Below are positions 1 through 64,000 of a stretch of 64,000 nt of DNA, piece after piece. Source of the DNA: Ochrobactrum sp. CGA5 (GTDB lineage: Bacteria; Pseudomonadota; Alphaproteobacteria; Rhizobiales; Rhizobiaceae); contig NZ_VCIG01000043.1 in NCBI RefSeq assembly GCF_006345815.1, positions 277,499 to 341,498 on the forward strand. Direction: 5' to 3'. The notes below the pieces were generated by a model. It was not told where the DNA came from. It ran no database searches and saw nothing but the letters and a program-made list of their open reading frames with translations. The position numbers and the translations under genes are program-made. Every line of letters starts with the position of its first letter. Position 1 is the stretch's first letter.

Positions 1-122
1 CTGTAGTCGAGTTCGGCCTTGTCGGGCAGACCATGCATATGGTTGACGAGCGCGTGGCCCTTGCCGACCTCGAAGGACTGACACAGATTTATGAACGCTT
101 CATCGCCGATTTCTTTGGGTAG
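1..122 (+). CDS. dapE: Succinyl-diaminopimelate desuccinylase, C-terminal fragment
   Basis: Only the last 39 codons lie in the window (reading frame from base 3, TAG at 120-122). The end contains [14 protein letters not shown], matching the conserved C-terminal metal-ligand and substrate loop of DapE (the T-MHMVDE stretch), followed by the helix [19 protein letters not shown]. DapE is a zinc-dependent M20-family hydrolase that removes succinate from N-succinyl-LL-diaminopimelate in the lysine and peptidoglycan precursor pathway. The call rests on recognised family wording in a short fragment; another M20 peptidase is possible but less likely. dapB, another gene of the same pathway, lies at 18.5 kb. 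Confidence 0.8.
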
Positions 123-183
123 AGCATAATCCCGGAAAGTTGGATGACTTTTCACACGGATTACGCGAAAAATTGGGACATTC

Positions 184-789
184 ATGCCAAGCCTGGACGA
201 TATTTTCAGATATTTCTGGGGCGTCTGGAAAATGATGCTCGGGCGTAAAGAGGGACTGGGTTATCTCGACATTTCCGCCGAGGGCTTCTGGTCATCCTTC
301 TTTGCGGTTGCGATCGCGCTGCCTCCCATGTTCGCGAACTGGGCGTCCTTTGCGGCGGATCTGACGGCTGGTCGTGACGAAGCAGGCTTGCGCTTCACCA
401 TTGTCACTCGCGCGGCGGTCGTAGAGATCGCAGCCTGGATTATACCGCTTGTCATCATAGGTCTTCTCGCCAAGCGGATCGGCATTGCCAAACGTTATGC
501 GGCCTTCGTGATTGCCACCAACTGGGGCAGCGCCCTGATTTCGTGGATATTCGCACCGATCACGTTGCTGCAACTGTTCTTTCCCGGACAGGCGGACGTA
601 TCGACATTGTTTGCCTTTATTCTGTTCGGCATATCCATCGTGTTTGGTTATCGGCTGACTTTTGTCGCGTTGCAGCGCCCGCATACCTATACGGCACCCT
701 TCTTTGCCTGCACCGTCTTTGGTTCGCTGTTCCTGACCGTCCTGCTGCAGCAACTCTTCGGGATCGGCTTCGACCCGCACGCTTATTAA
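184..789 (+). CDS. Conserved inner-membrane protein of unknown function
   Basis: A 201-residue hydrophobic protein with about five predicted membrane segments (roughly residues 37-55, 76-96, 107-131, 140-160 and 170-191). A soluble N-terminal stretch of about 35 residues begins MPSLDDIFRYFWGVWKMM. No catalytic motif was recognised. It starts 61 bases after dapE on the same strand and converges with truA, so it may be co-transcribed with dapE. It could be a small transporter or Yip1-like protein, but nothing in the sequence decides this. Confidence 0.8.
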   Translation: MPSLDDIFRYFWGVWKMMLGRKEGLGYLDISAEGFWSSFFAVAIALPPMFANWASFAADLTAGRDEAGLRFTIVTRAAVVEIAAWIIPLVIIGLLAKRIGIAKRYAAFVIATNWGSALISWIFAPITLLQLFFPGQADVSTLFAFILFGISIVFGYRLTFVALQRPHTYTAPFFACTVFGSLFLTVLLQQLFGIGFDPHAY

Positions 790-828
790 GGCGCGTGCTT
801 CAGGCGCTTCATGCTCCTGCACCGCGTT

Positions 829-1584
829 TTAAAACGGAAAGGCGTAGTCCACACCAACCAGATAAAGCCCATAGGGCGGGGCAACCTGCCCGCAGGCCTT
901 GCGATCTCTGGCTTCCAGCGCGGCTTGTAGATCATCAGCCGTCCAGCGCCCGACGCCCACTTCCATCAGACTGCCTGCGAAGGACCGGACCTGATTATGC
1001 AGGAAGGACCGCGCTGAAACGCGCATTTCAACATAATCGCCATCGCGGGTGACATCGAGCCGGTCGAGCGTCTTGATCGGACTCTTGGCCTGGCATTGGG
1101 TGGCGCGAAAAGTCGTGAAATCGTGCTCACCCAAGAGCCGTTTCGCGGCTTCATGCATCGCTTCGGCATCAAGCCGCTTCTGCACCCACCAGGCGCGCTG
1201 ATAATCGATAGCCAGAGGCGCACGGCGATTATGGATACGGTAGAGATAATGCCGCGCACGTGCGGAAAAACGCGCGTCGAACGTGTTTGTCGTCTTCTCC
1301 ACATTCAGGATACTGACGCGCTCATCCGCCATGACCAGATGCGCATTGACCGCATCACGCACCTTGCCCGCATCCCAATCCTTGGTGAGATCGACATGAG
1401 CAACCTGCGCGGTTGCATGCACGCCTGCATCGGTGCGGCCCGCAGCGCTTAATGTCAGCTCTTCGCCGCAGAATTTCTTGAATGCCAGTTCAATGGCATT
1501 CTGTACCGCATGGCCATTTTCCTGCCGCTGCCAGCCGACATAGGGCGTGCCGTCATATTCGACAGTGAGCTTGTAGCGCGGCAC
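829..1584 (-). CDS. truA: tRNA pseudouridine(38-40) synthase TruA
   Basis: 251 residues, normal for TruA. The catalytic motif GRTDAGVHA lies at residues 49-57, with Asp52 as the expected nucleophile, and the N-terminus [18 protein letters not shown] is typical. The enzyme isomerises uridines 38-40 in the anticodon arm of many tRNAs. It is the last gene of a minus-strand unit def-fmt-truA; only three bases separate it from fmt, so translation is probably coupled. This placement of a tRNA modifier with the formylation and deformylation genes is common in alphaproteobacteria. Confidence 0.96.
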
Positions 1585-1587
1585 CGC

Positions 1588-2508
1588 CTACAGAACCTTC
1601 ATGACCTGTGCACCACGCAGAAATTCTTGCGCTGGCAATGGCTTGCCGCCGGAACGTTGCAGCGTGACGAGCCGTACAGCACCCTCGCCGCAGGCAACCG
1701 TCAGGCGATCATCCAGTACGGTGCCCGGCGCGCCCTTGCCCTCGCCCAGCGTCGAGCGCTGAAGCTTCACCCGCTCGACAGCGCCGTTGATTTCCATTTC
1801 GCACCATGCGCCCGGAAAAGGCGACAGGCCGCGAATGGTGTTGTGCACGTCCTTGGCAGGCTTAGACCAGTCGATACGTGCCTCGGCCTTGTCGATCTTG
1901 GCGGCATAGGTCACGCCTTCCTCCGCCTGCGGCTGCAAGGCAAGGCTTTCACGCTCAAGCGCGCCCAACGCACGGATCATCAGGTCGGCGCCAATCATGC
2001 TCAAGCGATCATGCAACTCGCCTGCCGTCATGTCAGGCGTGATGGCAACCTTTTCAGCCATTGCAACAGGACCGGTATCAAGCCCCGCATCCATTTTCAT
2101 GATCATCATGCCGGTTTCCGCATCGCCCGCCATGATGGCGCGCTGGATAGGAGCGGCACCGCGCCAGCGTGGCAGCAAGGATGCATGGCCATTATAGCAA
2201 CCAAGACGCGGCGCATCCAGAATGGCTTGTGGCAGCAGCAGGCCATAGGCCACAACAATCGCGACATCGGCTTCGAGGCTTGCGAAAATCTCCTGCTCTT
2301 CCGCGTTTCTGAGGCTCTTCGGCGTAAACACCGGAATGCCGAACTGTTCTGCTTTTTCGTGCACTGGCGACTTGGTCAGCTCAAGCCCGCGGCGGCCTGC
2401 CGGGCGCGGCGGCTGCGTATAAACCGCAACAACCTCATAACCGTGACCGATGATGGCGGTGAGGATCGGCACGGAAAATTCCGGCGTCCCCATGAAAACG
2501 ACACGCAT
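1588..2508 (-). CDS. fmt: Methionyl-tRNA formyltransferase
   Basis: 306 residues. The formyltransferase signature is present: Asn106 and His108 in [18 protein letters not shown] and Asp144 in AGLDTG. The N-terminal [14 protein letters not shown] is characteristic, and the SLLP motif and the C-terminal OB-like domain (from about residue 205) are intact. It transfers formyl from 10-formyl-THF to Met-tRNAfMet. Its ATG overlaps the stop of def by one base (TAATG), so the pair is translationally coupled. A partial tRNA-fMet, its substrate, appears to lie at the far end of the window. Confidence 0.97.
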
Positions 2509-3035
2509 TAAAGAACTTTCTTCGATGCTCGCTGGCTGGCGAGTTTCCTGAACTTCTTGATGACCATATCGCGTTTCAGCTTGGAAATATGATCGATGAA
2601 GAGCACACCGTTCAGATGGTCGATCTCATGCTGCAGACAGGTGGCCATCAGCCCATCGGCCTCCACGGAATGCGGCTTGCCGTCAGCATCGAAGTAATTG
2701 ACCTTGATACCGGCCGGCCGTTCCACCTCGGCATAATAATCCGGGATTGAAAGGCAGCCTTCCTCATAGGTGCTGGCTTCATCCGTCACACCGACGATCT
2801 CGGGATTGATGAAGACATGCGGCGCTTTCGGCTCACCTTCCTTGGCAAGGTCGATGACAAGCATGCGGATCGGCTCACCGACCTGAATGGCGGCAAGACC
2901 GATGCCCGGCGCATCATACATGGTGTCGAACATGTCGCCGGCAAATTTGCGCAACTGGTCGTCAAAGCGTTCCACAGGCGCGGAAACCTGACGCAGGACG
3001 GGATCGGGAAGGATGACAAGCGGTTTTACAGACAT
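2508..3035 (-). CDS. def: Peptide deformylase
   Basis: 175 residues. All three family motifs are present: GIGLAAIQ (44-51), EGCLS (92-96, metal-ligand Cys94) and HEIDH (136-140, ligands His136 and His140, catalytic Glu137). It is an iron/zinc metalloenzyme that removes the N-formyl group from new proteins. It is the first gene of the def-fmt-truA unit and is divergent from rmuC across about 100 bases (3036-3137), which should hold both promoters. Confidence 0.97.
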
Positions 3036-3137
3036 GGCGTTTCACGTAATGGCTCACGCGAGAATCGTCAATTACACTTTGTAAAATGTTCTTGTTTTGA
3101 TCTCATCAAGACAACACGAATCAGTTAAGCTCACTTC

Positions 3138-4367
3138 ATGGAAAACCAGAATCTCTTGAATGAGCCGCTTCTTCAGCTCGGCGCCACCTCCTTCACGCTC
3201 GGGAACATCCTGCTCGCGGGCATCGTCGTGCTGGTATTGTGCTTGTGCCTTTTTCTGATTGCGGCAGCGCGCTCCGCCCGGCTTCGCGCAGTTGCGGAAG
3301 CGCAGGCCGAGGACCGCGCCCGCGATGCGGAATATCGCATGGCCGAAATCCTGAAGGCACAAGCAGAAATGCAAGGCCGGATGCAGACTATGGCGGAGGT
3401 GTTCGGCTCGCGGCAGGCGGAACTCAACCAGTCGATCCGCGAACGGCTCGACGGCATGACGCATCGCATCGGGCAGACCATGACCGAACAGACCCGCTCG
3501 ACGCATGAGAACCTCGCCAAATTACAGGAACGCCTCGCCGTCATCGACACGGCGCAGAACAATATCCAGTCTCTTGCCGGACAGGTGGTGCAGTTGCAGG
3601 CGATCCTCGCCAACAAGCAGACGCGCGGCGCTTTCGGCCAGTCGCGCATGGAAGCGATCATTGCCGATGGCCTGCCGCAGGGGGCCTATGAGTTTCAGGC
3701 AACGCTTTCCAACAGCACCCGTCCCGATTGCCTTGTGCGGATGCCGAACAATGCGCCCTCATTGGTGATCGACGCGAAATTTCCGCTCGAAGCCTGGAAT
3801 TCAATGCGCGAAACGGAACAGCCGGAGGCGCGCAAGGCAGCAGTCGCCCAGTTCCGCCGCGACATGGAAATCCATATCAAGGACGTGTCCGACAAATATC
3901 TCATCCCCGGAGAAACACAGGATACGGCTTTCCTGTTCGTGCCCTCGGAATCGATCTTTGCGGATATTCACGAGCATTTCGAGGCACTGATCCAGCGTGC
4001 GCACCGGGCGCGGGTGGTCATTGTCTCACCTTCGCTGCTGATGCTCTCCATTCAGGTCATTCAGGCGATCCTGAAGGATGCCCGCATGCGCGAGCAGGCG
4101 CATGTCATTCAGGGCGAAGTGATCCGGCTGATGGAAGATGTCGGCCGCCTGGATGAGCGCGTGCGCAAGCTGCAGACGCATTTCGTGCAGGCCAACAAGG
4201 ATATTGACGATATTCTGGTCTCGTCCAGCAAAGTCACCAAACGCGGCGCGAAGATCGAGGCGTTGGAATTCGGCCCTGCGCCTGCTGAGGAGGCATCCCG
4301 CCCACAGGCAAGACAGGCGGAAAGCGCTCCCACCCAAATGCGCCTGCGCGTAGTGGATGAAGATTGA
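3138..4367 (+). CDS. rmuC: DNA recombination protein RmuC
   Basis: 409 residues with one N-terminal membrane anchor (about 22-43), a long coiled coil (about 45-165), then the RmuC nuclease-like domain with LVIDAKFPLEAW and FLFVPSESIFADI, both typical of the family. RmuC is linked to limiting inversions between short inverted repeats, probably by acting as a nuclease; this is family knowledge and not visible here. It is divergent from def. The C-terminal tail of about 45 residues is low complexity and rich in Ala, Pro and Gln. A palindromic repeat follows the stop. Confidence 0.93.
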   Translation: MENQNLLNEPLLQLGATSFTLGNILLAGIVVLVLCLCLFLIAAARSARLRAVAEAQAEDRARDAEYRMAEILKAQAEMQGRMQTMAEVFGSRQAELNQSIRERLDGMTHRIGQTMTEQTRSTHENLAKLQERLAVIDTAQNNIQSLAGQVVQLQAILANKQTRGAFGQSRMEAIIADGLPQGAYEFQATLSNSTRPDCLVRMPNNAPSLVIDAKFPLEAWNSMRETEQPEARKAAVAQFRRDMEIHIKDVSDKYLIPGETQDTAFLFVPSESIFADIHEHFEALIQRAHRARVVIVSPSLLMLSIQVIQAILKDARMREQAHVIQGEVIRLMEDVGRLDERVRKLQTHFVQANKDIDDILVSSSKVTKRGAKIEALEFGPAPAEEASRPQARQAESAPTQMRLRVVDED

Positions 4368-4381
4368 CCATGCTTCTGTTG

Positions 4382-4426
4382 CCCTCGTCCTTTGAGACGG
4401 TGCTATGCACCTCTTCAGGATGAGGG
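4382..4426. repeat. Intergenic palindromic repeat
   Basis: Nested inverted repeat just after rmuC. The outer arms are CCCTCGTCC (4382-4390) and GGATGAGGG (4418-4426) with one mismatch; the inner arms are GGTGC (4399-4403) and GCACC (4407-4411). The wording CTCATCCTGA..GGTGC..TAGCACC is typical of dispersed repeats in Rhizobiales. Confidence 0.65.
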
Positions 4427-4467
4427 TAACCGTTCACCGCCAGCGCTCACCCTAAGCTTGCCGGGAG

Positions 4468-4489
4468 TTGAGGGCGACCTCGCCCTCAA
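4468..4489. terminator. Perfect palindrome at the end of the SelW-like gene
   Basis: TTGAGGGCGA (4468-4477), a two-base centre, and TCGCCCTCAA (4480-4489). It overlaps the TGA of the minus-strand gene ending at 4486. There is no T-run on either side, so termination is only a guess; it may equally be a repeat or protein site. Confidence 0.4.
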
Positions 4490-4785
4490 AGATTGGCTGG
4501 TCGGTCCGAATGACCGAGATCGCGTTCCGGCCAGACCAGATCGCGCACGCGCTGCTTCAACACCTTGGCTTCCGGGAAACCGCCGTCGCGCTTGCGCTCC
4601 CAGATCAGCTCTTCGCTGCCGTCCGGCATTTGAACGCGGATTTCAAAAACACCCCCGGTTCCCGGACGAAGCGCCACTTCGCCTAAGTCCTGCCCGAAAG
4701 TCTGCAACAATTCCTGCGCCATCCACGCCGCCCGCAGCAGCCAATTGCATTGGGTGCAATAGGTGATGGAGATCGATGGAGGCAT
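4486..4785 (-). CDS. SelT/SelW/SelH-family (Rdx) protein
   Basis: 99 residues with the thioredoxin-like N-terminus ISITYCTQCNWLLRAAW, where the CXXC pair is Cys10 and Cys13. The following stretch GGVFEIRV, WERKRDGGFPEAKVLKQRVRDLV matches bacterial Rdx proteins, which have Cys where animal SelW has selenocysteine. It is probably a small cytoplasmic thiol redox protein; the partner is unknown. It lies 16 bases after the stop of the AT-rich gene upstream. The last residues are encoded by a perfect palindrome. Confidence 0.88.
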   Translation of the reverse strand: MPPSISITYCTQCNWLLRAAWMAQELLQTFGQDLGEVALRPGTGGVFEIRVQMPDGSEELIWERKRDGGFPEAKVLKQRVRDLVWPERDLGHSDRPANL

Positions 4786-4801
4786 GTTCAGCTCGTCCAG
4801 A

Positions 4802-5272
4802 TTACTTGGTTTCTGTCACTGTTTTGAAAACACGATAAGCCTTATTGAAACTCTCAATTTCATATGGAAAATCCGGCAGATCACCAGGAAACTGGCTCAT
4901 GCACTTTGCCCATAGGTCAACATAGGATTTGCACTTCGCCCAAGCTCTCTTAGAATCCCGTCCACGAAGCTGTTGAAAATTGGCCTTAATGGCATTCCGG
5001 TCGTCTAATGGGAAAGTGTTCAACTTTTCAACAAATGGATAAGTCGCTTCTGAATATTCTCCCGGAACCTGTTCAGATGATTTTTGCAGAATGAAGGAAT
5101 AAGCATCTCGCGCCGCATTTTCCAATGCTGGCAAATGATGTTCTAACCATTGCCAAGCTTTCTGCTCTTCTGCCTGTCGGCTTTTTTCTGTCTTTTCCGA
5201 TCGCGCTATAAAAAAATTAAAACCCAAATTGCAAAGTTCAATAAATGCTTTCACCAGCCCAAACATGCTCAA
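4802..5272 (-). CDS. AT-rich hypothetical protein
   Basis: 156 residues, not recognised. The N-terminus MSMFGLVKAFIELCNLGFNFFIA is hydrophobic (residues 3-23) and could be a membrane anchor or signal-like segment; the rest is a charged, probably helical domain with WQWLEHHLPALENAARDAYSF and several Trp. Base composition is clearly richer in A and T than both neighbours, which suggests recent acquisition. It sits between the SelW-like gene and lepA, all on the minus strand, and is separated from lepA by a strong terminator, so it needs its own promoter in 5273-5309. Confidence 0.7.
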   Translation of the reverse strand: MSMFGLVKAFIELCNLGFNFFIARSEKTEKSRQAEEQKAWQWLEHHLPALENAARDAYSFILQKSSEQVPGEYSEATYPFVEKLNTFPLDDRNAIKANFQQLRGRDSKRAWAKCKSYVDLWAKCMSQFPGDLPDFPYEIESFNKAYRVFKTVTETK

Positions 5273-5309
5273 CTCCTTATAAAATATTCAAGAAAAAGCA
5301 GAAATAAAA

Positions 5310-5335
5310 AGGGGCACCGAAGTGCCCCTGAAACA
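5310..5335 (-). terminator. Rho-independent terminator of lepA
   Basis: On the minus strand: AGGGGCAC, loop TTCG, GTGCCCCT followed by TTTTATTT. The arms are 5310-5317 and 5322-5329. It lies 15 bases beyond the lepA stop. Confidence 0.85.
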
Positions 5336-5344
5336 ACCTTGGAA

Positions 5345-7153
5345 TCAATCATCGCCCATCTTGAGCGCCTGAATAAAGGCCTCCTGCGGGATTTCAACCT
5401 TGCCGAACTGGCGCATGCGCTTCTTGCCTTCCTTCTGCTTTTCCAGAAGCTTGCGCTTGCGCGTCACGTCGCCGCCGTAGCACTTGGCCGTCACGTCCTT
5501 GCGCAGCGCCGAAATCGTCTCGCGCGCCACGATGCGACCACCGATAGCCGCCTGGATCGGAATCTTGAACATGTGCTGCGGGATCAGCTCTTTCAGCTTT
5601 TCGCAGAGCGCGCGGCCACGCTTTTCAGCCGCCGAGCGGTGCACCAGCATCGAAAGCGCATCCACCGGCTCTTCATTCACGAGGATCGACATCTTGACCA
5701 GATCGCCTTCACGGTAATCCGAAAGATTGTAGTCGAATGAAGCATAGCCCTTCGAGATCGACTTCAGACGGTCGTAGAAATCGAACACCACTTCGTTGAG
5801 CGGCAGATCATAGGTGATCATGGCGCGCGGGCCGACATAGGTCAGATCAATCTGGATGCCACGGCGTTCCTGGCAAAGCTTCATGATCGCGCCAAGGTAG
5901 TCATCCGGCGTCATGATGGTTGCCTTGATCCAGGGCTCTTCAATCGCGTTGATCTTCACGATATCCGGCATATCGGCCGGGTTGTGAAGCTCTTTCTGCG
6001 ATCCGTCCTGCATGTTCAGGCGATAGACAACCGAAGGCGCTGTCGTGATGAGGTCAAGATTGAACTCGCGCTCAAGACGTTCCTGAATGATTTCCAGATG
6101 CAGAAGACCGAGGAAACCGCAGCGGAAGCCGAAACCGAGCGCCGCGGACGTTTCCATTTCGAACGAGAACGAAGCATCGTTGAGACGCAGCTTGCCCATG
6201 GCAGCGCGGAGATCTTCAAAATCAGCCGCATCGACCGGGAAAAGGCCGCAGAACACGACCGGTTGCGCAGGCTTGAAGCCGGGCAGCATCTTGCTCGTCG
6301 GGCGACGATCCTCGGTGATCGTATCACCGACGCGGGTATCAGCCACTTCCTTGATCGAAGCGGTTATGAAGCCAAGCTCACCGGGGCCAAGTTCGTCGAC
6401 CTGAACCATCTTCGGCGTAAAGACACCGGTACGTTCCACCGGATATTTCGCACCCGTGCCCATCATGCGAATGGTCTGGCCCTTTTTCAGGACACCATCG
6501 ATAATGCGCACAAGAACGATCACGCCCAGATAGGAGTCATACCAACTATCGACCAGCATGGCCTTGAGCGGCGCATTGCGATCGCCTTCCTTCGGCGCGG
6601 GCAACTGCGTGACAATGGCTTCCAGCACATCCTCGATGCCGAGGCCGGTCTTGGCGGAAATATGCACGGCCTGCGATGCATCAATGCCGATCACTTCCTC
6701 GATCTGCTGCTTGACGCGCTCCGGCTCGGCGGCGGGCAAGTCGATCTTGTTCAGCACAACCACGATTTCATGATTGTTGTCGATGGCCTGATAGACATTG
6801 GCCAGGGTCTGCGCTTCCACGCCCTGGGACGCATCCACCACCAGAAGCGACCCCTCGCACGCGGCCAGCGAGCGCGAGACTTCATATGCGAAGTCGACGT
6901 GTCCGGGCGTGTCGATCAGGTTCAGCACATAATCTTCGCCGTTCTTCGCCTTATAGCTGAGGCGGACGGTCTGCGCCTTGATGGTGATGCCGCGCTCGCG
7001 CTCGATATCCATCGAGTCGAGGACCTGATCCTTCATCTCACGCGTATCCAGCCCGCCGGTCAACTGAATGAGGCGGTCGGCCAGCGTCGATTTGCCGTGG
7101 TCGATATGGGCGACGATCGAAAAATTGCGAATATGGTCAAGTGGTGTGCTCAT
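5345..7153 (-). CDS. lepA: Elongation factor 4 (LepA), ribosome back-translocase GTPase
   Basis: 602 residues, the usual length. The G motifs are AHIDHGKST (15-23), the switch region [23 protein letters not shown] and NKIDLP. The LepA-specific C-terminal domain ends in the basic sequence [25 protein letters not shown] and then KVEIPQEAF. This translational GTPase acts on stalled or mis-translocated ribosomes. It is a single-gene unit with its own terminator. A palindromic repeat lies just upstream (7200-7244). Confidence 0.97.
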
Positions 7154-7199
7154 GCGCGCGATTTAACAGCAAGAAGCAGAATCTCAAAGCGGTATTCGA

Positions 7200-7244
7200 G
7201 CGTGATCCCGAAAAGTGTGACGCAGTTTTCCGATTAGATCATGC
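7200..7244. repeat. Dispersed palindromic repeat
   Basis: GCGTGATC (7200-7207) and GATCATGC (7237-7244) bracket the core CCGAAAAGTGTGACGCAG and TTTTCCG. The core matches copies at 12452, 48787 and elsewhere in this window. Confidence 0.7.
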
Positions 7245-7404
7245 TGAAACAAAAAAACGAACATGGGAAAAAGCCTCGCTATCGTGATCGTGACAACAAG
7301 TCCCCTTTGCCTTGTGGCCAAAAGGCGATAAATCACCGGCAATATAGACGCATCGCGACCGCTCATTGTAAGCGGCGCATCTGGCTTTCATGCAGGAGTT
7401 TAGG

Positions 7405-8391
7405 ATGAAGACCGAACCGAACGAAGTCCACAACAGGCCGAAACTTGTCACCGTTTTCGGCGGCTCCGGCTTTGTAGGGCGCGCGGTCGTCGCCGCACTC
7501 ACCAAGTGCGGCTATCGTGTGCGTGTCGCCGTGCGCAAACCGGAAGTTGCCTATTACATGGCTCCGCTCGGCAACGTCGGCCAGATCCAGATGGTGCAGG
7601 CCAATATCCGCAATCGCGCTTCGGTCGAACACGTCGTCAAGGGTTCAGACCATGTCGTGAACCTCGTTGGCATTCTCGCCGAAAGCGGTCGCCAGCGATT
7701 CAACACCGTTCAGGTGCTGGGCGCGAAGCACATTGCCGAAGCCGCCAAGACCGCTGGCATCCGTATGACGCATGTGTCCTCGCTTGCTGCCGACGTCAAT
7801 TCGCCTTCTGATTACGCACGCACCAAGGCTGAAGGGGAAAATGCCGTTCTTTCCGTTCTGCCGGAAACTGTTATCCTCCGCCCGTCGATCATTTTCGGGC
7901 CGGAAGATCACTTCTTCAATCGCTTTGCCAACATGGCCCGCTTTTCGCCATTCCTGCCAGCGATCGGCGGTGGCGAAACCCGGCTCCAGCCGGTCTATGT
8001 CGGTGACGTGGCGGAAGCCGTCGCCCGTGCAGTCGACGGCAAGCTGATGCCGGGTGGCGTCTATGAGCTCGGTGGCCCGGATGTGCAGCCATTCAAGAAC
8101 TGGATGAAAGACATGCTCGGCGTGATCGCCCGCAAACGCCTCATCATTTCCGTGCCTTGGTGGGTTGCCCGTTTGCAGGCTTCAATCCTCGGCCTGCTAC
8201 CGAACCCGATGCTCACAAATGATCAGGTGACACTGTTGAAATTCGACAATGTCGTTTCTGAAAAAGCAATCAAGGAAGGCCGCACACTGGAAGGCATCGG
8301 CATCACGCCTGAAAGCGTCGACGCCATCCTGCCATCCTATCTGTGGCGATACCGCGTCGCCGGTCAGTACACCAAGACCGGTTTTGCGTGA
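7405..8391 (+). CDS. NDUFA9-like NAD(P)-binding protein (extended SDR)
   Basis: 328 residues from the ATG at 7405, chosen because GGAG lies eight to nine bases upstream; an in-frame ATG at 7390 would add five residues but lacks such a site. The Rossmann motif GGSGFVG lies at about 19-25. Family features VTVFGGSGFVGR and YYMAPLGNVGQIQMVQANIRN match the complex I accessory subunit-like SDR group of alphaproteobacteria. The real substrate is unknown. It is a monocistron ending in a good terminator and converging with uppP. Confidence 0.9.
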   Translation: MKTEPNEVHNRPKLVTVFGGSGFVGRAVVAALTKCGYRVRVAVRKPEVAYYMAPLGNVGQIQMVQANIRNRASVEHVVKGSDHVVNLVGILAESGRQRFNTVQVLGAKHIAEAAKTAGIRMTHVSSLAADVNSPSDYARTKAEGENAVLSVLPETVILRPSIIFGPEDHFFNRFANMARFSPFLPAIGGGETRLQPVYVGDVAEAVARAVDGKLMPGGVYELGGPDVQPFKNWMKDMLGVIARKRLIISVPWWVARLQASILGLLPNPMLTNDQVTLLKFDNVVSEKAIKEGRTLEGIGITPESVDAILPSYLWRYRVAGQYTKTGFA

Positions 8392-8417
8392 GCAGCAACA
8401 TAAAGCAGAAATGAATA

Positions 8418-8442
8418 GGGGGCCGAAAGGCCCCTTTTCTTT
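8418..8442 (+). terminator. Rho-independent terminator
   Basis: GGGGCC (8419-8424), loop GAAA, GGCCCC (8429-8434), then TTTTCTTT. It serves the gene ending at 8391. The T-run ends three bases from the uppP stop on the other strand. Confidence 0.85.
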
Positions 8443-8444
8443 GG

Positions 8445-9608
<1,164 letters not shown>

Positions 9609-10301
9609 ATGCTTACGCTTTTTCATCATCCCATGTCTTCGGGTTCGCGTTATGTGCGGCTCATCCTCGGTGAGTATGGCGTTGAAGCGGAGCTTATCGA
9701 GGAACGACCGTGGTCGCGACGCAAGGAATTTCTTGCACTGAACCCGGCAGGGACCCTGCCTGTACTTCTGGCGGAGAACGACCTTCCAGTCGTCGGCGCA
9801 ACGGTCATCGCCGAATATCTCGATGAAACACGCGGGGCGCTGAAGCGTAGTCGCCGCCTTCTGCCGGAAAGCCCGATGGAACGCGCCGAAGTGCGCCGTC
9901 TTGTCGATTGGTTTCTGCTGAAACTCGAAAATGAAGTGACCCGTCACATAGCCCGCGAACGCGTGTTCAAGCTGCAGATGGCTGCCGAAATGGGTGGCAG
10001 CGCGCCGGATTCGACCGCCATCCGTGCCGCCCGCACCAACATCCGCCAGCATATGAAATATATCGACTGGCTGGCCGCGACCCGTGACTGGCTTGGCGGC
10101 GCGCATCCGAGCTACGCGGACATGGCTGCGGCTGCCTCTATTTCCGTGCTAGACTATCTCGGTGAAATTGAATGGGGCGAAACCAAAGCAGCGCGCGACT
10201 GGTATGCGCGGATGAAATCGCGTCCGGCTTTCCGCCCGTTGCTTTCTGACCGCGTGCGCGGGCTTGCCCCGGTGGCCCATTATGGCGACCTCGACTTCTG
10301 A
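9609..10301 (+). CDS. fzlA: FzlA-like glutathione S-transferase-fold protein (FtsZ-binding)
   Basis: 230 residues with a thioredoxin-like N-terminal domain (about 1-80) and an all-alpha GST C-terminal domain. The N-terminus [44 protein letters not shown] and EVRRLVDWF closely follow Caulobacter FzlA as I recall it. FzlA binds FtsZ and activates septal wall synthesis rather than acting as an ordinary GST; the typical GST catalytic Ser/Cys is not evident. The gene overlaps queG by 20 bases. If it is not FzlA it is a generic GST-family protein. The FzlA assignment is from remembered sequence similarity. Confidence 0.8.
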
Positions 10302-11427
10302 TAGCCGCGAGCAGAAACTCAAGCGCTTCCTGACCGAAGAAGCGAAGGCGGTCGGTTTCGATGCCGTCGCCTTCACGACGCCGGATGCAATTCCGCAAGC
10401 GCCGGAACGGTTGCGCCAGTACATTGCCGAGGGCCACCACGCCGACATGGAATGGATGGAGGAGACCGAGGCCCGCCGCAGCGATCCAAGCGTGCTATGG
10501 CCGGAAGTCCGTTCGATCATGATGCTCGCGATGAATTACGGACCGGACGTCAATCCGCTGGCCATTCTGGAAAGACAAGATCGCGCGGCAATCTCGGTCT
10601 ATGCGCAGAACCGCGACTATCATGACATCATCAAGGGCAAGCTCAAGCATGTGGCGAGCCGTTTTGCCGCGCGCGCCGGACAGGACGTGAAGGTTTTCGT
10701 CGACACTGCACCCGTCATGGAAAAGCCGCTGGCTGAGGCCGCAGGGCTCGGGTGGCAAGGCAAGCACACCAACCTGGTAAGCCGCGAACTTGGCTCATGG
10801 CTATTCCTTGGCTCCATCTTCACAACGGCGGAAATCCCGCCCGACCAGCCTGAACGCGATCACTGCGGCTCCTGTCGCGCCTGTCTGGACGCTTGTCCCA
10901 CCAAGGCTTTCCCTGCGCCCTATCGCATTGATGCACGGCGTTGCATCTCCTATCTCACAATCGAGAATAAGGGGCCGATACCGCAGGAATTCCGCAAGGC
11001 GATGGGCAACCGCATCTATGGCTGCGATGACTGCCTTTCCGTGTGTCCGTGGAACAAGTTCGCGCAGACGACCAGGGAAATGAAGCTGAAAGCCCGTGTT
11101 GACCTTAAGGAACCACGTCTGGCCGATTTGCTGGCACTGGATGATCCGGCTTTCCGCACCCTGTTTTCCGGCTCGCCGGTGAAAAGGATCGGGCGTGACC
11201 GCTTCATACGCAACGTGCTGATCGCCGCTGGCAATTCCGGCGACGTCACTCTTCTGCCAGATGTCGAACGATTACTGGAAGACAAAGCGCCGGTTGTGCG
11301 CGGTGCTGCAGTATGGGCCATGCAACAACTGGCCAGCCCCGACCGCGTGGCCGAAATGCAGAAACGTCTGGCCTCCTCAGAAGAGGATGCTACGGTAAGG
11401 GCAGAGTGGATAAAGGAGGAAGCTTGA
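10282..11427 (+). CDS. queG: Epoxyqueuosine reductase QueG
   Basis: 381 residues from the ATG at 10282; an upstream TTG at 10264 is in frame but lies deeper inside the previous gene. Two ferredoxin-like 4Fe-4S clusters are seen: [12 protein letters not shown] and CDDCLSVCP. The catalytic region [20 protein letters not shown] and a C-terminal HEAT-like segment are present. The enzyme performs the last step of queuosine synthesis in tRNA using cobalamin, which fits the presence of bluB at 20.3 kb. The start overlaps the preceding gene by 20 bases and the stop overlaps the next ATG (TGATG). Confidence 0.96.
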
Positions 11428-12296
11428 TGCGCGTTTTTCTGTTCGGAGCCGGTTATTCTGCCCAGGCCTTTGCTCAAAGGATCATCGGCGAAGCGGAACG
11501 CATCGACGGAACCACACGGCACGAGCAGAAATTCCCTTTTCTTGAACAGGCAGGCATAAAGCCCCTGCTTTTCGATGGTGAGACGCCCTCGCCCGAACTT
11601 CTCGACCGGCTTGCCCAATCCACCCACGTAGTGGTTTCGATTTCTCCCGGCGAAGGCGGAGACCCGGCGGTCGCTGTTGTTGAGGAAGCGCTTCGCCGCG
11701 CGGACAACACCATTCGCTGGATCGGCTATCTGTCTACAGTCGGCGTCTATGGCGATCATCAAGGCGACTGGGTGGATGAAACCGCGATCTGCAAGCCAGT
11801 GTCCCGTCGCAGTCTAGAGCGCGTCGAGGCCGAAGAAGCATGGGGACAATTGAGTGAACGGCATGGAACACCGCTTGCGATCCTGCGCCTTTCCGGCATC
11901 TACGGGCCGGGCCGCAACGCCTTCGTCAATCTGAAGCGGGGCACGGCACGGCGCATCGTTAAAGACGATCAGGTCTTCAACCGCATCCATGTCGAGGACA
12001 TCGCCGGTAGCCTGCGTTTTCTGGCGGGAACCAATACGGGCGGCATCTTCAATGTCACTGACAATGAACCAAGCCCCCCGCAGGATGTCGTCACCTATGC
12101 AGCCGAACTGATGGGCGTGACGCCGCCGCCAGCGATCGCCTTCGCGGAAGCCGACATGACACCGATGGCGCGCTCCTTCTATGGCGAGAACAAGCGCGTC
12201 TCCAACCAGCGCATCAGGGATCTGGGCTACGAATTTGTCTATCCTGACTATAAGACGGCATTTTCGGCCATGTGGCGCGACGATAGCTGGCGCTGA
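11427..12296 (+). CDS. NAD-dependent epimerase/dehydratase (SDR family)
   Basis: 289 residues starting at the ATG that overlaps the queG stop by one base, with AGGAGG ten bases upstream. The Rossmann motif is a shortened GAGYSAQAFA near residue 6, typical of atypical SDRs of the YeeZ/Gne-like group. The stretch WIGYLSTVGVYGDHQG holds the likely active-site Ser and Tyr and LRLSGIYGPGRNAF is family wording. The substrate is unknown. It is coupled to queG, but a queuosine role is not established. Confidence 0.88.
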   Translation: MRVFLFGAGYSAQAFAQRIIGEAERIDGTTRHEQKFPFLEQAGIKPLLFDGETPSPELLDRLAQSTHVVVSISPGEGGDPAVAVVEEALRRADNTIRWIGYLSTVGVYGDHQGDWVDETAICKPVSRRSLERVEAEEAWGQLSERHGTPLAILRLSGIYGPGRNAFVNLKRGTARRIVKDDQVFNRIHVEDIAGSLRFLAGTNTGGIFNVTDNEPSPPQDVVTYAAELMGVTPPPAIAFAEADMTPMARSFYGENKRVSNQRIRDLGYEFVYPDYKTAFSAMWRDDSWR

Positions 12297-12354
12297 TTTG
12301 CGTTACTCTTGTGCGGCTGCTAAAAATGCAACGGTGTCAAACCGGGATAAAACG

Positions 12355-12384
12355 ATGCGTAACGAAAAATCAGCAGAGAAATAA
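12355..12384 (+). CDS. Putative 9-codon leader peptide of the cmlA-like gene
   Basis: Reads MRNEKSAEK then TAA. A weak ribosome site (GGGA) lies about ten bases upstream. The integron cmlA gene is known to be regulated by translational attenuation through a 9-residue leader, MSTSKNADK, whose first eight residues inhibit peptidyl transferase. Here length, Met1, Lys5, Ala7, acidic residue 8 and Lys9 agree. A perfect hairpin begins at the base after the stop. The gene it would control starts 153 bases downstream. Function is inferred from this resemblance. Confidence 0.6.
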   Translation: MRNEKSAEK

Positions 12385-12414
12385 GCCGCAACAGCTTTTC
12401 CGACCTGTTGCGGC
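12385..12414 (+). promoter_or_regulatory. Hairpin directly after the leader peptide
   Basis: GCCGCAACAG (12385-12394), ten-base loop, CTGTTGCGGC (12405-12414): a perfect 10-bp stem starting at the base after the leader stop codon. No T-run follows, so it is not a standard terminator. A stalled ribosome on the leader would cover or melt its left arm. Confidence 0.6.
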
Positions 12415-12451
12415 ATCTGCCCCGGATAAATCTCCATTAAAGCGCACCCCG

Positions 12452-12483
12452 AAAATGTGTAACGGCTTTGGGATAAGGTGCGC
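12452..12483. repeat. Dispersed palindromic repeat in the cmlA-like leader region
   Basis: GCGCACC (12452-12458) and GGTGCGC (12477-12483) flank the core CCGAAAATGTGTAACGGCTTTGG, a copy of the family at 7200 and 48787. It is immediately followed by another hairpin, GCCTTA/TAAGGC (12482-12487 and 12492-12497, loop TAAA). Confidence 0.65.
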
Positions 12484-12537
12484 CTTATAAATAAGGCAGA
12501 TCGCCGCCCGATTACTTTCTCGAGCGGATGTTCCGTC

Positions 12538-13731
12538 ATGCCTTTTAATAACAAGCAAACTCCGGACTGGAGCTATTCCCTGCCATTCGCGCTCGCGTTG
12601 ATGGCCCCCTTCGACATTCTCGCCTCACTGGCCATGGACATCTACCTGCCGGTCGTGCCGTCCATGCCCGCCATCCTGCAAACGACGCCCGCGATGGTGC
12701 AGTTGACGCTTAGCCTCTACATGGTGATGCTGGGTGTCGGGCAACTACTGTTCGGCCCATTATCGGACCGCTTCGGACGCAGGCCCATCCTGCTTGGCGG
12801 CGGATTGGTATTCGCTCTTTCGTCCTTTGGCCTGGCGATTACCGACAATGCACCACTCTTCGTAGCACTTCGGCTCGTCCAGGCAACGGGAGCTTCGGCG
12901 GCGCTTGTCGCCACTTTCGCGACGGTCCGCGATGTCTACGCGGCGCGTCCCGAAGGTGCGACAATCTACAGCCTTTTCAGCGCTATGCTTTCCTTCGTCC
13001 CGGCCCTCGGGCCGATTGCCGGTGCGCTGATTGCAAAGGGTTTCGGATGGCGGACAATCTTTGCGTTGCTGGGTGTGCTCGGTCTCGTTGCGACATGGCG
13101 GGCCTTGCACCATTGGCACGAGACGCGCCCAAACAACAGCCCTCCACGCGCGGGCAGTATAGTCCGGATCATAAGTGATTTCCGCTTCTGGACCTATACG
13201 CTTGGCTTTGCGACGGCGATGGGCACTTTCTTCGTGTTCTTTTCCACGGCGCCACGCATTCTGATCGAACGCGGCGGCTTCGGCGAAACTACCTTTAGTT
13301 TTGCCTTCGCAAGTGTCGCCATCGTCATGATCGCCGCCACGCGCATCCTGCCACGTCACACACTGAAATGGGGCGCTCGTACAAGCGTGTCCCTTGGCAT
13401 GGCCGTGCTCCTCGCCAGTGGGCTCCTGCTTGTGGCGGGTGAGAAATTGCTGCAGCCATCATTTACAAGCCTCATCGTTCCGATGTGGCTTGCCGCTGTT
13501 GGGATCGTCCTCACCGGTTCGATGACAGCAAATGGTGCGCTTGCTGCCTTTGACGACAGTGCAGGCATGGCGGTCGCGGTCTATTTCTGCATCCAGAGCC
13601 TGATCGTCAGTCTCGCGGGAACCGCACTGGTCATCTTCTTGCCCGGCGATACCGCATGGCCGTTGATCATCTTCTGCACATTCATGCCATTGCTGGTTAT
13701 GGCCATGCTTGCGAGGCTACAACAGAGCTGA
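12538..13731 (+). CDS. CmlA/FloR-family chloramphenicol efflux MFS transporter
   Basis: 397 residues, 12 predicted membrane segments. The start ATG at 12538 gives MPFNNKQTPDWSYSLPFA, which aligns with the CmlA/FloR N-terminus; an in-frame start at 12478 would extend into the repeat. Family wording is strong: MDIYLPVVPSMP, QLTLSLYMVMLGVGQLLFGP, LSDRFGRRPILLGG, ASAALVATFATVRD and ETRP. Members export chloramphenicol and sometimes florfenicol by proton antiport. Divergence from integron cmlA suggests an intrinsic chromosomal member rather than a recent cassette: no attC or integrase was seen. Upstream lie a leader-like peptide and hairpins; expression may be drug-inducible. Confidence 0.88.
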   Translation: MPFNNKQTPDWSYSLPFALALMAPFDILASLAMDIYLPVVPSMPAILQTTPAMVQLTLSLYMVMLGVGQLLFGPLSDRFGRRPILLGGGLVFALSSFGLAITDNAPLFVALRLVQATGASAALVATFATVRDVYAARPEGATIYSLFSAMLSFVPALGPIAGALIAKGFGWRTIFALLGVLGLVATWRALHHWHETRPNNSPPRAGSIVRIISDFRFWTYTLGFATAMGTFFVFFSTAPRILIERGGFGETTFSFAFASVAIVMIAATRILPRHTLKWGARTSVSLGMAVLLASGLLLVAGEKLLQPSFTSLIVPMWLAAVGIVLTGSMTANGALAAFDDSAGMAVAVYFCIQSLIVSLAGTALVIFLPGDTAWPLIIFCTFMPLLVMAMLARLQQS

Positions 13732-13735
13732 GTGA

Positions 13736-13771
13736 AATGGCAGTCGGCAGCGTGAACTGTCGACTGCCATT
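13736..13771 (+). terminator. Terminator-like hairpin after the MFS gene
   Basis: AATGGCAGTCG (13736-13746) pairs perfectly with CGACTGCCATT (13761-13771); inner bases extend it with one G-U. It begins five bases after the stop region. No T-run follows, so factor-independent termination is uncertain. Confidence 0.5.
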
Positions 13772-13922
13772 GAAGCCCCGCCATTCACACAGCATAATGC
13801 CCGCAATCCGACTGCCTTGATTCGCAGCCCGGCGCTCTAACCAATTGAAGCCGCGCATCGTGCTTTCCGAAAACCGTAACCGATTTTCGAGCCGATGTTG
13901 TAGGAAAACATGGAATTGCCCC

Positions 13923-14855
13923 ATGATCGCAAAAAAATTGAAGAAGATCATTCTTGCAGCATCGCTGACCGCAATGATTGCGCCCGACTTTGTGCCGGTG
14001 AGCATGGCGGAAGACATGCCAGCCAAACAGGCCTTCGGCAGCGAAAAGCTTCCCGTATTGGCGCAGCAGCCGCAGTCTATCGGCTTTTATGCCAAGGGAT
14101 GTCTCGCCGGCGCTGTCGCGTTGCCGACGGATGGACCAAACTGGCAGGTTATGCGCCTTTCGCGCAACCGACGCTGGGGCCATCCGCGTATGATCGCTCT
14201 TCTGGAAAAATTATCCCGAGACGCAGCAAAAGACGGTTGGCCCGGCCTGCTCGTCGGCGACATCTCGCAGCCGCGCGGCGGCCCGATGCTCACCGGCCAC
14301 GCCTCGCATCAGGTTGGTCTCGATGCCGACATCTGGCTGACGCCGATGCCGAAAAAGCGGTTTACCGATGCCGAGCGCGAGAATGTTTCCGCCGTTTCGA
14401 TGCTGAAGCCGGATTCTCTTTATGTGGACCCGAAGAAGTGGACCCCTGCCCGCACAGCCCTTATCAAACATGCCGCAAGCTATCCGGAAGTTGAGCGCAT
14501 ATTCGTGCATCCCGGCATCAAGAAGCAGCTTTGCGACACAGTGACAGGTGATCGAAGCTGGCTCGGCAAGGTTCGCCCCTATTGGGGTCACTTCTACCAT
14601 TTCCACGTGCGCCTGACATGCCAGCCCGGCTCGCCCCAGTGCAAGCCGCAGCCGAAAGTTGCTGCAGGCGACGGTTGTGACAAGTCGCTTGCCTGGTGGT
14701 TCACCGACGAACCATGGAAGCCTGCGAAGCCGTCGAAGGAACCACCGAAAAAGCCGCGTCCGGTTATGGTCTCCGATCTACCGAAGGCGTGTGCTGCCGT
14801 CCTCAACGGCCCTGCGCCGAATTCGGTCGCGGAAGTCACCTACGGCGTGCAGTAA
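13923..14855 (+). CDS. mepA: Penicillin-insensitive murein endopeptidase MepA
   Basis: 310 residues from the ATG at 13923. Residues 1-29 form a Sec signal peptide (KKLKKIILAASLTAMIAP...SMA). The LAS-type metallopeptidase ligands are seen in HASHQVGLDADIW and WGHFYHFHVRL. It cleaves D-Ala-meso-DAP crosslinks in periplasmic peptidoglycan. The C-terminal 70 residues are Pro/Lys rich with several Cys, as in alphaproteobacterial MepA. Upstream is a degenerate palindromic repeat (about 13855-13897), so the promoter may lie inside or near it. Confidence 0.94.
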   Translation: MIAKKLKKIILAASLTAMIAPDFVPVSMAEDMPAKQAFGSEKLPVLAQQPQSIGFYAKGCLAGAVALPTDGPNWQVMRLSRNRRWGHPRMIALLEKLSRDAAKDGWPGLLVGDISQPRGGPMLTGHASHQVGLDADIWLTPMPKKRFTDAERENVSAVSMLKPDSLYVDPKKWTPARTALIKHAASYPEVERIFVHPGIKKQLCDTVTGDRSWLGKVRPYWGHFYHFHVRLTCQPGSPQCKPQPKVAAGDGCDKSLAWWFTDEPWKPAKPSKEPPKKPRPVMVSDLPKACAAVLNGPAPNSVAEVTYGVQ

Positions 14856-14963
14856 AAGGGCTTTATCGCAAATCCTCTTTTCAGGCCCATTGTGCTTCGC
14901 TATAGATTTAAAACGATTTAGGATGTTAATGACAAGGTTATCAACTTGTAAGGTTGCTCATTC

Positions 14964-15341
14964 ATGACAGAACGCCTGCGCATAGCTCTGATTGCCCACG
15001 ACCAGAAGAAGGATGACATGGTCGCCTTCGCCAAAGCGCATGAGCTGGCCTTGGCCCGTTATGACATCGTCGCGACGGGAACGACTGGCGGTCTCATTCT
15101 GGATGCTTGCCCTTCACTCAGCGTTCAGCGTGTGAAAAGCGGGCCACTCGGAGGAGACCAGCAGATCGGCGCAATGATCGCGGAAGGCACGGTGGAAGTG
15201 CTTATCTTCTTCATCGACCCGCTGTCCCCGCTCCCACACGATGTTGATGTGAAGGCGCTGACACGCCTTGGCAGCGTCTACGATATTCCAATGGCGCTCA
15301 ATCGCGCCACTGCCGAGAAGCTCATCAAGGCGCTTGATTAA
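14964..15341 (+). CDS. mgsA: Methylglyoxal synthase
   Basis: 125 residues. Family motifs: [13 protein letters not shown] (His12), [23 protein letters not shown] (catalytic Asp65 in GDQQ) and [14 protein letters not shown] (His92). It converts dihydroxyacetone phosphate to methylglyoxal, a bypass that relieves sugar-phosphate stress. It is about 120 bases upstream of glk on the same strand, a sugar-metabolism pairing, although a palindromic repeat lies between them. Confidence 0.95.
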
Positions 15342-15424
15342 ATCCGACACAAGACAGCCTCGCCGGCCTAGGATCATTGCAGGCGAAAGACATGACCAGG
15401 GAGAAGGACATGCCAGAGACGACG

Positions 15425-15469
15425 GCATGTCTCCCAAAAGTGGGAACCGGTTTTGGGAAAAAGACATGC
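15425..15469. repeat. Palindromic repeat overlapping the glk start codon
   Basis: GCATGTCT (15425-15432) and AGACATGC (15462-15469) flank CCCAAAAGTGGGAACCGG and TTTTGGG, itself a nested inverted repeat (CCCAAAA/TTTTGGG). The ATG proposed for glk (15466-15468) is inside the right arm. Confidence 0.75.
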
Positions 15470-16503
15470 GTGAAAGCAAAGAAATAGAGCGGACCGAACA
15501 GGGTTTCCGGTTTCCAGTACTTGTCGGCGATATCGGCGGCACCAATGCCCGTTTTGCTATCTTGGTGGATTCCAATGCCGAGCCAAAGGAGTTTCCCGTT
15601 CTCCAGACGGCGGATTATGCGACCATCGACGAGGCAATACAGAGCGCCATTCTCGATCACACCTCGATCCGGCCACGCTCCGCGATTCTCGCAGTGGCCG
15701 GTCCCGTCGACGGTGACGAGATCGACCTCACCAATTGCGATTGGGTCGTGCGCCCGAAAAAGATGATCGCCAATCTCGGTTTCGAGGACGTGACGGTGCT
15801 CAACGATTTCGAGGCACAGGCGCTCGCCGTTGTGTCTCTCGGCAGCGGTCATCTGGAACAGATCGGCGGCAAGCCGGAAGAAGTGATTGCCACCCGCGTT
15901 GTGCTCGGGCCGGGCACGGGGCTGGGGGTGGCCGGTCTTGTCCGCACACGTCATGCGTGGGTGCCGGTGCCAGGTGAAGGCGGCCATATCGATATTGGTC
16001 CGCGCACAACACGCGATTATCAGGTGTTCCCGCATATCGAACGCATCGAAGGCCGCGTCGCTGGCGAACAGATCCTTTGCGGTCGCGGCTTGCGTAATCT
16101 TTATCTTGCCATATGCGCCGCCGACAAGGTGACGCCGACGCTGGAAACCCCCGCCGACATTACCTCAGCCGGGCTTGACGGAAGCGATGCGCAGGCGGAA
16201 GAAACCTTGCATCTGTTCGTCACCTATCTAGGGCGGGTCGCAGGCGACCTGGCGTTGATTTTCATGGCGCATGGCGGCGTCTATCTTTCAGGCGGCATTC
16301 CGCAGCGTATCCTTTCCGCACTCAAGACAGGCGCGTTCCGCGAAGCTTTCGAGGACAAGGCTCCTCACAAGGTCATCATGCGCGATATTCCTGTCCGTGT
16401 GATCACGCATCAGCTTGCAGCCCTTGCGGGGCTTTCCGCCTTCGCACAGGCACCTGCCCGCTTTGAGGTCTCGACCGAAGGACGCCGCTGGCAGACCGGT
16501 TGA
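15466..16503 (+). CDS. glk: Glucokinase (Glk family)
   Basis: 345 residues from the ATG at 15466. Phosphate-1 motif [12 protein letters not shown] (19-30), [40 protein letters not shown] and [14 protein letters not shown] are diagnostic. It phosphorylates glucose at C6 with ATP. The start is odd: it lies in a dispersed repeat. An ATG at 15411 has a much better ribosome site (GGGAGAAGG) but is out of frame and ends after about 25 codons; an in-frame ATG at 15427 is also within the repeat. The repeat may have rewritten the N-terminus. Confidence 0.93.
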
Positions 16504-16548
16504 CCCGCAAAGCTTGAGGATGGTCAAGCCGCACGGATAACGTTATAG

Positions 16549-16593
16549 AAACGCTGCACTGAAATTGCCGACGGCTTTTTCAATGCAGCGTTT
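16549..16593 (+). terminator. Terminator-like inverted repeat after glk
   Basis: AAACGCTGCA (16549-16558) and TGCAGCGTTT (16584-16593), perfect 10-bp arms with further inner pairing (GAAA/TTTC). It lies about 45 bases after the glk stop. Confidence 0.5.
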
Positions 16594-16669
16594 CCGTATG
16601 GGAAGTCGTATTTTTCAACGAGAGCCGCCGGCATGCCGGAAGGCTAAGAGATAAAAAGCGCTTTTGCAC

Positions 16670-18499
16670 GTGAGTCTATTCAAGAAGAAAAACAAGAAGA
16701 TCGATACGGGCGAAGCCACCCGCGTAATCCGGCGGATGATGTCAGAAAACATCCGCGAATATAAGAATAATTACATTATCGCCATCCTCGCATCGCTCAT
16801 CGTCGGCGGATCAAACGGTGCGCTGGCCTATCTGATGAAGCCGATGATCGACAAGATATTCTACGAGCAGAATCTCGGTCTGGTCTGGGTTATTTGCGGC
16901 ACATTGCTGGTCATCTTCATACTGCGCGGCTTTTCCGGCTACATACAGGCCGTGGAGCTTGCCAAGATCGGTAATAATCTGGTCGCGCGCTATCAAAAGC
17001 GCATTTTTGACCATCTAATGAAGCTCGGTCTCGATTTCTACAATGATACACGTTCGGGTCATCTGGCTGCACAGATCAACCAGAATGTTTCCGGCATTCG
17101 TGACCTTCTCAACATGACGATTTCGTCGATCGCGCGCGACCTCATCTCGCTTATCGGCCTCATCGGCACGATGTTCTATATGGACCCGATACTGTCCGTT
17201 GCGATTTTCCTCATCGGACCGCCACTCATTCTGGCCGTTGCCTATATTTCGCGTCGTATTCGCTCCGTCACCCGCGATCTTGTCCATCTCAACTCCCATC
17301 TGCTGGGCGCGATGCAGGAATCGATTCAGGGCATCGCCATCGTCAAGGCCTTCACGATGGAAGATCAGCTACGCGCCAAGATCGGCAAGCTCATCGACCA
17401 GTCCGAAGGCCGCAGCAACAAGATCGCCAAGGTCTCCGAACGTACGACGCCCATTTCCGAAATGCTGGCCGGTTTCGCCGTAGCGGGCGTGCTGGCCTAT
17501 AGCGGCTATCGCGCCATTCTTGAACAACAGCCCCCCGGCGCAACCTTTGCCTTCATAACCGCAATGTTACTTGCCTATGACCCTGCGCGTCGCCTTGCCC
17601 GTCTCCAAGTCGGGCTGGAAAAAGCGCTCGTGAATGCACGCATGATCTATGAAGTGCTAGACATAGAGCCGCGCCAGCGCGATCTTCCGGGTGCCGTGGA
17701 ACTTAAAGCAGGTCCCGGTGAAATCCGCTTCGAGAATATCTACTTCTCCTATAATGAAACCGCTCCGGTGCTGCATGGCGTCAGCTTCGTCGCCAAGGCA
17801 GGTGAGGCCACAGCCGTGGTCGGCGCCTCAGGTGCAGGCAAATCGACGCTCATCAATCTCGTCCAGCGCTTCTACGATGTCGACAGCGGCAAGATTCTGT
17901 TCGACGAACAGGATATCGCGCAGGTCAAGAAGCGCTCGCTGCGCCACGCCATCGCCTATGTTTCGCAACAGCCTTATCTGTTCGAGGGTACCATTGCCGA
18001 CAATATCCGCTATGGCCGCCCTGACGCCACGGACGAGGAAATAATCGAGGCGGCCAAGCTCGCCCATGCGCATGAGTTTATCCTGCAGCAGCCACTGGGC
18101 TACGATACACCGGTCGGCGAAAATGGTGTGACGCTCTCCGGCGGCCAGCGCCAGCGGGTTTCCATCGCTCGCGCCATCGTGCGCAATGCGCCGGTTCTCC
18201 TGCTTGATGAAGCGACTTCCGCGCTCGACAACGAATCGGAGAAGCGGGTCCAGCAGGCGCTGGAAGGCATCATGCAGAACCGCACCACTATCGTGATTGC
18301 GCACCGCCTTTCCACGGTGGTCAATGCAGATCGCATCGTGGTGATGGAAGCCGGTCGCGTGGTGGAAGAAGGCCGTCACGACGATCTGATCGCGATCCAG
18401 AACGGCGTCTATGCGCGCTTCTATCAATTGCAGAGTGGCAGCGGCGATATCATCACCGAGCAGACGGCAGAAGAATTGCGGACAGGAGAAACCCGATGA
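16670..18499 (+). CDS. MsbA-type lipid A/lipid ABC exporter (fused permease-ATPase)
   Basis: About 609 residues from the GTG at 16670; a TTG at 16664 would add two. Six membrane segments in the first 320 residues, then an ABC ATPase: Walker [10 protein letters not shown], signature [10 protein letters not shown], Walker [14 protein letters not shown]-loop IAHRLSTV. This is a type IV exporter half-transporter acting as a homodimer, probably flipping lipid A-core or another lipid across the inner membrane; a multidrug exporter is the alternative. Its stop overlaps the dapB ATG by four bases (ATGA), so the two are coupled. Confidence 0.88.
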
Positions 18500-19329
18500 G
18501 CGGAGATACGCAGAACAGCGAAGTGGGCCTCGTCGTCGTCGGTGCTGGCGGGCGCATGGGGCAAACCTTGATCCGAACCATCCAAACCATTGAAGGCGCG
18601 AAGCTGGTCGGTGCTATCGAACGCTCCAGCTCTCCCTTTCTGGGCAAGGATGCGGGGGAAGTCATCGGCATAGGTCCGCTCGGCGTAACAATCACTGACG
18701 ATCCGCTGCCGGTTTTTGCCAAGGCGCAGGGCGTCCTCGATTTCACAAGCCCTGCGGCAAGCGTAGAATTTGCAGGGCTTGCTGCGCAGGCGCGTATCGT
18801 ACACATCATCGGCACGACGGGCTGTTCGGATGACGACGAAGAGAAAATCCGCGCCGCCGCCCGTCATGCAACCATCGTCAAATCCGGCAATATGAGCCTT
18901 GGCGTCAATCTTCTATCGGTTCTGGTGCGGAAGGCGGCGCAAGCACTCGACCCCGCAGATTTCGACATCGAAATTCTTGAGATGCACCACAAGCATAAGG
19001 TTGACGCCCCGTCCGGCACCGCGCTGCTTCTCGGAGAAGCCGCAGCCAGAGGACGCAATATTGCACTGGCGGAAAACAGTGTTCGCATACGCGACGGCTA
19101 TACGGGACCGCGCGAAACCGGCTCCATCGGCTTTGCAACCTTGCGCGGCGGTTCGGTCATCGGCGATCATTCCGTGATTCTTGCCGGCCCCGGTGAACGC
19201 GTCGTTCTTTCACATCATGCCGAGGATCGTTCTATCTTCGCGCGCGGCGCCATCAAGGCTGCACTTTGGGCCTATGGCAAAAAGCCCGGTCTCTATTCCA
19301 TGCTCGATGTTCTCGGGCTGAACGACTGA
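18496..19329 (+). CDS. dapB: 4-hydroxy-tetrahydrodipicolinate reductase
   Basis: 277 residues. NAD(P)-binding motif [13 protein letters not shown] (about 13-25), [17 protein letters not shown] and the catalytic stretch [15 protein letters not shown] (His164/His165, Lys168) are all present. It makes tetrahydrodipicolinate for lysine and diaminopimelate. Four-base overlap with the upstream exporter and 26 bases before gpmA suggest a unit exporter-dapB-gpmA. Confidence 0.96.
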
Positions 19330-19355
19330 TTTTCTTTATTAACGGAGCGTTGCAT

Positions 19356-19976
19356 ATGTCTCGTACTCTCGTCCTGGTCCGCCACGGTCAAAGCGAATGG
19401 AACCTCAAGAACCTGTTCACCGGCTGGCGCGATCCGGGCCTGACCGAACAGGGCCATGCCGAAGCCAAGGCTGCTGGCCAGCGCCTGAAGGCTGCTGGTC
19501 TCAAGTTCGACATCGCCTACACGTCCGCGCTGTCACGCGCACAGGTGACTTGCCAGCACATTCTTGATGAACTCGGTCAGTCTGATCTCAAGACAATCCG
19601 CGATCAGGCCCTGAACGAACGTGACTATGGCGATCTGTCCGGCCTCAACAAGGACGATGCACGCGCAAAATGGGGTGAAGAACAGGTCCATATCTGGCGC
19701 CGTTCCTATGACGTTCCACCTCCGGGAGGTGAAAGTCTGAAGGACACCGGCGCGCGCGTATGGCCGTATTATCTGCATACGGTGCAACCACATGTACTGC
19801 GCGGCGAGACGGTTCTGGTTGCCGCCCACGGCAATTCGCTTCGTGCGCTGATCATGGCGCTCGACGGTCTGACGCCGGAACAGATTCTCAAGCAGGAACT
19901 TAACACCGGCGTTCCTGTTATTTACCGGCTCAATGCTGATTCGACTGTCGCTTCGAAGGAAATTCTCGAAGCTTGA
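19356..19976 (+). CDS. gpmA: 2,3-bisphosphoglycerate-dependent phosphoglycerate mutase
   Basis: 206 residues from the ATG at 19356 (GGAG twelve bases upstream), the short form common in alphaproteobacteria. Catalytic histidine in [10 protein letters not shown] (His10), then [23 protein letters not shown] and [11 protein letters not shown]. It interconverts 3- and 2-phosphoglycerate in lower glycolysis. A GC-rich hairpin follows. Confidence 0.96.
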
Positions 19977-20000
19977 TCGCGGCCTGGCTGTGGACTTGTC

Positions 20001-20029
20001 GGGCGCGTCCGAGCGCCCGTCCCTCTTTT
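20001..20029 (+). terminator. Terminator of gpmA
   Basis: GGGCGC (20001-20006), loop GTCCGA, GCGCCC (20013-20018), then the T-rich GTCCCTCTTTTC. It lies 25 bases after the gpmA stop. Confidence 0.65.
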
Positions 20030-20083
20030 CAACGCGAAAAAAGCACTGGCTTAAAAAAAGCTGACTGAATGTCGAAATCGCGA

Positions 20084-20111
20084 TTGACAGAGGCAGGTCG
20101 ACCCCTTAGAT
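20084..20111 (+). promoter_or_regulatory. Probable promoter of tRNA-Leu
   Basis: A consensus -35 TTGACA (20084-20089), 16-base spacer and a poor -10 TTAGAT (20106-20111), placing the start a few bases before the tRNA 5' end at 20123. Confidence 0.55.
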
Positions 20112-20122
20112 GGGTCCTCGTC

Positions 20123-20209
20123 GCCCAGATGGCGGAATTGGTAGACGCACCAGCTTCAGGTGCTGGCGCTCGCAAGGGCGTGGAGGTTCGAGTCCTCTTC
20201 TGGGCACCA
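20123..20209 (+). tRNA. tRNA-Leu (anticodon CAG)
   Basis: Acceptor GCCCAGA pairs with TCTGGGC, discriminator A, encoded CCA. The anticodon stem CCAGC/GCTGG holds loop TTCAGGT with CAG at 20157-20159. A long variable arm (GGCGCTCGCAAGGGCGT region) confirms a class II tRNA, and the T-loop GGTTCGAGTCC is intact. It reads CUG codons. Strong terminator at 20252. Confidence 0.97.
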
Positions 20210-20251
20210 TTTCCAAGTCTTCAGACCACTACCAAGGTCCAGAAGCACCCC

Positions 20252-20279
20252 AAAAAGCCCGCGAAAGCGGGCTTTTTTG
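20252..20279 (+). terminator. Rho-independent terminator of tRNA-Leu
   Basis: AAAAAGCCCGC (20252-20262), loop GAAA, GCGGGCTTTTTT (20267-20278). The A/T flanks make it potentially bidirectional. Confidence 0.9.
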
Positions 20280-20348
20280 TTTCTGGAACGTCGTTCCAGC
20301 GAAGTCAGGCTTTATGCCGATTAGTCCGATCAACAGATTTGGCAGGCA

Positions 20349-20981
20349 ATGCAGTTTTCTCCCTCCGAACGCGAGACTTTCTTCGAATTACTGAAATGGC
20401 GGCGTGATATTCGTCACTTTAGCGGCGAAGCGGTAGATGACGGAATTATCGATTCTTTGCGAGAATCGATGGATTATGCTCCCTCCGTCGGCAATGCCCG
20501 TCCCTGGCGCGTGATTGCAGTTGAGAGTCCCGCAGCGCGCGCAGCAGTCCACGATAACTTTCTGGAAGCCAACCGATCAGCCGCACAAATCTATGATGGG
20601 GCGCGCGCAGAGCGTTACCGCGACTTGAAGCTGGAAGGCATCAAAGTCGCCCCCGTGCAGCTTGCCATTTTTACCGAAACCGCACCCGCCGAAGGGCACG
20701 GCCTCGGCAGACAGTCCATGGCCATGACTCTGGAGCACAGCACGGCAATGGCAGTCCAGAATCTCAATCTGGCGGCAAGATCATTCGGGCTCGGCGTCGG
20801 CATGATTTCCATTCTCGATCCACACGCTATGGAAAGACTTTTCCGGGTCGAGAGCAGCTGGCGCTTCAGCCTTTATGTGTGCATCGGCTGGCCGCAGGCC
20901 ACACACACCGATAATGATACGCCGCTGTTGCACAGAAACGGCTGGCAGAAAAACAACGCGACGGTCTGGCGCCGTTTCTAG
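20349..20981 (+). CDS. bluB: 5,6-dimethylbenzimidazole synthase BluB
   Basis: 210 residues, nitroreductase-like flavin fold. BluB wording: LKWRRDIRHF near residue 16, MDYAPSVGNARPWR, APVQLAIFTE and YVCIGWPQ. It cannibalises FMNH2 to make the lower ligand of vitamin B12. It is preceded by tRNA-Leu and its terminator; no cobalamin riboswitch was visible in the 70 bases between. QueG in this window is a B12 user. A generic nitroreductase is the alternative, but the motif set favours BluB. Confidence 0.92.
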   Translation: MQFSPSERETFFELLKWRRDIRHFSGEAVDDGIIDSLRESMDYAPSVGNARPWRVIAVESPAARAAVHDNFLEANRSAAQIYDGARAERYRDLKLEGIKVAPVQLAIFTETAPAEGHGLGRQSMAMTLEHSTAMAVQNLNLAARSFGLGVGMISILDPHAMERLFRVESSWRFSLYVCIGWPQATHTDNDTPLLHRNGWQKNNATVWRRF

Positions 20982-21094
20982 AAGGCACGCGCCGCAAAGC
21001 GGCAGGATCAAGTTCTGACAGCCCTCGCCTATCCCGATCCGCGCCTAACCTGTAAGATCGGCCCTGCGAGGCGGGCTTTATTGGGAGGAAAATC

Positions 21095-21781
21095 ATGCGA
21101 CGGATCATTGTTGGGACGTTTCTAAGCCTCGACGGCGTCATGCAGGCACCAGGTGGACCGGAAGAGGATCGCAGCGGCCAATTCGAATATGGCGGCTGGA
21201 CAGTGCCCTATTGGGACGATGTGGTTGCCGCAGCCATGGGAGAAAGCTTCTCCAAACCGTTCGACCTGTTGTTGGGCCGACGCACCTACGATATTTTTGC
21301 TGCCCATTGGCCGCATCAGGAAACAGACCCCAACGCCCCCGGCTTTGTGCCTGGCGAAGGCGAGATCGCCAAGATGTTCAATGATGTAACGAAGTATGTT
21401 GCGACACACAGGCCGGAAAGTCTGAACTGGCAGAATAGTGAACTCTTGGGCGACAATATCGTAGCCTCGTTGAAAGCCATCAAGTCCACCGAAGGCCCGG
21501 ACCTGTCAGTCTCAGGCAGCAGCGAGCTGGTTCATCAATTGCTTGCCAACGATCTGGTCGACGAGTTACGACTGCTGATCTATCCTGTGGTCCTCGGCAA
21601 GGGCAAACGCCTCTTCGACGAGCAATCAGTACCGTCGGCCTTCAAGCTTATCAGCTCCACGACGTCGCCAAGTGGCGTCATCATTGCCAATTATCAGCGT
21701 TCAGGCAATCTCAAAACCGGTTCTTTTGCGATGGACCACCCTTCAGAAGAAGAAATCGAGAGGCGTAAGAACCTTTCCTGA
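21095..21781 (+). CDS. RibD C-terminal/dihydrofolate reductase-like protein
   Basis: 228 residues. GTFLSLDGVMQAPGGPEED at the N-terminus, GRRTYDIFAAHWP, VSGSSELVHQLLANDLVDEL and YPVVLGKGKRLF are the hallmarks of the DHFR-like RibD_C family (YyaP/YwjB type). Substrate unknown; probably an NADPH-dependent reductase. GGGAGG lies six to eight bases before the ATG. A stand-alone gene. Confidence 0.9.
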   Translation: MRRIIVGTFLSLDGVMQAPGGPEEDRSGQFEYGGWTVPYWDDVVAAAMGESFSKPFDLLLGRRTYDIFAAHWPHQETDPNAPGFVPGEGEIAKMFNDVTKYVATHRPESLNWQNSELLGDNIVASLKAIKSTEGPDLSVSGSSELVHQLLANDLVDELRLLIYPVVLGKGKRLFDEQSVPSAFKLISSTTSPSGVIIANYQRSGNLKTGSFAMDHPSEEEIERRKNLS

Positions 21782-21915
21782 TTTCAACCGGATTTCTTCG
21801 GCAAGGCTTTGTCAACAGCCCGATAAATTGTGCCTATTGCGCTGATCTCGCAATTGGCGGCACAATCCGGCGTCCTTAAACCATTTGCTTACAATTATAA
21901 TATCGGGGAGCAAAT

Positions 21916-22635
21916 ATGCGCCGAAAAGGCTTGCTGGAATTTGAAGGGAACGGAACACTTTACGGCCTGTTTCTGTTCTGTACAGTCTGCGCCATCGCGG
22001 GCAGTCTCATGAGCTATAGCGGCGAGGATTCTGCCTGGCGCTGGCTGCACTATCTGACCAAGCCGACCGCGACTCTGTTGCTGCTCGCCGCCGTGCTTTG
22101 CGCGGCGCGCCCCAAATCAAAATTCTATGGTTTTGCGGTCGCCTTTGGTCTGGCTTTCGCCGCGCTCGGCGACTTTTTCCTGATGCTACCTGGCGATTAC
22201 TTCATGGCGGGGCTGATCTGCTTTCTCATCACCCATTGCGCCTATATCTATGCGCTTTGCCGCAATACGCGCTTTGCAGCGCATAAAGGCATTTTCGTCC
22301 TTTTCGCCATCGCCGCCCTTGCCATAATAACCGGGCTTTGGTCGTCGCTGCCTGATGCCCTGAAAATACCCGTCATTATCTATGCAGCCGCGCTTTGCAT
22401 CATGGCGGCACAGGCAATGAGCCGCGCGCTCGGTACGGAACCGGAAACGCCGCAACGCTACGGCGCCTGGCTTGCCGCAGCGGGTGGCCTCTTCTTCATG
22501 ACAAGCGATACGTTGCTTGCCTATGGACGGTTCAGCCTCGATATTCCGATGAATGGCCTCTGGGTGCTTGCGACCTATTATGCCGCGCAATTCCTCTTTG
22601 CCCGCTCGACCGAGGATTTTGCTTATGCCGACTGA
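21916..22635 (+). CDS. YhhN-family lysoplasmalogenase
   Basis: 239 residues, about eight membrane helices. The YhhN/TMEM86 wording is seen in LTKPTATLLLLAAVL, GLAFAALGDFFLMLPGDYFMAGLICFLITHCAYI and MTSDTLLAYGRF. The conserved acidic residues in ALGDFFL and TSDTLLA are in place. Characterised members hydrolyse the vinyl-ether bond of lysoplasmalogen, releasing a fatty aldehyde. The gene overlaps the next, an aldehyde dehydrogenase, by 11 bases. Whether the organism makes vinyl-ether lipids is not shown; the substrate could be another lysolipid. Confidence 0.85.
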   Translation: MRRKGLLEFEGNGTLYGLFLFCTVCAIAGSLMSYSGEDSAWRWLHYLTKPTATLLLLAAVLCAARPKSKFYGFAVAFGLAFAALGDFFLMLPGDYFMAGLICFLITHCAYIYALCRNTRFAAHKGIFVLFAIAALAIITGLWSSLPDALKIPVIIYAAALCIMAAQAMSRALGTEPETPQRYGAWLAAAGGLFFMTSDTLLAYGRFSLDIPMNGLWVLATYYAAQFLFARSTEDFAYAD

Positions 22636-24022
22636 AGAACAGACATTGCAACCCGCATTCGAGCGCCTGCGGCAGGCTTGGCTTGAAGACCGCCCCGCCT
22701 ACGAGCAGCGTCTGGACGACCTGAAACGCCTGCGTGAAAAACTGGAAGCAAGACGGGATGAAATGGCAAAAGCCATCAGCGGGGATTTCGGCAATCGCTC
22801 GCTGCATGAAACCCTGCTTGGTGAAGCCGGCGTCGTCTTCGCCGAAATCGACGATGCCCTGCACAACCTCAAGCGCTGGATGAAACCGAAACGGCGCAAG
22901 GCAGGGTGGAAAATGTGGCCAGCCAAGGCTGAAATCCGATATGTTCCGCTTGGCGTAGTGGGAATAATCGCGCCATGGAATTATCCGGTGAACCTGGCAC
23001 TCGCACCGCTTGTCGCGGCCATTGCAGCCGGAAACCATGTTTTGCTGAAACCTTCCGAACACACGCCGCGCACCGCCGAATTCCTGCAAAGCCTGCTTTC
23101 AGAAGTCTTCCCTGAAGATAGGGTCGCGGTGGCGCTTGGCGATGCATCGCTTTCCGCGCAATTCGCGTCGCTGCCGTTCGACCATCTCTTTTTTACCGGC
23201 TCCACTGGAGTCGGACGCAAGATCATGGCTGCTGCGGCACCGAACCTGACCCCGGTGACGCTGGAGCTTGGCGGCAAGTCGCCAGCCATCGTCAGCGAGA
23301 ACGCTAATCTCAAGCGGGCAGCCCGCGCAATCGCGACGGGAAAATTTTTCAATGCAGGGCAAACCTGTATCGCACCGGACTATGTCCTCATCCACCACAG
23401 CAAGCGCGACGAATTCGTGAATCTTCTACGTGCCGAAATGCAGGCGCGTTATGGCGGCGTGTCAGCGGAACAAGACTGCACAACAATCATCAACGATGCT
23501 CAACAAGCACGACTGTCACAACTGCTAGCCGATGCCAAGAACCGGAGCGACGCGGTCATTGAGCTTCCAGCGGGCTCCAGCCAGCCGCGATCAATGGCGC
23601 CAACGCTCGTGCTGGAACCTGCTGCAGACAGCGCGATCATGCAGGAGGAGATTTTCGGTCCGCTTCTGCCAATCGTCAGCTATCGCCTGCTCGACGATGC
23701 GATCGGCTTTGTTGTCAAGCTTGATCGTCCTCTGGCGCTTTACTGTTTCAGCGACAATACGGCAGAGATTGAAATGATGCTCGGTCGCATCGTGTCTGGC
23801 GGCGTCTGTGTAAATGATACGCTCTACCATTTCGCCTGTAATAGCCTGCCGTTCGGCGGCGTAGGTGCAAGCGGCATGGGCCAGTATCACGGCCATGACG
23901 GTTTTCTGACCTTTTCCAAGGCGATGCCGATCCTGACCAAATACGCCCCTGCGCCGAGCGATCTTATCAAGCCGCCCTATACCGGCCTCACCGACCGGCT
24001 GATCAGATTCATTGCAAGATGA
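22625..24022 (+). CDS. Aldehyde dehydrogenase, coniferyl-aldehyde/fatty-aldehyde type
   Basis: 465 residues from the ATG at 22625, inside the end of the lysoplasmalogenase gene. The catalytic pair is Glu214 (LELGGKSP) and Cys248 (NAGQTCIAPDY). The protein is the short class-3-like form with IIAPWNYPVNLALAPL, and the CalB hallmark NDTLYHFACNSLPFGGVG near the end. The C-terminal TDRLIRFIAR lacks the strong membrane tail of eukaryotic fatty aldehyde dehydrogenase. It may oxidise the aldehyde released by its overlapping partner; coniferyl aldehyde is the usual database label. Confidence 0.9.
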   Translation: MPTEEQTLQPAFERLRQAWLEDRPAYEQRLDDLKRLREKLEARRDEMAKAISGDFGNRSLHETLLGEAGVVFAEIDDALHNLKRWMKPKRRKAGWKMWPAKAEIRYVPLGVVGIIAPWNYPVNLALAPLVAAIAAGNHVLLKPSEHTPRTAEFLQSLLSEVFPEDRVAVALGDASLSAQFASLPFDHLFFTGSTGVGRKIMAAAAPNLTPVTLELGGKSPAIVSENANLKRAARAIATGKFFNAGQTCIAPDYVLIHHSKRDEFVNLLRAEMQARYGGVSAEQDCTTIINDAQQARLSQLLADAKNRSDAVIELPAGSSQPRSMAPTLVLEPAADSAIMQEEIFGPLLPIVSYRLLDDAIGFVVKLDRPLALYCFSDNTAEIEMMLGRIVSGGVCVNDTLYHFACNSLPFGGVGASGMGQYHGHDGFLTFSKAMPILTKYAPAPSDLIKPPYTGLTDRLIRFIAR

Positions 24023-24193
24023 AGCAGGGAACCGTATGTGCAAGCTTTGCATTTAGAAAAGGTCGCCCAATTGTGTAGGCAATCGCTATTCAAACGGGGC
24101 TGCAATCTGATTATATATAACCGGGTCGCCGGGGCATCGCTCCGGCCCAAGTCGTAATCTTTCGGAACCGAATACCTGACAGGTGAATCACGG

Positions 24194-25051
24194 GTGCTGA
24201 AAAAGAAAGAACCAAACCGGATATCCAAGTCCATTCTGACTGCGATCCGGAACAGGCCGGGCTTCAGGCCACTCAACGCCAATATTACCGGTGGCGACAT
24301 TGTCATTGCATCCTACAATGTCCACAAATGCATCGGCATCGACAAGCAGTTCAATCCACAGCGTACAGCTGAAGTCATCAGTGAAATAGATGCAGATGTG
24401 ATCGCGCTGCAAGAAGCCGACAGGCGCTTCGGTGAACGCTCCGGCCTGCTCGACCTGGGGCTGCTTGAGCGCCGCCATGGTCTCGTGCCCGTCCCGATAA
24501 CCGCAACAATGCCAAAAGGCCATGGCTGGCACGGCAATGTGCTTCTGTTTCGCGAAGGCGTGGTGCGTAATGTGCAGCAGCTCAAGCTTCCCGGCGTCGA
24601 GCCGCGCGGCGCACTGGTCGCGGACCTGCAGTTCCCGGCAGGCCCCATACGCATCATCGCCGCTCACCTTGGCCTCCTGAAGCGTTCCCGCGAACAGCAG
24701 GCCGAAAGCATCCTTACCGCTTTGCAGGAGGCCGACACGCTCCCTACCCTATTGATCGGCGACCTGAACGAGTGGCGTATCGGCAAACGCTCGTCACTCG
24801 CAGCCCTCATGCCGACATTCAATCATGTGGCTACCGCTGTCCCGAGTTTCCCGTCACGCTTCCCGGTTTTTGCGCTGGATCGCGTCTTGGGCGCTCCGCA
24901 TAATCTCATCACATCGGTTGAAGTGCATAATACGCCGCTTGCGCGCCTGGCATCCGATCACCTGCCCATCAAGGCGCATCTCGATCTCAAATCGGCAACG
25001 GACCTTCTGGAAAAATACAGCCCGGAAATATTCGCGAGCCGGACGGGATGA
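24194..25051 (+). CDS. Endonuclease/exonuclease/phosphatase (EEP) family protein
   Basis: 285 residues with a GTG start at 24194 (AGGTG eight bases upstream). EEP-fold catalytic motifs: IASYNVHKCIG, VIALQEADRRF, LIGDLNEWRI and LASDHLPIKAHL. The family covers nucleases, sphingomyelinases and inositol phosphatases; the CLS-adjacent bacterial group is often found beside cardiolipin synthase, as here (three bases from the convergent cls stop). A lipid-linked role is plausible but not shown. Confidence 0.88.
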   Translation: MLKKKEPNRISKSILTAIRNRPGFRPLNANITGGDIVIASYNVHKCIGIDKQFNPQRTAEVISEIDADVIALQEADRRFGERSGLLDLGLLERRHGLVPVPITATMPKGHGWHGNVLLFREGVVRNVQQLKLPGVEPRGALVADLQFPAGPIRIIAAHLGLLKRSREQQAESILTALQEADTLPTLLIGDLNEWRIGKRSSLAALMPTFNHVATAVPSFPSRFPVFALDRVLGAPHNLITSVEVHNTPLARLASDHLPIKAHLDLKSATDLLEKYSPEIFASRTG

Positions 25052-25054
25052 TTC

Positions 25055-26515
25055 TCAGAGATAAGGCGAACCGAGCCATATAATCCGGTCCAGAAGCCGT
25101 TCCAGAAATGGCCGGTTCTTGAGGCGCGCGAGATTGACCTCGCGGCTCTCCTCTATCACCTTGCCGATGCGTTCCTCCACCTGACGCGCCACATCGTGGT
25201 CGAGGATTTCAAGATCGACCTCAAAATTCAGCCGCAGCGAGCGCGGATCGATGTTGGACGATCCAACATAGGACCAGGCGCCGTCGATGGTCATCAACTT
25301 CGAATGATTGAAAGCGCCGCTCGCCCGCCAGATGCGGCAACCATCCTTCAGCAACTGGTCGAACTGCGCGCGCATGGCCCGGTCCACCAGCTTCAGATTG
25401 TTGACGCCCGGCACGACGATATCAACCGATACGCCACGCCGCGCCGCCGTCACCAGCGCGCTGATGAGTTCGCGATCCGGCAAAAGGTATGGCGTCATGA
25501 TGAGAATATGCTGCTCGGCAATCGAAAAGGCCCCCATCATCATGCGCTGGTTGGTTTCAACATTCTTGTCTGGGCCCGACCCGACCACACGGACCAGCGT
25601 TCCGGTTCCCGGCGGGTTTTCCGGCGGGGCTATCTTCCATGCCTCTCCGGTCAGCAGTTCGCCGGTCGCAAAGCGCCAGTCTTCGGATGCGATATGAAAG
25701 AGATCGGCAATCGCCGGGCCTTTGAGCTTGAAATGCGTATCGAAGGCAACCGCATCGCCCGCAATCAGGCGCACGAAACCCGCGCGAATATTCATCCCGC
25801 CGGTAAAGGCGATCTTGCCGTCAACGATCAGGATTTTGCGGTGGGTGCGCAAGTTCGCATAAGGCAGACGCAGCCCGATGATGATATTGCCGTTGAACAC
25901 ATCGACGGCGACGCCTTTATCTTTCAAAAGCTTGACGATACTCGGAAAAGAATAGCGCGCCCCAACCGCATCGACCAGCACACGCACCTCCACACCACGC
26001 CTGACCGCATCGCCCAGAGTATCAGCAAATTTCTCGCCAATACCGTCCCGGTCGAAAATATAGGTTTCCAGCATGATGCTACGCTCGGCCCTACCAATGG
26101 CGTCGAGCATTGCGGCGTAGGCATCATCGCCCGTTTCCAGCATCTCAATGCTGTTGCCGCTGGTGAAATCATAGAGGCTAACGGCGTCACCCAGTATCTT
26201 CATCGCCCCGAACTGGCGCCCGAAGGTGGCACGCACGAGGTCATTCGTGGTATCGAAATGCGACAGGTGATAGAGAGCGATCTTGCCCATATTGGCACGC
26301 TGGTGGGTAAGCGTGGAACGGCGGATACGATTCACGCCCGCAATGGCGTAGACCACTGCCCCCACGATAGGCGACAGCACAATAACACCAACCCAGCCGA
26401 TGGCGGTGCGCACCTCTTCCTTTGTCATGGTCGCATGGATAGCGGCGATCGCTCCGAGAACAACCGACAGGACAAACAGGATATGCGGCCAATAGTGGGA
26501 AACGAGATCGAACAT
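25055..26515 (-). CDS. cls: Cardiolipin synthase (phospholipase D family)
   Basis: 486 residues from the ATG at 26515; an in-frame ATG at 26569 would add 18 residues without hydrophobic character. Two N-terminal membrane helices (about 10-29 and 37-58) precede two HKD motifs, THRKILIVDGKIAFTGG and FNHSKLMTIDGAWSYVGSSN. It condenses phosphatidylglycerol to cardiolipin in the inner membrane. It converges with the EEP gene and is divergent from the hdeD-like gene. Confidence 0.94.
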   Translation of the reverse strand: MFDLVSHYWPHILFVLSVVLGAIAAIHATMTKEEVRTAIGWVGVIVLSPIVGAVVYAIAGVNRIRRSTLTHQRANMGKIALYHLSHFDTTNDLVRATFGRQFGAMKILGDAVSLYDFTSGNSIEMLETGDDAYAAMLDAIGRAERSIMLETYIFDRDGIGEKFADTLGDAVRRGVEVRVLVDAVGARYSFPSIVKLLKDKGVAVDVFNGNIIIGLRLPYANLRTHRKILIVDGKIAFTGGMNIRAGFVRLIAGDAVAFDTHFKLKGPAIADLFHIASEDWRFATGELLTGEAWKIAPPENPPGTGTLVRVVGSGPDKNVETNQRMMMGAFSIAEQHILIMTPYLLPDRELISALVTAARRGVSVDIVVPGVNNLKLVDRAMRAQFDQLLKDGCRIWRASGAFNHSKLMTIDGAWSYVGSSNIDPRSLRLNFEVDLEILDHDVARQVEERIGKVIEESREVNLARLKNRPFLERLLDRIIWLGSPYL

Positions 26516-26683
26516 CACATGAACTTTACGCGGAAAACGACTGCGATAGCAAAGAGATATAACGCTCAAAAGGGCAAACGAACAGTGGCGCCATGGTGAT
26601 CAGTTCTACCCTCCACAAAAGCTGGTCAAATTCAGCGCATGCCTTATATTGACCATGAGGCATGACAATTTGAGGGACGTCTC

Positions 26684-27247
26684 ATGGCAACAGCTCACAA
26701 TGATTTCGACCGGCCGACCTTTCCAAAGGAACTTTCCAGCAAGTGGGGGTGGTTCGTCGCCCTTGGGGTCGCATTGCTGATCCTCGGAGGCATCGCCTTC
26801 GGCAATCTCGTTCTGGCCACTGTGGTCTCGGTCTACTATGTCGGCCTGATGATGCTGATTGGCGGGGTCATCGAGATCATCCACTCCTTCGGCGTCAAAA
26901 CCTGGGGCAGCTTCTTCTTCTGGCTACTAAGCGGTCTGCTTTATACGGCAGCCGGTATCGTTGCCTTCATCAATCCGGTGCTGGCGGCGGGCGTGCTGAC
27001 TTTCCTTCTGGCCGCGGCTCTTCTCGGCTCCGGTGCTTTCCGCATCTGGCTTGGCTTCAAGTCGAAACCGGCTGCCGGTTGGGGCTGGATCGTCGCAGGT
27101 GGTGTCGTCACCGTGCTGCTGGGGCTGATCATCGCCATGCAATGGCCAGTCAACAGCCTGTTCATTCTTGGCCTCTTCCTCGCGATTGATCTGATCTTCC
27201 AGGGCTGGGCTTTCATTGCTTTCGGCCTTGGCATCAAGAGCCGATAA
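26684..27247 (+). CDS. HdeD/DUF308-family membrane protein
   Basis: 187 residues, six predicted membrane helices in three pairs, the DUF308 repeat arrangement. Typical wording: GVALLILGGIAFGNLVLATVV and GGVIEIIHSFGVKTWGSFFFWLLSGLLY. HdeD in Escherichia coli is linked to acid resistance at high cell density, but the molecular role is unknown. Divergent from cls; ends in a good terminator. Confidence 0.88.
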   Translation: MATAHNDFDRPTFPKELSSKWGWFVALGVALLILGGIAFGNLVLATVVSVYYVGLMMLIGGVIEIIHSFGVKTWGSFFFWLLSGLLYTAAGIVAFINPVLAAGVLTFLLAAALLGSGAFRIWLGFKSKPAAGWGWIVAGGVVTVLLGLIIAMQWPVNSLFILGLFLAIDLIFQGWAFIAFGLGIKSR

Positions 27248-27266
27248 ACTTTCACGCATCACTGGC

Positions 27267-27295
27267 AAAGCGGCGCTCACTGCGCCGCTTTTCAT
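27267..27295 (+). terminator. Rho-independent terminator of the hdeD-like gene
   Basis: AAAGCGGCG (27267-27275), loop CTCACTG, CGCCGCTTTT (27283-27292), then CATTT. Confidence 0.75.
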
Positions 27296-27395
27296 TTGAA
27301 CTCGACCTTTCGGCCAAGTCCTGCTAGATGCTGCCCAACATCTTCGCGGCGCGCTTTCACGCGCAGCCCAACGTTTCGCCATCACGAGTTTCTTC

Positions 27396-28973
27396 ATGCC
27401 CGCTGACCATCCCGTTTCCAAGCGCCGCACATTCGCGATCATCGCGCACCCGGACGCCGGTAAGACCACGCTGACCGAAAAGCTGCTGCTGTTCGGCGGC
27501 GCCATCCAGCTCGCCGGTGAGGTGAAGGCCAAGAAGGATCGTATCCAGACCCGTTCGGACTGGATGAACATCGAGCGCGACCGCGGCATCTCGGTCGTCA
27601 CCTCGGTGATGACCTTCGAGTACAAGGATTGCATCTTCAACCTGCTCGACACGCCGGGCCACGAAGACTTCGCGGACGACACCTATCGCACGCTGACTGC
27701 AGTGGACAGTGCCGTCATGGTCATCGATGCCGCCAAGGGTATCGAGCCACGCACGTTGAAGCTGTTTGAAGTCTGCCGCATGCGCGACATTCCCATCGTC
27801 ACCTTCGTTAACAAGATGGACCGTGAAGCGCGCGACCCGCTTGAGATTCTGGATGAGATCGAGGAAAAGCTGGCGCTCGACACAGCACCGATCACGTGGC
27901 CGATCGGCTCCGGCAAGAGCTTTGCAGGCACATTCGACCTTCATAACGATACAATGCGCCGTCAGGACAATGAAGAGCAGCCGACCAAGGTCAGCGGCCC
28001 CGAAGAAGCCGCGGCCTTACTGCCCGAAAACGAACGTGAAGCCTGGCTGGACGGTTTGGAACTGGCGCGCGGCGTCTGCCGACCGTTCGACCTTGCCTCT
28101 TTCCGCGAAGGCCATATGACGCCTGTTTATTTTGGCTCGGCACTGAAGAACTACGGCGTGCGCGACCTGATCGAAGCCTTCTGCGATTTCGGCCCCTCGC
28201 CGCGCGACCAGCAGGCCGACACCCGCATGGTGGCAGCGACCGAAGACAAGATGACCGGCTTCGTGTTCAAGATTCAGGCCAATATGGACCCGAACCACCG
28301 CGACCGTATTGCTTTCCTGCGCGTCTGTTCGGGCAAGCTGTCGCGCGGCATGAAAGCGAAACTGGTGCGCACCGGCAAGCCGATGAGTCTCTCGGCACCA
28401 CAGTTCTTCTTCGCGCGCTCGCGCCAGATTGCCGATGAAGCATTTGCAGGCGACGTGGTCGGCATCCCCAATCACGGCACGCTGCGCATAGGTGATACAC
28501 TGACCGAGGGTGAGGAAATCCTGTTCCGCGGCGTGCCGAACTTCGCGCCGGAAATCCTGCGCCGCGTACGTTTGGACGACGCTATGAAGGCCAAGAAGCT
28601 GCGTGAAGCGCTACAGCAAATGGCTGAAGAGGGCGTCGTGCAACTTTTCGTACCGGATGACGGATCTCCGGCCATTGTCGGCGTCGTTGGAGCCCTGCAA
28701 ATTGATGTTCTGACCGAGCGTCTCAAGGTGGAATATTCGCTGCCGGTCGGCTTTGAAATGTCGCGCTTCTCGGTATGCCGGTGGATTTCCGCCGACAATC
28801 CAGCCGAACTCGACCGCTTCATTGCTTCTCATCGCGCAGACATCGCGCATGACCTCGACAATGATCCCGTCTTCCTCGCCCAGAACGGCTTCTCGCTCAA
28901 TTACGAAGCCGAACGCTGGAAGGATATCCGCTTTGCCACCGTCAAGGACTATCAGGTCCGCGACAAGTCCTGA
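27396..28973 (+). CDS. prfC: Peptide chain release factor 3
   Basis: 525 residues. GTPase motifs AHPDAGKTTLTEK (17-29), SDWMNIERDRGISVVTSV, LDTPGHEDFADDTYR and FVNKMDRE mark RF3 rather than EF-G. It recycles RF1/RF2 from the ribosome after peptide release. It is followed 13 bases later by an APH-type kinase gene, probably co-transcribed. Confidence 0.96.
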   Translation: MPADHPVSKRRTFAIIAHPDAGKTTLTEKLLLFGGAIQLAGEVKAKKDRIQTRSDWMNIERDRGISVVTSVMTFEYKDCIFNLLDTPGHEDFADDTYRTLTAVDSAVMVIDAAKGIEPRTLKLFEVCRMRDIPIVTFVNKMDREARDPLEILDEIEEKLALDTAPITWPIGSGKSFAGTFDLHNDTMRRQDNEEQPTKVSGPEEAAALLPENEREAWLDGLELARGVCRPFDLASFREGHMTPVYFGSALKNYGVRDLIEAFCDFGPSPRDQQADTRMVAATEDKMTGFVFKIQANMDPNHRDRIAFLRVCSGKLSRGMKAKLVRTGKPMSLSAPQFFFARSRQIADEAFAGDVVGIPNHGTLRIGDTLTEGEEILFRGVPNFAPEILRRVRLDDAMKAKKLREALQQMAEEGVVQLFVPDDGSPAIVGVVGALQIDVLTERLKVEYSLPVGFEMSRFSVCRWISADNPAELDRFIASHRADIAHDLDNDPVFLAQNGFSLNYEAERWKDIRFATVKDYQVRDKS

Positions 28974-28986
28974 TGAGTAAGGTGAT

Positions 28987-29787
28987 ATGACAGATCCTGT
29001 TCTGGCTGCTCTCGATTTGCCCGATGCACTACGTCAACGGCTCACGGGTTACAGCAGCCAGCAGGATGAACTTGGCCGTTCGTCAGCCAATGTGTTTCTG
29101 CTCGATCATGATACGCGCGAACCGCTCGTTCTGAAAATCGAACCAGCAAGTACCGTCAGCGAACTTGCCGGGGAATGCGCCCGGCTCGAGTGGCTCGCAA
29201 AGCAGGGACTGCCGTGCCCCAAGATCGTTGCTTACGAAACGCAGACCGACCGGCATTTTCTTTTGATGACACGGCTTGCCGGGGCAGATCTCGCTTCGTC
29301 TGTCGGCGATCTCCCGGCAGCCAGAATTGTCTCCATTCTTGCGGTAGCCTTGAAGACGCTGCACAGCGTCGATCCCGCCGCCTGTCCCTTCAACCACCGG
29401 CTGGACCGTCGCATTGACGACGCCCGCACGCGGGTCGAAGCCGGTGCCGTCGATGAAGATGATTTCGATGCCGAGCGCGAAGGTAGCAGCGCCGAAGACC
29501 TTTTCTGCGAACTTTACCGCCTGAAACCATTGCAGGAAGATTTAGTCGTCACCCACGGCGATGCTTGCCTGCCAAATTTCATGGCCAACGACAACACATT
29601 CACCGGCTTTATTGATTGCGGCAGGCTCGGCCTTGCAGACCGCCATCAGGATCTCGCACTGGCGTGCTGGAGCATTCGCCATAATCTGGGCGAGGAATGG
29701 GTGCAGCCATTTATCGGTATTTATGGCGGTCCCGCAATCGACGATGCGAAGATTGCCTACTACCGTTTGCTGGACGAGTTTTTCTAA
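28987..29787 (+). CDS. APH(3')-type aminoglycoside phosphotransferase
   Basis: 266 residues, the usual APH(3') length. Catalytic loop [12 protein letters not shown] (Asp192, Asn197) and metal site [17 protein letters not shown] (Asp210) match the APH(3') family closely; ATP-site LVLKIEP holds the conserved Lys. It would phosphorylate the 3'-OH of kanamycin/neomycin-like drugs. It lies 13 bases after prfC with AAGGTG before its ATG. Base use is like its neighbours and no mobile element is near, so it looks like an intrinsic gene; actual drug resistance is unproven. Confidence 0.87.
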
Positions 29788-29789
29788 CC

Positions 29790-29826
29790 GGACCGGCGCT
29801 CCGACCTCGCTCGAAACGCCGGTTCC
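29790..29826. terminator. Possible bidirectional terminator between convergent genes
   Basis: GGACCGGCG (29790-29798) against CGCCGGTTCC (29817-29826), pairing with one bulge, between the APH gene and the AhpD-like gene. There is no clear T-run. Confidence 0.35.
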
Positions 29827-29830
29827 GTAC

Positions 29831-30289
29831 TCAGTTGGTTGCCGCGTCGGCAACCGGATGCACAGTACGAAACCCGACCGCGACACGGTTCCAGGCATTG
29901 ATCGTAGTGATGGCCATACTCAGCTTGACGATCTCCTCATCGGTGAAATGCGCTTTCAACGCCTCAAAATCTTCGTCAGGCGCGCGCGTCTGCGCAAGCA
30001 GTGTCAACGCTTCAGTCCAGGCCAGTGCAGCTCGTTCGCGTGGCGTGAAAAGTGGCGATTCCCGCCATGCCGCCACCAGGTAAAGACGCTCTTCGGTTTC
30101 ACCGGCCTTACGAGCATCGCGCGTATGCATATGAATACAATAAGCGCATCCGTTGATCTGTGATGCCCGAATGCGAACGAGTTCATAAAGACTATATTCC
30201 AGCCCTGCTTCCGATACGGCTTTGTCCAGGTCAATCATGGCCTGCATGATCTTTGGTGCCAGCTTATAGGGAACGAGTCTCGCTTCCAT
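29831..30289 (-). CDS. AhpD-like carboxymuconolactone decarboxylase-family protein
   Basis: 152 residues from the ATG at 30289 with GGAGA upstream; an open frame reaches 30409 but the extra 40 residues look non-coding. The redox motif is CAYCIHMH (Cys48, Cys51, His55), as in AhpD alkylhydroperoxidases. PRERAALAWTEALTLLA and AITTINAWNRVAVGFR are family wording. It is probably a peroxidase or thiol-redox protein. Converges with the APH gene. Confidence 0.9.
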   Translation of the reverse strand: MEARLVPYKLAPKIMQAMIDLDKAVSEAGLEYSLYELVRIRASQINGCAYCIHMHTRDARKAGETEERLYLVAAWRESPLFTPRERAALAWTEALTLLAQTRAPDEDFEALKAHFTDEEIVKLSMAITTINAWNRVAVGFRTVHPVADAATN

Positions 30290-30377
30290 CACATGTCTCC
30301 TTGAGGTTAACGACCCATCGTCGCTCACTATCAAGACGAAGCAGACAGCCCGAATGTGACATGCACCGCAGAAAAAC

Positions 30378-31763
30378 TTACTTGTTTGCTTCGAGAAGGC
30401 GCTCGGCAATCTTCTCTGCCAGCTTCTCGGCCACTTCTTCCTTGCTCATTTCCGACCATTCCTCGATGCCGGTCCGGCTTAGAATGCGGACATGATTGCG
30501 GTCGCCGCCCATGACGCTGCTACCGTCCGGGGAATGCGAGACATCGTTTGCGACGATCCAGTCCGCGCCTTTCTTCTCAAGCTTGCGCTGCGCGTTTTCG
30601 GCCACGTTCTGCGTTTCTGCCGCAAAACCAACGACGAGGCCGGGCCGCTTGTCGCTATGGCCGACACCGGCCAGAATGTCGGGATTCTCGACCATGGCAA
30701 GCGTCGGAGCGCTTTCACCGGGTTTCTTCTTGATCTTCTGCCCAGCCTCGCTGGCCGTGCGCCAATCAGCAACGGCAGCAACCATAATCGCCGCATCAGC
30801 GGGAAGATGCCGCTCCACAGCAGCCTGCATTTCGCGCGCCGTCTCGACGTGGATCACGTCCACGCCTTCAGGGTCGGGAATGGCGACCGGGCCGGACACC
30901 AGATGCACCTTAGCACCAAGCCGCGCGAGTGCTGCGGCGATAGCGTGGCCCTGCTTGCCCGACGAACGATTGGCGATATAGCGCACCGGATCAATTGGCT
31001 CGTGCGTGGGGCCGGAAGTCATGACAATGGTTTTGCCGACAAGCGACCTTGCTTGCGGCGCCAGCAGGCTTTCGATTGTAGCGACTATTGCCAGCGGCTC
31101 GCTCATGCGTCCTATTCCCGCCTCGCCGCTTTCCGCCATCTCGCCCCTCTCCGGGCCGATGAAGCGAACGCCGTCTTTTTCGAGCGTCAAGCGGTTGCGT
31201 CTCGTCGCGGGATTGTCCCACATGGCCGGATTCATCGCAGGCGCAACAAGGACTGGAACTTTGCGGGCCAGCAGCACCGCACTGGCCAGATCATCGGCAA
31301 GCCCGTTCGCCATCTTGGCCATCAGGTCAGCGGTCGCAGGTGCGACAACGATCAGGTCAGCATCGCGGGCAAGCCGGATATGCCCGACATCCTGTTCGTC
31401 CTCGCGCGAGAACAGATCGGTGAAGACACGATCAGCCGAAACCGCGCCAATAGTCAATGCTGTCACGAATTGCTGCGCCGCCGCCGTCATCAAGGGACGC
31501 ACATGCGCGCCACGCTCACGCAACCGGCGAATGAGATCCGGTGTCTTATAGGCAGCAATGCCACCGCCAATAATGAGAAGAATGCGTTTTCCAGCCAGTG
31601 AAGCCACGCCAGCGGGAGACACCGCGGCAGCCTGTGGAGCTGCATCTTGCCCGGCCAGCAGAATGCGCGCTTCCTCTTCCATGGAACGCCCGTTTTGCGC
31701 TGCCCTGATGCGCAGCCGTTCCTTGGCGGCATCATCGAGATTACGAATGGTGAGACTGGCCAT
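30378..31763 (-). CDS. coaBC: Bifunctional CoaBC with N-terminal FitA-like ribbon-helix-helix domain
   Basis: 461 residues from the ATG at 31763. Residues 1-38 (MASLTIRNLDDAAKERLRI, then RAAQNGRSMEEEARILL) match FitA/Arc-type DNA-binding antitoxins. A 20-residue Ala-rich linker follows, then the CoaC flavoprotein domain (GKRILLIIGGGIAAYK, VAPATADLMAKMANG, PAMNPAMWDNP) and the CoaB ligase domain from about residue 247 (MTSGPTHEPIDPVRYIAN). It converts phosphopantothenate and cysteine to phosphopantetheine. In-frame ATGs at 31796 and 31805 would put the upstream palindrome into the coding region. Third gene after ubiE and ubiB. The fused domain is the unusual feature. Confidence 0.93.
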   Translation of the reverse strand: MASLTIRNLDDAAKERLRIRAAQNGRSMEEEARILLAGQDAAPQAAAVSPAGVASLAGKRILLIIGGGIAAYKTPDLIRRLRERGAHVRPLMTAAAQQFVTALTIGAVSADRVFTDLFSREDEQDVGHIRLARDADLIVVAPATADLMAKMANGLADDLASAVLLARKVPVLVAPAMNPAMWDNPATRRNRLTLEKDGVRFIGPERGEMAESGEAGIGRMSEPLAIVATIESLLAPQARSLVGKTIVMTSGPTHEPIDPVRYIANRSSGKQGHAIAAALARLGAKVHLVSGPVAIPDPEGVDVIHVETAREMQAAVERHLPADAAIMVAAVADWRTASEAGQKIKKKPGESAPTLAMVENPDILAGVGHSDKRPGLVVGFAAETQNVAENAQRKLEKKGADWIVANDVSHSPDGSSVMGGDRNHVRILSRTGIEEWSEMSKEEVAEKLAEKIAERLLEANK

Positions 31764-31764
31764 T

Positions 31765-31795
31765 TGATTGCACTCGCTCGTTACAAGTGCAATCA
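31765..31795. promoter_or_regulatory. Perfect inverted repeat immediately upstream of coaBC, candidate operator
   Basis: TGATTGCACT (31765-31774), 11-base spacer, AGTGCAATCA (31786-31795). It ends one base before the coaBC ATG. The arrangement resembles the inverted repeats bound by FitA-type ribbon-helix-helix proteins, and the gene itself begins with such a domain. It could also act as an mRNA hairpin covering the ribosome site. Confidence 0.55.
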
Positions 31796-31837
31796 TTGAA
31801 ATCACTTTAAAGGGTGGATGTCACCTCAAAAGTGACT

Positions 31838-33421
31838 TTACAGCCAAATATAAAGCTTCGCCGCGATCGCTGCGAGCGAGATCGCAATCACGATCTGTGC
31901 AATGCGCCCCCAACGCGAGTGGCGTGCCTCGGCCCGACCGATAGCTTCAGCCGTCGCTTCGTCAAAGCGCAGGCCATTTGCAGCCATGTCATCCAGCGCA
32001 ACCGACACACGCTCCACGCGCGCCACAAGTTCCGGCGTCTTGCGCGTGAAATGCAGCAGCGAGTAAGCGCTGTCCTTTGCGTCGATAAGCATGCCTTGCG
32101 GCCCGAGATTCTTGCGTATCCAATCGCCGACGACTGGTTCCGCCGCTTTCCACATATTGAAATGCGGATCAAGCGTACGCGACACGCCTTCCACGACAAC
32201 CATGGTTTTCTGGAGCATCAGCAGTTCTGGCCGGGTCTCCATATCGAAGAGCTCTGTCACTTCAAACAACAGCGTCAGAAGCTTGGCCATGGAAATGGTT
32301 TCGGCAGGCTGGCCGTGGATCGGTTCGCCAATGGCGCGTATAGCCTGCGCAAAGCTTGCCACATCATGCGTGTGCGGCACGTAACCGGCTTCGAAATGCA
32401 CTTCCGCCACGCGCATGTAATCGCGCGTGATAAAGCCATAGAGAATTTCGGCAAGGAAGCGGCGCTGCTGCTTGTTGAGGCGCCCGGTAATACCGAAATC
32501 AACCGCCACAATCAGCCCTTGATGATCCACGAACAGATTGCCCGGATGCATATCGGCATGGAAAAAGCCGTCACGCAACGTATGGCGCAAGAAGGACTGG
32601 ATCAGCGTTTCAGCCAACTTCTTGAGATTGAAACCCGCAGCCTCAAGCGCGGAAATATCCGACATCTTGATGCCGTCGATCCATTCAAGCGTCAGCACAT
32701 CGCGGCCTGTACGCTCCCAATCAACATTGGGAACGCGAAAACCCGCATCGTCCTTGATGTTCTCCGCGATCTCGGAAAGTGCTGCCGCTTCCAGACGCAG
32801 ATCCATCTCGATGCGAGTAGTCTGCTGCAGCGTCTCTACAACCTGAACCGGGCGCAGACGGCGCGTGAATGGAACGTGGCGCTCCTGCATGCGCGCAACC
32901 ATGTAGAAACCTTCAAGGTCGCGGGCAAAACGCTGGCGCACGCCCGGACGGATAACCTTGACGGCAACCTTCTGGCGCACGCCGTCCTTCATGACTTCCG
33001 CCGGATGCACCTGTGCCATCGACGCCGCCGCTATCGGCGCATCGAAATGCAGGTAAAGATCATCAATCTTGCGGCCAAGCGAACCTTCGATAGCGGCAAC
33101 CGCGTCGGCCTGCGGGAAAAAGTCGAGCCTGTCCTGCAAGAGTTCGAGATCGGCAGCGACATCGCGACCAACAATATCAGGCCGCGTCGCCAGAAACTGG
33201 CCAAGCTTCACATAGGAAGGACCAAGCTTGTTCATGGCGCGCGACATGCGCTCCGAACGTTGCATATGCCGCGCCCGCGGACGCGCCAGCATGCCCGCAA
33301 TCTTATGCCCGAAAGCAGGAAGACCGGAAAGCCCCTCCACCGGAAGTGCGCTGATGACACCCTCGCGCGTCAATATCCATCCGGCCCGCATCAGCCGAAA
33401 AGCAGCGGATAGGTTGCTCAT
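31838..33421 (-). CDS. ubiB: Ubiquinone biosynthesis kinase-like protein UbiB
   Basis: 527 residues. ABC1/ADCK motifs: KLGQFLATRPDIVG (KxGQ), the Ala-rich nucleotide loop AAASMAQVHPAEV, FHADMHPGNLFVDH and VDFGITGRL. One or two membrane helices close the C-terminus (IVIAISLAAIAAKLYIWL). It is an atypical kinase/ATPase needed for aerobic ubiquinone synthesis. It follows ubiE by 43 bases on the minus strand and precedes coaBC by 74 bases. Confidence 0.95.
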   Translation of the reverse strand: MSNLSAAFRLMRAGWILTREGVISALPVEGLSGLPAFGHKIAGMLARPRARHMQRSERMSRAMNKLGPSYVKLGQFLATRPDIVGRDVAADLELLQDRLDFFPQADAVAAIEGSLGRKIDDLYLHFDAPIAAASMAQVHPAEVMKDGVRQKVAVKVIRPGVRQRFARDLEGFYMVARMQERHVPFTRRLRPVQVVETLQQTTRIEMDLRLEAAALSEIAENIKDDAGFRVPNVDWERTGRDVLTLEWIDGIKMSDISALEAAGFNLKKLAETLIQSFLRHTLRDGFFHADMHPGNLFVDHQGLIVAVDFGITGRLNKQQRRFLAEILYGFITRDYMRVAEVHFEAGYVPHTHDVASFAQAIRAIGEPIHGQPAETISMAKLLTLLFEVTELFDMETRPELLMLQKTMVVVEGVSRTLDPHFNMWKAAEPVVGDWIRKNLGPQGMLIDAKDSAYSLLHFTRKTPELVARVERVSVALDDMAANGLRFDEATAEAIGRAEARHSRWGRIAQIVIAISLAAIAAKLYIWL

Positions 33422-33464
33422 GCCTCAATGCCCCGTTCGCGACCCCAATTCATCACAGGCACAA

Positions 33465-34256
33465 TCAAAGCTTCCAGCCGGAATGAAGCGCGGCAATGCC
33501 GCCGGTGAAATTGCGATAGCTCACACGCTCAAAGCCGGCCTTCTCGATCATCGCGGCAAAATCCTGCTGCTTGGGGAATTTGCGGATCGATTCGACCAGA
33601 TAGCTGTAGGAATCGGCATCGCCGGTAATCATCTTGCCAATGCGTGGAATGGCGTGGAACGACCACTGGTCGTAGACTTTGTCGAGAATCGGCAGTTCAA
33701 CCTCGGAAAATTCGAGGCAGAGGAAACGACCGCCTGGCTTCAACACACGATAGGCTTCCGACAACGCCTTGTCGATATGCGGAACGTTGCGAATGCCGAA
33801 AGCAATAGTATAGGCATCAAAACTGTTATCCTCGAACGGCAGTTCTTCGGCATTGGCCTCAACGAATTCGAGATTATCGGCAAGGCCTTTCTTGATCGCC
33901 CGTTCACGCCCCACGCCGAGCATGGAGCCATTAATATCGAGAATGGTGACATGGGCCTGACGACCCGAAGCCTCTACAATACGGAAAGCAATGTCGCCAG
34001 TGCCGCCTGCAACGTCGAGCGAGGTCCAGCCGGAGCGCTTCGACGGCGCCAGCCATGCGATCATCGCATCTTTCCAGACGCGGTGCAGGCCCGCCGACAT
34101 GAGATCGTTCATCACATCGTACTTGCTGGCAACCTTATGGAAAACGTCGTTGACCAGGCCCTGCTTTTCGTTTTCATCAACCGCCTTGAAGCCGAATGAA
34201 TGCTCCATGCCACCTTGTGCGCCCACGCGGTCCGCATTGCCGTTCTGCTGGCTCAT
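33465..34256 (-). CDS. ubiE: Ubiquinone/menaquinone C-methyltransferase UbiE
   Basis: 263 residues. SAM-binding motif [13 protein letters not shown], then [27 protein letters not shown] and [16 protein letters not shown] are typical of UbiE. The N-terminus [27 protein letters not shown] is family-specific. It methylates the benzoquinol ring in ubiquinone synthesis. It heads the ubiE-ubiB-coaBC unit; the promoter should lie in 34257-34504, shared with divergent upp. Confidence 0.96.
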
Positions 34257-34504
34257 AGCTCATCCTGCTTTTGATTATTACGACGAAAACGATTGCTGAT
34301 ATGCATATAAAGCTTGTCCCGGACTATACAAGCAGAGACCTTCTTCCAATACCCTTTTGTGATCTGGCACTTGTGAACTGTCTTGCGTTAGCGTTTAAAA
34401 ATAGCCAAAGAGACATAAAACTGTGTGTGCGCGCTTGGCCCGGCGTTTTCTCCGGCGCAAACTGCCGCTAAAGTCAAAAAGATAACAAGAAAAGTGGAAA
34501 GAAC

Positions 34505-35131
34505 ATGGGCGTTACAGTCGTCAGCCATCCGCTTGTCCAGCACAAGCTTACCATCATGCGCAAGAAGGAAACGTCCACAGCCAGCTTTCGGCGGCTGCTG
34601 AAGGAAATATCGCTGTTGCTCTGCTATGAAGTGACGCGCGATCTCGAACTGACCACCATGTCCATCGAAACCCCGTTGATGCCGATGGACGCGCCGGTCC
34701 TTGAAGGCAAGAAGCTTGTCTTCGCCTCGATCCTGCGCGCCGGCAATGGCCTTCTGGAAGGCATGCTCGATCTGGTGCCCGCCGCGCGCGTCGCCCATAT
34801 CGGTCTCTACCGCGACCACGACACGCTTCAGCCGGTCGAATATTATTTCAAGGCGCCGGAAGACATCGTCAATCGCCTCATCATCGTGGTCGACCCGATG
34901 CTGGCAACGGGTCATTCGGCAATCGCAGCAATAGACAAGCTGAAGGAACGCGGCGCGACAAATATCCGCTTCCTCTGCCTCCTGGCGGCACCGGAAGGCA
35001 TCAAGCGCTTTACCGAAGCCCACCCAGATGTCGACGTGTTCACGGCTTCCATCGACGAACGTCTCGATGAAAAGGGTTATATCGTTCCAGGTCTCGGCGA
35101 TGCCGGCGACCGCATGTACGGCACGAAGTAA
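34505..35131 (+). CDS. upp: Uracil phosphoribosyltransferase
   Basis: 208 residues, normal length. PRPP-binding loop [17 protein letters not shown] and the uracil site [24 protein letters not shown] at the C-terminus are intact. It salvages uracil to UMP. GGAAAG lies six bases before the ATG. It stands alone, followed by the protease gene 43 bases later on the same strand. Confidence 0.97.
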
Positions 35132-35174
35132 GCATTAACCCGCGCCTGCTAATATACCCGCAAACGGGGGCAGC

Positions 35175-35699
35175 ATGGCGCGGGCTTTTACAATCCTTCT
35201 GGTATTTGCGGGACTGGCAATTGCGTTCCCGCTTCTGTTTGAAAAGTTCGGTCAGCAACCGAAGCCCGGCTCAAGCACATCTTCGAGCGCTTCAACCGCT
35301 CCTTCGCCAGTCCTCTCGGCCTATAGCGGGCGCCGGACACAGATTGCGCCGGACAGTCGCGGCCATTTCATATCGGACATAAAAATTGCCGGTCAATCGC
35401 TCCGCGCCATGGTGGATACTGGAGCGAGCCTGGTCGCGATCAACACCAGTGCCGCGCGCCGTATCGGCCTCTCCCTCAAACCCGCAGATTTCAAATATCG
35501 CGTTTCGACCGCCAATGGCGAAGCAGTCGCCGCATCCGCCCTCCTGCCAAGCATTGAAATCGGGCGCATTCGTGTGGAGGATGTGGAAGCCATGGTTCTT
35601 CGTGACGACGCGTTGTCCGACACGCTTCTCGGCATGAGCTTTTTGAGGCGTCTGCGCCACTATGAAGTTTCAAACGGTGTACTCGTGCTGACGCAATGA
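35175..35699 (+). CDS. Membrane-anchored retropepsin-like aspartic protease (clan AA)
   Basis: 174 residues. One N-terminal membrane helix (about 4-22), a Ser/Pro/Thr linker (28-48) and one aspartic-protease domain with catalytic AMVDTGASLVAIN (Asp81) and a second conserved turn LLGMSFLRRL. A single active-site motif means it must work as a dimer. It is the TIGR02281 type common in alphaproteobacteria and faces the periplasm. Substrate unknown. Confidence 0.9.
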   Translation: MARAFTILLVFAGLAIAFPLLFEKFGQQPKPGSSTSSSASTAPSPVLSAYSGRRTQIAPDSRGHFISDIKIAGQSLRAMVDTGASLVAINTSAARRIGLSLKPADFKYRVSTANGEAVAASALLPSIEIGRIRVEDVEAMVLRDDALSDTLLGMSFLRRLRHYEVSNGVLVLTQ

Positions 35700-35785
35700 T
35701 GTAATACCGTGCTTCCGATAATGGCCGGAAGCGGCTAAACCTCGCTGATCACCGACAGCAAAATACTATGTAACGGAAGCCAGCC

Positions 35786-35992
35786 ATGACACCCGACCAG
35801 CGCCTGACCGAGCTAGAAATTCGCGTAGCCGAACAGGAAAAGACAATCGACGAGTTGTCATCCGCCCTGGCCGAACAATGGAAAACCATAGACCGGCTAT
35901 CCAAAAAGCTCGGCGCATTGACCGACCGTTTTCTGGAACTAGAAGAACAGACCGCACCGGACGTGCCGGTCACCAAACCGCCGCACTGGTAA
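35786..35992 (+). CDS. slyX: SlyX-like protein
   Basis: 68 residues: an N-terminal coiled coil (about 5-45) with LTELEIRVAEQEKTIDELS and the C-terminal signature PVTKPPHW, matching SlyX. Function unknown. Four bases separate it from the following GNAT gene, so they are co-transcribed. Confidence 0.85.
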   Translation: MTPDQRLTELEIRVAEQEKTIDELSSALAEQWKTIDRLSKKLGALTDRFLELEEQTAPDVPVTKPPHW

Positions 35993-35996
35993 CATC

Positions 35997-36458
35997 ATGC
36001 TCCAGATCGTCTCCCTCACCGACCGCACCGATCTCATACCCATCTGCGCCGCATGGAACCATGCGGAATGGGGCGAGTTTACCGGCTCATCCCTCGCGCA
36101 GACCGCCGAGGCTTTTGGTGATATTTCCCGTGAAGACGACGGCCAAGCGGCAAGGGTCGCGCTCTGGAACGGCCAACCCGCAGGTCTTGCCCTTCTGATC
36201 CACAGCGATCTCGAAACGCATCCTTATCTGAAGCCCTGGGTGGCAAGCGTCTTCGTCGCGCCTGACTATCGCGGAAAGGGGATCGCGAAAAGCCTTGTCC
36301 GTGCCATTGAGGGCGCCGCGCAGGAACTCGGCTATGCGGAAGCTTTTCTCTACACCGACAAGCCGGACCTTTACCGGCAGATCGGCTGGAGCGATTTCGA
36401 GCATCTGGAAGGCGACTATGCCGGGATGCTGATCCTGAAAAAGAAAATCGCGCGGTAA
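35997..36458 (+). CDS. GNAT-family N-acetyltransferase
   Basis: 153 residues. Acetyl-CoA motif VFVAPDYRGKGIAKSLV (R92-G93-K94-G95) and the C-terminal FLYTDKPDLYRQIGWSDFE, a pattern shared with many small-molecule acetyltransferases. Drug acetylation cannot be claimed from this. It is immediately downstream of slyX and its stop lies inside a perfect hairpin. Confidence 0.88.
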   Translation: MLQIVSLTDRTDLIPICAAWNHAEWGEFTGSSLAQTAEAFGDISREDDGQAARVALWNGQPAGLALLIHSDLETHPYLKPWVASVFVAPDYRGKGIAKSLVRAIEGAAQELGYAEAFLYTDKPDLYRQIGWSDFEHLEGDYAGMLILKKKIAR

Positions 36459-36470
36459 GGACCGCGCGAT
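36447..36470. terminator. Hairpin overlapping the GNAT stop codon
   Basis: ATCGCGCGGT (36447-36456), loop AAGG, ACCGCGCGAT (36461-36470): a perfect 10-bp stem. It separates the convergent GNAT and msrA genes and may act on both strands; T-runs are weak. Confidence 0.6.
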
Positions 36471-36488
36471 CTGTTGATTAAAACCCGC

Positions 36489-37145
36489 TTAATGTGACGG
36501 CGAAATCGGACAGCTCACGCCAGTACCACGCAAACCGCAATAACCATTCGGGTTTTTCGCCAGATATTGCTGGTGATAGTCTTCAGCATAATAGAGCTCC
36601 GGCGCATCTTCGATTTCCGTGGTAATCGGACCGAGACCACGACCCGCAAGCGCTTGCGAATAGGCCGCCCGGCTCTTCTTCGCAACGTCGAGATCAGCCT
36701 TGTCGAATGCGTAGATGACCGAACGATAGGTCGTGCCGATATCGTTGCCCTGCCGCATACCCTGTGTCGGATCGTGCTCTTCCCAGAAAAGGGTCAGCAG
36801 CTCATCAAGGCTCACAACTTTCGGGTCATATACAACTAGTACAACTTCCGCATGACCGGTAAGACCTGTGCAGGTTTCCTCATAAGTTGGGTTGGGCGTA
36901 ACTCCCCCCGCATAACCGACAGCAGTCACGTACACGCCCGGCACCTGCCAGAACAAGCGCTCGGCGCCCCAGAAACAGCCCATTCCGAACAGAACATGCT
37001 TGTAGCCTTCCGGCCAAGGTCCTTTCAGCGGACGACCATTAACGAAGTGAGTGGCGGATGTCGGGATCGGCTGCGTGCGTCCCGACAGAGCCTCATCCGT
37101 CGAAGGCATCTGCATCTTCTTGCGATAGCTGTCCAAGAAACTCAT
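36489..37145 (-). CDS. msrA: Peptide-methionine (S)-S-oxide reductase MsrA
   Basis: 218 residues from the ATG at 37145, the length I recall for Brucella MsrA; an ATG three codons upstream is also possible. Catalytic motif [10 protein letters not shown] (Cys57). The C-terminal recycling Cys are in [14 protein letters not shown]. It repairs S-sulfoxides of methionine. The small membrane protein upstream ends 16 bases before it, so they probably share a transcript. Confidence 0.96.
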
Positions 37146-37161
37146 GGTCTCCACCTCCTGA

Positions 37162-37485
37162 TTATCGAGCGGTGAACCGCCCCAGAGGGCGCTCCCGACG
37201 ATGACCGATTATATAGAATAACAGGGCGAGAATGCCGAAAAGAAGCCAGCCTGGCTGTTCAAGCAAAGGGATAAAGACGGCATCCCAAGCTCCTCCCCCT
37301 ATATAGTGCGTTACGAAGGCTTCTGCATCGGCCAATGTTTCGGGCGCATTGCGCGACCACATGGACAAAAGCGGCTTCGCTATGAACTGCGACGCGCCGA
37401 CTGACCGCGCCCCGTCAAGGACTGCGAAAATCACCGCAAAAGCCAGAAAAACAACCGCAAAACTACGCAATACAAATCGGATCAC
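37162..37485 (-). CDS. Small conserved membrane protein upstream of msrA
   Basis: About 107 residues from a GTG at 37485. The frame stays open to an ATG at 37629, but the extra 48 residues look non-coding. Two membrane helices: [21 protein letters not shown] near the start and [20 protein letters not shown] near the end, with the segment [19 protein letters not shown] between. Not a family I can name. Co-directional with and close to msrA. Confidence 0.6.
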
Positions 37486-37721
37486 GATTCTCAGTCCCGG
37501 ATTTCTTACCCTGATCTCGGCCCCGGATTTCAGTCCGGTCTCCCGAAGATTTGTCTTTTTGACATTACTAAAGCATAGCACACAGAACCAGTCGGGCTCA
37601 AAGCCCCATCGGGACACAATTGCTTGCATAGAATAAATATAATATTTTCATATGGTTATGGTGAAACTGTCGCTCTTTGCACAGGCTCGACAATTTAGAG
37701 GCAAAAACTTGCAAATAGCTG

Positions 37722-37749
37722 TTGAACATATGCATTTTCTGGCTATATT
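37722..37749 (+). promoter_or_regulatory. Possible promoter for tRNA-Ser
   Basis: TTGAAC (37722-37727), 16-base spacer, TATATT (37744-37749). The tRNA begins about 100 bases beyond the expected start, so a 5' leader would need trimming. Confidence 0.4.
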
Positions 37750-37858
37750 CGCGCCGCACCCGCTAGTTGGCGATTAACCAGCGCCTGTTTCGAAAAGCGG
37801 TGTCACGTTTGCAGTCAGTTTTCACCGTGAGACACGGTTTCCAGACAGCAAGGCAGAC

Positions 37859-37948
37859 GGAGAGGTGGCCGAGTGGTTGAAGGCGCACGCCTGGAACGCG
37901 TGTATACGGGAAACCGTATCGAGGGTTCGAATCCCTCTCTCTCCGCCA
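37859..37948 (+). tRNA. tRNA-Ser (anticodon GGA)
   Basis: Acceptor GGAGAGG pairs with TCTCTCC (one G-U), discriminator G, encoded CCA. The anticodon stem CACGC/GCGTG holds CTGGAAC with GGA at 37893-37895. A long variable arm TATACGGGAAACCGTA and the T-arm GAGGGTTCGAATCCCTC are seen. It reads UCC and UCU. Confidence 0.97.
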
Positions 37949-38340
37949 TTTTATTCTCCAACAACAGATGAGCGTTATCTGTCTTAGATGGTTAACAGAT
38001 CCTTAGCTGAGGCAATTAAAGGCCGAAGGTTTACGGCTCTGGCTGCAATTTGAAACGCATGCCGAGAGTGTGAAACGGTTTTAGCGACGTCTGGTCCAAA
38101 GCAACAATTCGGAAGGTCGACCTGATTGAATCAGCTCAAGATGCGCACTAATTCAGACCTTCTTCCTTGAACGAATTTTGCACTTCAGGCGGGCCAGCAC
38201 GCACTCATACAGCTTCAGTGTCTTGGGATAAGCGCTCAATTCAAGCTTCAACCCGATGTCGCAGCCGAGGACCACAAAAGCATAAGTACCTGGTGAAGAA
38301 AGTACCCCTGATTCCAGAGATCGACCAACCACGCGATTTA
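37949..38340. other. Intergenic region after tRNA-Ser, no gene seen
   Basis: About 390 bases. A weak hairpin ACAGAT/ATCTGT (37964-37969 and 37977-37982) might end the tRNA transcript. A 69-codon frame at 38167 has no recognisable features and was not accepted. No integrase or repeated tRNA end was found, so there is no sign of an island at this tRNA. Confidence 0.5.
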
Positions 38341-39591
38341 TCAGAAAAGCGAAGCGATCCGTGCAGACTTCGCTGACGGCATGCGCGTCACGACAACCAT
38401 CTTGTTGAACTCGCCACGCTTGAAGGCGCGCAGAAAACGTGGATAGTCCTTGAATACCACGCAGCCATTGGAATCACCGCGACGTCCTAGCATGAAAGTA
38501 TGCGCCAGAAGACCATCGCGGTTATAGCGGTTGTTGCCGTCGACAGGCGTGAGGCGGATCGCCTCGACACCGTGGAACAATGCCTCGCGCAAGCGCAGAT
38601 CATAGGTATGGGGCGGCGTCGGTCCACGGTTTTTCTGGTTTACGTAACGCGGATTGTCGCGCATCGGACCGAGGCCGGAATGGGCTTCAAGACGCTCGCC
38701 GCTCGGCAGATAAACAGTGGCCGCAGAGATGTCGTAGATAGCGACCTTGCTGCGTGCGGCCGGAGTGAAAAGCGAGCTGAACAGGCCAGGGCGCGGCTCT
38801 TCGGTTGCACCACTTTCCGGCGCATAGGCAAGCTCGGTCTTCTCATGCAAGCGGGAACGGCGCAGCGAAGGCTTGGCGCCGGGCAGCGGCACGTCATCGG
38901 GCAGGAATGCGTCTTGTGTGGCTTCGCCTTCTGCGGCCATGTCCCTTTTCAAACCAGGAGCAAGTTGCGGAACAGGAACGGCATTTCCGATAGGAAGATG
39001 GGCCTGCTTCTCAGCCGCATCCACTTCTTCGGCCTGCGAAAGCGGCTCAATCCTGTTAAGGTTCAAGGTGGCCGGCACAGGCGCATATGCAACCACAGTC
39101 GCAGCAGGTTGTTCTGTCCGTGCACTCGCCACAACGGGCCCTTCACGCCGGACACGATCCGCGCGCGGCTCGACGAGAGATGCCGTATCGACAGGTTTGT
39201 CTTCAATTACGGAATCTGGACCGATATCCGCGACGATCGGCTCATCACTCGTGTTTTTGGTGCGACGCCAATCGAGATTGGAATAGGCCGTATCGGTGGT
39301 ATAGGCATCGATGAAGCCTTGCCGAATACGACGTGATGGTGCGATTTTATGATCAACGACGGCAAGCACCTGCGGTGCAGTCAGGGAAACGCGGCGCATG
39401 ATCGGCGCGACAGGAGCGAAGGCCGGCACGACCATATCCAGCGTTCCGAGCGCGGTCATCATCCAGCTTCCGGCCACAAGGCCCGTCGCGGCGAACAGCG
39501 CAACGCGCGTAAAGCGCTTGAAACCGAATGGAAGCCTGATGCCATTGCTGCGCGGAGCCGCGTAGCCATACACTTCTGTTACACACGCCAT
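38341..39591 (-). CDS. DUF2778/Tlde1-like L,D-transpeptidase-fold protein
   Basis: 416 residues. An N-terminal cytoplasmic tail and membrane anchor (about 28-48), a long disordered middle (about 95-270), and a C-terminal domain (about 275-416) with the LD-transpeptidase-like motif AHTFMLGRRGDSNGCVVFKDY (His364, Cys377). Tlde1 effectors of type VI secretion share this fold, but this one is membrane-anchored and has no immunity or secretion gene nearby, so a role in its own peptidoglycan is more likely. Expressed on its own. Confidence 0.85.
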   Translation of the reverse strand: MACVTEVYGYAAPRSNGIRLPFGFKRFTRVALFAATGLVAGSWMMTALGTLDMVVPAFAPVAPIMRRVSLTAPQVLAVVDHKIAPSRRIRQGFIDAYTTDTAYSNLDWRRTKNTSDEPIVADIGPDSVIEDKPVDTASLVEPRADRVRREGPVVASARTEQPAATVVAYAPVPATLNLNRIEPLSQAEEVDAAEKQAHLPIGNAVPVPQLAPGLKRDMAAEGEATQDAFLPDDVPLPGAKPSLRRSRLHEKTELAYAPESGATEEPRPGLFSSLFTPAARSKVAIYDISAATVYLPSGERLEAHSGLGPMRDNPRYVNQKNRGPTPPHTYDLRLREALFHGVEAIRLTPVDGNNRYNRDGLLAHTFMLGRRGDSNGCVVFKDYPRFLRAFKRGEFNKMVVVTRMPSAKSARIASLF

Positions 39592-39769
39592 GAGAAAAAA
39601 TCCGTCTGGAAATCAACTTTCACGGCACCGCCTCGCATGTCAGTTCGGCAAAAAGACGAGCAAGACATGGCAAGGCGGTGACTGGAAGGTCATCTCCAGC
39701 ATCGCCAATTATGGTAACCAAATCCTTTACGCGATGAAGAAATCCATTCAGCTTATCCCAGAGATCGGA

Positions 39770-40939
39770 TCAGGCGCTCAGGAGATACGTACCTTGTTTG
39801 GCACTTGGAAACTCAAGACCCTCGACCGCAACGCGGTTGCGTCCGCGGCTTTTGACCCGCATCAGAGCAAGATCTGCACGGGCCGCCGTTTCCCATAAAG
39901 TTTCGCCGCCACGTACCATGGCGATGCCGAAACTGCATGTCAGTTGGCGCCCTACAGGCAGCGTCGGAAAACTGTAATGCGCGACGCGTCCGCACAGCCT
40001 GTTGCCTAGTCGTTCGCATGCCTCGGCGTCGCCGTGGACCAGAAGCAAAAACTCCTCGCCGCCGACGCGCCCGACAACCGTCGTGTTGGCCGAACACATA
40101 CGCAGGATACGGGCGAACTCCACCAGAACCTTATCGCCGGTTGCATGGCCCAATTCATCATTGATCGACTTGAAGTGATCTATATCGGCGATGATAACCC
40201 CATAATCACCGCGCTGCGCTTCAGCCAAGCGCAGTTGGGCATGACGCTCGAGGCCGCGACGATTCAAAACACCCGTCAACGGGTCAGAGTCGAGCTCCGC
40301 CTGCAATTCCTTCACCACATCGGAAGTCGTCACAACCAGAAGAACGAGTCCGGCAAAGACGCCCGCAAAGGCACCGAAAATCATAACACCCTGCCAATAG
40401 CGCGAATGTATCAGCTCGGAAGGTCGTGAAATTTCAACAGGGAGCCCCAGCGCCATGCCAGCCTGCACATAGAAATGGACTGTCAACAACAACAAGGCGC
40501 CAAACAGAACGCGCTCAATCCAGCTTCCGTGTGCAAGATCGCGCGCCTGAATGCAGAGAACCGCCACCAAACCGCCCAGGGCCAGATGGACCGCAGGAGC
40601 AATCCGTGCATAGCCCGCGTCATTCGCAATGAAATAAATCATTGCCCCCAGAAGAGCGAGGCCGATCAGGCTCGAAGCGAAGCGGGAGTAATGCTTGCCC
40701 ATGCGTATCATCACGCCTTCGCAAAGCAGCCAGCCGCCCATAAAATGAAAAGTCGTGGCAATTGGCGAGGTCAGGAGGAGGCTGTCGGAGATCAGCGATA
40801 TCGGCACCAGAAGCCCGAAAGCAAAGCTGGCAAAGCTCAGACCGAAAAGTAAAAGATGCCTTCGCTTCGTGTCGAGCATCCAAACGCCCAACATCGTCGC
40901 AGCAAACAGCAACACTACCAACGGCGGCACAAACTTCAC
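39770..40939 (-). CDS. Membrane GGDEF diguanylate cyclase
   Basis: 389 residues. Six to seven membrane helices in the first 210 residues, then a GGDEF domain starting DSDPLTGVLNRRGLE, with DIDHFKSINDELGHATGDKVL and the active-site loop GRVGGEEFLLL (GGEEF variant, catalytically competent in known proteins). It should make cyclic di-GMP from two GTP at the inner membrane. No EAL domain is fused, and no RXXD inhibitory site was seen just before GGEEF. Confidence 0.93.
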   Translation of the reverse strand: MKFVPPLVVLLFAATMLGVWMLDTKRRHLLLFGLSFASFAFGLLVPISLISDSLLLTSPIATTFHFMGGWLLCEGVMIRMGKHYSRFASSLIGLALLGAMIYFIANDAGYARIAPAVHLALGGLVAVLCIQARDLAHGSWIERVLFGALLLLTVHFYVQAGMALGLPVEISRPSELIHSRYWQGVMIFGAFAGVFAGLVLLVVTTSDVVKELQAELDSDPLTGVLNRRGLERHAQLRLAEAQRGDYGVIIADIDHFKSINDELGHATGDKVLVEFARILRMCSANTTVVGRVGGEEFLLLVHGDAEACERLGNRLCGRVAHYSFPTLPVGRQLTCSFGIAMVRGGETLWETAARADLALMRVKSRGRNRVAVEGLEFPSAKQGTYLLSA

Positions 40940-41140
40940 GAACAGGTCCTAAATCGGCTGAAAACGAAAATGAGAAAACGTGCTTTCAAACAGAACCCAA
41001 TGAGCAATGACAAAGATGCATCAAAGTCAAGTTGTTCGGATCGCAATATTGCTTAATACCACCCCCTAAAAGAGCAACATCGAGAATAAGCAAATGCTAA
41101 AAATAAATTGAAAACAAGATCATTCGGCGAAAACGTCTCT

Positions 41141-42355
41141 TCACACAGTTTTTACCTTAATCTTTATCCCCAGAAGCTTTTCGGCAATCATACGGCCGAT
41201 AGGAATAGAAGAGGTCGCGGCCGGTGACGGTGCGTTACACACATGCAGCATTCTCTCTGTTTCCTTGAAAAGGAAATCGTGCACCAGCGTGCCATCATCA
41301 AGAACGGCTTGCGCTCGTATTCCAGCGCCTGGCGCACCGAGATCGGCAAGCTCCAGCGCCGGACAATATTTGCGACACTCCTTCAGATAGCGCGTGCGCG
41401 ATGCGGAATTGCTGAACTCGGATAGTGCCGAGCGCCAGTTCTTCATCGCCATTTTCCAGAAGCCGGGGAATGTCGACATATCCGCGACATCGCCTGCGTG
41501 GAAACTACCCTTGCTATACCCTTCTCTCGAAAAGCCCAGAACCGCGTTCGGGCCGACCGTGACGCCGCCGTCAACCGTTCTGGTCAGGTGGATGCCGAGA
41601 AATGGCAGGTCAGGATCAGGGATCGGATAGATCAGATGCTTGACGATCGTCGCCTTCGATTGCGGCAAGGTGTAGTACTCGCCGCGGAACGGCACGATAC
41701 GATGGGTGATATCCAGTCCGGCAAGCCGCGCAATGCGGTCTGATTGCAATCCAGCACAGGCGACCAGTTTGGAAGCGCGCACGGTCTGGTCTTTCACTGT
41801 TATCGTAACGCCGCTGGCATCCTCCCGAATTGCCGTAACCGGCGCATTGAGCCGCACAATACCGCCGCGCTCAATAATTTCTGCAGCCATCGCCCGCGAT
41901 ACTTTCGCATAATCGACAATGCCTGTCGCAGGAACGAGGAGTGCCTCGAGACCGGCAACAGCAGGTTCGAGCTTGCGCAAAGCCAGCTGGTCCACATGCT
42001 GGAACGTAATCTCGTTCTGGACCGCGCGCCCGGCCAGAGCCTCCATGCGCTCGACCTCGTCAGAAGAGGTTGCGACCAGAAGCTTGCCACATGTTTCGAA
42101 TGGAATGGAATACTGTCTGCAAAAGGCTTTCGTGGCTTCGGCACCTGCCCGGCACAACTGTGCCTTCAACGAACCCGGTTGGTAATAGATACCGGCATGG
42201 ATGACGCCGCTATTGTGTCCGGTCTGATGACGTGCGAAATCGCTTTCCTTCTCCAAAAGAATGATCTTTGCGCCCGGCTCCGCCTCCTGCATGGCCTTTG
42301 CTGTCGCAAGCCCGACAATACCGCCACCGATAACACAATAATCAAAGTCTGCCAC
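41141..42355 (-). CDS. lhgO: L-2-hydroxyglutarate oxidase LhgO
   Basis: 404 residues. N-terminal FAD motif YCVIGGGIVGLATAKAM, then DFARHQTGHNSGVIHAGIYYQPGSLKA, a strong family marker, and VGPNAVLGFSREGY. It oxidises L-2-hydroxyglutarate to 2-oxoglutarate and passes electrons to the quinone pool. It stands alone between the diguanylate cyclase (AT-rich 200-base gap) and the divergent exonuclease gene. Confidence 0.93.
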   Translation of the reverse strand: MADFDYCVIGGGIVGLATAKAMQEAEPGAKIILLEKESDFARHQTGHNSGVIHAGIYYQPGSLKAQLCRAGAEATKAFCRQYSIPFETCGKLLVATSSDEVERMEALAGRAVQNEITFQHVDQLALRKLEPAVAGLEALLVPATGIVDYAKVSRAMAAEIIERGGIVRLNAPVTAIREDASGVTITVKDQTVRASKLVACAGLQSDRIARLAGLDITHRIVPFRGEYYTLPQSKATIVKHLIYPIPDPDLPFLGIHLTRTVDGGVTVGPNAVLGFSREGYSKGSFHAGDVADMSTFPGFWKMAMKNWRSALSEFSNSASRTRYLKECRKYCPALELADLGAPGAGIRAQAVLDDGTLVHDFLFKETERMLHVCNAPSPAATSSIPIGRMIAEKLLGIKIKVKTV

Positions 42356-42508
42356 GAAGTCCCCTCCTCATGCCTTTTCCCGGCGCAAACGCCACCTCGC
42401 TGACGCTCGACAGGGTCATTACCTGTTACTTATACGAATGCGGCCTTGGTTGCAGCACCGCAAAATGGCATTCTTTGTGAAACCCGTTCCCCCATGCGGA
42501 GAAGTTCC

Positions 42509-43519
42509 ATGCGCCATCAGTTCGATCTTTTTGCTCCTTCTCCTGCGGAAGGACCAGCGGAAAGGCATGAACGGGCAGAACAGCGCCCTGCACGCATCAG
42601 GCCAGGCAAGACGACCGGCATTGATGAAGCGGAGATGGTAAAGCGACTAAAAGACAGCGGGCGTTACCGTATCTTGCAGCGTCTCGATCCACCACCGACC
42701 GTTCCCGATGCCGACAAGGTGGCCTTTCCGCGGCTGGGCGTCGTCGTTGACACGGAAACAACCGGTCTCAATCCCGCACAAGAGGAAATCATTGAGATCG
42801 GTGCGGTTGCTTTCCGCTATGCGGACGACGGCTCTATTGGTGATATCTGCGCCACGTTCGGCGCGTTACAACAGCCGTCCAAGTCGATACCCGCTGACAT
42901 CACCCGCATCACCGGCATTACCGACGAGATGGTAAAAGGCCAGACGATCCCGCGTGAGAAGCTGGATTCGCTCATCGCCGAAGCCGATATTATCATCGCG
43001 CACAATGCGGGTTTTGATCGCCCGTTTCTCGAGCGCTTCTCAATCGCTTTCGCGAACAAGCCCTGGGCATGCTCGGTCAAGGAGATCGACTGGACCGCAC
43101 GTGGTTTTGAAGGCACCAAGCTTGGCTACCTGATTGGCCAAAGCGGTTATTTCCACAACGGGCACCGGGCTGAAGACGATTGTCAGGCCCTGCTCGCGGT
43201 GCTGAAAGCGCAATCGGGCAAAACCACGCCCTTTGCCGAATTGCTCAAGACAAGCCAGCGCGCGCGGATGCGTGTCTATGCCGAAAACAGCCCGTTCGAA
43301 ATGAAGGATCACCTGAAGGCACGCGGCTATCGCTGGTCGGATGGCACCGACGGACGTCCGAAGTCATGGTGGACAGAAATTGGCGAAGAGGAACTCGAAG
43401 CCGAACTCGAATATCTCCGTACCGAGATTTATGGATGGCGCGACGCCGATCCGCTAATCCAGAAGCTCACTGCCATGGACCGCTACAAAGAGCGGTCACC
43501 GCTTCGCCCGAAGAAGTAA
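42509..43519 (+). CDS. DEDDh 3'-5' exonuclease, DnaQ/epsilon-like
   Basis: 336 residues from the ATG at 42509, chosen because GGAGAAG lies five to six bases upstream; a start at 42494 or 42446 is possible. Exonuclease motifs: VVVDTETTGLNPAQEEIIEIGAV (Asp/Glu), IIAHNAGFDRPFLE and GHRAEDDCQALL (His and Asp). An extra C-terminal domain of about 110 residues with LKARGYRWSDGTDGRPKSWWTEI is seen in alphaproteobacterial stand-alone exonucleases. Converges with the amidase. Confidence 0.9.
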   Translation: MRHQFDLFAPSPAEGPAERHERAEQRPARIRPGKTTGIDEAEMVKRLKDSGRYRILQRLDPPPTVPDADKVAFPRLGVVVDTETTGLNPAQEEIIEIGAVAFRYADDGSIGDICATFGALQQPSKSIPADITRITGITDEMVKGQTIPREKLDSLIAEADIIIAHNAGFDRPFLERFSIAFANKPWACSVKEIDWTARGFEGTKLGYLIGQSGYFHNGHRAEDDCQALLAVLKAQSGKTTPFAELLKTSQRARMRVYAENSPFEMKDHLKARGYRWSDGTDGRPKSWWTEIGEEELEAELEYLRTEIYGWRDADPLIQKLTAMDRYKERSPLRPKK

Positions 43520-43549
43520 CGGCTCCCACATTCCGAGCGCCCACCTTGC

Positions 43550-43584
43550 CCTTGTCCTGAGAAGGTCACCTTCTCAGGACAAGG
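43550..43584. repeat. 35-bp near-perfect palindrome between convergent genes
   Basis: CCTTGTCCTGAGAAGGT (43550-43566), single central C, ACCTTCTCAGGACAAGG (43568-43584). Seventeen perfect base pairs with a one-base centre. It may be a bidirectional terminator or a dispersed repeat; the TCCTGAGAAGG wording resembles Rhizobiales intergenic repeats. Confidence 0.75.
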
Positions 43585-43599
43585 TGCAGGATTTGCTGA

Positions 43600-44988
43600 T
43601 CACGTTATAACAGGCCAAGGGCGTTGTTCAGGCCGCATCTCTTCATAGACTCGCGCCAATCGCAACACGCCGATATCATCGAAACGTTGGCCGAAAATCT
43701 GCAAGCCGATCGGCAGGCCCGTCGATGTATAACCACAATTGATCGAGACGGCAGGTTGCTCCGACATATTCATCGCAACGGTGAAAGCGATATGTTCAAA
43801 CGGACGCTGCGGATCGTTGACCGGTGATGCCCATTCCGCCGGATAGGTAGCCATCGGCGAGGTGGGCGAGATGATGAAGTCGAAGCCTTTGGAAGCCGCA
43901 AGCGCTGCATTGCGCATGGCATCCATCTGGGCAAAGCCAAGATAGACTTCCTCTCCTGTCAGCCCGTCCGCCGTCTCGGTCCACCGATAGATATAGGGCA
44001 GAATCTTCGCACGGTTTTCCGGCGTCATTTTTCTGATGTCCGACCAGGAACGTGCCCGCCAGAATCGGTCCAGACCATCGATCATGCTGCGGTTCAGGAA
44101 TGGCGCCACCGGTTCAATTATCGCGCCAGCATCGGCAAAAAGTTTTGCAGCCGCTTCTACTGCGGCCTTCGTTTCCCCGCCGACAGGCTCGCCGAAACCG
44201 GCATCAAGCCAAAGACCGATCTTCAAACCCTTAACGTCGATGTCGAGGTTCATCCAGTCGATATTCTGCGGGGGTAGGCTCATGCCGTCACGACGATCCG
44301 GTAGGGACAGAACAGACATATAGAGTGCGCTGTCGGCAACCGAGCGGGTCATCGGCCCGGCGACACGACCGAGGAATGGCGGGTCAATAGGAATGCGTCC
44401 GAAGGACGGCTTCAGGCCGACAAGGCCGCACCACCCCGCAGGCAGACGAATGGAGCCACCAATATCCGTACCGATATGCAAGGGGCCGTAACCGGCCGCA
44501 CCCGCACTGCCCGCGCCAGCGCTCGAACCGCCGGGATTCGTGCTGAGGTCCCACGGGTTGCGCGCAAGCTTGTGGAAGCTCGACAGGCCCGATGACAACA
44601 TGCCGAGATCGGGCATGGTCGTCTTGGCGAGCAGCACACCGCCAGCCTCTCGGCTGCGCGCTGCAGGCGGTGCGTCAGCGGCAGCTGGCTTCAGCGGCAG
44701 TGCCGCGCAGCCAAGCGGAACCGCTGTTCCTTGAGTTGCAATATTCTCCTTGATCGTCAGCGGCACACCATCGATGGGTCCAGCAGGCTCGCCCTTCGCC
44801 CAGCGCGCTTCCGAGGCTTTGGCCGCCAGCAGCGCAGCATCAGGATCGTAAGCCCAAAGCGCATTCAGTTTCGGCTCATAGGCTTCGATGCGGGTGATGA
44901 CAGCTTCCGTGACCTCGACCGGCGAAAGCGATTTCGCCTTATAGGCCGACACGAGTTCAACGGCTGACAAATCGGCTAGATTCGACAT
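43600..44988 (-). CDS. Amidase-signature family amidase
   Basis: 462 residues. The Ser-cisSer-Lys triad is visible: Lys80 in PLTIKEN, cis-Ser near 155 in TNPGGSSAGAGSAG and nucleophile Ser179 in TDIGGSIRLPAGW. The protein is not GatA: no GatB/GatC neighbours. It is the last gene of an operon with a dipeptide-type importer, 16 bases after dppF-like, so it probably hydrolyses an amide taken up by that system. Substrate unknown. Confidence 0.92.
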   Translation of the reverse strand: MSNLADLSAVELVSAYKAKSLSPVEVTEAVITRIEAYEPKLNALWAYDPDAALLAAKASEARWAKGEPAGPIDGVPLTIKENIATQGTAVPLGCAALPLKPAAADAPPAARSREAGGVLLAKTTMPDLGMLSSGLSSFHKLARNPWDLSTNPGGSSAGAGSAGAAGYGPLHIGTDIGGSIRLPAGWCGLVGLKPSFGRIPIDPPFLGRVAGPMTRSVADSALYMSVLSLPDRRDGMSLPPQNIDWMNLDIDVKGLKIGLWLDAGFGEPVGGETKAAVEAAAKLFADAGAIIEPVAPFLNRSMIDGLDRFWRARSWSDIRKMTPENRAKILPYIYRWTETADGLTGEEVYLGFAQMDAMRNAALAASKGFDFIISPTSPMATYPAEWASPVNDPQRPFEHIAFTVAMNMSEQPAVSINCGYTSTGLPIGLQIFGQRFDDIGVLRLARVYEEMRPEQRPWPVIT

Positions 44989-45004
44989 TGGATACTTCCT
45001 CAGA

Positions 45005-45853
45005 TCACTCAGGCAATTTCAGTGTGGGATTTAGGCGTTGCGCTCGCTTGCGGCGACCGGAAAATGGCTTTGGCACGGCATCGACCAGCGCCCGCGTATA
45101 ATCATGATGCGGGTTGTCGAAGACCGCATTGGTCGGCCCCTGCTCGACAATATTGCCGCGATAGATCACCGCAACGCGGTCGGTGATAGCCCGCACGACA
45201 CCGAGGTTGTGGCTGATGAACAAATAGGAGAGGCCGAACTTCTCCTGCAGATCCATCATCAGGTTCAACACCTGCGCCTGAATGGAAACGTCGAGCGCCG
45301 AAACGGGCTCGTCCGCGACGATCAGCGCCGGCTTGGTGATCAGCGCGCGCGCTATGGCAATGCGCTGGCGCTGCCCGCCGGAAAACTCATGCGGATACTT
45401 TTCCGCAGATTCCTTGGGAAGGCCAACTGCTTCCAGCACTTCCGCCACGCGGTCATCGCGCTCTTTGGAACTGGTACCACTTTCCAGCGCCACAATGGGC
45501 TCGGAAATGATGCGCTTCACCGTATGGCGCGGATCGAGCGAACCGTATGGGTCCTGAAAGATCGCCTGAAAGCCTTTGCGCGCCTCACGCAGGCCCGAGC
45601 GATCAAGCGCATATATATCCTGCCCGTTGATGAGAACCTGCCCCGATTGCGGACGCTCCAACCCCATCACGGCACGTGCCAGCGTGGATTTACCGGAACC
45701 GCTCTCGCCGACAATGCCAAGGCTTTGACCGGCTTCGATCTCGACATTCACACCATGCAACACGCGCAAAGCACTGGGTTTCGAAAAGAACGATGCGCGT
45801 GGAAGCTGGTATTCGCGCACGACATCACGCACCTGCAAAATCAACTTGCTCAT
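45005..45853 (-). CDS. Dipeptide-type ABC importer ATPase (DppF-like)
   Basis: 282 residues. Walker [11 protein letters not shown]-loop FQDPYGSLDPRHTV, signature FSGGQRQRI, Walker B LIVADEPVSALDVSIQ. The C-terminal oligopeptide-transporter tail ends early. With its partner it energises the importer encoded upstream. It overlaps the DppD-like gene by four bases. Confidence 0.93.
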   Translation of the reverse strand: MSKLILQVRDVVREYQLPRASFFSKPSALRVLHGVNVEIEAGQSLGIVGESGSGKSTLARAVMGLERPQSGQVLINGQDIYALDRSGLREARKGFQAIFQDPYGSLDPRHTVKRIISEPIVALESGTSSKERDDRVAEVLEAVGLPKESAEKYPHEFSGGQRQRIAIARALITKPALIVADEPVSALDVSIQAQVLNLMMDLQEKFGLSYLFISHNLGVVRAITDRVAVIYRGNIVEQGPTNAVFDNPHHDYTRALVDAVPKPFSGRRKRAQRLNPTLKLPE

Positions 45854-46875
45854 GCGGGAACCTCGGCCACAACGTCACCGGCGCGTGGATGCAGACAGGC
45901 GGCGCGATGCCCAATGCCTTTGCTTTCGCTGATCAGATCGAGCGTCGGAATAACCTGTCGACAATCGTCCTGCACGAATGCGCAACGGTCAGCGAAGGTG
46001 CAATAAGGCGGACGCGCCAGCGGATCGGGCACGACACCGGGGATAGCGGCAAGGCGTTGGCGTCCCGTGCCATGGGCGCGCACCAGCGCAGCGCCATGTG
46101 GAGAAGCCTGGAACAGCCCCCGGGCATAAGGATGCGCCATGCGATTGAACACCTCTTCCGTGCGTCCGGTCTCTACGATGCGGCCCGCATACATGACGGC
46201 GATCCGGTCGGTCATTTCCGAAACCACGCCAAGATCATGGGTGATCAGCATCAAAGCCGTGCCGGTTTCGTCAATCAGTTCGTCCATCAGATCGAGAATC
46301 TGCGCCTGCACGGTCACATCGAGAGCGGTTGTCGGCTCATCGGCAATCAGCAGGTCCGGCTCGCAGGCAATCGCCATAGCGATCATCACACGCTGGCGCT
46401 GCCCGCCCGAAAGCTGGTGCGGATAAAGATCGAGATTGAAACGCGGTGCTGGCAAGCCGACACGATCAAGCAATTCGCGCGCCCTGCGTTCAGCATCGGT
46501 GCGGCTTTCGCCCAAATGCAGACGGCGACCTTCTGCAATCTGTGCGCCTATGGTCTTAACCGGATTGAGCGCCGTCATCGGTTCCTGAAAGATCATTGCC
46601 ATGCGCCGTCCACGCATCTTGCACAGTTCCGCCTCCGGCTTGTTTGCCAGATCCTCACCGTCGAAACGCAGCGTACCGCGCACACCCATCCGATCAGGCA
46701 GCAGACCCATGGCGGCAAGGGCGGTAATCGATTTTCCACTGCCGGACTCACCAACCACACCAAGGCGTTCACCGCGATTGAGTGTCAGCGTGATATCGGA
46801 CACGATATCCGCGATCCTGAGGCCGATAGGCAACTCGACGGACATCTTGTCCATTTCGAGCAAAGGTGTCGTCAT
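45850..46875 (-). CDS. Dipeptide-type ABC importer ATPase (DppD-like)
   Basis: 341 residues. Walker [10 protein letters not shown], signature LSGGQRQRV, Walker [18 protein letters not shown]-loop ITHDLGV. The C-terminal oligo_HPY region holds [16 protein letters not shown], with the Cys pattern of the 4Fe-4S site in DppD/OppD subunits. Overlaps both neighbours by four bases. Confidence 0.93.
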
Positions 46876-47732
46876 CTTTGCCTCCTGACGCGCGGGTCGA
46901 GTACGTCGCGCAAACCATCACCCAACATGTTGAGGCCAAGCACAGCGAGCGTGATGGCGAGGCCGGGGAAAATGGCGAGCCAAGGCGCGTCATAAATAAA
47001 GGTCTGTGCGTCGTTGAGCATCTTGCCCCAGCTTGGCATCGGCGGCTGGGTGCCAAGACCGACATAGGAAAGTCCTGCTTCCGCCACGATGGCCAGCGCG
47101 AACTGGATCGTCGCCTGTACGATCAGCACATGATTTATATTGGGTAGCACGTGCAAAAGCGTGATCGACACATCGCCGCGTCCGGCACACCGCGCCGCCT
47201 GCACATATTCACGCTTCCACAAGCCAAGCGATGCTCCACGCGTGACGCGCGCAAAGACCGGAATATTGAAAATGCCTATGGCGATCATTGCATTCACGGC
47301 ACCGGGACCGAAGATTGCTGTGATGATAACCGCTGTCAGAAGTGCCGGAAAGGCGAAGGCCAGATCAGTCATGCGCATAACGAAGCCGTCCACCATGCCC
47401 CCGCGCGCAGACGCGAAAGCACCAAGTGGAATACCAATTCCAGCACCAACGAGAACGGCAATGATCGACACGGCGATGGAGTTGCGCGCGCCGACCATGA
47501 TCATGGAAAAAACGTCGCGCCCGAAATTATCTGTGCCAAACAGATGGTTAAGACTTGGCCCCTGCAACTTGTCACGGAAATTCATGCCCGTCGGCGAATA
47601 AGGCGTCCACACGTAGGAAATGACGGCCATCGCGACCAGAATGATCGTAATGATAGAGCCAATGGCCAGGCTGCGGCTCAGCAGCACCGTTTTGAACACA
47701 CCTGGCTTCGGGAGAGCCTGCGTTTCACTCAT
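46872..47732 (-). CDS. Dipeptide-type ABC importer permease (DppC-like)
   Basis: 286 residues, six membrane helices. N-terminal OppC_N region, the segment HLFGTDNFGRDVFSMIMVGAR typical of DppC, and the EAA loop EYVQAARCAGRGDVSITLLHVLPN. Its start overlaps the DppB-like stop by four bases and its stop overlaps the DppD-like start. Confidence 0.93.
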   Translation of the reverse strand: MSETQALPKPGVFKTVLLSRSLAIGSIITIILVAMAVISYVWTPYSPTGMNFRDKLQGPSLNHLFGTDNFGRDVFSMIMVGARNSIAVSIIAVLVGAGIGIPLGAFASARGGMVDGFVMRMTDLAFAFPALLTAVIITAIFGPGAVNAMIAIGIFNIPVFARVTRGASLGLWKREYVQAARCAGRGDVSITLLHVLPNINHVLIVQATIQFALAIVAEAGLSYVGLGTQPPMPSWGKMLNDAQTFIYDAPWLAIFPGLAITLAVLGLNMLGDGLRDVLDPRVRRQR

Positions 47733-48682
47733 CGGGTGCCTCCCGTCGAAAGGCGCGGATCGATAAAGCCGTAGACAAGATCGACGATGAAATTGACCGC
47801 AATCACGGACGCGGCAAGCAACGTCACCAGCGACTGAACAGTGACGAGATCACGCTGCGCAATGGCCTGAAAAACCAGTCTTCCAAGACCGGGCAGATTG
47901 AAGACGTTTTCGATGATGATGGTTCCTGCCAGCAGAAAGGAGAATTGCAGGCCGATGATGGTGACAACCGGGATCAGCGCATTCGGCACCGCATGACGCC
48001 AGAGCGCGGCCTTGCGTGTCAGGCCTTTGGCGCGCGCTGTCCTCACGAAATCCTCACCCAGCGTTTCGATGACTGCGGATCGGGTTACGCGGGCCAGAAT
48101 GGCGGCAAGAGGCAGCGCAAGCGCCAATGCCGGCAGGAACAGCGAACGGAAGCCAATCCAGAAGCCACCCTCCCAGCCGGCGAAACCCGAAGCCGGAAAC
48201 CAGCCGAGTTGCAAGGCAAAGAGCAGGATCAAAAGCAGGCCGAGCCAGAAATTCGGTATGGCGACACCGACCTGAGCCATCCCCATGGACAAAACATCGC
48301 CCATCTTGCCGCGCTTGGAAGCGGCGTAAACACCAACCGGAATAGCGACCGCGACCGACAGCACCATGGAAAGAAGCGCCAGCGGTAACGTGACCATGAT
48401 GCGAGGGCCGAGCAATTCGCTTATCGGAACGGAATAGGTGTAGCTCGTACCGAAATCGCCTTTCAGAAAGCCGCCAATCCAGGAAAGATAGCGCCACCAG
48501 AGTGGCTGATCGAGGCCGAGCTGCTTGTGAAGCGCTGCCAGTGTTTCGGGCTGCGCATTGATGCCCAGGATCACCGCCGCCGGATCACCCGGCAGCACCT
48601 GCATCAGCAGAAAGACGATGACGGAAGCCGCAAGCGTCGTAAGCAGAAGCGAAACCAATCGCCCGGATATGTAAGCCAGCAA
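47729..48682 (-). CDS. Dipeptide-type ABC importer permease (DppB-like)
   Basis: 317 residues from a TTG at 48682, chosen because GGGAGG lies five bases upstream and the N-terminus becomes MLAYISGRLVSLLLT, the usual DppB start. The frame is open to an ATG at 48775, which would add 31 polar residues running into the spacer. Family wording: LMQVLPGDPAAVILG, EDFVRTARAKGLTRKAALWRHAVPN (EAA loop). Six membrane helices. Confidence 0.9.
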   Translation of the reverse strand: MLAYISGRLVSLLLTTLAASVIVFLLMQVLPGDPAAVILGINAQPETLAALHKQLGLDQPLWWRYLSWIGGFLKGDFGTSYTYSVPISELLGPRIMVTLPLALLSMVLSVAVAIPVGVYAASKRGKMGDVLSMGMAQVGVAIPNFWLGLLLILLFALQLGWFPASGFAGWEGGFWIGFRSLFLPALALALPLAAILARVTRSAVIETLGEDFVRTARAKGLTRKAALWRHAVPNALIPVVTIIGLQFSFLLAGTIIIENVFNLPGLGRLVFQAIAQRDLVTVQSLVTLLAASVIAVNFIVDLVYGFIDPRLSTGGTR

Positions 48683-48786
48683 AGCGACCTCCCTGAAAAG
48701 ACGGATATCCGCTTTCCACATTCCAACTCGCTGCGCGCCCTGCCCTTTATCGCTATGGGCTGCGCGGCTGTTCAAATTGATTCAAT

Positions 48787-48827
48787 GCGCATACCCGAAA
48801 ACCGCTTCACACTTTTCGGGTATGCGC
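48787..48827. repeat. Dispersed palindromic repeat inside the importer operon
   Basis: GCGCATACCCGAAAA (48787-48801), 11-base spacer, TTTTCGGGTATGCGC (48813-48827): perfect 15-bp arms. Same family as 7200 and 12452. It lies between the binding-protein gene and the permease genes. Confidence 0.8.
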
Positions 48828-48836
48828 TTAAAGCCG

Positions 48837-48859
48837 CCCCGCCGAACAAACGACGGGGC
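48837..48859 (-). terminator. Attenuating hairpin after the binding-protein gene
   Basis: CCCCG (48837-48841) with CGGGG (48854-48858), extended inside by one mismatch. It lies eight bases after the stop on the minus strand. With the adjacent repeat it may stabilise the upstream mRNA and lower permease expression, a common arrangement in such operons. No strong T-run. Confidence 0.45.
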
Positions 48860-48866
48860 AAACTGG

Positions 48867-50345
48867 TTATTCAGCCCAATAGGCCTGCGTCAGATCGTCA
48901 GCCGGGATCGGCATGTTCTTCCACAGACCCCTGACGTTTTTGTTCCAAACACCAATTTTCGGTAGCGCATAAAGGAAGATATTCGGCTCGTCGGCAGCAA
49001 GCTTTTCCTGCAGTTTCTTCACGAGTTCAAGCTGTTCCTCATCGCTTCCCGCCTCGGCATAAGCCTTGTAGAGCGCCTTATATTCCGGGTTGTTGTAGTT
49101 GAAGTAATATTTGTCGCGGGCATAGATATCGAGATCGCGCGCTTCTGTATGAGCGATGATCGTCGCGTCGAAATCCGAACGCTTGAACACCTGATCCAGC
49201 CATTGCGCAAACTCGATCGGTACGAGATTGGCCTGAATGCCGACTTCCGCCAGCATGGCCGCGATAATTTCGCCGCCGCGGCGCGCATAGGCCGGAGGCG
49301 GAAGCGTGATGGTGATCGACGTGCCAGCCGGAACGCCAGCTTCTTCCAGCAGTTGCTTCGCCTTGGCCGGATCGTACGGATAGGTTTCCGACAGATCGAC
49401 GTAGCCGGGGTCGACCGGCGCATAATGCGAACCGATTGGCGTACCAAAACCGGAATAGACGCCTTCGATCAGCGCCTTGCTGTCGATGGCATGGGCCAGC
49501 GCCTGACGCACCTTCACATTGTCGAACGGCGCCTTGGCATTGTTGAGCGACAGCAGAACTTTGCCCGCCGTATTGCCGACTTCCACCTGAAGATTGTCAT
49601 CGCTTTTGAAGCGGCTGATCAGTTCCGGCGCCTGAAACATCGGGAATACGTCGATGTCACCGGCAAGGATAGCAGCGGCCGCCGCCGACGGATCGCTCAC
49701 GAAGCGGAACGTGACGGCGGCAAGCTTTGCAGGCTCACCCCAATAGTCCGCATTGCGCTCCAGCTCGACGCGGTCGGCCTGTACCCAACGTTTGAATTTG
49801 AAAGGGCCCGTGCCAACCGGCTTGGTTTTGTTATCCGCAGCCGAATTCGGCGCAACCATCACCGCATCGCCCCAACCCATATTGAACAGGAAATTCGAGG
49901 TCGGGCGCTTCAGCGCGATGACGGCAGTCGCTGGATCAGGACATTCCGTGCTGGCAATCGGTTCAAACAACCCTTTTTGCGCATTGGTGGAATCTGGAGC
50001 CACCGCGCGTTCATAGGAGAACTTAACGACTGAACAGTCGAACGGCGTACCATCATGAAACTTCACGCCCTGACGCAGTTTGAACGTATAGGTCTTCCTG
50101 TCGTCGGATACGGTCCAGCTTTCAGCCAGAAGCGGCTTCACCGTGCCATCCTCGACAATACGCACCAGACCTTCATAAAGGTTGGCATAGGTAACCTGCC
50201 GGATACCGGCGGCGGCGTTGGCCGTCGGATCAAGGCCCGGCGGCTCGAGCACTTCGCCAACCACCAGCGTATCTTTTGCAAATGCACCGTTGATCGATGC
50301 CAGCATCGCGGCTGTTATCAGCCCGGCCTTCAGCAGTTTACCCAT
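48867..50345 (-). CDS. Dipeptide-type ABC importer substrate-binding protein (DppA-like)
   Basis: 492 residues from the ATG at 50345 with GGAGAGG upstream; the open frame to 50411 is not coding. A Sec signal peptide (KLLKAGLITAAMLASINGAFA) is followed by SBP family 5: LDPTANAAAGIRQVTYANLYEGLV, FKLRQGVKFHDGTPFD, GTGPFKF. It acts in the periplasm. The ligand cannot be read from sequence; peptides, opines or amides are possible, and the amidase in the operon favours an amide. Confidence 0.93.
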   Translation of the reverse strand: MGKLLKAGLITAAMLASINGAFAKDTLVVGEVLEPPGLDPTANAAAGIRQVTYANLYEGLVRIVEDGTVKPLLAESWTVSDDRKTYTFKLRQGVKFHDGTPFDCSVVKFSYERAVAPDSTNAQKGLFEPIASTECPDPATAVIALKRPTSNFLFNMGWGDAVMVAPNSAADNKTKPVGTGPFKFKRWVQADRVELERNADYWGEPAKLAAVTFRFVSDPSAAAAAILAGDIDVFPMFQAPELISRFKSDDNLQVEVGNTAGKVLLSLNNAKAPFDNVKVRQALAHAIDSKALIEGVYSGFGTPIGSHYAPVDPGYVDLSETYPYDPAKAKQLLEEAGVPAGTSITITLPPPAYARRGGEIIAAMLAEVGIQANLVPIEFAQWLDQVFKRSDFDATIIAHTEARDLDIYARDKYYFNYNNPEYKALYKAYAEAGSDEEQLELVKKLQEKLAADEPNIFLYALPKIGVWNKNVRGLWKNMPIPADDLTQAYWAE

Positions 50346-50376
50346 CGTTCCTCTCCGGCTCCCCTTGCCTCTTCTT

Positions 50377-51123
50377 TTAAATTGAACGCCCGCCATCCAC
50401 GTCGAGCGCAACCCCGGTAATCATAGAGGCAGCGGGCGAACAAAGGAAAGCCGCCGCTTCAGCCAGATCATCGGGTTTCAACAGGCGACCCATCGGGATG
50501 GAATCGCGGAACTTCTTGCGGATTTCCTGGGTGTCTTCGCCCATGAAGGTGGTGAGAAGCGGCGTTTCACCTGCAACCGGGTTCAATGCAACCACACGTA
50601 TCTTTGCTGGAGCAAGCTCGATAGCGAGCGCCTTGGTGACGGACACGACCCAGCCCTTTGTGGCATTGTACCAAGCGAGATTCGGACGGGGACGACCAGC
50701 GCCGGTCGAAGCGACGTTTAGGATTACGCCCTCGCCATTGTCCTTGAAATGTGGAATGAGCTTGCGCGTCATCAGATAGACGCCGCGCACATTGACGCCG
50801 AGAATGCGGTCGAACTCTTCCGGTTCCACCAGCTCAGCATTTTGCGGCTTGTGACCAATGCCGGCATTGTTAATCAGAATATCGATTTTCCCGAATTTCG
50901 ACAGAGCAGCTTCCACCGCTGCATCGACATCGGCTTCCTTGGAAATATCGGCAGCCACGGCCAGCGCCGCGTCGCCGATTTCGCCTGCGACGCGCTCAGC
51001 GCCTGCCTTGTTGCGGTCAACGATAACGACCTTTGCGCCGCCGTCAGCAAAGCGCTTTGCCATGCCTTCGCCAAACCCCGAACCTGCTCCCGTGATGAGC
51101 GCGACCTTACCTTCAAGCGACAC
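50377..51123 (-). CDS. Short-chain dehydrogenase/reductase
   Basis: 248 residues, classical SDR. Cofactor motif TGAGSGFGEG (11-20), NNAGIG (85-90), catalytic Ser139, Tyr152 and Lys156 (YNATK), and the C-terminal ITGVALDVDGGRSI. The Asp in IVDRNK after beta-2 suggests NAD preference. Located between the aldehyde dehydrogenase and the binding protein; it may oxidise an alcohol to the aldehyde used by the dehydrogenase. Confidence 0.92.
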   Translation of the reverse strand: MSLEGKVALITGAGSGFGEGMAKRFADGGAKVVIVDRNKAGAERVAGEIGDAALAVAADISKEADVDAAVEAALSKFGKIDILINNAGIGHKPQNAELVEPEEFDRILGVNVRGVYLMTRKLIPHFKDNGEGVILNVASTGAGRPRPNLAWYNATKGWVVSVTKALAIELAPAKIRVVALNPVAGETPLLTTFMGEDTQEIRKKFRDSIPMGRLLKPDDLAEAAAFLCSPAASMITGVALDVDGGRSI

Positions 51124-51146
51124 TATAATTCTCCCGAATGCTATTT

Positions 51147-52619
51147 TCAGCCGTGATACACGGAAATCGTCTTCAACGAGGCAAACCCGTAGAGCGCCTC
51201 AAAGCCCTTCTCGCGGCCATGGCCGGATTTCTTCACGCCGCCGAACGGCAGTTCAATGCCGCCACCGGCGCCGTAATTATTAATGAACACCTGACCTGAA
51301 TGAATGGCTCGCGCCAGGCGGAACTGGCGTCCGCCGTCATTGGTCCAGATGCCGCAGACAAGGCCGTATGAAGTCCCATTGGCAACCGCGATGGCTTCTT
51401 CTTCCGTATCAAAAGGTAGGATGACCTGCACCGGACCGAAGATCTCCTCCTGCGCAAGACGATGACCGGCGGGCACGTCGCGGATCAGCGTCGGCAGCAC
51501 ATAGGCGCCGCCTTCCGGCGCATCATCGACAAGCACGCCCTGCGCGGCAATTGCCAGACCGTCCTGTCCGGCAAGGTCGAGATAGTTCTCGACAATCGCC
51601 TTCTGGCGCTGCGACACCACCGGGCCGACCGAGAGATCGGCACTGGCCGGACCGACTTTCAATGCGCGATAGCGTTCGCTCATACGCGCCACGACATCCT
51701 CATAGATGCTGCGTTCGACCAGAATACGCGATGACGCCGAACAGGTCTGACCGGCGTTCTGAATACCCGCATTGACCAGAAAAGGTACGGCGCGATCAAG
51801 ATCAGCATCTGCAAAAACAATCTGCGGAGATTTGCCACCAAGTTCCAGCGTCACCGGCACAGTGTTCTTCGCTGCTGCGGCCTGAACCGCCTCGCCCGTG
51901 CGCACTGATCCCGTGAACGAGATGTGATTGACGTCAGGATGTTCGGAAAGCGCCGCGCCGGCCTCCACGCCAAGCCCGGTCACGACATTGAGCGCTCCCT
52001 TCGGCAAGCCAGCCTTTTCGGCAATCCTGGCGAATTCCAAGATGGTCAGACAAGCTTCTTCAGCCGGCTTCACCACGGCGGCATTGCCCATAGCCAGCGC
52101 CGCGCCCAGACTGCGTCCCAGAATCTGCATAGGGTAGTTCCACGGAATGATATGCCCCGTGACGCCATGTGGCTCATAGATCGACAGAACCGTAAAGCCG
52201 TTCTGATAGGGAAGCGTGTCGCCGTGCACCTTGTCGGCGGAAGCGCCATAAAACTCCAGATAACGCGCCAGCGCCACGACGTCAGCACGTGCCTGCGTGA
52301 TCGGCTTGCCAACATCCTTTGATTCCAGATCGGTCAGGAGATCGACATTCTTCAAAACCTCTTCCGAAATACGGTGCAGCAAACGACCACGCTCGGTCGC
52401 CGTCAGCTTGCCCCACTCACCAGACAGTGCGGCACGCGCCGCAGCCACCGCCAGATCGATATCGGTTTTGGTTCCGCGTGCAATCAGCGCCAGTTCGCTG
52501 CCATCGGAAGGATTTCGGAGGGTGATAAGCTCGCCGCCAACGGCATCCTGCCATGCGCCCGCGATGAAATTGCCATAACGGAGCAAGCCAGCTCCTCCCG
52601 TCCTGTCTTCATGCTTCAT
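51147..52619 (-). CDS. NAD(P)-dependent aldehyde dehydrogenase
   Basis: 490 residues from the ATG at 52619, with GGGAGA six bases upstream; ATG 52625 is too close to that site. Catalytic Glu in TLELGGKSPQIVF and Cys in NAGQTCSASSRI, cofactor site HIIPWNYPMQ, plus FTGSVRTGEA. Betaine-/aminobutyraldehyde-type similarity is likely but not decisive. Its start overlaps the GntR gene end by 11 bases. Confidence 0.93.
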   Translation of the reverse strand: MKHEDRTGGAGLLRYGNFIAGAWQDAVGGELITLRNPSDGSELALIARGTKTDIDLAVAAARAALSGEWGKLTATERGRLLHRISEEVLKNVDLLTDLESKDVGKPITQARADVVALARYLEFYGASADKVHGDTLPYQNGFTVLSIYEPHGVTGHIIPWNYPMQILGRSLGAALAMGNAAVVKPAEEACLTILEFARIAEKAGLPKGALNVVTGLGVEAGAALSEHPDVNHISFTGSVRTGEAVQAAAAKNTVPVTLELGGKSPQIVFADADLDRAVPFLVNAGIQNAGQTCSASSRILVERSIYEDVVARMSERYRALKVGPASADLSVGPVVSQRQKAIVENYLDLAGQDGLAIAAQGVLVDDAPEGGAYVLPTLIRDVPAGHRLAQEEIFGPVQVILPFDTEEEAIAVANGTSYGLVCGIWTNDGGRQFRLARAIHSGQVFINNYGAGGGIELPFGGVKKSGHGREKGFEALYGFASLKTISVYHG

Positions 52620-53289
52620 TTTCATTCTCCCGAAGAGGCATTTCCGCCTCCAATCTTGCGGTTGTCGCGCGGATATGCGCGCGCGCCAGCCGCTCGGCCT
52701 CTTCCCCATCGCGCGACGCGATGGCTTCGACAATGGCTCCATGTTCACGAATTGCCTCGCGCGCCCGGTCTACTGACAGCGAAAAGGATGGCGCAAAAAC
52801 CTGCGACGTCATGCGCAAAAGCGGCACGAAGGCGATCAGCGAGGCGTTACCTGCCGTGTTCATGACGGCCATATGAAAATCGACATTAGACTGGGTATAG
52901 GCTTTCGGGTCCCACGGATCGACGACCGTACCCTGACCCGCAACATGTGCGCGCAGTTTTGCAATATCCGTGTCGCTCGCTCGCTCGGCGGCAAAACGCG
53001 CGGCCACACCGTCCAGCACTTCACGCACCGCGTAGGCATCGATCAGGCGGGTAAGATCAGCAGAAGCGACGCGCACCCCCCTGCCTGGCAGGTGGATGAC
53101 CAGCCCATCCCGTTCCAGAACGCGCAAGGCTTCACGCAAGGGCGTGCGGCTGATGCCGAACTCCGCGGCAATATGTTCCTGCCTGAGTATCGCGCCCGGC
53201 GCATAGTCACCAGCATAGATTCGCTCGCGAAGTGCCTCTGCCACTTCGTCCAGCAAACGGGTCTGACTGCGCCATTCAAAAGCTGCCAA
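52609..53289 (-). CDS. GntR-family regulator (FCD type)
   Basis: 226 residues with a TTG start at 53289 and GGGAGG eight bases upstream. A winged helix-turn-helix (about 8-75: ILRQEHIAAEFGISRTPLREALRVLERDGLV) and an FCD all-helical effector domain. First gene of the catabolic operon, so it probably represses its own promoter and responds to the imported compound or a breakdown product. An 11-bp palindrome lies 31 bases upstream. Confidence 0.92.
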   Translation of the reverse strand: MAAFEWRSQTRLLDEVAEALRERIYAGDYAPGAILRQEHIAAEFGISRTPLREALRVLERDGLVIHLPGRGVRVASADLTRLIDAYAVREVLDGVAARFAAERASDTDIAKLRAHVAGQGTVVDPWDPKAYTQSNVDFHMAVMNTAGNASLIAFVPLLRMTSQVFAPSFSLSVDRAREAIREHGAIVEAIASRDGEEAERLARAHIRATTARLEAEMPLRENENEA

Positions 53290-53320
53290 TAGAAAAGCCT
53301 CCCAACTTTTCTAGGTACAA

Positions 53321-53331
53321 TATCCTGGATA
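53321..53331. promoter_or_regulatory. Candidate operator of the GntR operon
   Basis: TATCCTGGATA, a perfect 11-bp palindrome, within the wider TTGTATCCAGGATATTGTAC on the minus strand. It lies 31 bases before the GntR start, where a promoter must be. Confidence 0.45.
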
Positions 53332-53464
53332 CAAAATCAGTCAATCTGAAAAAAGAACATGTTTTCAGAAATCAGAAGGGCAATGGGAGACCGAAAATTT
53401 CACAGATGCCCCTCGAAACGATACAATTCGTCTCAACGGCCAATGACAAACTTTCACAAGTCAT

Positions 53465-54316
53465 TCACTCGCCGACGATTTCCGCTAGCATTTCGGCGAG
53501 CTGGTGAAGCTGGTCGGGGCCATTGTCCATATGCCGGATAACGATTTCCATGGGTTCGACAGCTGGCAATCCCGCGGCGGCAGGCACCACGTGATGACGG
53601 GGAAGCGCAACACGCGTCGGCAGCAGGCTGACGCCCAGCCCCTCGGCGATGGCACTCTGGATACTTGCCAAGCTGGAACTGGTGAAAACCACGTGCCACC
53701 GCCTGCCCACGCGATCAAGAGCCTCCATCATGTCGCTGCGATAAAGCCCGTTCGGTGGAAACACGACAAGCGGCAGCGGATCGACATGGGAAACGGGAAA
53801 ATCGGCGCTATCAAGCCAAGACAGCGGTTCAGGCCAATGTATAGTCCCGACTGTTTCACCGCGCTTCTGCTTCACCATGACTAGGTCGAACTCACCGGTC
53901 TCGAAACCTTTCTGCAGGTCACGGCTTAACCCACTTGTCACCTCAAGTTTTGTGTTGGGGTGCGTGCGCATGAAACGCGCCAGAACAGGCGTAACCAGGC
54001 GTGAAGCGAAATCTTCCGGCAGGCCGAGGCGAAACGCAGCGGTGAGCGCCGTCCCGGCCATCGCGGATGCGGCCTCATCATGCAGATACAGGATGCGGCG
54101 CGCATAACCCAACAGCTTTTCGCCCGCATCGGTCGGGCGCACACCATGCCGGGCACGCTCCAGAAGCGCCTGACCGGCAGCTTCTTCCAGCCGTATGATC
54201 TTCTGGCTTATTGTCGATTGGGTCGAGTGCAACTGAAAGGCCGCAGCCGTAAAACTACGGCTGTCGACAACAGCCACGAAAGCCCGCAAAAGATCCAAGC
54301 TGAAAGAAGTATTCAT
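53465..54316 (-). CDS. LysR-family transcriptional regulator
   Basis: 283 residues from the ATG at 54316. N-terminal helix-turn-helix LRAFVAVVDSRSFTAAAFQLHSTQSTISQKI RL-type wording (about 9-42), then the periplasmic-binding-like effector domain. Divergent from the ankyrin/deaminase/MFS operon over 84 bases, which is the classic LysR arrangement. Likely effector: a nucleobase or nucleoside-like compound, by inference from that operon. Confidence 0.92.
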   Translation of the reverse strand: MNTSFSLDLLRAFVAVVDSRSFTAAAFQLHSTQSTISQKIIRLEEAAGQALLERARHGVRPTDAGEKLLGYARRILYLHDEAASAMAGTALTAAFRLGLPEDFASRLVTPVLARFMRTHPNTKLEVTSGLSRDLQKGFETGEFDLVMVKQKRGETVGTIHWPEPLSWLDSADFPVSHVDPLPLVVFPPNGLYRSDMMEALDRVGRRWHVVFTSSSLASIQSAIAEGLGVSLLPTRVALPRHHVVPAAAGLPAVEPMEIVIRHMDNGPDQLHQLAEMLAEIVGE

Positions 54317-54326
54317 AAATCCACTG

Positions 54327-54340
54327 ATTGTTAGTTCAAT
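54327..54340. promoter_or_regulatory. Candidate LysR binding site
   Basis: ATTG (54327-54330), six bases, CAAT (54337-54340), in the AT-rich gap between the divergent LysR gene and operon. It fits the loose T-N11-A dyad pattern but is short. Confidence 0.35.
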
Positions 54341-54400
54341 ATTTAATTTCCGAATATGCCACCGTGCTTGTATGAACACAACAAGCAGGAGAACCCGCCG

Positions 54401-55090
54401 ATGAGTCAAACCAGATTCAGCTTGAGTGCCTTGGTGTTTATTGCAGGAACGATCGTTATGGCCGAACCGACATTACCCTTTTATCCCACCGCAGCCCATG
54501 CCGAAACGCCTCTTCTTCAAGCCGCAGCAATCGGCGATCTGGCCTCGGTCAATGCAGCCATCAAGACCGGAGCAGACCTTGAAGCGCGCGGCAAGAATGG
54601 CGAGACAGCTCTTCTTGCGGCAACCCATGCCAATCACATCGATGTTGCCCGCGCACTGATTGAGGCGGGGGCTGATGTCAATGCCAAGGACGCCATCAAG
54701 GACAGCCCCTATCTTTATGCGGGTGCACGCGGACACCTCGAAATCCTCAAGATGACACTCGCGCATGGGGCTGATCTGACGAGCACCAATCGCTATGGCG
54801 GAACGGCACTCATTCCCGCCTCCGAACGCGGGCATGTCGAAACGGTGCGCACGCTAATCGAAGCTGGCGTCAAGGTCGATCACGTCAACAATCTCGGCTG
54901 GACGGCGCTCCTTGAAGCCATCATGCTCGGCGATGGCGGCCAGCGCCATATCGATATCGTGAAGCTTCTCATCGACGCCGGTGCCAACGTCAGTCTGGCA
55001 GACAAGGACGGCATTACGCCGCTTCAACATGCCCGCAACCGGGGCTATGCGCCGATGGTGGTCCTGCTGGAAAAGGCAGGAGCGAAATGA
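54401..55090 (+). CDS. Secreted ankyrin-repeat protein
   Basis: 229 residues from the ATG at 54401 (AGGAGAA upstream). A signal peptide (residues 1 to about 34, ending AHA) precedes five to six ankyrin repeats, such as GKNGETALLAATHANHIDVARALIEAGADVNAKD and NRYGGTALIPASERGHVETVRTLIEAG. It is probably periplasmic and binds a protein partner. Its stop overlaps the deaminase start by four bases. Bacterial periplasmic ankyrin proteins can assist a catalase or another enzyme; here the partner is unknown. Confidence 0.88.
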   Translation: MSQTRFSLSALVFIAGTIVMAEPTLPFYPTAAHAETPLLQAAAIGDLASVNAAIKTGADLEARGKNGETALLAATHANHIDVARALIEAGADVNAKDAIKDSPYLYAGARGHLEILKMTLAHGADLTSTNRYGGTALIPASERGHVETVRTLIEAGVKVDHVNNLGWTALLEAIMLGDGGQRHIDIVKLLIDAGANVSLADKDGITPLQHARNRGYAPMVVLLEKAGAK

Positions 55091-55557
55091 GCAGCGACAG
55101 CACATATCTTGATCAGGCCATAAAGCTCGCCTTCGACAATGTTGAACAAGGCGGACGACCGTTCGGCGCCGTGATCGTCAAGGACGGCAAAGTCATCGCT
55201 ACAGGCGTCAATCGCATGCAGGCCGATTGTGACCCGACCGCCCATGCCGAATTGCTGGCATTGCGCGCAGCAGGTAAGGCGCTGCTATCACCGCGACTCG
55301 ACGGCTGCGAAGTCTATGCCAGCGGCCAGCCCTGCCCCATGTGTTTTGCCGCGATGCGCATGGCCGGGGTCGAAAAAAACCGCTTCGCCTATTCCAACGA
55401 GCAGGCAGCCTCTTTCGGTCTTTCCACCGCCAGAATCGCCGCTGAACTTGCCAAATCTTTCAGCGAACAGACAGGCATCAGTTTCGAGCATTCCCCGCCG
55501 GAGAACGATCCTGAACTCTATCTGGTCTGGAGCAACAAGCAGAAGGCAGGCGCTTGA
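55087..55557 (+). CDS. Zinc nucleoside/nucleobase deaminase (CDA fold)
   Basis: 156 residues. Zinc-binding motifs HAE (53-55, Glu55 proton shuttle) and PCPMC (82-86). The extended guanine-deaminase-like wording is seen in GGRPFGAVIVKDG and DPTAHAELLALR. It likely deaminates guanine or a related base; tRNA adenosine deamination is less likely because the N-terminal FGA and C-terminal parts fit GuaD-like enzymes. Overlaps the ankyrin gene by four bases and is three bases from the MFS gene. Confidence 0.9.
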   Translation: MSSDSTYLDQAIKLAFDNVEQGGRPFGAVIVKDGKVIATGVNRMQADCDPTAHAELLALRAAGKALLSPRLDGCEVYASGQPCPMCFAAMRMAGVEKNRFAYSNEQAASFGLSTARIAAELAKSFSEQTGISFEHSPPENDPELYLVWSNKQKAGA

Positions 55558-55560
55558 GAC

Positions 55561-56790
55561 ATGCAGACAACCCGTCGTTCGGCGACAAGCAACGAGAACA
55601 CATCAAGCCTTGCCCTCATCGCGCTTGTCGTCCTGATCGGGCTCAACCTGCGTCCGTTCCTGACCGCGCCGGGGCCGGTACTTTCTGACATTGCTGCTGA
55701 CACCGGAATGGGCTTCGGTGTACTATCCCTGCTCACCTTCGTGCCAATGATGCTGATGGGGCTTGGCGCTTTCGCCGCTCCGCGCGTTCAGTTTCGGCTC
55801 GGTACCCGGCGCAGCATGTTAGCAGCACTTACGATTCTTGCAGCAGGATCCCTCCTGCGTGGCTTTGTGCCGAATGGCGTTTCGCTGATACTGACCGCAG
55901 TTCTATGCGGCATGGGCGTCGCGATGATTCAGGCATTGATGCCAGGCTTTATCAAGGCCAATTTCCCGGCAAGCATCGCCACAGTGACCGGGCTCTATTC
56001 TGCCACGATCATGGGCGGCGGTGCTCTGGGGGCACGGTTAACACCCTGGCTTGCAGGATCGGAGCATAACTGGCGCTTGGCACTTGCCGTCCTTGCGATT
56101 CCAGCGGTTTTGGCCCTGCTGACGGCGGTTCCCATCCTCCGCGAATCTTCATCGCCGGGCAAAAAGTCAGGCATAACTGGCTACCTGTTGCGCCGCCCGC
56201 GCACATGGATGCTGATGGCTGCTTTCGGTTTCGTCAATGCGGGCTATTCGTCCATGGTCGCATGGCTTGCTCCTTATTATCAGTCGCTGGGGCTGGCGGC
56301 CTCTACAACCGGCAATCTCGTCGCGGCGATGGCTGCCGCACAGGCGATCGCTGCTTTCGGACTACCCCTGTTCGCCCGTCGCAACACTGACCGCCGCCCT
56401 TGGCTATTGCTGACATTGGCCATGCAGGCAGTCGGCTTTGCGGGCCTCGCCTTCACACCACAGTTTTCGCCCTTCTTCTGGTCAGCCATTTGCGGCGCGG
56501 GTCTTGGCGGCAGCTTCGCCCTCGCCATTATTACATCGCTCGACCACCTGCCCATACCTGAAGAAGCAGGCGCACTGGCTGCCATGATGCAGGGCGGTGG
56601 CTTCCTGATCGCAGCTCTCGGTCCTGTCGCGACCGCCTTCCTGCATGGCCTGACCGGTTCATTCGCATCAGGCTGGATCATGCATCTCGTTCTGCTCGCA
56701 AGCATCTGCCCGCTCTATCTGAGCTTTAATCCGCGCCAATATGCGTATGTCATGGAACTGCCGATTCAGGCCGAAACTGGCACACAATAG
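55561..56790 (+). CDS. CynX/NimT-family MFS transporter
   Basis: 409 residues, 12 membrane segments. The CynX/NimT signature LNLRPFLTAPGPVLSDIAADTGM is near the N-terminus. Family members have been tied to cyanate and 2-nitroimidazole movement. In this operon with a deaminase it may move a nucleobase-like compound. Third gene of the unit; a degenerate inverted repeat (CCGAAAAC/GTTTTCGG, 56813-56843) follows. Confidence 0.9.
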   Translation: MQTTRRSATSNENTSSLALIALVVLIGLNLRPFLTAPGPVLSDIAADTGMGFGVLSLLTFVPMMLMGLGAFAAPRVQFRLGTRRSMLAALTILAAGSLLRGFVPNGVSLILTAVLCGMGVAMIQALMPGFIKANFPASIATVTGLYSATIMGGGALGARLTPWLAGSEHNWRLALAVLAIPAVLALLTAVPILRESSSPGKKSGITGYLLRRPRTWMLMAAFGFVNAGYSSMVAWLAPYYQSLGLAASTTGNLVAAMAAAQAIAAFGLPLFARRNTDRRPWLLLTLAMQAVGFAGLAFTPQFSPFFWSAICGAGLGGSFALAIITSLDHLPIPEEAGALAAMMQGGGFLIAALGPVATAFLHGLTGSFASGWIMHLVLLASICPLYLSFNPRQYAYVMELPIQAETGTQ

Positions 56791-56972
56791 CGTTACCTGT
56801 CCGGTTTATGGCCCGAAAACAGTTCTCGGCAGGCGGTTTTCGGATAGATAGCTTGCTGACCTTCCCAATGCGGTTAAGGTACAGCAATCTGTCGTTTATT
56901 TACGGCACGTGGAGCGGTTCCCGTTAAGACGGGCTCGTCAGAACTGCTCTGGTGCCGAATACTGGTCATGAA

Positions 56973-58352
56973 ATGAAGCACGAAACTGCTATCCACCAAA
57001 GCACGTCCTCGGCTCTGGACGGTTTGCCCAAGCCGCGAATCTATTGGGCATGGGCAACTTTGGTGGTGGGTCTCACACTCGCTGTCATCGACGGCACGAT
57101 TGCCAATGTCGCCCTGCCAACCATCGCCGCCGATTTCTCGGCTGGTCCTGCCGCTTCGATCTGGATCGTCAACGGCTACCAACTTGCAATTGTGGTCACC
57201 CTGCTTCCACTTGCAGCACTTGGCGAAATCTATGGCTATCGGCGCGTTTATCTTGGCGGCGTGGCATTATTCACCGTCGCTTCGGTGGCCTGCGTTTTCT
57301 CGCGCTCGCTGGAAGCACTCACTTTCGCCCGCATTATACAGGGGCTGGGTGCCGCCGGCCTGATGAGTGTGAACACAGCCCTTCTGCGCTATACAGTGCC
57401 ACAGGCGAAATTCGGCACAGCTATTGGCCTCAATGCACTCTTCGTCGCGGTTTCGTCGACCATCGGGCCGACCCTTGCCGGCGTCATGCTATCCTCCCTA
57501 AGCTGGCCGTGGCTTTTCGTGATCAATATTCCACTCGGCGTCGCAGCCGTTCTGATGGGCTTCAAAAGCCTGCCTGAGAATGACCGCTCTGTGCGTAAAT
57601 TCGATGTTGTCAGTGCCATATTGTCTGCACTCACCTTTGGCCTACTGGTCACGACGATCGATAGTGCAGGCAGCAAAATCGGCTCCTTCGTTGTGCTACT
57701 GCAAGCGGCGGGCTGCGTGACTGCGGCTGTTCTCCTCACACGGCGGTCGCTGCGTATGACCGATCCGCTGCTACCACTCGACCTCTTGCGCATTCCGGTT
57801 TTCACGCTTTCCATCTGCACCTCGATCATGTCGTTCTTGGCACAGATGATGGCATTCATCTCGCTGCCGTTCCTCTTTCAGGTCGTCTTCGGCTTCAAGC
57901 CGATCGAAGTCGGTTTCCTGATGATGCCCTGGCCTATCGCACTTGCCATAGTCGCACCGCTTTCAGGCAAACTGTCCGACAAACACTCTCCAGCGATTCT
58001 GGGCCTGGTTGGCCTCATCACGTTCTCCATCGGCCTTGCGCTGGTCGGCATGTTGCCGGAACATCCATCTATCCCGGATATCTGCTGGCGCATGGCAATT
58101 TGCGGAATTGGTTTCGGCCTTTTTCAGGCACCGAACAATCGCATGATGATTACTTCAACGCCGCGCTCACGGAGCGGTGCCGCAAGCGGAATGCTGGGCA
58201 CGGCACGCCTTCTCGGCCAGTCATTGGGTGCGGCATTCGTTGCCTTTCTGCTGTCACAATGGGGCGTGGAAGGAACTCCCTATATTCTCTTCTTCGCATC
58301 AGGCTTCGCGCTATTTGCCTCGCTGATCAGCGTCACACGCCTTGGACGCTGA
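56973..58352 (+). CDS. DHA2-family (14-TM) drug efflux MFS transporter
   Basis: 459 residues from the ATG at 56973; a GTG at 56952 would add seven. About 14 membrane helices. DHA2 wording: LAVIDGTIANVALPTIAADF, WIVNGYQLAIVVTLLPLAALGEIYGYRRVY and FARIIQGLGAAGLMSVN. SmvA/QacA/EmrB-like exporters pump quaternary amines and other drugs. No EmrA-type partner is adjacent, so it probably works alone. Confidence 0.88.
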   Translation: MKHETAIHQSTSSALDGLPKPRIYWAWATLVVGLTLAVIDGTIANVALPTIAADFSAGPAASIWIVNGYQLAIVVTLLPLAALGEIYGYRRVYLGGVALFTVASVACVFSRSLEALTFARIIQGLGAAGLMSVNTALLRYTVPQAKFGTAIGLNALFVAVSSTIGPTLAGVMLSSLSWPWLFVINIPLGVAAVLMGFKSLPENDRSVRKFDVVSAILSALTFGLLVTTIDSAGSKIGSFVVLLQAAGCVTAAVLLTRRSLRMTDPLLPLDLLRIPVFTLSICTSIMSFLAQMMAFISLPFLFQVVFGFKPIEVGFLMMPWPIALAIVAPLSGKLSDKHSPAILGLVGLITFSIGLALVGMLPEHPSIPDICWRMAICGIGFGLFQAPNNRMMITSTPRSRSGAASGMLGTARLLGQSLGAAFVAFLLSQWGVEGTPYILFFASGFALFASLISVTRLGR

Positions 58353-58488
58353 CTTCATCCACAGCTTTGGAGAGCGTCGGAAAATATCTTATATAAAGAA
58401 GCAAATTTCCCTGTTGCAATCTCCAGAGCGTTGGTCCATATAGCGCCTGCCTGACGGAAACGAATGGTTTCCGAAACGACTGGCGCGA

Positions 58489-58563
58489 GCGGGTGTAGCT
58501 CAGGGGTAGAGCACAACCTTGCCAAGGTTGGGGTCGAGGGTTCGAATCCCTTCGCCCGCTCCA
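58489..58563 (+). tRNA. tRNA-Gly (anticodon GCC)
   Basis: Acceptor GCGGGTG pairs with CGCCCGC (one G-U), discriminator T, encoded CCA. D-arm GTAGCTCAGGGGTAGAGC, anticodon stem CAACC/GGTTG with loop TTGCCAA (GCC at 58521-58523), T-arm GAGGGTTCGAATCCCTTC. It reads GGC and GGU. Confidence 0.97.
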
Positions 58564-58591
58564 GTTTTTCCGATCAGCTTCAGGTATCAAG

Positions 58592-58622
58592 ATCCCGGCT
58601 TTGTCCGGGATTTTTGCTTTTT
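58592..58622 (+). terminator. Rho-independent terminator of tRNA-Gly
   Basis: ATCCCGG (58592-58598), loop CTTTGT, CCGGGAT (58605-58611), then TTTTGCTTTTTC. Confidence 0.85.
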
Positions 58623-58721
58623 CATCGTGATCGTCCAGAAGCGTCCCAAACCGCACGCATCGTTCACTCAACAATCTGCGCCGATCAGAGTGAACGAATG
58701 CGCACGCTCAGGCAGGCACTT

Positions 58722-60185
58722 TTAAAGTGTGTTCTTGAAAATCTGGCCACCCTTCATGATAAGGTGAAAATTTTCATCGGGCGTCGACAAGAACGAAAGG
58801 TCTTTCTCGGGGTCACCTTCCACCACAAGCAGATCGGCAAAAGCGCCAGGCTCTATAACACCAAGTTTCCCACTGTAAGGAGATCGCCCGCCTGACATGG
58901 CAAGCAGTTTTCCATTGGCTCCCGTACCAATATGCAGCGCTTCGAGCGGGCTCATGAAACGGGCAAGCTTGGCCAACTGCCGTCCTTGCGACGCGGTGCC
59001 TGCGGGGGTCATAAGAATATCCGTTCCAAAGGCTGTTGGGATTTTATATTCCTTGGCCCATTCAAACGCCCTGACCGTGCCTTCCGACACCTGTTTCTGG
59101 GCTGCCTGTCGTTCGGCATCAGGGTATTGATTAGCGTCTTCGTCCATCAGAAATGGTTGCAAGCTCCACCATACACCTGCATCCCCCATCATCTTCACGG
59201 TTTCTTCATCCACCAGTTGGCCGTGTTCGATGCTCTTGATGCCGGCGCGTATCGCTCTTTGAACGGCTGCGGAAGTGTAGGCGTGAGAGCAAACATATGT
59301 GCCCCAATCCTCAGCGGCTTCCACTGCTGCACGAAGCTCGCGCTCAGTATACTGTGTGACCTCCAGAGGGTCGTAGGGCGATGCCACACCGCCACCGGCC
59401 ATAACTTTGATCTGGCTTGCACCATGCATTAGCTGTTCGCGGGTGCGCATGAGGACCAGATCAGCCCCGTCGGCGATTGCAGCTACGCCAACTTTCTCAG
59501 GATAGCTCAACTCTCCGTTCGTTCTGGGCAATTCGGTCAGCGTGCGAAAATCACCATGGCCGGAGGTCTGGGAAATCATTGCACCGGATGGGAAAATACG
59601 GGGGCCTGGTACGACGCCCTCGTCAACGGCGCGTTTTAGGGCGAAAGCCGGCCCCCCCATATCACGCACAGTCGTGAAGCCGCGCATCAAGGTCGCACCT
59701 GCTTCTTTTGCCGCCACCATATGGACATAGCCGATATCGCCTGTCATTGCCGTGGTCTGGGTTACAGCGGCAAGGGTGCTGTGCCAATGGGCATCAATAA
59801 GGCCGGGTATGACCGTTCGTCCCCCGCAATCGATACGCTCCGCATCCGCTGGCCCTTGTCCCTTGGCAGGTAGGGCGGATATGCGTCCGCCGTCGATCAG
59901 AATATCCACGTCCTCCCGAATCTTCAGATTCTCACCGTCGAACAGGCGTAAATTGGTAAGGAGTATCGGACGAGGCGGCGTTTGTGATTTGGCTGGTGTT
60001 GTCGATAACCCGAACCCGGCAAACATACCAAGAACCGCAGTCATCCCGCCAAGAATCTCCCGACGCGACAGATCTGCATGTATCCGTCGATAGGCAGCAA
60101 GCGTTTCGGGCGCCGCGCAACGACACGGATTTATACCTTGATAGACATTGTTGGAAGATGAAACACAGCAGCCGCAAATAAGCAT
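58722..60185 (-). CDS. Tat-exported metal-dependent amidohydrolase
   Basis: 487 residues. A 39-residue leader with five Cys (MLICGCCVSSSNN..CRC) precedes a twin-arginine motif SRREILGG (40-47) and a hydrophobic stretch (47-62). The mature part is an amidohydrolase with HWH (133-135), carboxylated-Lys region IKVMAGGGVASPYDP, HAYTS, SIEHGQ and FGTDI (metal Asp). Close relatives include imidazolonepropionase-like and Xaa-Pro dipeptidase-like enzymes. It acts in the periplasm if the Tat signal is real. The start at 60185 is the only ATG before the Tat motif region that keeps it. Confidence 0.85.
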   Translation of the reverse strand: MLICGCCVSSSNNVYQGINPCRCAAPETLAAYRRIHADLSRREILGGMTAVLGMFAGFGLSTTPAKSQTPPRPILLTNLRLFDGENLKIREDVDILIDGGRISALPAKGQGPADAERIDCGGRTVIPGLIDAHWHSTLAAVTQTTAMTGDIGYVHMVAAKEAGATLMRGFTTVRDMGGPAFALKRAVDEGVVPGPRIFPSGAMISQTSGHGDFRTLTELPRTNGELSYPEKVGVAAIADGADLVLMRTREQLMHGASQIKVMAGGGVASPYDPLEVTQYTERELRAAVEAAEDWGTYVCSHAYTSAAVQRAIRAGIKSIEHGQLVDEETVKMMGDAGVWWSLQPFLMDEDANQYPDAERQAAQKQVSEGTVRAFEWAKEYKIPTAFGTDILMTPAGTASQGRQLAKLARFMSPLEALHIGTGANGKLLAMSGGRSPYSGKLGVIEPGAFADLLVVEGDPEKDLSFLSTPDENFHLIMKGGQIFKNTL

Positions 60186-60255
60186 TGTTAGCCCCCAAGG
60201 AGTTGTTTCTTATGCGATAAGAGTTTCGGTCCAATTGAAGCAGATAGGTACTATT

Positions 60256-60458
60256 TTAAGCGCGTCGCGTTTTACTATATCCCTGCGACACGCTTTAAGT
60301 CTTCGTTCTCACACATATCCTCATCCCCAAAAAGTTCCCGCTTTGGGGAGATATGCTTTAGAGCGCGTTTCGATCTAACTGGATCGGATCGGCGCTCTAA
60401 CATCTTAATTTTTAGCATAATCTTATCGATCCTCGTTCCGCTCCGATCAGATTATGCT
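60256..60458. repeat. Cluster of four palindromic repeat elements
   Basis: Four consecutive inverted repeats: 60256-60298 (TTAAGCG/CGCTTTAA, GTCGC/GCGAC), 60315-60354 (ATATC/GATAT, CCCCAAA/TTTGGGG), 60359-60399 (TAGAGCGC/GCGCTCTA, CGATC/GATCG) and 60414-60458 (AGCATAATCT/AGATTATGCT). No gene lies in 60186-60496; this cluster fills most of the gap between the amidohydrolase and the autotransporter end. Confidence 0.8.
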
Positions 60459-60496
60459 CTAATTATCCCTGCAAACAGTGTTTTAAAACAGATCAA

Positions 60497-63454
60497 CTAC
60501 CACTTCACCCGGAAACCGACTGTTCCTTTATAGGCATAGCTGTCGCCGAAATTGCTCAGACTGGTGTTGATGGAGCCCTCTCCATAAAGAGAGTATTTGT
60601 CACTGTTCCAGTTGTAACTGGTTCCCAGTCCGATACCAGCCCAGAAACGATCATTGCGACTGGTAAAGCTTGTGCCTGAAACGTCGATCTTCGTCCCATC
60701 CAAAAACTCATAATAGAGATTGGCGATACCATACACATACGTTCGATCGATCAATCCCTTGTCGTTGTACCATGAGTTCTGACGGTCGATGCTTAATCCG
60801 AGACGACCCTGCAGGCTGTCACCCCGATTGAGATCGACGGTGGCATCAAATACATCGTTGAAGCTGTCAAAATCCACGTTCGAGTAAACCAACTGCGCCT
60901 GCGGGGTGACGGACCATTGCTCGTTGAGCATGACGCGTTTTCCGCTTTCCAGAGACAAGGCGTATCCGAAGCCGTCATTGCCATCAGTCAGGGCAAGATT
61001 GGCAAGCATGGAATTCAGATCGCTCTTATACCAAGTCGCCTGCGCCTGTCCGTCAACATAAAAGCCGCTTTCGCCATACCAGGTCAGTGTTCCACCCAGC
61101 CCGTAGCCATCCGTCGATATTTCGCCATCGCCATAGACGGAGCGCGTTTTCGCCTTGCCATGTACGTAATGTACGGTCACACCGCCAATCAGCTTGCCGT
61201 TTTCATTCTCGACGAACAGTCCGTCCAGTCCGGCCTGCATACGAAAAGTATTGAAATTATAATCCGTGCGGGACGTTGAGAAGCGCGGTTCCATGCTGGT
61301 ATGCATGCCTTCGACACGTCCCCATATTCCATTGTTTTCGACGAGAACGCCGGCTTCCTGTGGCGGCGCATAGGGCGAGCCGATCGGGTCGGCCCCTTCC
61401 GAAAGCATGACGTTGCCCGCACGGCTCCAGTACCGATTGCCAACGCGCTGCTGCAATGTCGGAAGGCCGTTCAAGCCAAGCAATAACTGCGGATAGGCTT
61501 CATAAACAGGAACACCCGGCTGATAGAGGGGCAATTCCTCTCCGGGTTCTGGCTCAGGCTCCGGCCCTGGCTCTGGTTCGACGGGCGTCATTGCCGAGCG
61601 GAGATACCAATCGCCATCATTCGGTGTAGATACGCCGCCTTTATAAAGCCGATAGGCGTAAGCACCGCCGACAACAGCAGGGCCTCCCTCAAACTCATAG
61701 TCGCCAAGGAGTGTGAATAAACCATCCGATGCTCCGTTGACGTTGATGATGCGGATGCCTTCACTGGTGATGGCACCTGTCCCGTTGACATTGACAACAT
61801 CGACCAAAGTGTTGCCTGCTGTATCCCCGGTAACGATCAGCATGTCCGTTGCGGAATTGTCATCACCCAATACTGTGTTGAGGCGTAGTTCACCGCTCGA
61901 CCCTGTATAGTTTCCATTGATGGTGAGACGATCCCCCACCGAGCTGCCGCCAGCAGCCAGATCAATCAGGCCGGCATTGTTGACACCAACGGCTGCCCCG
62001 GCAATGCTTGGTGAGATGAAATGATTTCCATTGCTCGCAATAACCGTGCTGGTACCGTCGATGTTCAGTACTCCTGTTCCGGTTACGGAGTCGCCAAGTA
62101 TCAGGTCGCTTCCCATGGTCAATTGCGAACCTGTGATGAGATTGATGGTCTCCCAGTTTATAAAACGCCCGGGGTTTGATGTATTTACATTGGCAAGCGT
62201 GATTGTGTCAGTGCCAAGCCCGCCGTCCACGGCTGGTGTGAACTGCAAGGTGGCATCGTCCAGTTTCTTCAGATTGGCAACGTCATCGCCATTGCCCATC
62301 AAGACCTGACCATTAATAATTCCGCCGGAAATCCAGTCGAAACGATCATTGCCTTCACCCAAATCAACCGCAACGGGTCCGACTGCATTCAGGCTACCGG
62401 CTCGCATGATGAACACATCATTCCCACCCTGTAGTTGAATGGCGGGACCGGAACCGCTTGTCACCGTACCGGAATTATCGACCAGCTCATCTCCGTCCAG
62501 ACCAACGATCGCGACTGATTGACGGCTAGTCACGCTTGATGTGCTTGTGTTGACAAGGCTATTGATCTGCCCCGCGGTCGTTTCGAAATAGACCGCGCTT
62601 TCATTCAGGCCATTTGCAATCAGAACACCTTCATTGACCGCAGTATTGTTGGTCCCGACGATATCAAGAGCATGGGAATCCTTTCCATCGACATCAATCG
62701 TACCCGTATTGCGGATGGTATTGTTATTGCCCCGTACAATTATCCCGTCCGTATCCTGATTTGAACCAGCTGGTGGCCGTGTTGTTATCGATCCGGTATT
62801 GATGACGGTCAGAAAATCGCCGGTCGCCTGCATTCCGTCAGCTTCAATGCCCGTCAGACTGATGGTGCCGTTATTGATTGCAATGTTATTGCTGCCAAAG
62901 AGGTCCATGCCATCACCATCGTGCCCGGACGTGGTAATAGTGCCGTTGTTGATGATGGTACTGCCACTGCCGTCAGCGCGAATACGCATCCCTCTTGCTG
63001 AAGGGCCCGTTGTACTGATCAGGCCGTTGTTTACGAGGATGTTGTTTCCAGCCCGCGCCTCCATTCCGTGCGCGCTGTCCCCAATGCTCGTCACAGTGCC
63101 GTTGTTTGTGATGCTGCTCTCGCTGAACACGGAAAGCACTCGTTCCGAGTCGTTGGTGGATCGCGTGACTGTCGCGCCGGAATCGACTGTAATTGAGACG
63201 CCCGTTGTATTGCTGCCCGCCCGGCTCCCTTGACTGTCAGTACCGGTGCAAGTGACTGTTGTATTGCTCGGGAGAGACCGGCCCGCAGGATCACACGCAG
63301 CTTGCGCTTGGGTCCAGCCAATTAGAAGAGGTACTATTGAGACAGACGCAAACAGCCATATGCGTAATGATTTGGTGCTTCTCCACTTCACAGAACCCTG
63401 AACTGTAGCGCGATGGATGGCGCTTTCGATACTATGAGCAACAACAGACGCCAT
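60497..63454 (-). CDS. Autotransporter with beta-helical repeat passenger
   Basis: 985 residues; GGAGG lies four bases before the ATG. A long signal peptide (about 1-53, ending AQA) is followed by a passenger of short NNGTI-type repeats (about 110-300: INNGTITTSGHDGDGM, INNGTISLTGIEADGM and others), then a beta-helix region, a Pro-Glu linker (624-640) and a C-terminal beta-barrel (about 690-985) ending FRVKW. Type V secretion to the cell surface; probably adhesin-like. The final residue is Trp, in place of the usual Phe. It looks intact. Confidence 0.92.
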   Translation of the reverse strand: MASVVAHSIESAIHRATVQGSVKWRSTKSLRIWLFASVSIVPLLIGWTQAQAACDPAGRSLPSNTTVTCTGTDSQGSRAGSNTTGVSITVDSGATVTRSTNDSERVLSVFSESSITNNGTVTSIGDSAHGMEARAGNNILVNNGLISTTGPSARGMRIRADGSGSTIINNGTITTSGHDGDGMDLFGSNNIAINNGTISLTGIEADGMQATGDFLTVINTGSITTRPPAGSNQDTDGIIVRGNNNTIRNTGTIDVDGKDSHALDIVGTNNTAVNEGVLIANGLNESAVYFETTAGQINSLVNTSTSSVTSRQSVAIVGLDGDELVDNSGTVTSGSGPAIQLQGGNDVFIMRAGSLNAVGPVAVDLGEGNDRFDWISGGIINGQVLMGNGDDVANLKKLDDATLQFTPAVDGGLGTDTITLANVNTSNPGRFINWETINLITGSQLTMGSDLILGDSVTGTGVLNIDGTSTVIASNGNHFISPSIAGAAVGVNNAGLIDLAAGGSSVGDRLTINGNYTGSSGELRLNTVLGDDNSATDMLIVTGDTAGNTLVDVVNVNGTGAITSEGIRIINVNGASDGLFTLLGDYEFEGGPAVVGGAYAYRLYKGGVSTPNDGDWYLRSAMTPVEPEPGPEPEPEPGEELPLYQPGVPVYEAYPQLLLGLNGLPTLQQRVGNRYWSRAGNVMLSEGADPIGSPYAPPQEAGVLVENNGIWGRVEGMHTSMEPRFSTSRTDYNFNTFRMQAGLDGLFVENENGKLIGGVTVHYVHGKAKTRSVYGDGEISTDGYGLGGTLTWYGESGFYVDGQAQATWYKSDLNSMLANLALTDGNDGFGYALSLESGKRVMLNEQWSVTPQAQLVYSNVDFDSFNDVFDATVDLNRGDSLQGRLGLSIDRQNSWYNDKGLIDRTYVYGIANLYYEFLDGTKIDVSGTSFTSRNDRFWAGIGLGTSYNWNSDKYSLYGEGSINTSLSNFGDSYAYKGTVGFRVKW

Positions 63455-63937
63455 AACACCTCCAGATACACTGACAAATGGAACTACATTTCAATTGTAA
63501 TGCAAATTACATATTTCTAAACGATATACTTGAATCGTTGAAGCTTCAACTCCCGCATTCATTTGGCCCTTCTGCATTGAACCGGAGTAATAAAAGCTGA
63601 AACTGCCAAATCTTCATCGAGTTTTAAGTTCGTTCCGGTGATTTAGAGCTTCTGTATGTGCGGCGGTAACAGCGGGTCGCGATGCGGCCCCTCTTCAGCC
63701 GCGCGGCGACCGGATCATTCGGCAGATTGTCGTCTGATTGAACTCGGTAAGTGTCGGTCAGCCAAAGACCATTGAAACTTCGGATGAAGGCTTTCTGAAT
63801 TGGTTGCCTGACGCCATCACGTGCTAATCCACCTTGGTCCGTCGCCCTTGGATGATATCGACGCGGAGGATCCGCGCGGAATTGCTTTTCCGGGTAGGGA
63901 TCTGGCTTGATTTGTATTTTTGGCTATAGACGTCAAA
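63455..63937. other. Upstream region of the autotransporter, no gene seen
   Basis: About 480 bases without a supported gene. The part next to the autotransporter is AT-rich and holds the inverted repeat at 63496-63511. The middle (63600-63900) reads as ordinary non-coding sequence, with no recognised element. Confidence 0.5.
63496..63511. promoter_or_regulatory. Inverted repeat in the autotransporter promoter region
   Basis: TGTAAT (63496-63501), GCAA, ATTACA (63506-63511), about 42 bases upstream of the start. On the minus strand TACAAT within it could serve as a -10 element, so a bound repressor would block the promoter. The protein is unknown. Confidence 0.4.
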
Positions 63938-63964
63938 AAACCCCGTAGATTTTCTACGGGGTTT
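63935..63964 (-). terminator. Terminator of the tRNA at the window end
   Basis: AAACCCCGTAGA (63938-63949), loop TTT, TCTACGGGGTTT (63953-63964). On the minus strand the stem is followed by TTTTTTG, a proper terminator for the minus-strand tRNA ending at 63985. Confidence 0.85.
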
Positions 63965-63984
63965 GAATGGTATTTTGTTGATTT

Positions 63985-64000
63985 TGGTTGCGGGGGCAGG
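63985..64000 (-). tRNA. tRNA-fMet, 3' end only (probable)
   Basis: The last 16 bases read, on the minus strand, CCTGCCCCCGCAACCA. This matches the 3' half of the T-stem, the acceptor strand and the encoded CCA of initiator tRNA-Met in alphaproteobacteria. It is followed by a terminator. Only 16 bases are available, so another tRNA with the same acceptor end is possible. Confidence 0.7.

What the first reader, a model, noticed from the sequence alone, without database searches (positions are those of the whole stretch)
30378..31795. FitA/Arc-like DNA-binding domain fused to CoaBC, with a perfect inverted repeat at the start codon
Seen: residues 1-38 of CoaBC (MASLTIRNLDDAAKERLRI, RAAQNGRSMEEEARILL) read as a complete ribbon-helix-helix antitoxin domain, closely like gonococcal FitA as I recall it (MASVVIRNLSEA...). 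A perfect 10-bp inverted repeat (31765-31795) ends one base before the ATG. Known: FitA-type proteins bind inverted repeats in their own promoters. Inference: the CoA enzyme may bind its own operator, perhaps sensing phosphopantothenate, CTP or flavin state, which would be a moonlighting repressor for CoA synthesis.
Basis: partly seen in the sequence, partly recalled or inferred. Interest (0 to 1): 0.82.

Follow-up and report, generated by a model that had tools for sequence, protein, structure and literature searches.

The report
CoA enzyme with captured antitoxin DNA-binder
A coenzyme A-making enzyme carries at its front end a DNA-binding domain of the kind found in toxin-antitoxin repressors, and a matching conserved DNA site sits at its own start codon, so the enzyme likely turns down its own gene.

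Summary
Residues 2-37 are a FitA-like ribbon-helix-helix (RHH) domain (PF22513, E 2e-17), and the perfect 10-bp inverted repeat is one base from the ATG. In 31 genus genomes the RHH is as constrained as the CoaC domain (dN/dS 0.05 for both; linker 0.37). It is the only FitA-like RHH found in this genome. The palindrome pattern occurs once per genome, at coaBC, in 32 of 35 genus genomes, with no other hit. More widely it is part of an array of TGNNNNCA subsites at a 9-bp step. In an 81-genome family sample (80 loci) the array is upstream in 17 of 23 fused genes, 13 of 17 coaBC genes preceded by an intact or remnant antitoxin-toxin pair, and 0 of 37 assessable coaBC genes with neither. The fusion is best read as a coaBC-linked FitAB/VapBC module whose toxin and toxin-binding tail were lost, while the DNA-binding domain and operator were kept. 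The likely outcome is an autoregulated enzyme, working like PutA. DNA binding, repression and metabolite sensing are untested. Four searches of the held library found no paper on it. The genus is Brucella, so bench work with this gene is referred; Mesorhizobium has the same arrangements.

The parts
30378..31763 (-). coaBC gene with N-terminal RHH, 461 aa, ATG at 31763
31650..31763 (-). FitA-like ribbon-helix-helix domain, residues 1-38
   Evidence: PF22513 E 2e-17; FitA 2h1o E 0.0014; dN/dS 0.05 in 31 genomes; predicted helices 11-24 and 28-39
31599..31649 (-). linker, residues 39-55, variable and predicted disordered; stands where an antitoxin has its toxin-binding tail
   Evidence: dN/dS 0.37, mean identity 33%; pLDDT under 50 at residues 40-53; antitoxin tail profile hits 1 of 67 fused linkers at E under 0.01, not the window's
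31068..31589 (-). CoaC flavoprotein domain, residues 59-232
   Evidence: PF02441 E 3.1e-32
30483..31040 (-). CoaB (DFP) ligase domain, residues 242-427
   Evidence: PF04127 E 1.4e-69
31765..31772 (-). operator subsite 3, TGCAATCA on the gene strand, one base before the ATG; fills the ribosome-binding-site position
   Evidence: these columns 31 of 31 in the genus; Shine-Dalgarno-like 4-mer in 0 of 31 genus copies
31788..31795 (-). operator subsite 2, TGATTGCA on the gene strand
31797..31804 (-). operator subsite 1, TGATTTCA on the gene strand, 9 bp from subsite 2
   Evidence: 28 to 31 of 31 per column; 9-bp step enrichment
   Evidence: unique in genome at up to 3 mismatches
31764..31837 (-). 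74-bp gap between the ubiB stop and the coaBC ATG, which holds the array
   Evidence: ubiB is TIGR01982, E 7.5e-171

Best explanation
This CoaBC is the two-domain CoA-pathway enzyme with a FitA-like ribbon-helix-helix domain fused to its N-terminus, and it likely represses its own gene by binding a conserved array of TGNNNNCA subsites that ends one base before its start codon. Shown by sequence: the fusion; strong purifying selection on the RHH; no recognisable toxin-binding tail; the conserved three-subsite array in the 74-bp gap after ubiB; and presence or absence of the array together with the RHH across most relatives. Inferred: RHH dimers, tethered by a disordered linker to the oligomeric enzyme, bind the array and block the promoter or start region, so that CoaBC level sets coaBC expression. 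Inferred origin: a FitAB/VapBC toxin-antitoxin module upstream of coaBC lost its toxin and fused in frame. A ligand or redox signal that relieves binding is possible but untested.
For: RHH: PF22513, and the only PF22513 match in this genome. dN/dS: RHH 0.05, CoaC 0.05, CoaB 0.066, linker 0.37, over 31 genus genomes. Residues T5, R7, S27, E29 and R33 are invariant in 34 aligned fused and antitoxin RHHs. Operator exclusivity: TGATTGCA-N9..19-GTGCAATCA found once per genome, at the coaBC start, in 32 of 35 genus genomes, no other hit. Linkage: exact half-sites upstream in 22 of 23 fused, 11 of 17 antitoxin-toxin, 0 of 37 bare coaBC; among loci fetched after the motif was defined, 9 of 9 fused of family f35 and 10 of 11 fused of the family sample. 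Named genomes: 26 of 29 fused, 6 of 8 antitoxin-toxin, 1 of 43 bare. Array at 9-bp step: 17 of 23, 13 of 17, 0 of 37; steps of 8, 10, 11 and 12 bp in at most one locus per group. Phylogenetically independent pairs: 7, about 6 the same way, 0 the other, median p 0.03. Origin: antitoxin plus PIN toxin directly 5' of coaBC in three families of the order (f1, f16, f34). A fused locus (L037) has flanks 92-94% identical to a module-bearing Mesorhizobium locus (L215): its RHH start lines up with the first antitoxin, 774 bp of L215 face 100 bp of L037, and the PIN gene is missing. Its linker keeps an antitoxin tail. Partly lost modules exist.
Against: No binding, expression or promoter data. The half-site motif was defined from sequences already seen, and the array pattern after that. 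The exact half-site is missing in 3 of 29 named fused genes, all Bartonella, and in 6 of 8 antitoxin-toxin loci fetched after the motif was defined. The clearest loss in the genus (G016) removed RHH and operator together, so it does not show independent decay. With fused against bare loci only, the paired test has 5 pairs and cannot reach 0.05 (p 0.06). The CoaBC tree is a quick one and poorly resolved (48 of 101 inner branches open), and counts of change cannot tell gain from loss. Lack of a Shine-Dalgarno-like 4-mer is not special: bare genes show one in only 11 of 39. An RHH could also serve oligomerisation.
Confidence: 0.76

Rival explanations
1. RHH and palindrome are relics of a lost toxin-antitoxin module, tolerated but without function.
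For: The module does sit at this spot in relatives, and stages of toxin loss exist (G024, G027, L184).
Against: The RHH is as constrained as the CoaC domain while its linker drifts. Operator arms are near-invariant while the loop drifts. The fusion with its array persists in distant families.
Confidence: 0.08
2. The RHH is kept as an antitoxin or dimerisation module that neutralises a PIN toxin encoded elsewhere, or shapes CoaBC assembly; the DNA site is secondary.
For: The domain is of the antitoxin family, and related RHHs stand beside PIN genes.
Against: One tail profile, built from 19 of 21 antitoxin tails, matches 20 of the 21 but only 1 of 67 fused linkers at E under 0.01. 0 of 23 fused genes keep a detectable PIN gene within 900 nt upstream. 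RHH key residues are conserved and the operator is exclusive to coaBC in the genus. PIN genes elsewhere in the genome were not surveyed.
Confidence: 0.08
3. The inverted repeat acts as an RNA hairpin at the start codon (translational control) rather than as a protein operator.
For: Perfect inverted repeat at the start codon; a Shine-Dalgarno-like 4-mer in 0 of 31 genus copies.
Against: In many other loci the subsites are direct repeats or several copies at a 9-bp step, which is not a hairpin pattern. They also precede antitoxin genes and go with the RHH. No RNA folding was run.
Confidence: 0.05
4. Another regulator of the cell binds the array, and the RHH of CoaBC does something else.
For: Other RHH families were not surveyed.
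Against: CoaBC holds the only PF22513 match of this genome, and the array is absent in front of RHH-less coaBC (0 of 37, 0 of 43 and 0 of 20 loci).
Confidence: 0.03

Closest known systems
Trifunctional (type C) PutA, proline utilisation flavoenzyme with N-terminal RHH (PMC5293562, abstract and introduction read)
   Same: N-terminal RHH on a flavin-dependent metabolic enzyme; the RHH makes PutA an autogenous repressor.
   Different: Different enzyme (CoaBC, anabolic and probably essential), RHH of the FitA antitoxin type, operator found only at its own gene in the genus, no known membrane or ligand switch, evident toxin-antitoxin kinship.
FitAB / VapBC toxin-antitoxin modules
   Same: Same RHH family (PF22513), repeated half-sites in the own promoter; modules of this kind stand at the same place in front of coaBC in relatives.
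   Different: No toxin partner next door, no recognisable toxin-binding tail, RHH fused to a housekeeping enzyme.
CoaBC (Dfp), e.g. structure 6tgv (mycobacterial, organism recalled)
   Same: Both enzyme domains present.
   Different: The match covers only residues 57-454; the N-terminal RHH and linker are extra.
Trigger enzymes with a DNA-binding domain such as BirA or NadR (recalled, no call)
   Same: Enzyme of cofactor metabolism that regulates genes.
   Different: Helix-turn-helix rather than antitoxin RHH; here no effector is known.

Membership tests
FitA-like antitoxin (PF22513) | RHH domain above the curated cut-off | tested here: met
   63.3 bits against 27
FitA-like antitoxin (PF22513) | repeated half-sites in the own upstream region | tested here: met
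FitA-like antitoxin (PF22513) | C-terminal toxin-binding tail | tested here: not met
   tail profile hits 1 of 67 fused linkers at E under 0.01 (L037, not the window)
FitA-like antitoxin (PF22513) | adjacent PIN toxin gene | tested here: not met
   none detected within 900 nt upstream in 23 of 23 fused genes of the family sample, window's included
FitA-like antitoxin (PF22513) | DNA binding | not testable with these tools
   needs a binding assay
CoaBC | TIGR00521 equivalog with both domains | tested here: met
   406.2 bits, cut-off 219.7; PF02441, PF04127
CoaBC | catalytic activity | not testable with these tools
   needs an enzyme assay
PutA type C (works like) | N-terminal RHH on a flavin-dependent enzyme | tested here: met
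   flavin use of CoaC is established knowledge
PutA type C (works like) | proline and P5C dehydrogenase domains | tested here: not met
   CoaBC domains instead: not a member of PutA
PutA type C (works like) | autogenous repression | not testable with these tools
   operator evidence only

The most novel reading that the evidence does not exclude
CoaBC of these bacteria is a self-sensing CoA homeostat: an oligomeric flavoenzyme whose captured antitoxin RHH dimers bridge three operator subsites, and whose grip on its own promoter is tuned by substrate, CTP, flavin or CoA state. It would have been built several times over by deleting the toxin from a toxin-antitoxin module that keeps settling in front of coaBC.
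Probability: 0.33. Interest if true: 0.9.

Novelty: new variant of a known kind. Interest (0 to 1): 0.77.

Why it matters
If true, it gives another example beside PutA of an RHH-bearing flavoenzyme that is its own repressor, on the CoA pathway. It would also show a route by which a toxin-antitoxin module becomes a housekeeping regulator: the toxin is lost, while the DNA-binding domain and operator are inherited by the neighbouring gene. Fused, module-bearing and bare states all occur among named Mesorhizobium records, so each step can be tested in close relatives. It also predicts that coaBC annotations in this order hide a regulator.

Tried and rejected
Start codon downstream at the GKRILL region: rejected, because the RHH codons are under the same constraint as the enzyme. 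A start at the upstream in-frame GTG or ATG: not favoured; the upstream ATG is present in 9 of 31 genus copies. Operator as one simple palindrome: replaced by the 9-bp array. A regulon of several genes: not supported for the full palindrome; the two other matches with 8-bp arms in the genome lie inside long ORFs. Looser sites genome-wide were not surveyed. Link to the ntrPR module of S. meliloti: two papers out of the listing were searched for dfp, coaBC or phosphopanto terms (passages only), none found. Literature: CoaBC with ribbon-helix-helix, phosphopantothenoylcysteine with ribbon-helix-helix, dfp with vapBC/upstream/antitoxin, and antitoxin with fused and coaBC returned 0 papers. CoaBC with CoA biosynthesis, transcriptional regulation and repressor gave 2 papers, seen in the listing only. 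Orphan antitoxin with RHH gave 1, listing only. FitAB and PutA were searched for background; of these I read passages of PMC3325190 and PMC6118392 and the abstract and introduction of PMC5293562. All this concerns the held library only.

Rows dropped: one search used the wrong strand and was discarded. G043 gave no locus, and G031 and G077 had no usable upstream. G375, G380 and G381 (broken coaBC frames) were left out of the codon and alignment work and not mended; they do count among the 35 genomes. L135, L136 and L147 were left out of the tree. Only the quick tree was built. One of two structure jobs was run and no fold search.

Full report
What is there. The minus-strand gene at 30378-31763 encodes CoaBC (TIGR00521, E 1.5e-121) with an N-terminal FitA-like ribbon-helix-helix domain (PF22513, residues 2-37, E 2e-17). 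Sequence comparison with solved structures finds gonococcal FitA at E 0.0014 and CoaBC 6tgv over residues 57-454 only. It follows ubiE and ubiB on the same strand. AlphaFold2 on a 24-sequence alignment gives helices at 11-24 and 28-39, a disordered linker at 40-53 and a mostly confident enzyme with some weak CoaB stretches (mean pLDDT 79.6, pTM 0.50). The RHH strand is not paired in this single-chain model; in RHH proteins it pairs between two chains (established knowledge, not computed here).

The RHH is under selection. Over 31 genus genomes the mean dN/dS is 0.05 for RHH residues 1-38, 0.05 for CoaC, 0.066 for CoaB and 0.37 for the linker, whose amino-acid identity falls to 33%. This goes against a decayed RHH and against translation starting only downstream. 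In 34 aligned RHHs, fused and antitoxin, T5, R7, S27, E29 and R33 are invariant. A paper on AmrZ says that one position of the DNA-binding strand is usually a neutral hydrophilic residue and that FitA is an exception with valine (PMC3325190, passages read). CoaBC has threonine opposite a valine of FitA, but that this is the same position is my reading. [quoted passage not shown]

The operator. The perfect palindrome is unique in the genome at up to 3 mismatches. In 31 genus genomes the columns of TGATTTCA-n-TGATTGCA are 28 to 31 of 31, those of GTGCAATCA are 31 of 31, and the stretch between is variable. The pattern TGATTGCA-N9..19-GTGCAATCA occurs in 32 of 35 genus genomes, once each, always at the coaBC start. 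The three without it are G016, which has lost the RHH; G381, 69% complete, with a broken coaBC and no RHH found; and G390, whose left half-site reads TGATTGCG. A looser pattern, with 8-bp arms and 5-30 bp between, has two further matches in the own genome, both inside long ORFs. G000 holds no other PF22513 match. A Shine-Dalgarno-like 4-mer stands in front of the ATG in 0 of 31 genus copies, where the last subsite lies instead; but bare genes have one in only 11 of 39, so this alone means little. In G016 the 30-bp gap holds neither RHH nor operator but does hold a GAGAGG in front of a normal CoaBC start.

Relatives fall into three states. In a family sample of 81 genomes from 80 genera (80 loci), one search finds 23 fused, 17 with an RHH antitoxin plus PIN gene directly 5' of coaBC (in G024 only a PIN remnant), 1 with an RHH alone (G027), and 39 with neither, of which 37 have enough upstream sequence. 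The four toxins tested are PF01850 PIN (4 of 4). None of the 23 fused genes has a detectable PIN gene within 900 nt upstream. In an order-wide sample of 297 genomes, 72 hold a FitA-like RHH at E 1e-6 or better. From the coordinates, 16 of these 72 are fused to CoaBC, and in 7 an RHH ends 548-580 nt before the CoaBC match. PIN genes were found in 7 of these 7. That search scored at most 25 candidates per genome, so this is a lower bound. The spot in front of coaBC is thus a recurrent home of these modules in families f1, f16 and f34, with fusions in f1, f16 and f35.

Array and RHH go together. Exact half-sites TGA[CT][AT]GCA in the 110 bp upstream: 22 of 23 fused, 11 of 17 antitoxin-toxin, 0 of 1 RHH alone, 0 of 37 bare, against shuffle means between 0 and 0.08 per locus. 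In 20 further bare loci outside the family sample, 1 has one. The motif was defined on the loci. Among loci fetched later it holds in 9 of 9 fused genes of f35 and 10 of 11 fused genes of the family sample, but in only 2 of 8 antitoxin-toxin loci. The looser array TGNNNNCA-N-TGNNNNCA (9-bp step) is in 17 of 23 fused, 13 of 17 antitoxin-toxin, 28 of 30 further genus genes and 8 of 9 of f35, and in 0 of 37 bare genes; steps of 8, 10, 11 and 12 bp occur in at most one locus per group. In antitoxin-toxin loci subsites lie mainly 9, 18 and 27 bp apart; in fused genes mainly 9, 22-23 and 31-33 bp apart. In five further antitoxin-toxin loci of f16 and f34, 4 of 5 have a half-site and 3 of 5 the array. 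In 80 named loci (partly the same genomes) half-sites occur in 26 of 29 fused, 6 of 8 antitoxin-toxin (one of the 8 a remnant) and 1 of 43 bare; the array in 25 of 29, 6 of 8 and 0 of 43. The three fused misses for half-sites are Bartonella; by eye two of these three still show a degenerate TGNNNNCA pair. On the CoaBC tree, 7 independent pairs differ in the RHH; half-sites go the same way in about 6 and never the other way (median p 0.03; 5 pairs for fused against bare, p 0.06).

Origin. One tail profile, built from 19 of 21 antitoxin tails, matches 20 of the 21 and hits 1 of 67 fused linkers at E under 0.01: L037, whose linker keeps an antitoxin tail and then runs into the CoaBC start (E 2e-5). 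L037 is 92% and 94% identical, on either side, to the module-bearing Mesorhizobium locus L215: the RHH start of L037 lines up with the first of two antitoxin ORFs of L215, and where L215 has 774 bp with the second antitoxin and the PIN gene, L037 has 100 bp. G024, G027 and Pseudaminobacter L184 show partly lost modules. In the starred clade of genus g73, whose loci are nearest to named Mesorhizobium, one antitoxin-toxin locus and four fused loci are mixed. The fused state needs 16 changes on the tree, at least 6 forced by starred branches. The tree is weak (48 of 101 inner branches open), and such counts cannot give direction; loss of the toxin followed by fusion is my inference from the scar and the remnants.

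Names. Matching contig lengths link G403 and G397 to Brucella thiophenivorans and Brucella sp. 21LCYQ03, so the window's genus is Brucella; the species is not known. Fused genes occur in named Phyllobacterium, Mesorhizobium, Zhengella, Nitratireductor and Bartonella. Antitoxin-toxin modules occur in Mesorhizobium sp. STM 4661, M. xinjiangense and others. The Rhizobium, Ensifer, Sinorhizobium and Agrobacterium records returned are bare, as are two Mesorhizobium ones (L157, L222). These are the best 80 loci of a capped scan, not a survey.

How it most likely works. Shown: domain, selection, operator conservation, exclusivity and co-occurrence. Inferred: RHH dimers of the oligomeric enzyme bind the array between ubiB and coaBC and down-regulate coaBC. 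Unknown: whether a ligand, flavin state or oligomer state changes the binding. The closest working model is PutA, an RHH-bearing flavoenzyme that represses its own gene (PMC5293562, abstract and introduction read). It is not a PutA and no longer looks like a working antitoxin.

Novelty. Of 129 proteins found, the 120 listed carry PF22513 with the two CoaBC domains, so the architecture is visible in databases. Where a source names them, they are named as CoaBC or as a phosphopantothenate enzyme. The held library has no paper joining CoaBC with RHH or antitoxin under. I rate it a new variant of a known kind.

Noticed in passing
L180, L215, L021 (Mesorhizobium and genus g73), upstream of coaBC: Two antitoxin-like RHH ORFs in tandem before one PIN toxin gene and coaBC.
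   Followed up: partly
L014/L021 against L017/L025/L029/L033: Two kinds of PIN toxin (each found by its own query) accompany similar RHH antitoxins at the same spot, as if modules were exchanged.
   Followed up: partly
G375, G380, G381 (same genus): coaBC read as two overlapping or adjacent pieces in three assemblies, possibly sequence errors; described only and not mended.
   Followed up: no
window 31799-31838: A second, imperfect 15-bp inverted repeat (80%) between the operator and the ubiB stop.
   Followed up: no
window 28987-29787: 266-aa ORF of the APH(3')-II family of aminoglycoside phosphotransferases (387 bits against a cut-off of 360), next to prfC.
   Followed up: partly
L135 (G005): RHH and CoaBC pieces in one 837-aa open frame with extra sequence between the parts.
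   Followed up: no
CoaC part of the window protein, around residues 205-220: The stretch GEMAESGEAGIGRM shows no cysteine where I recall one in other CoaC enzymes; 6tgv lacks it there too.
   Followed up: no
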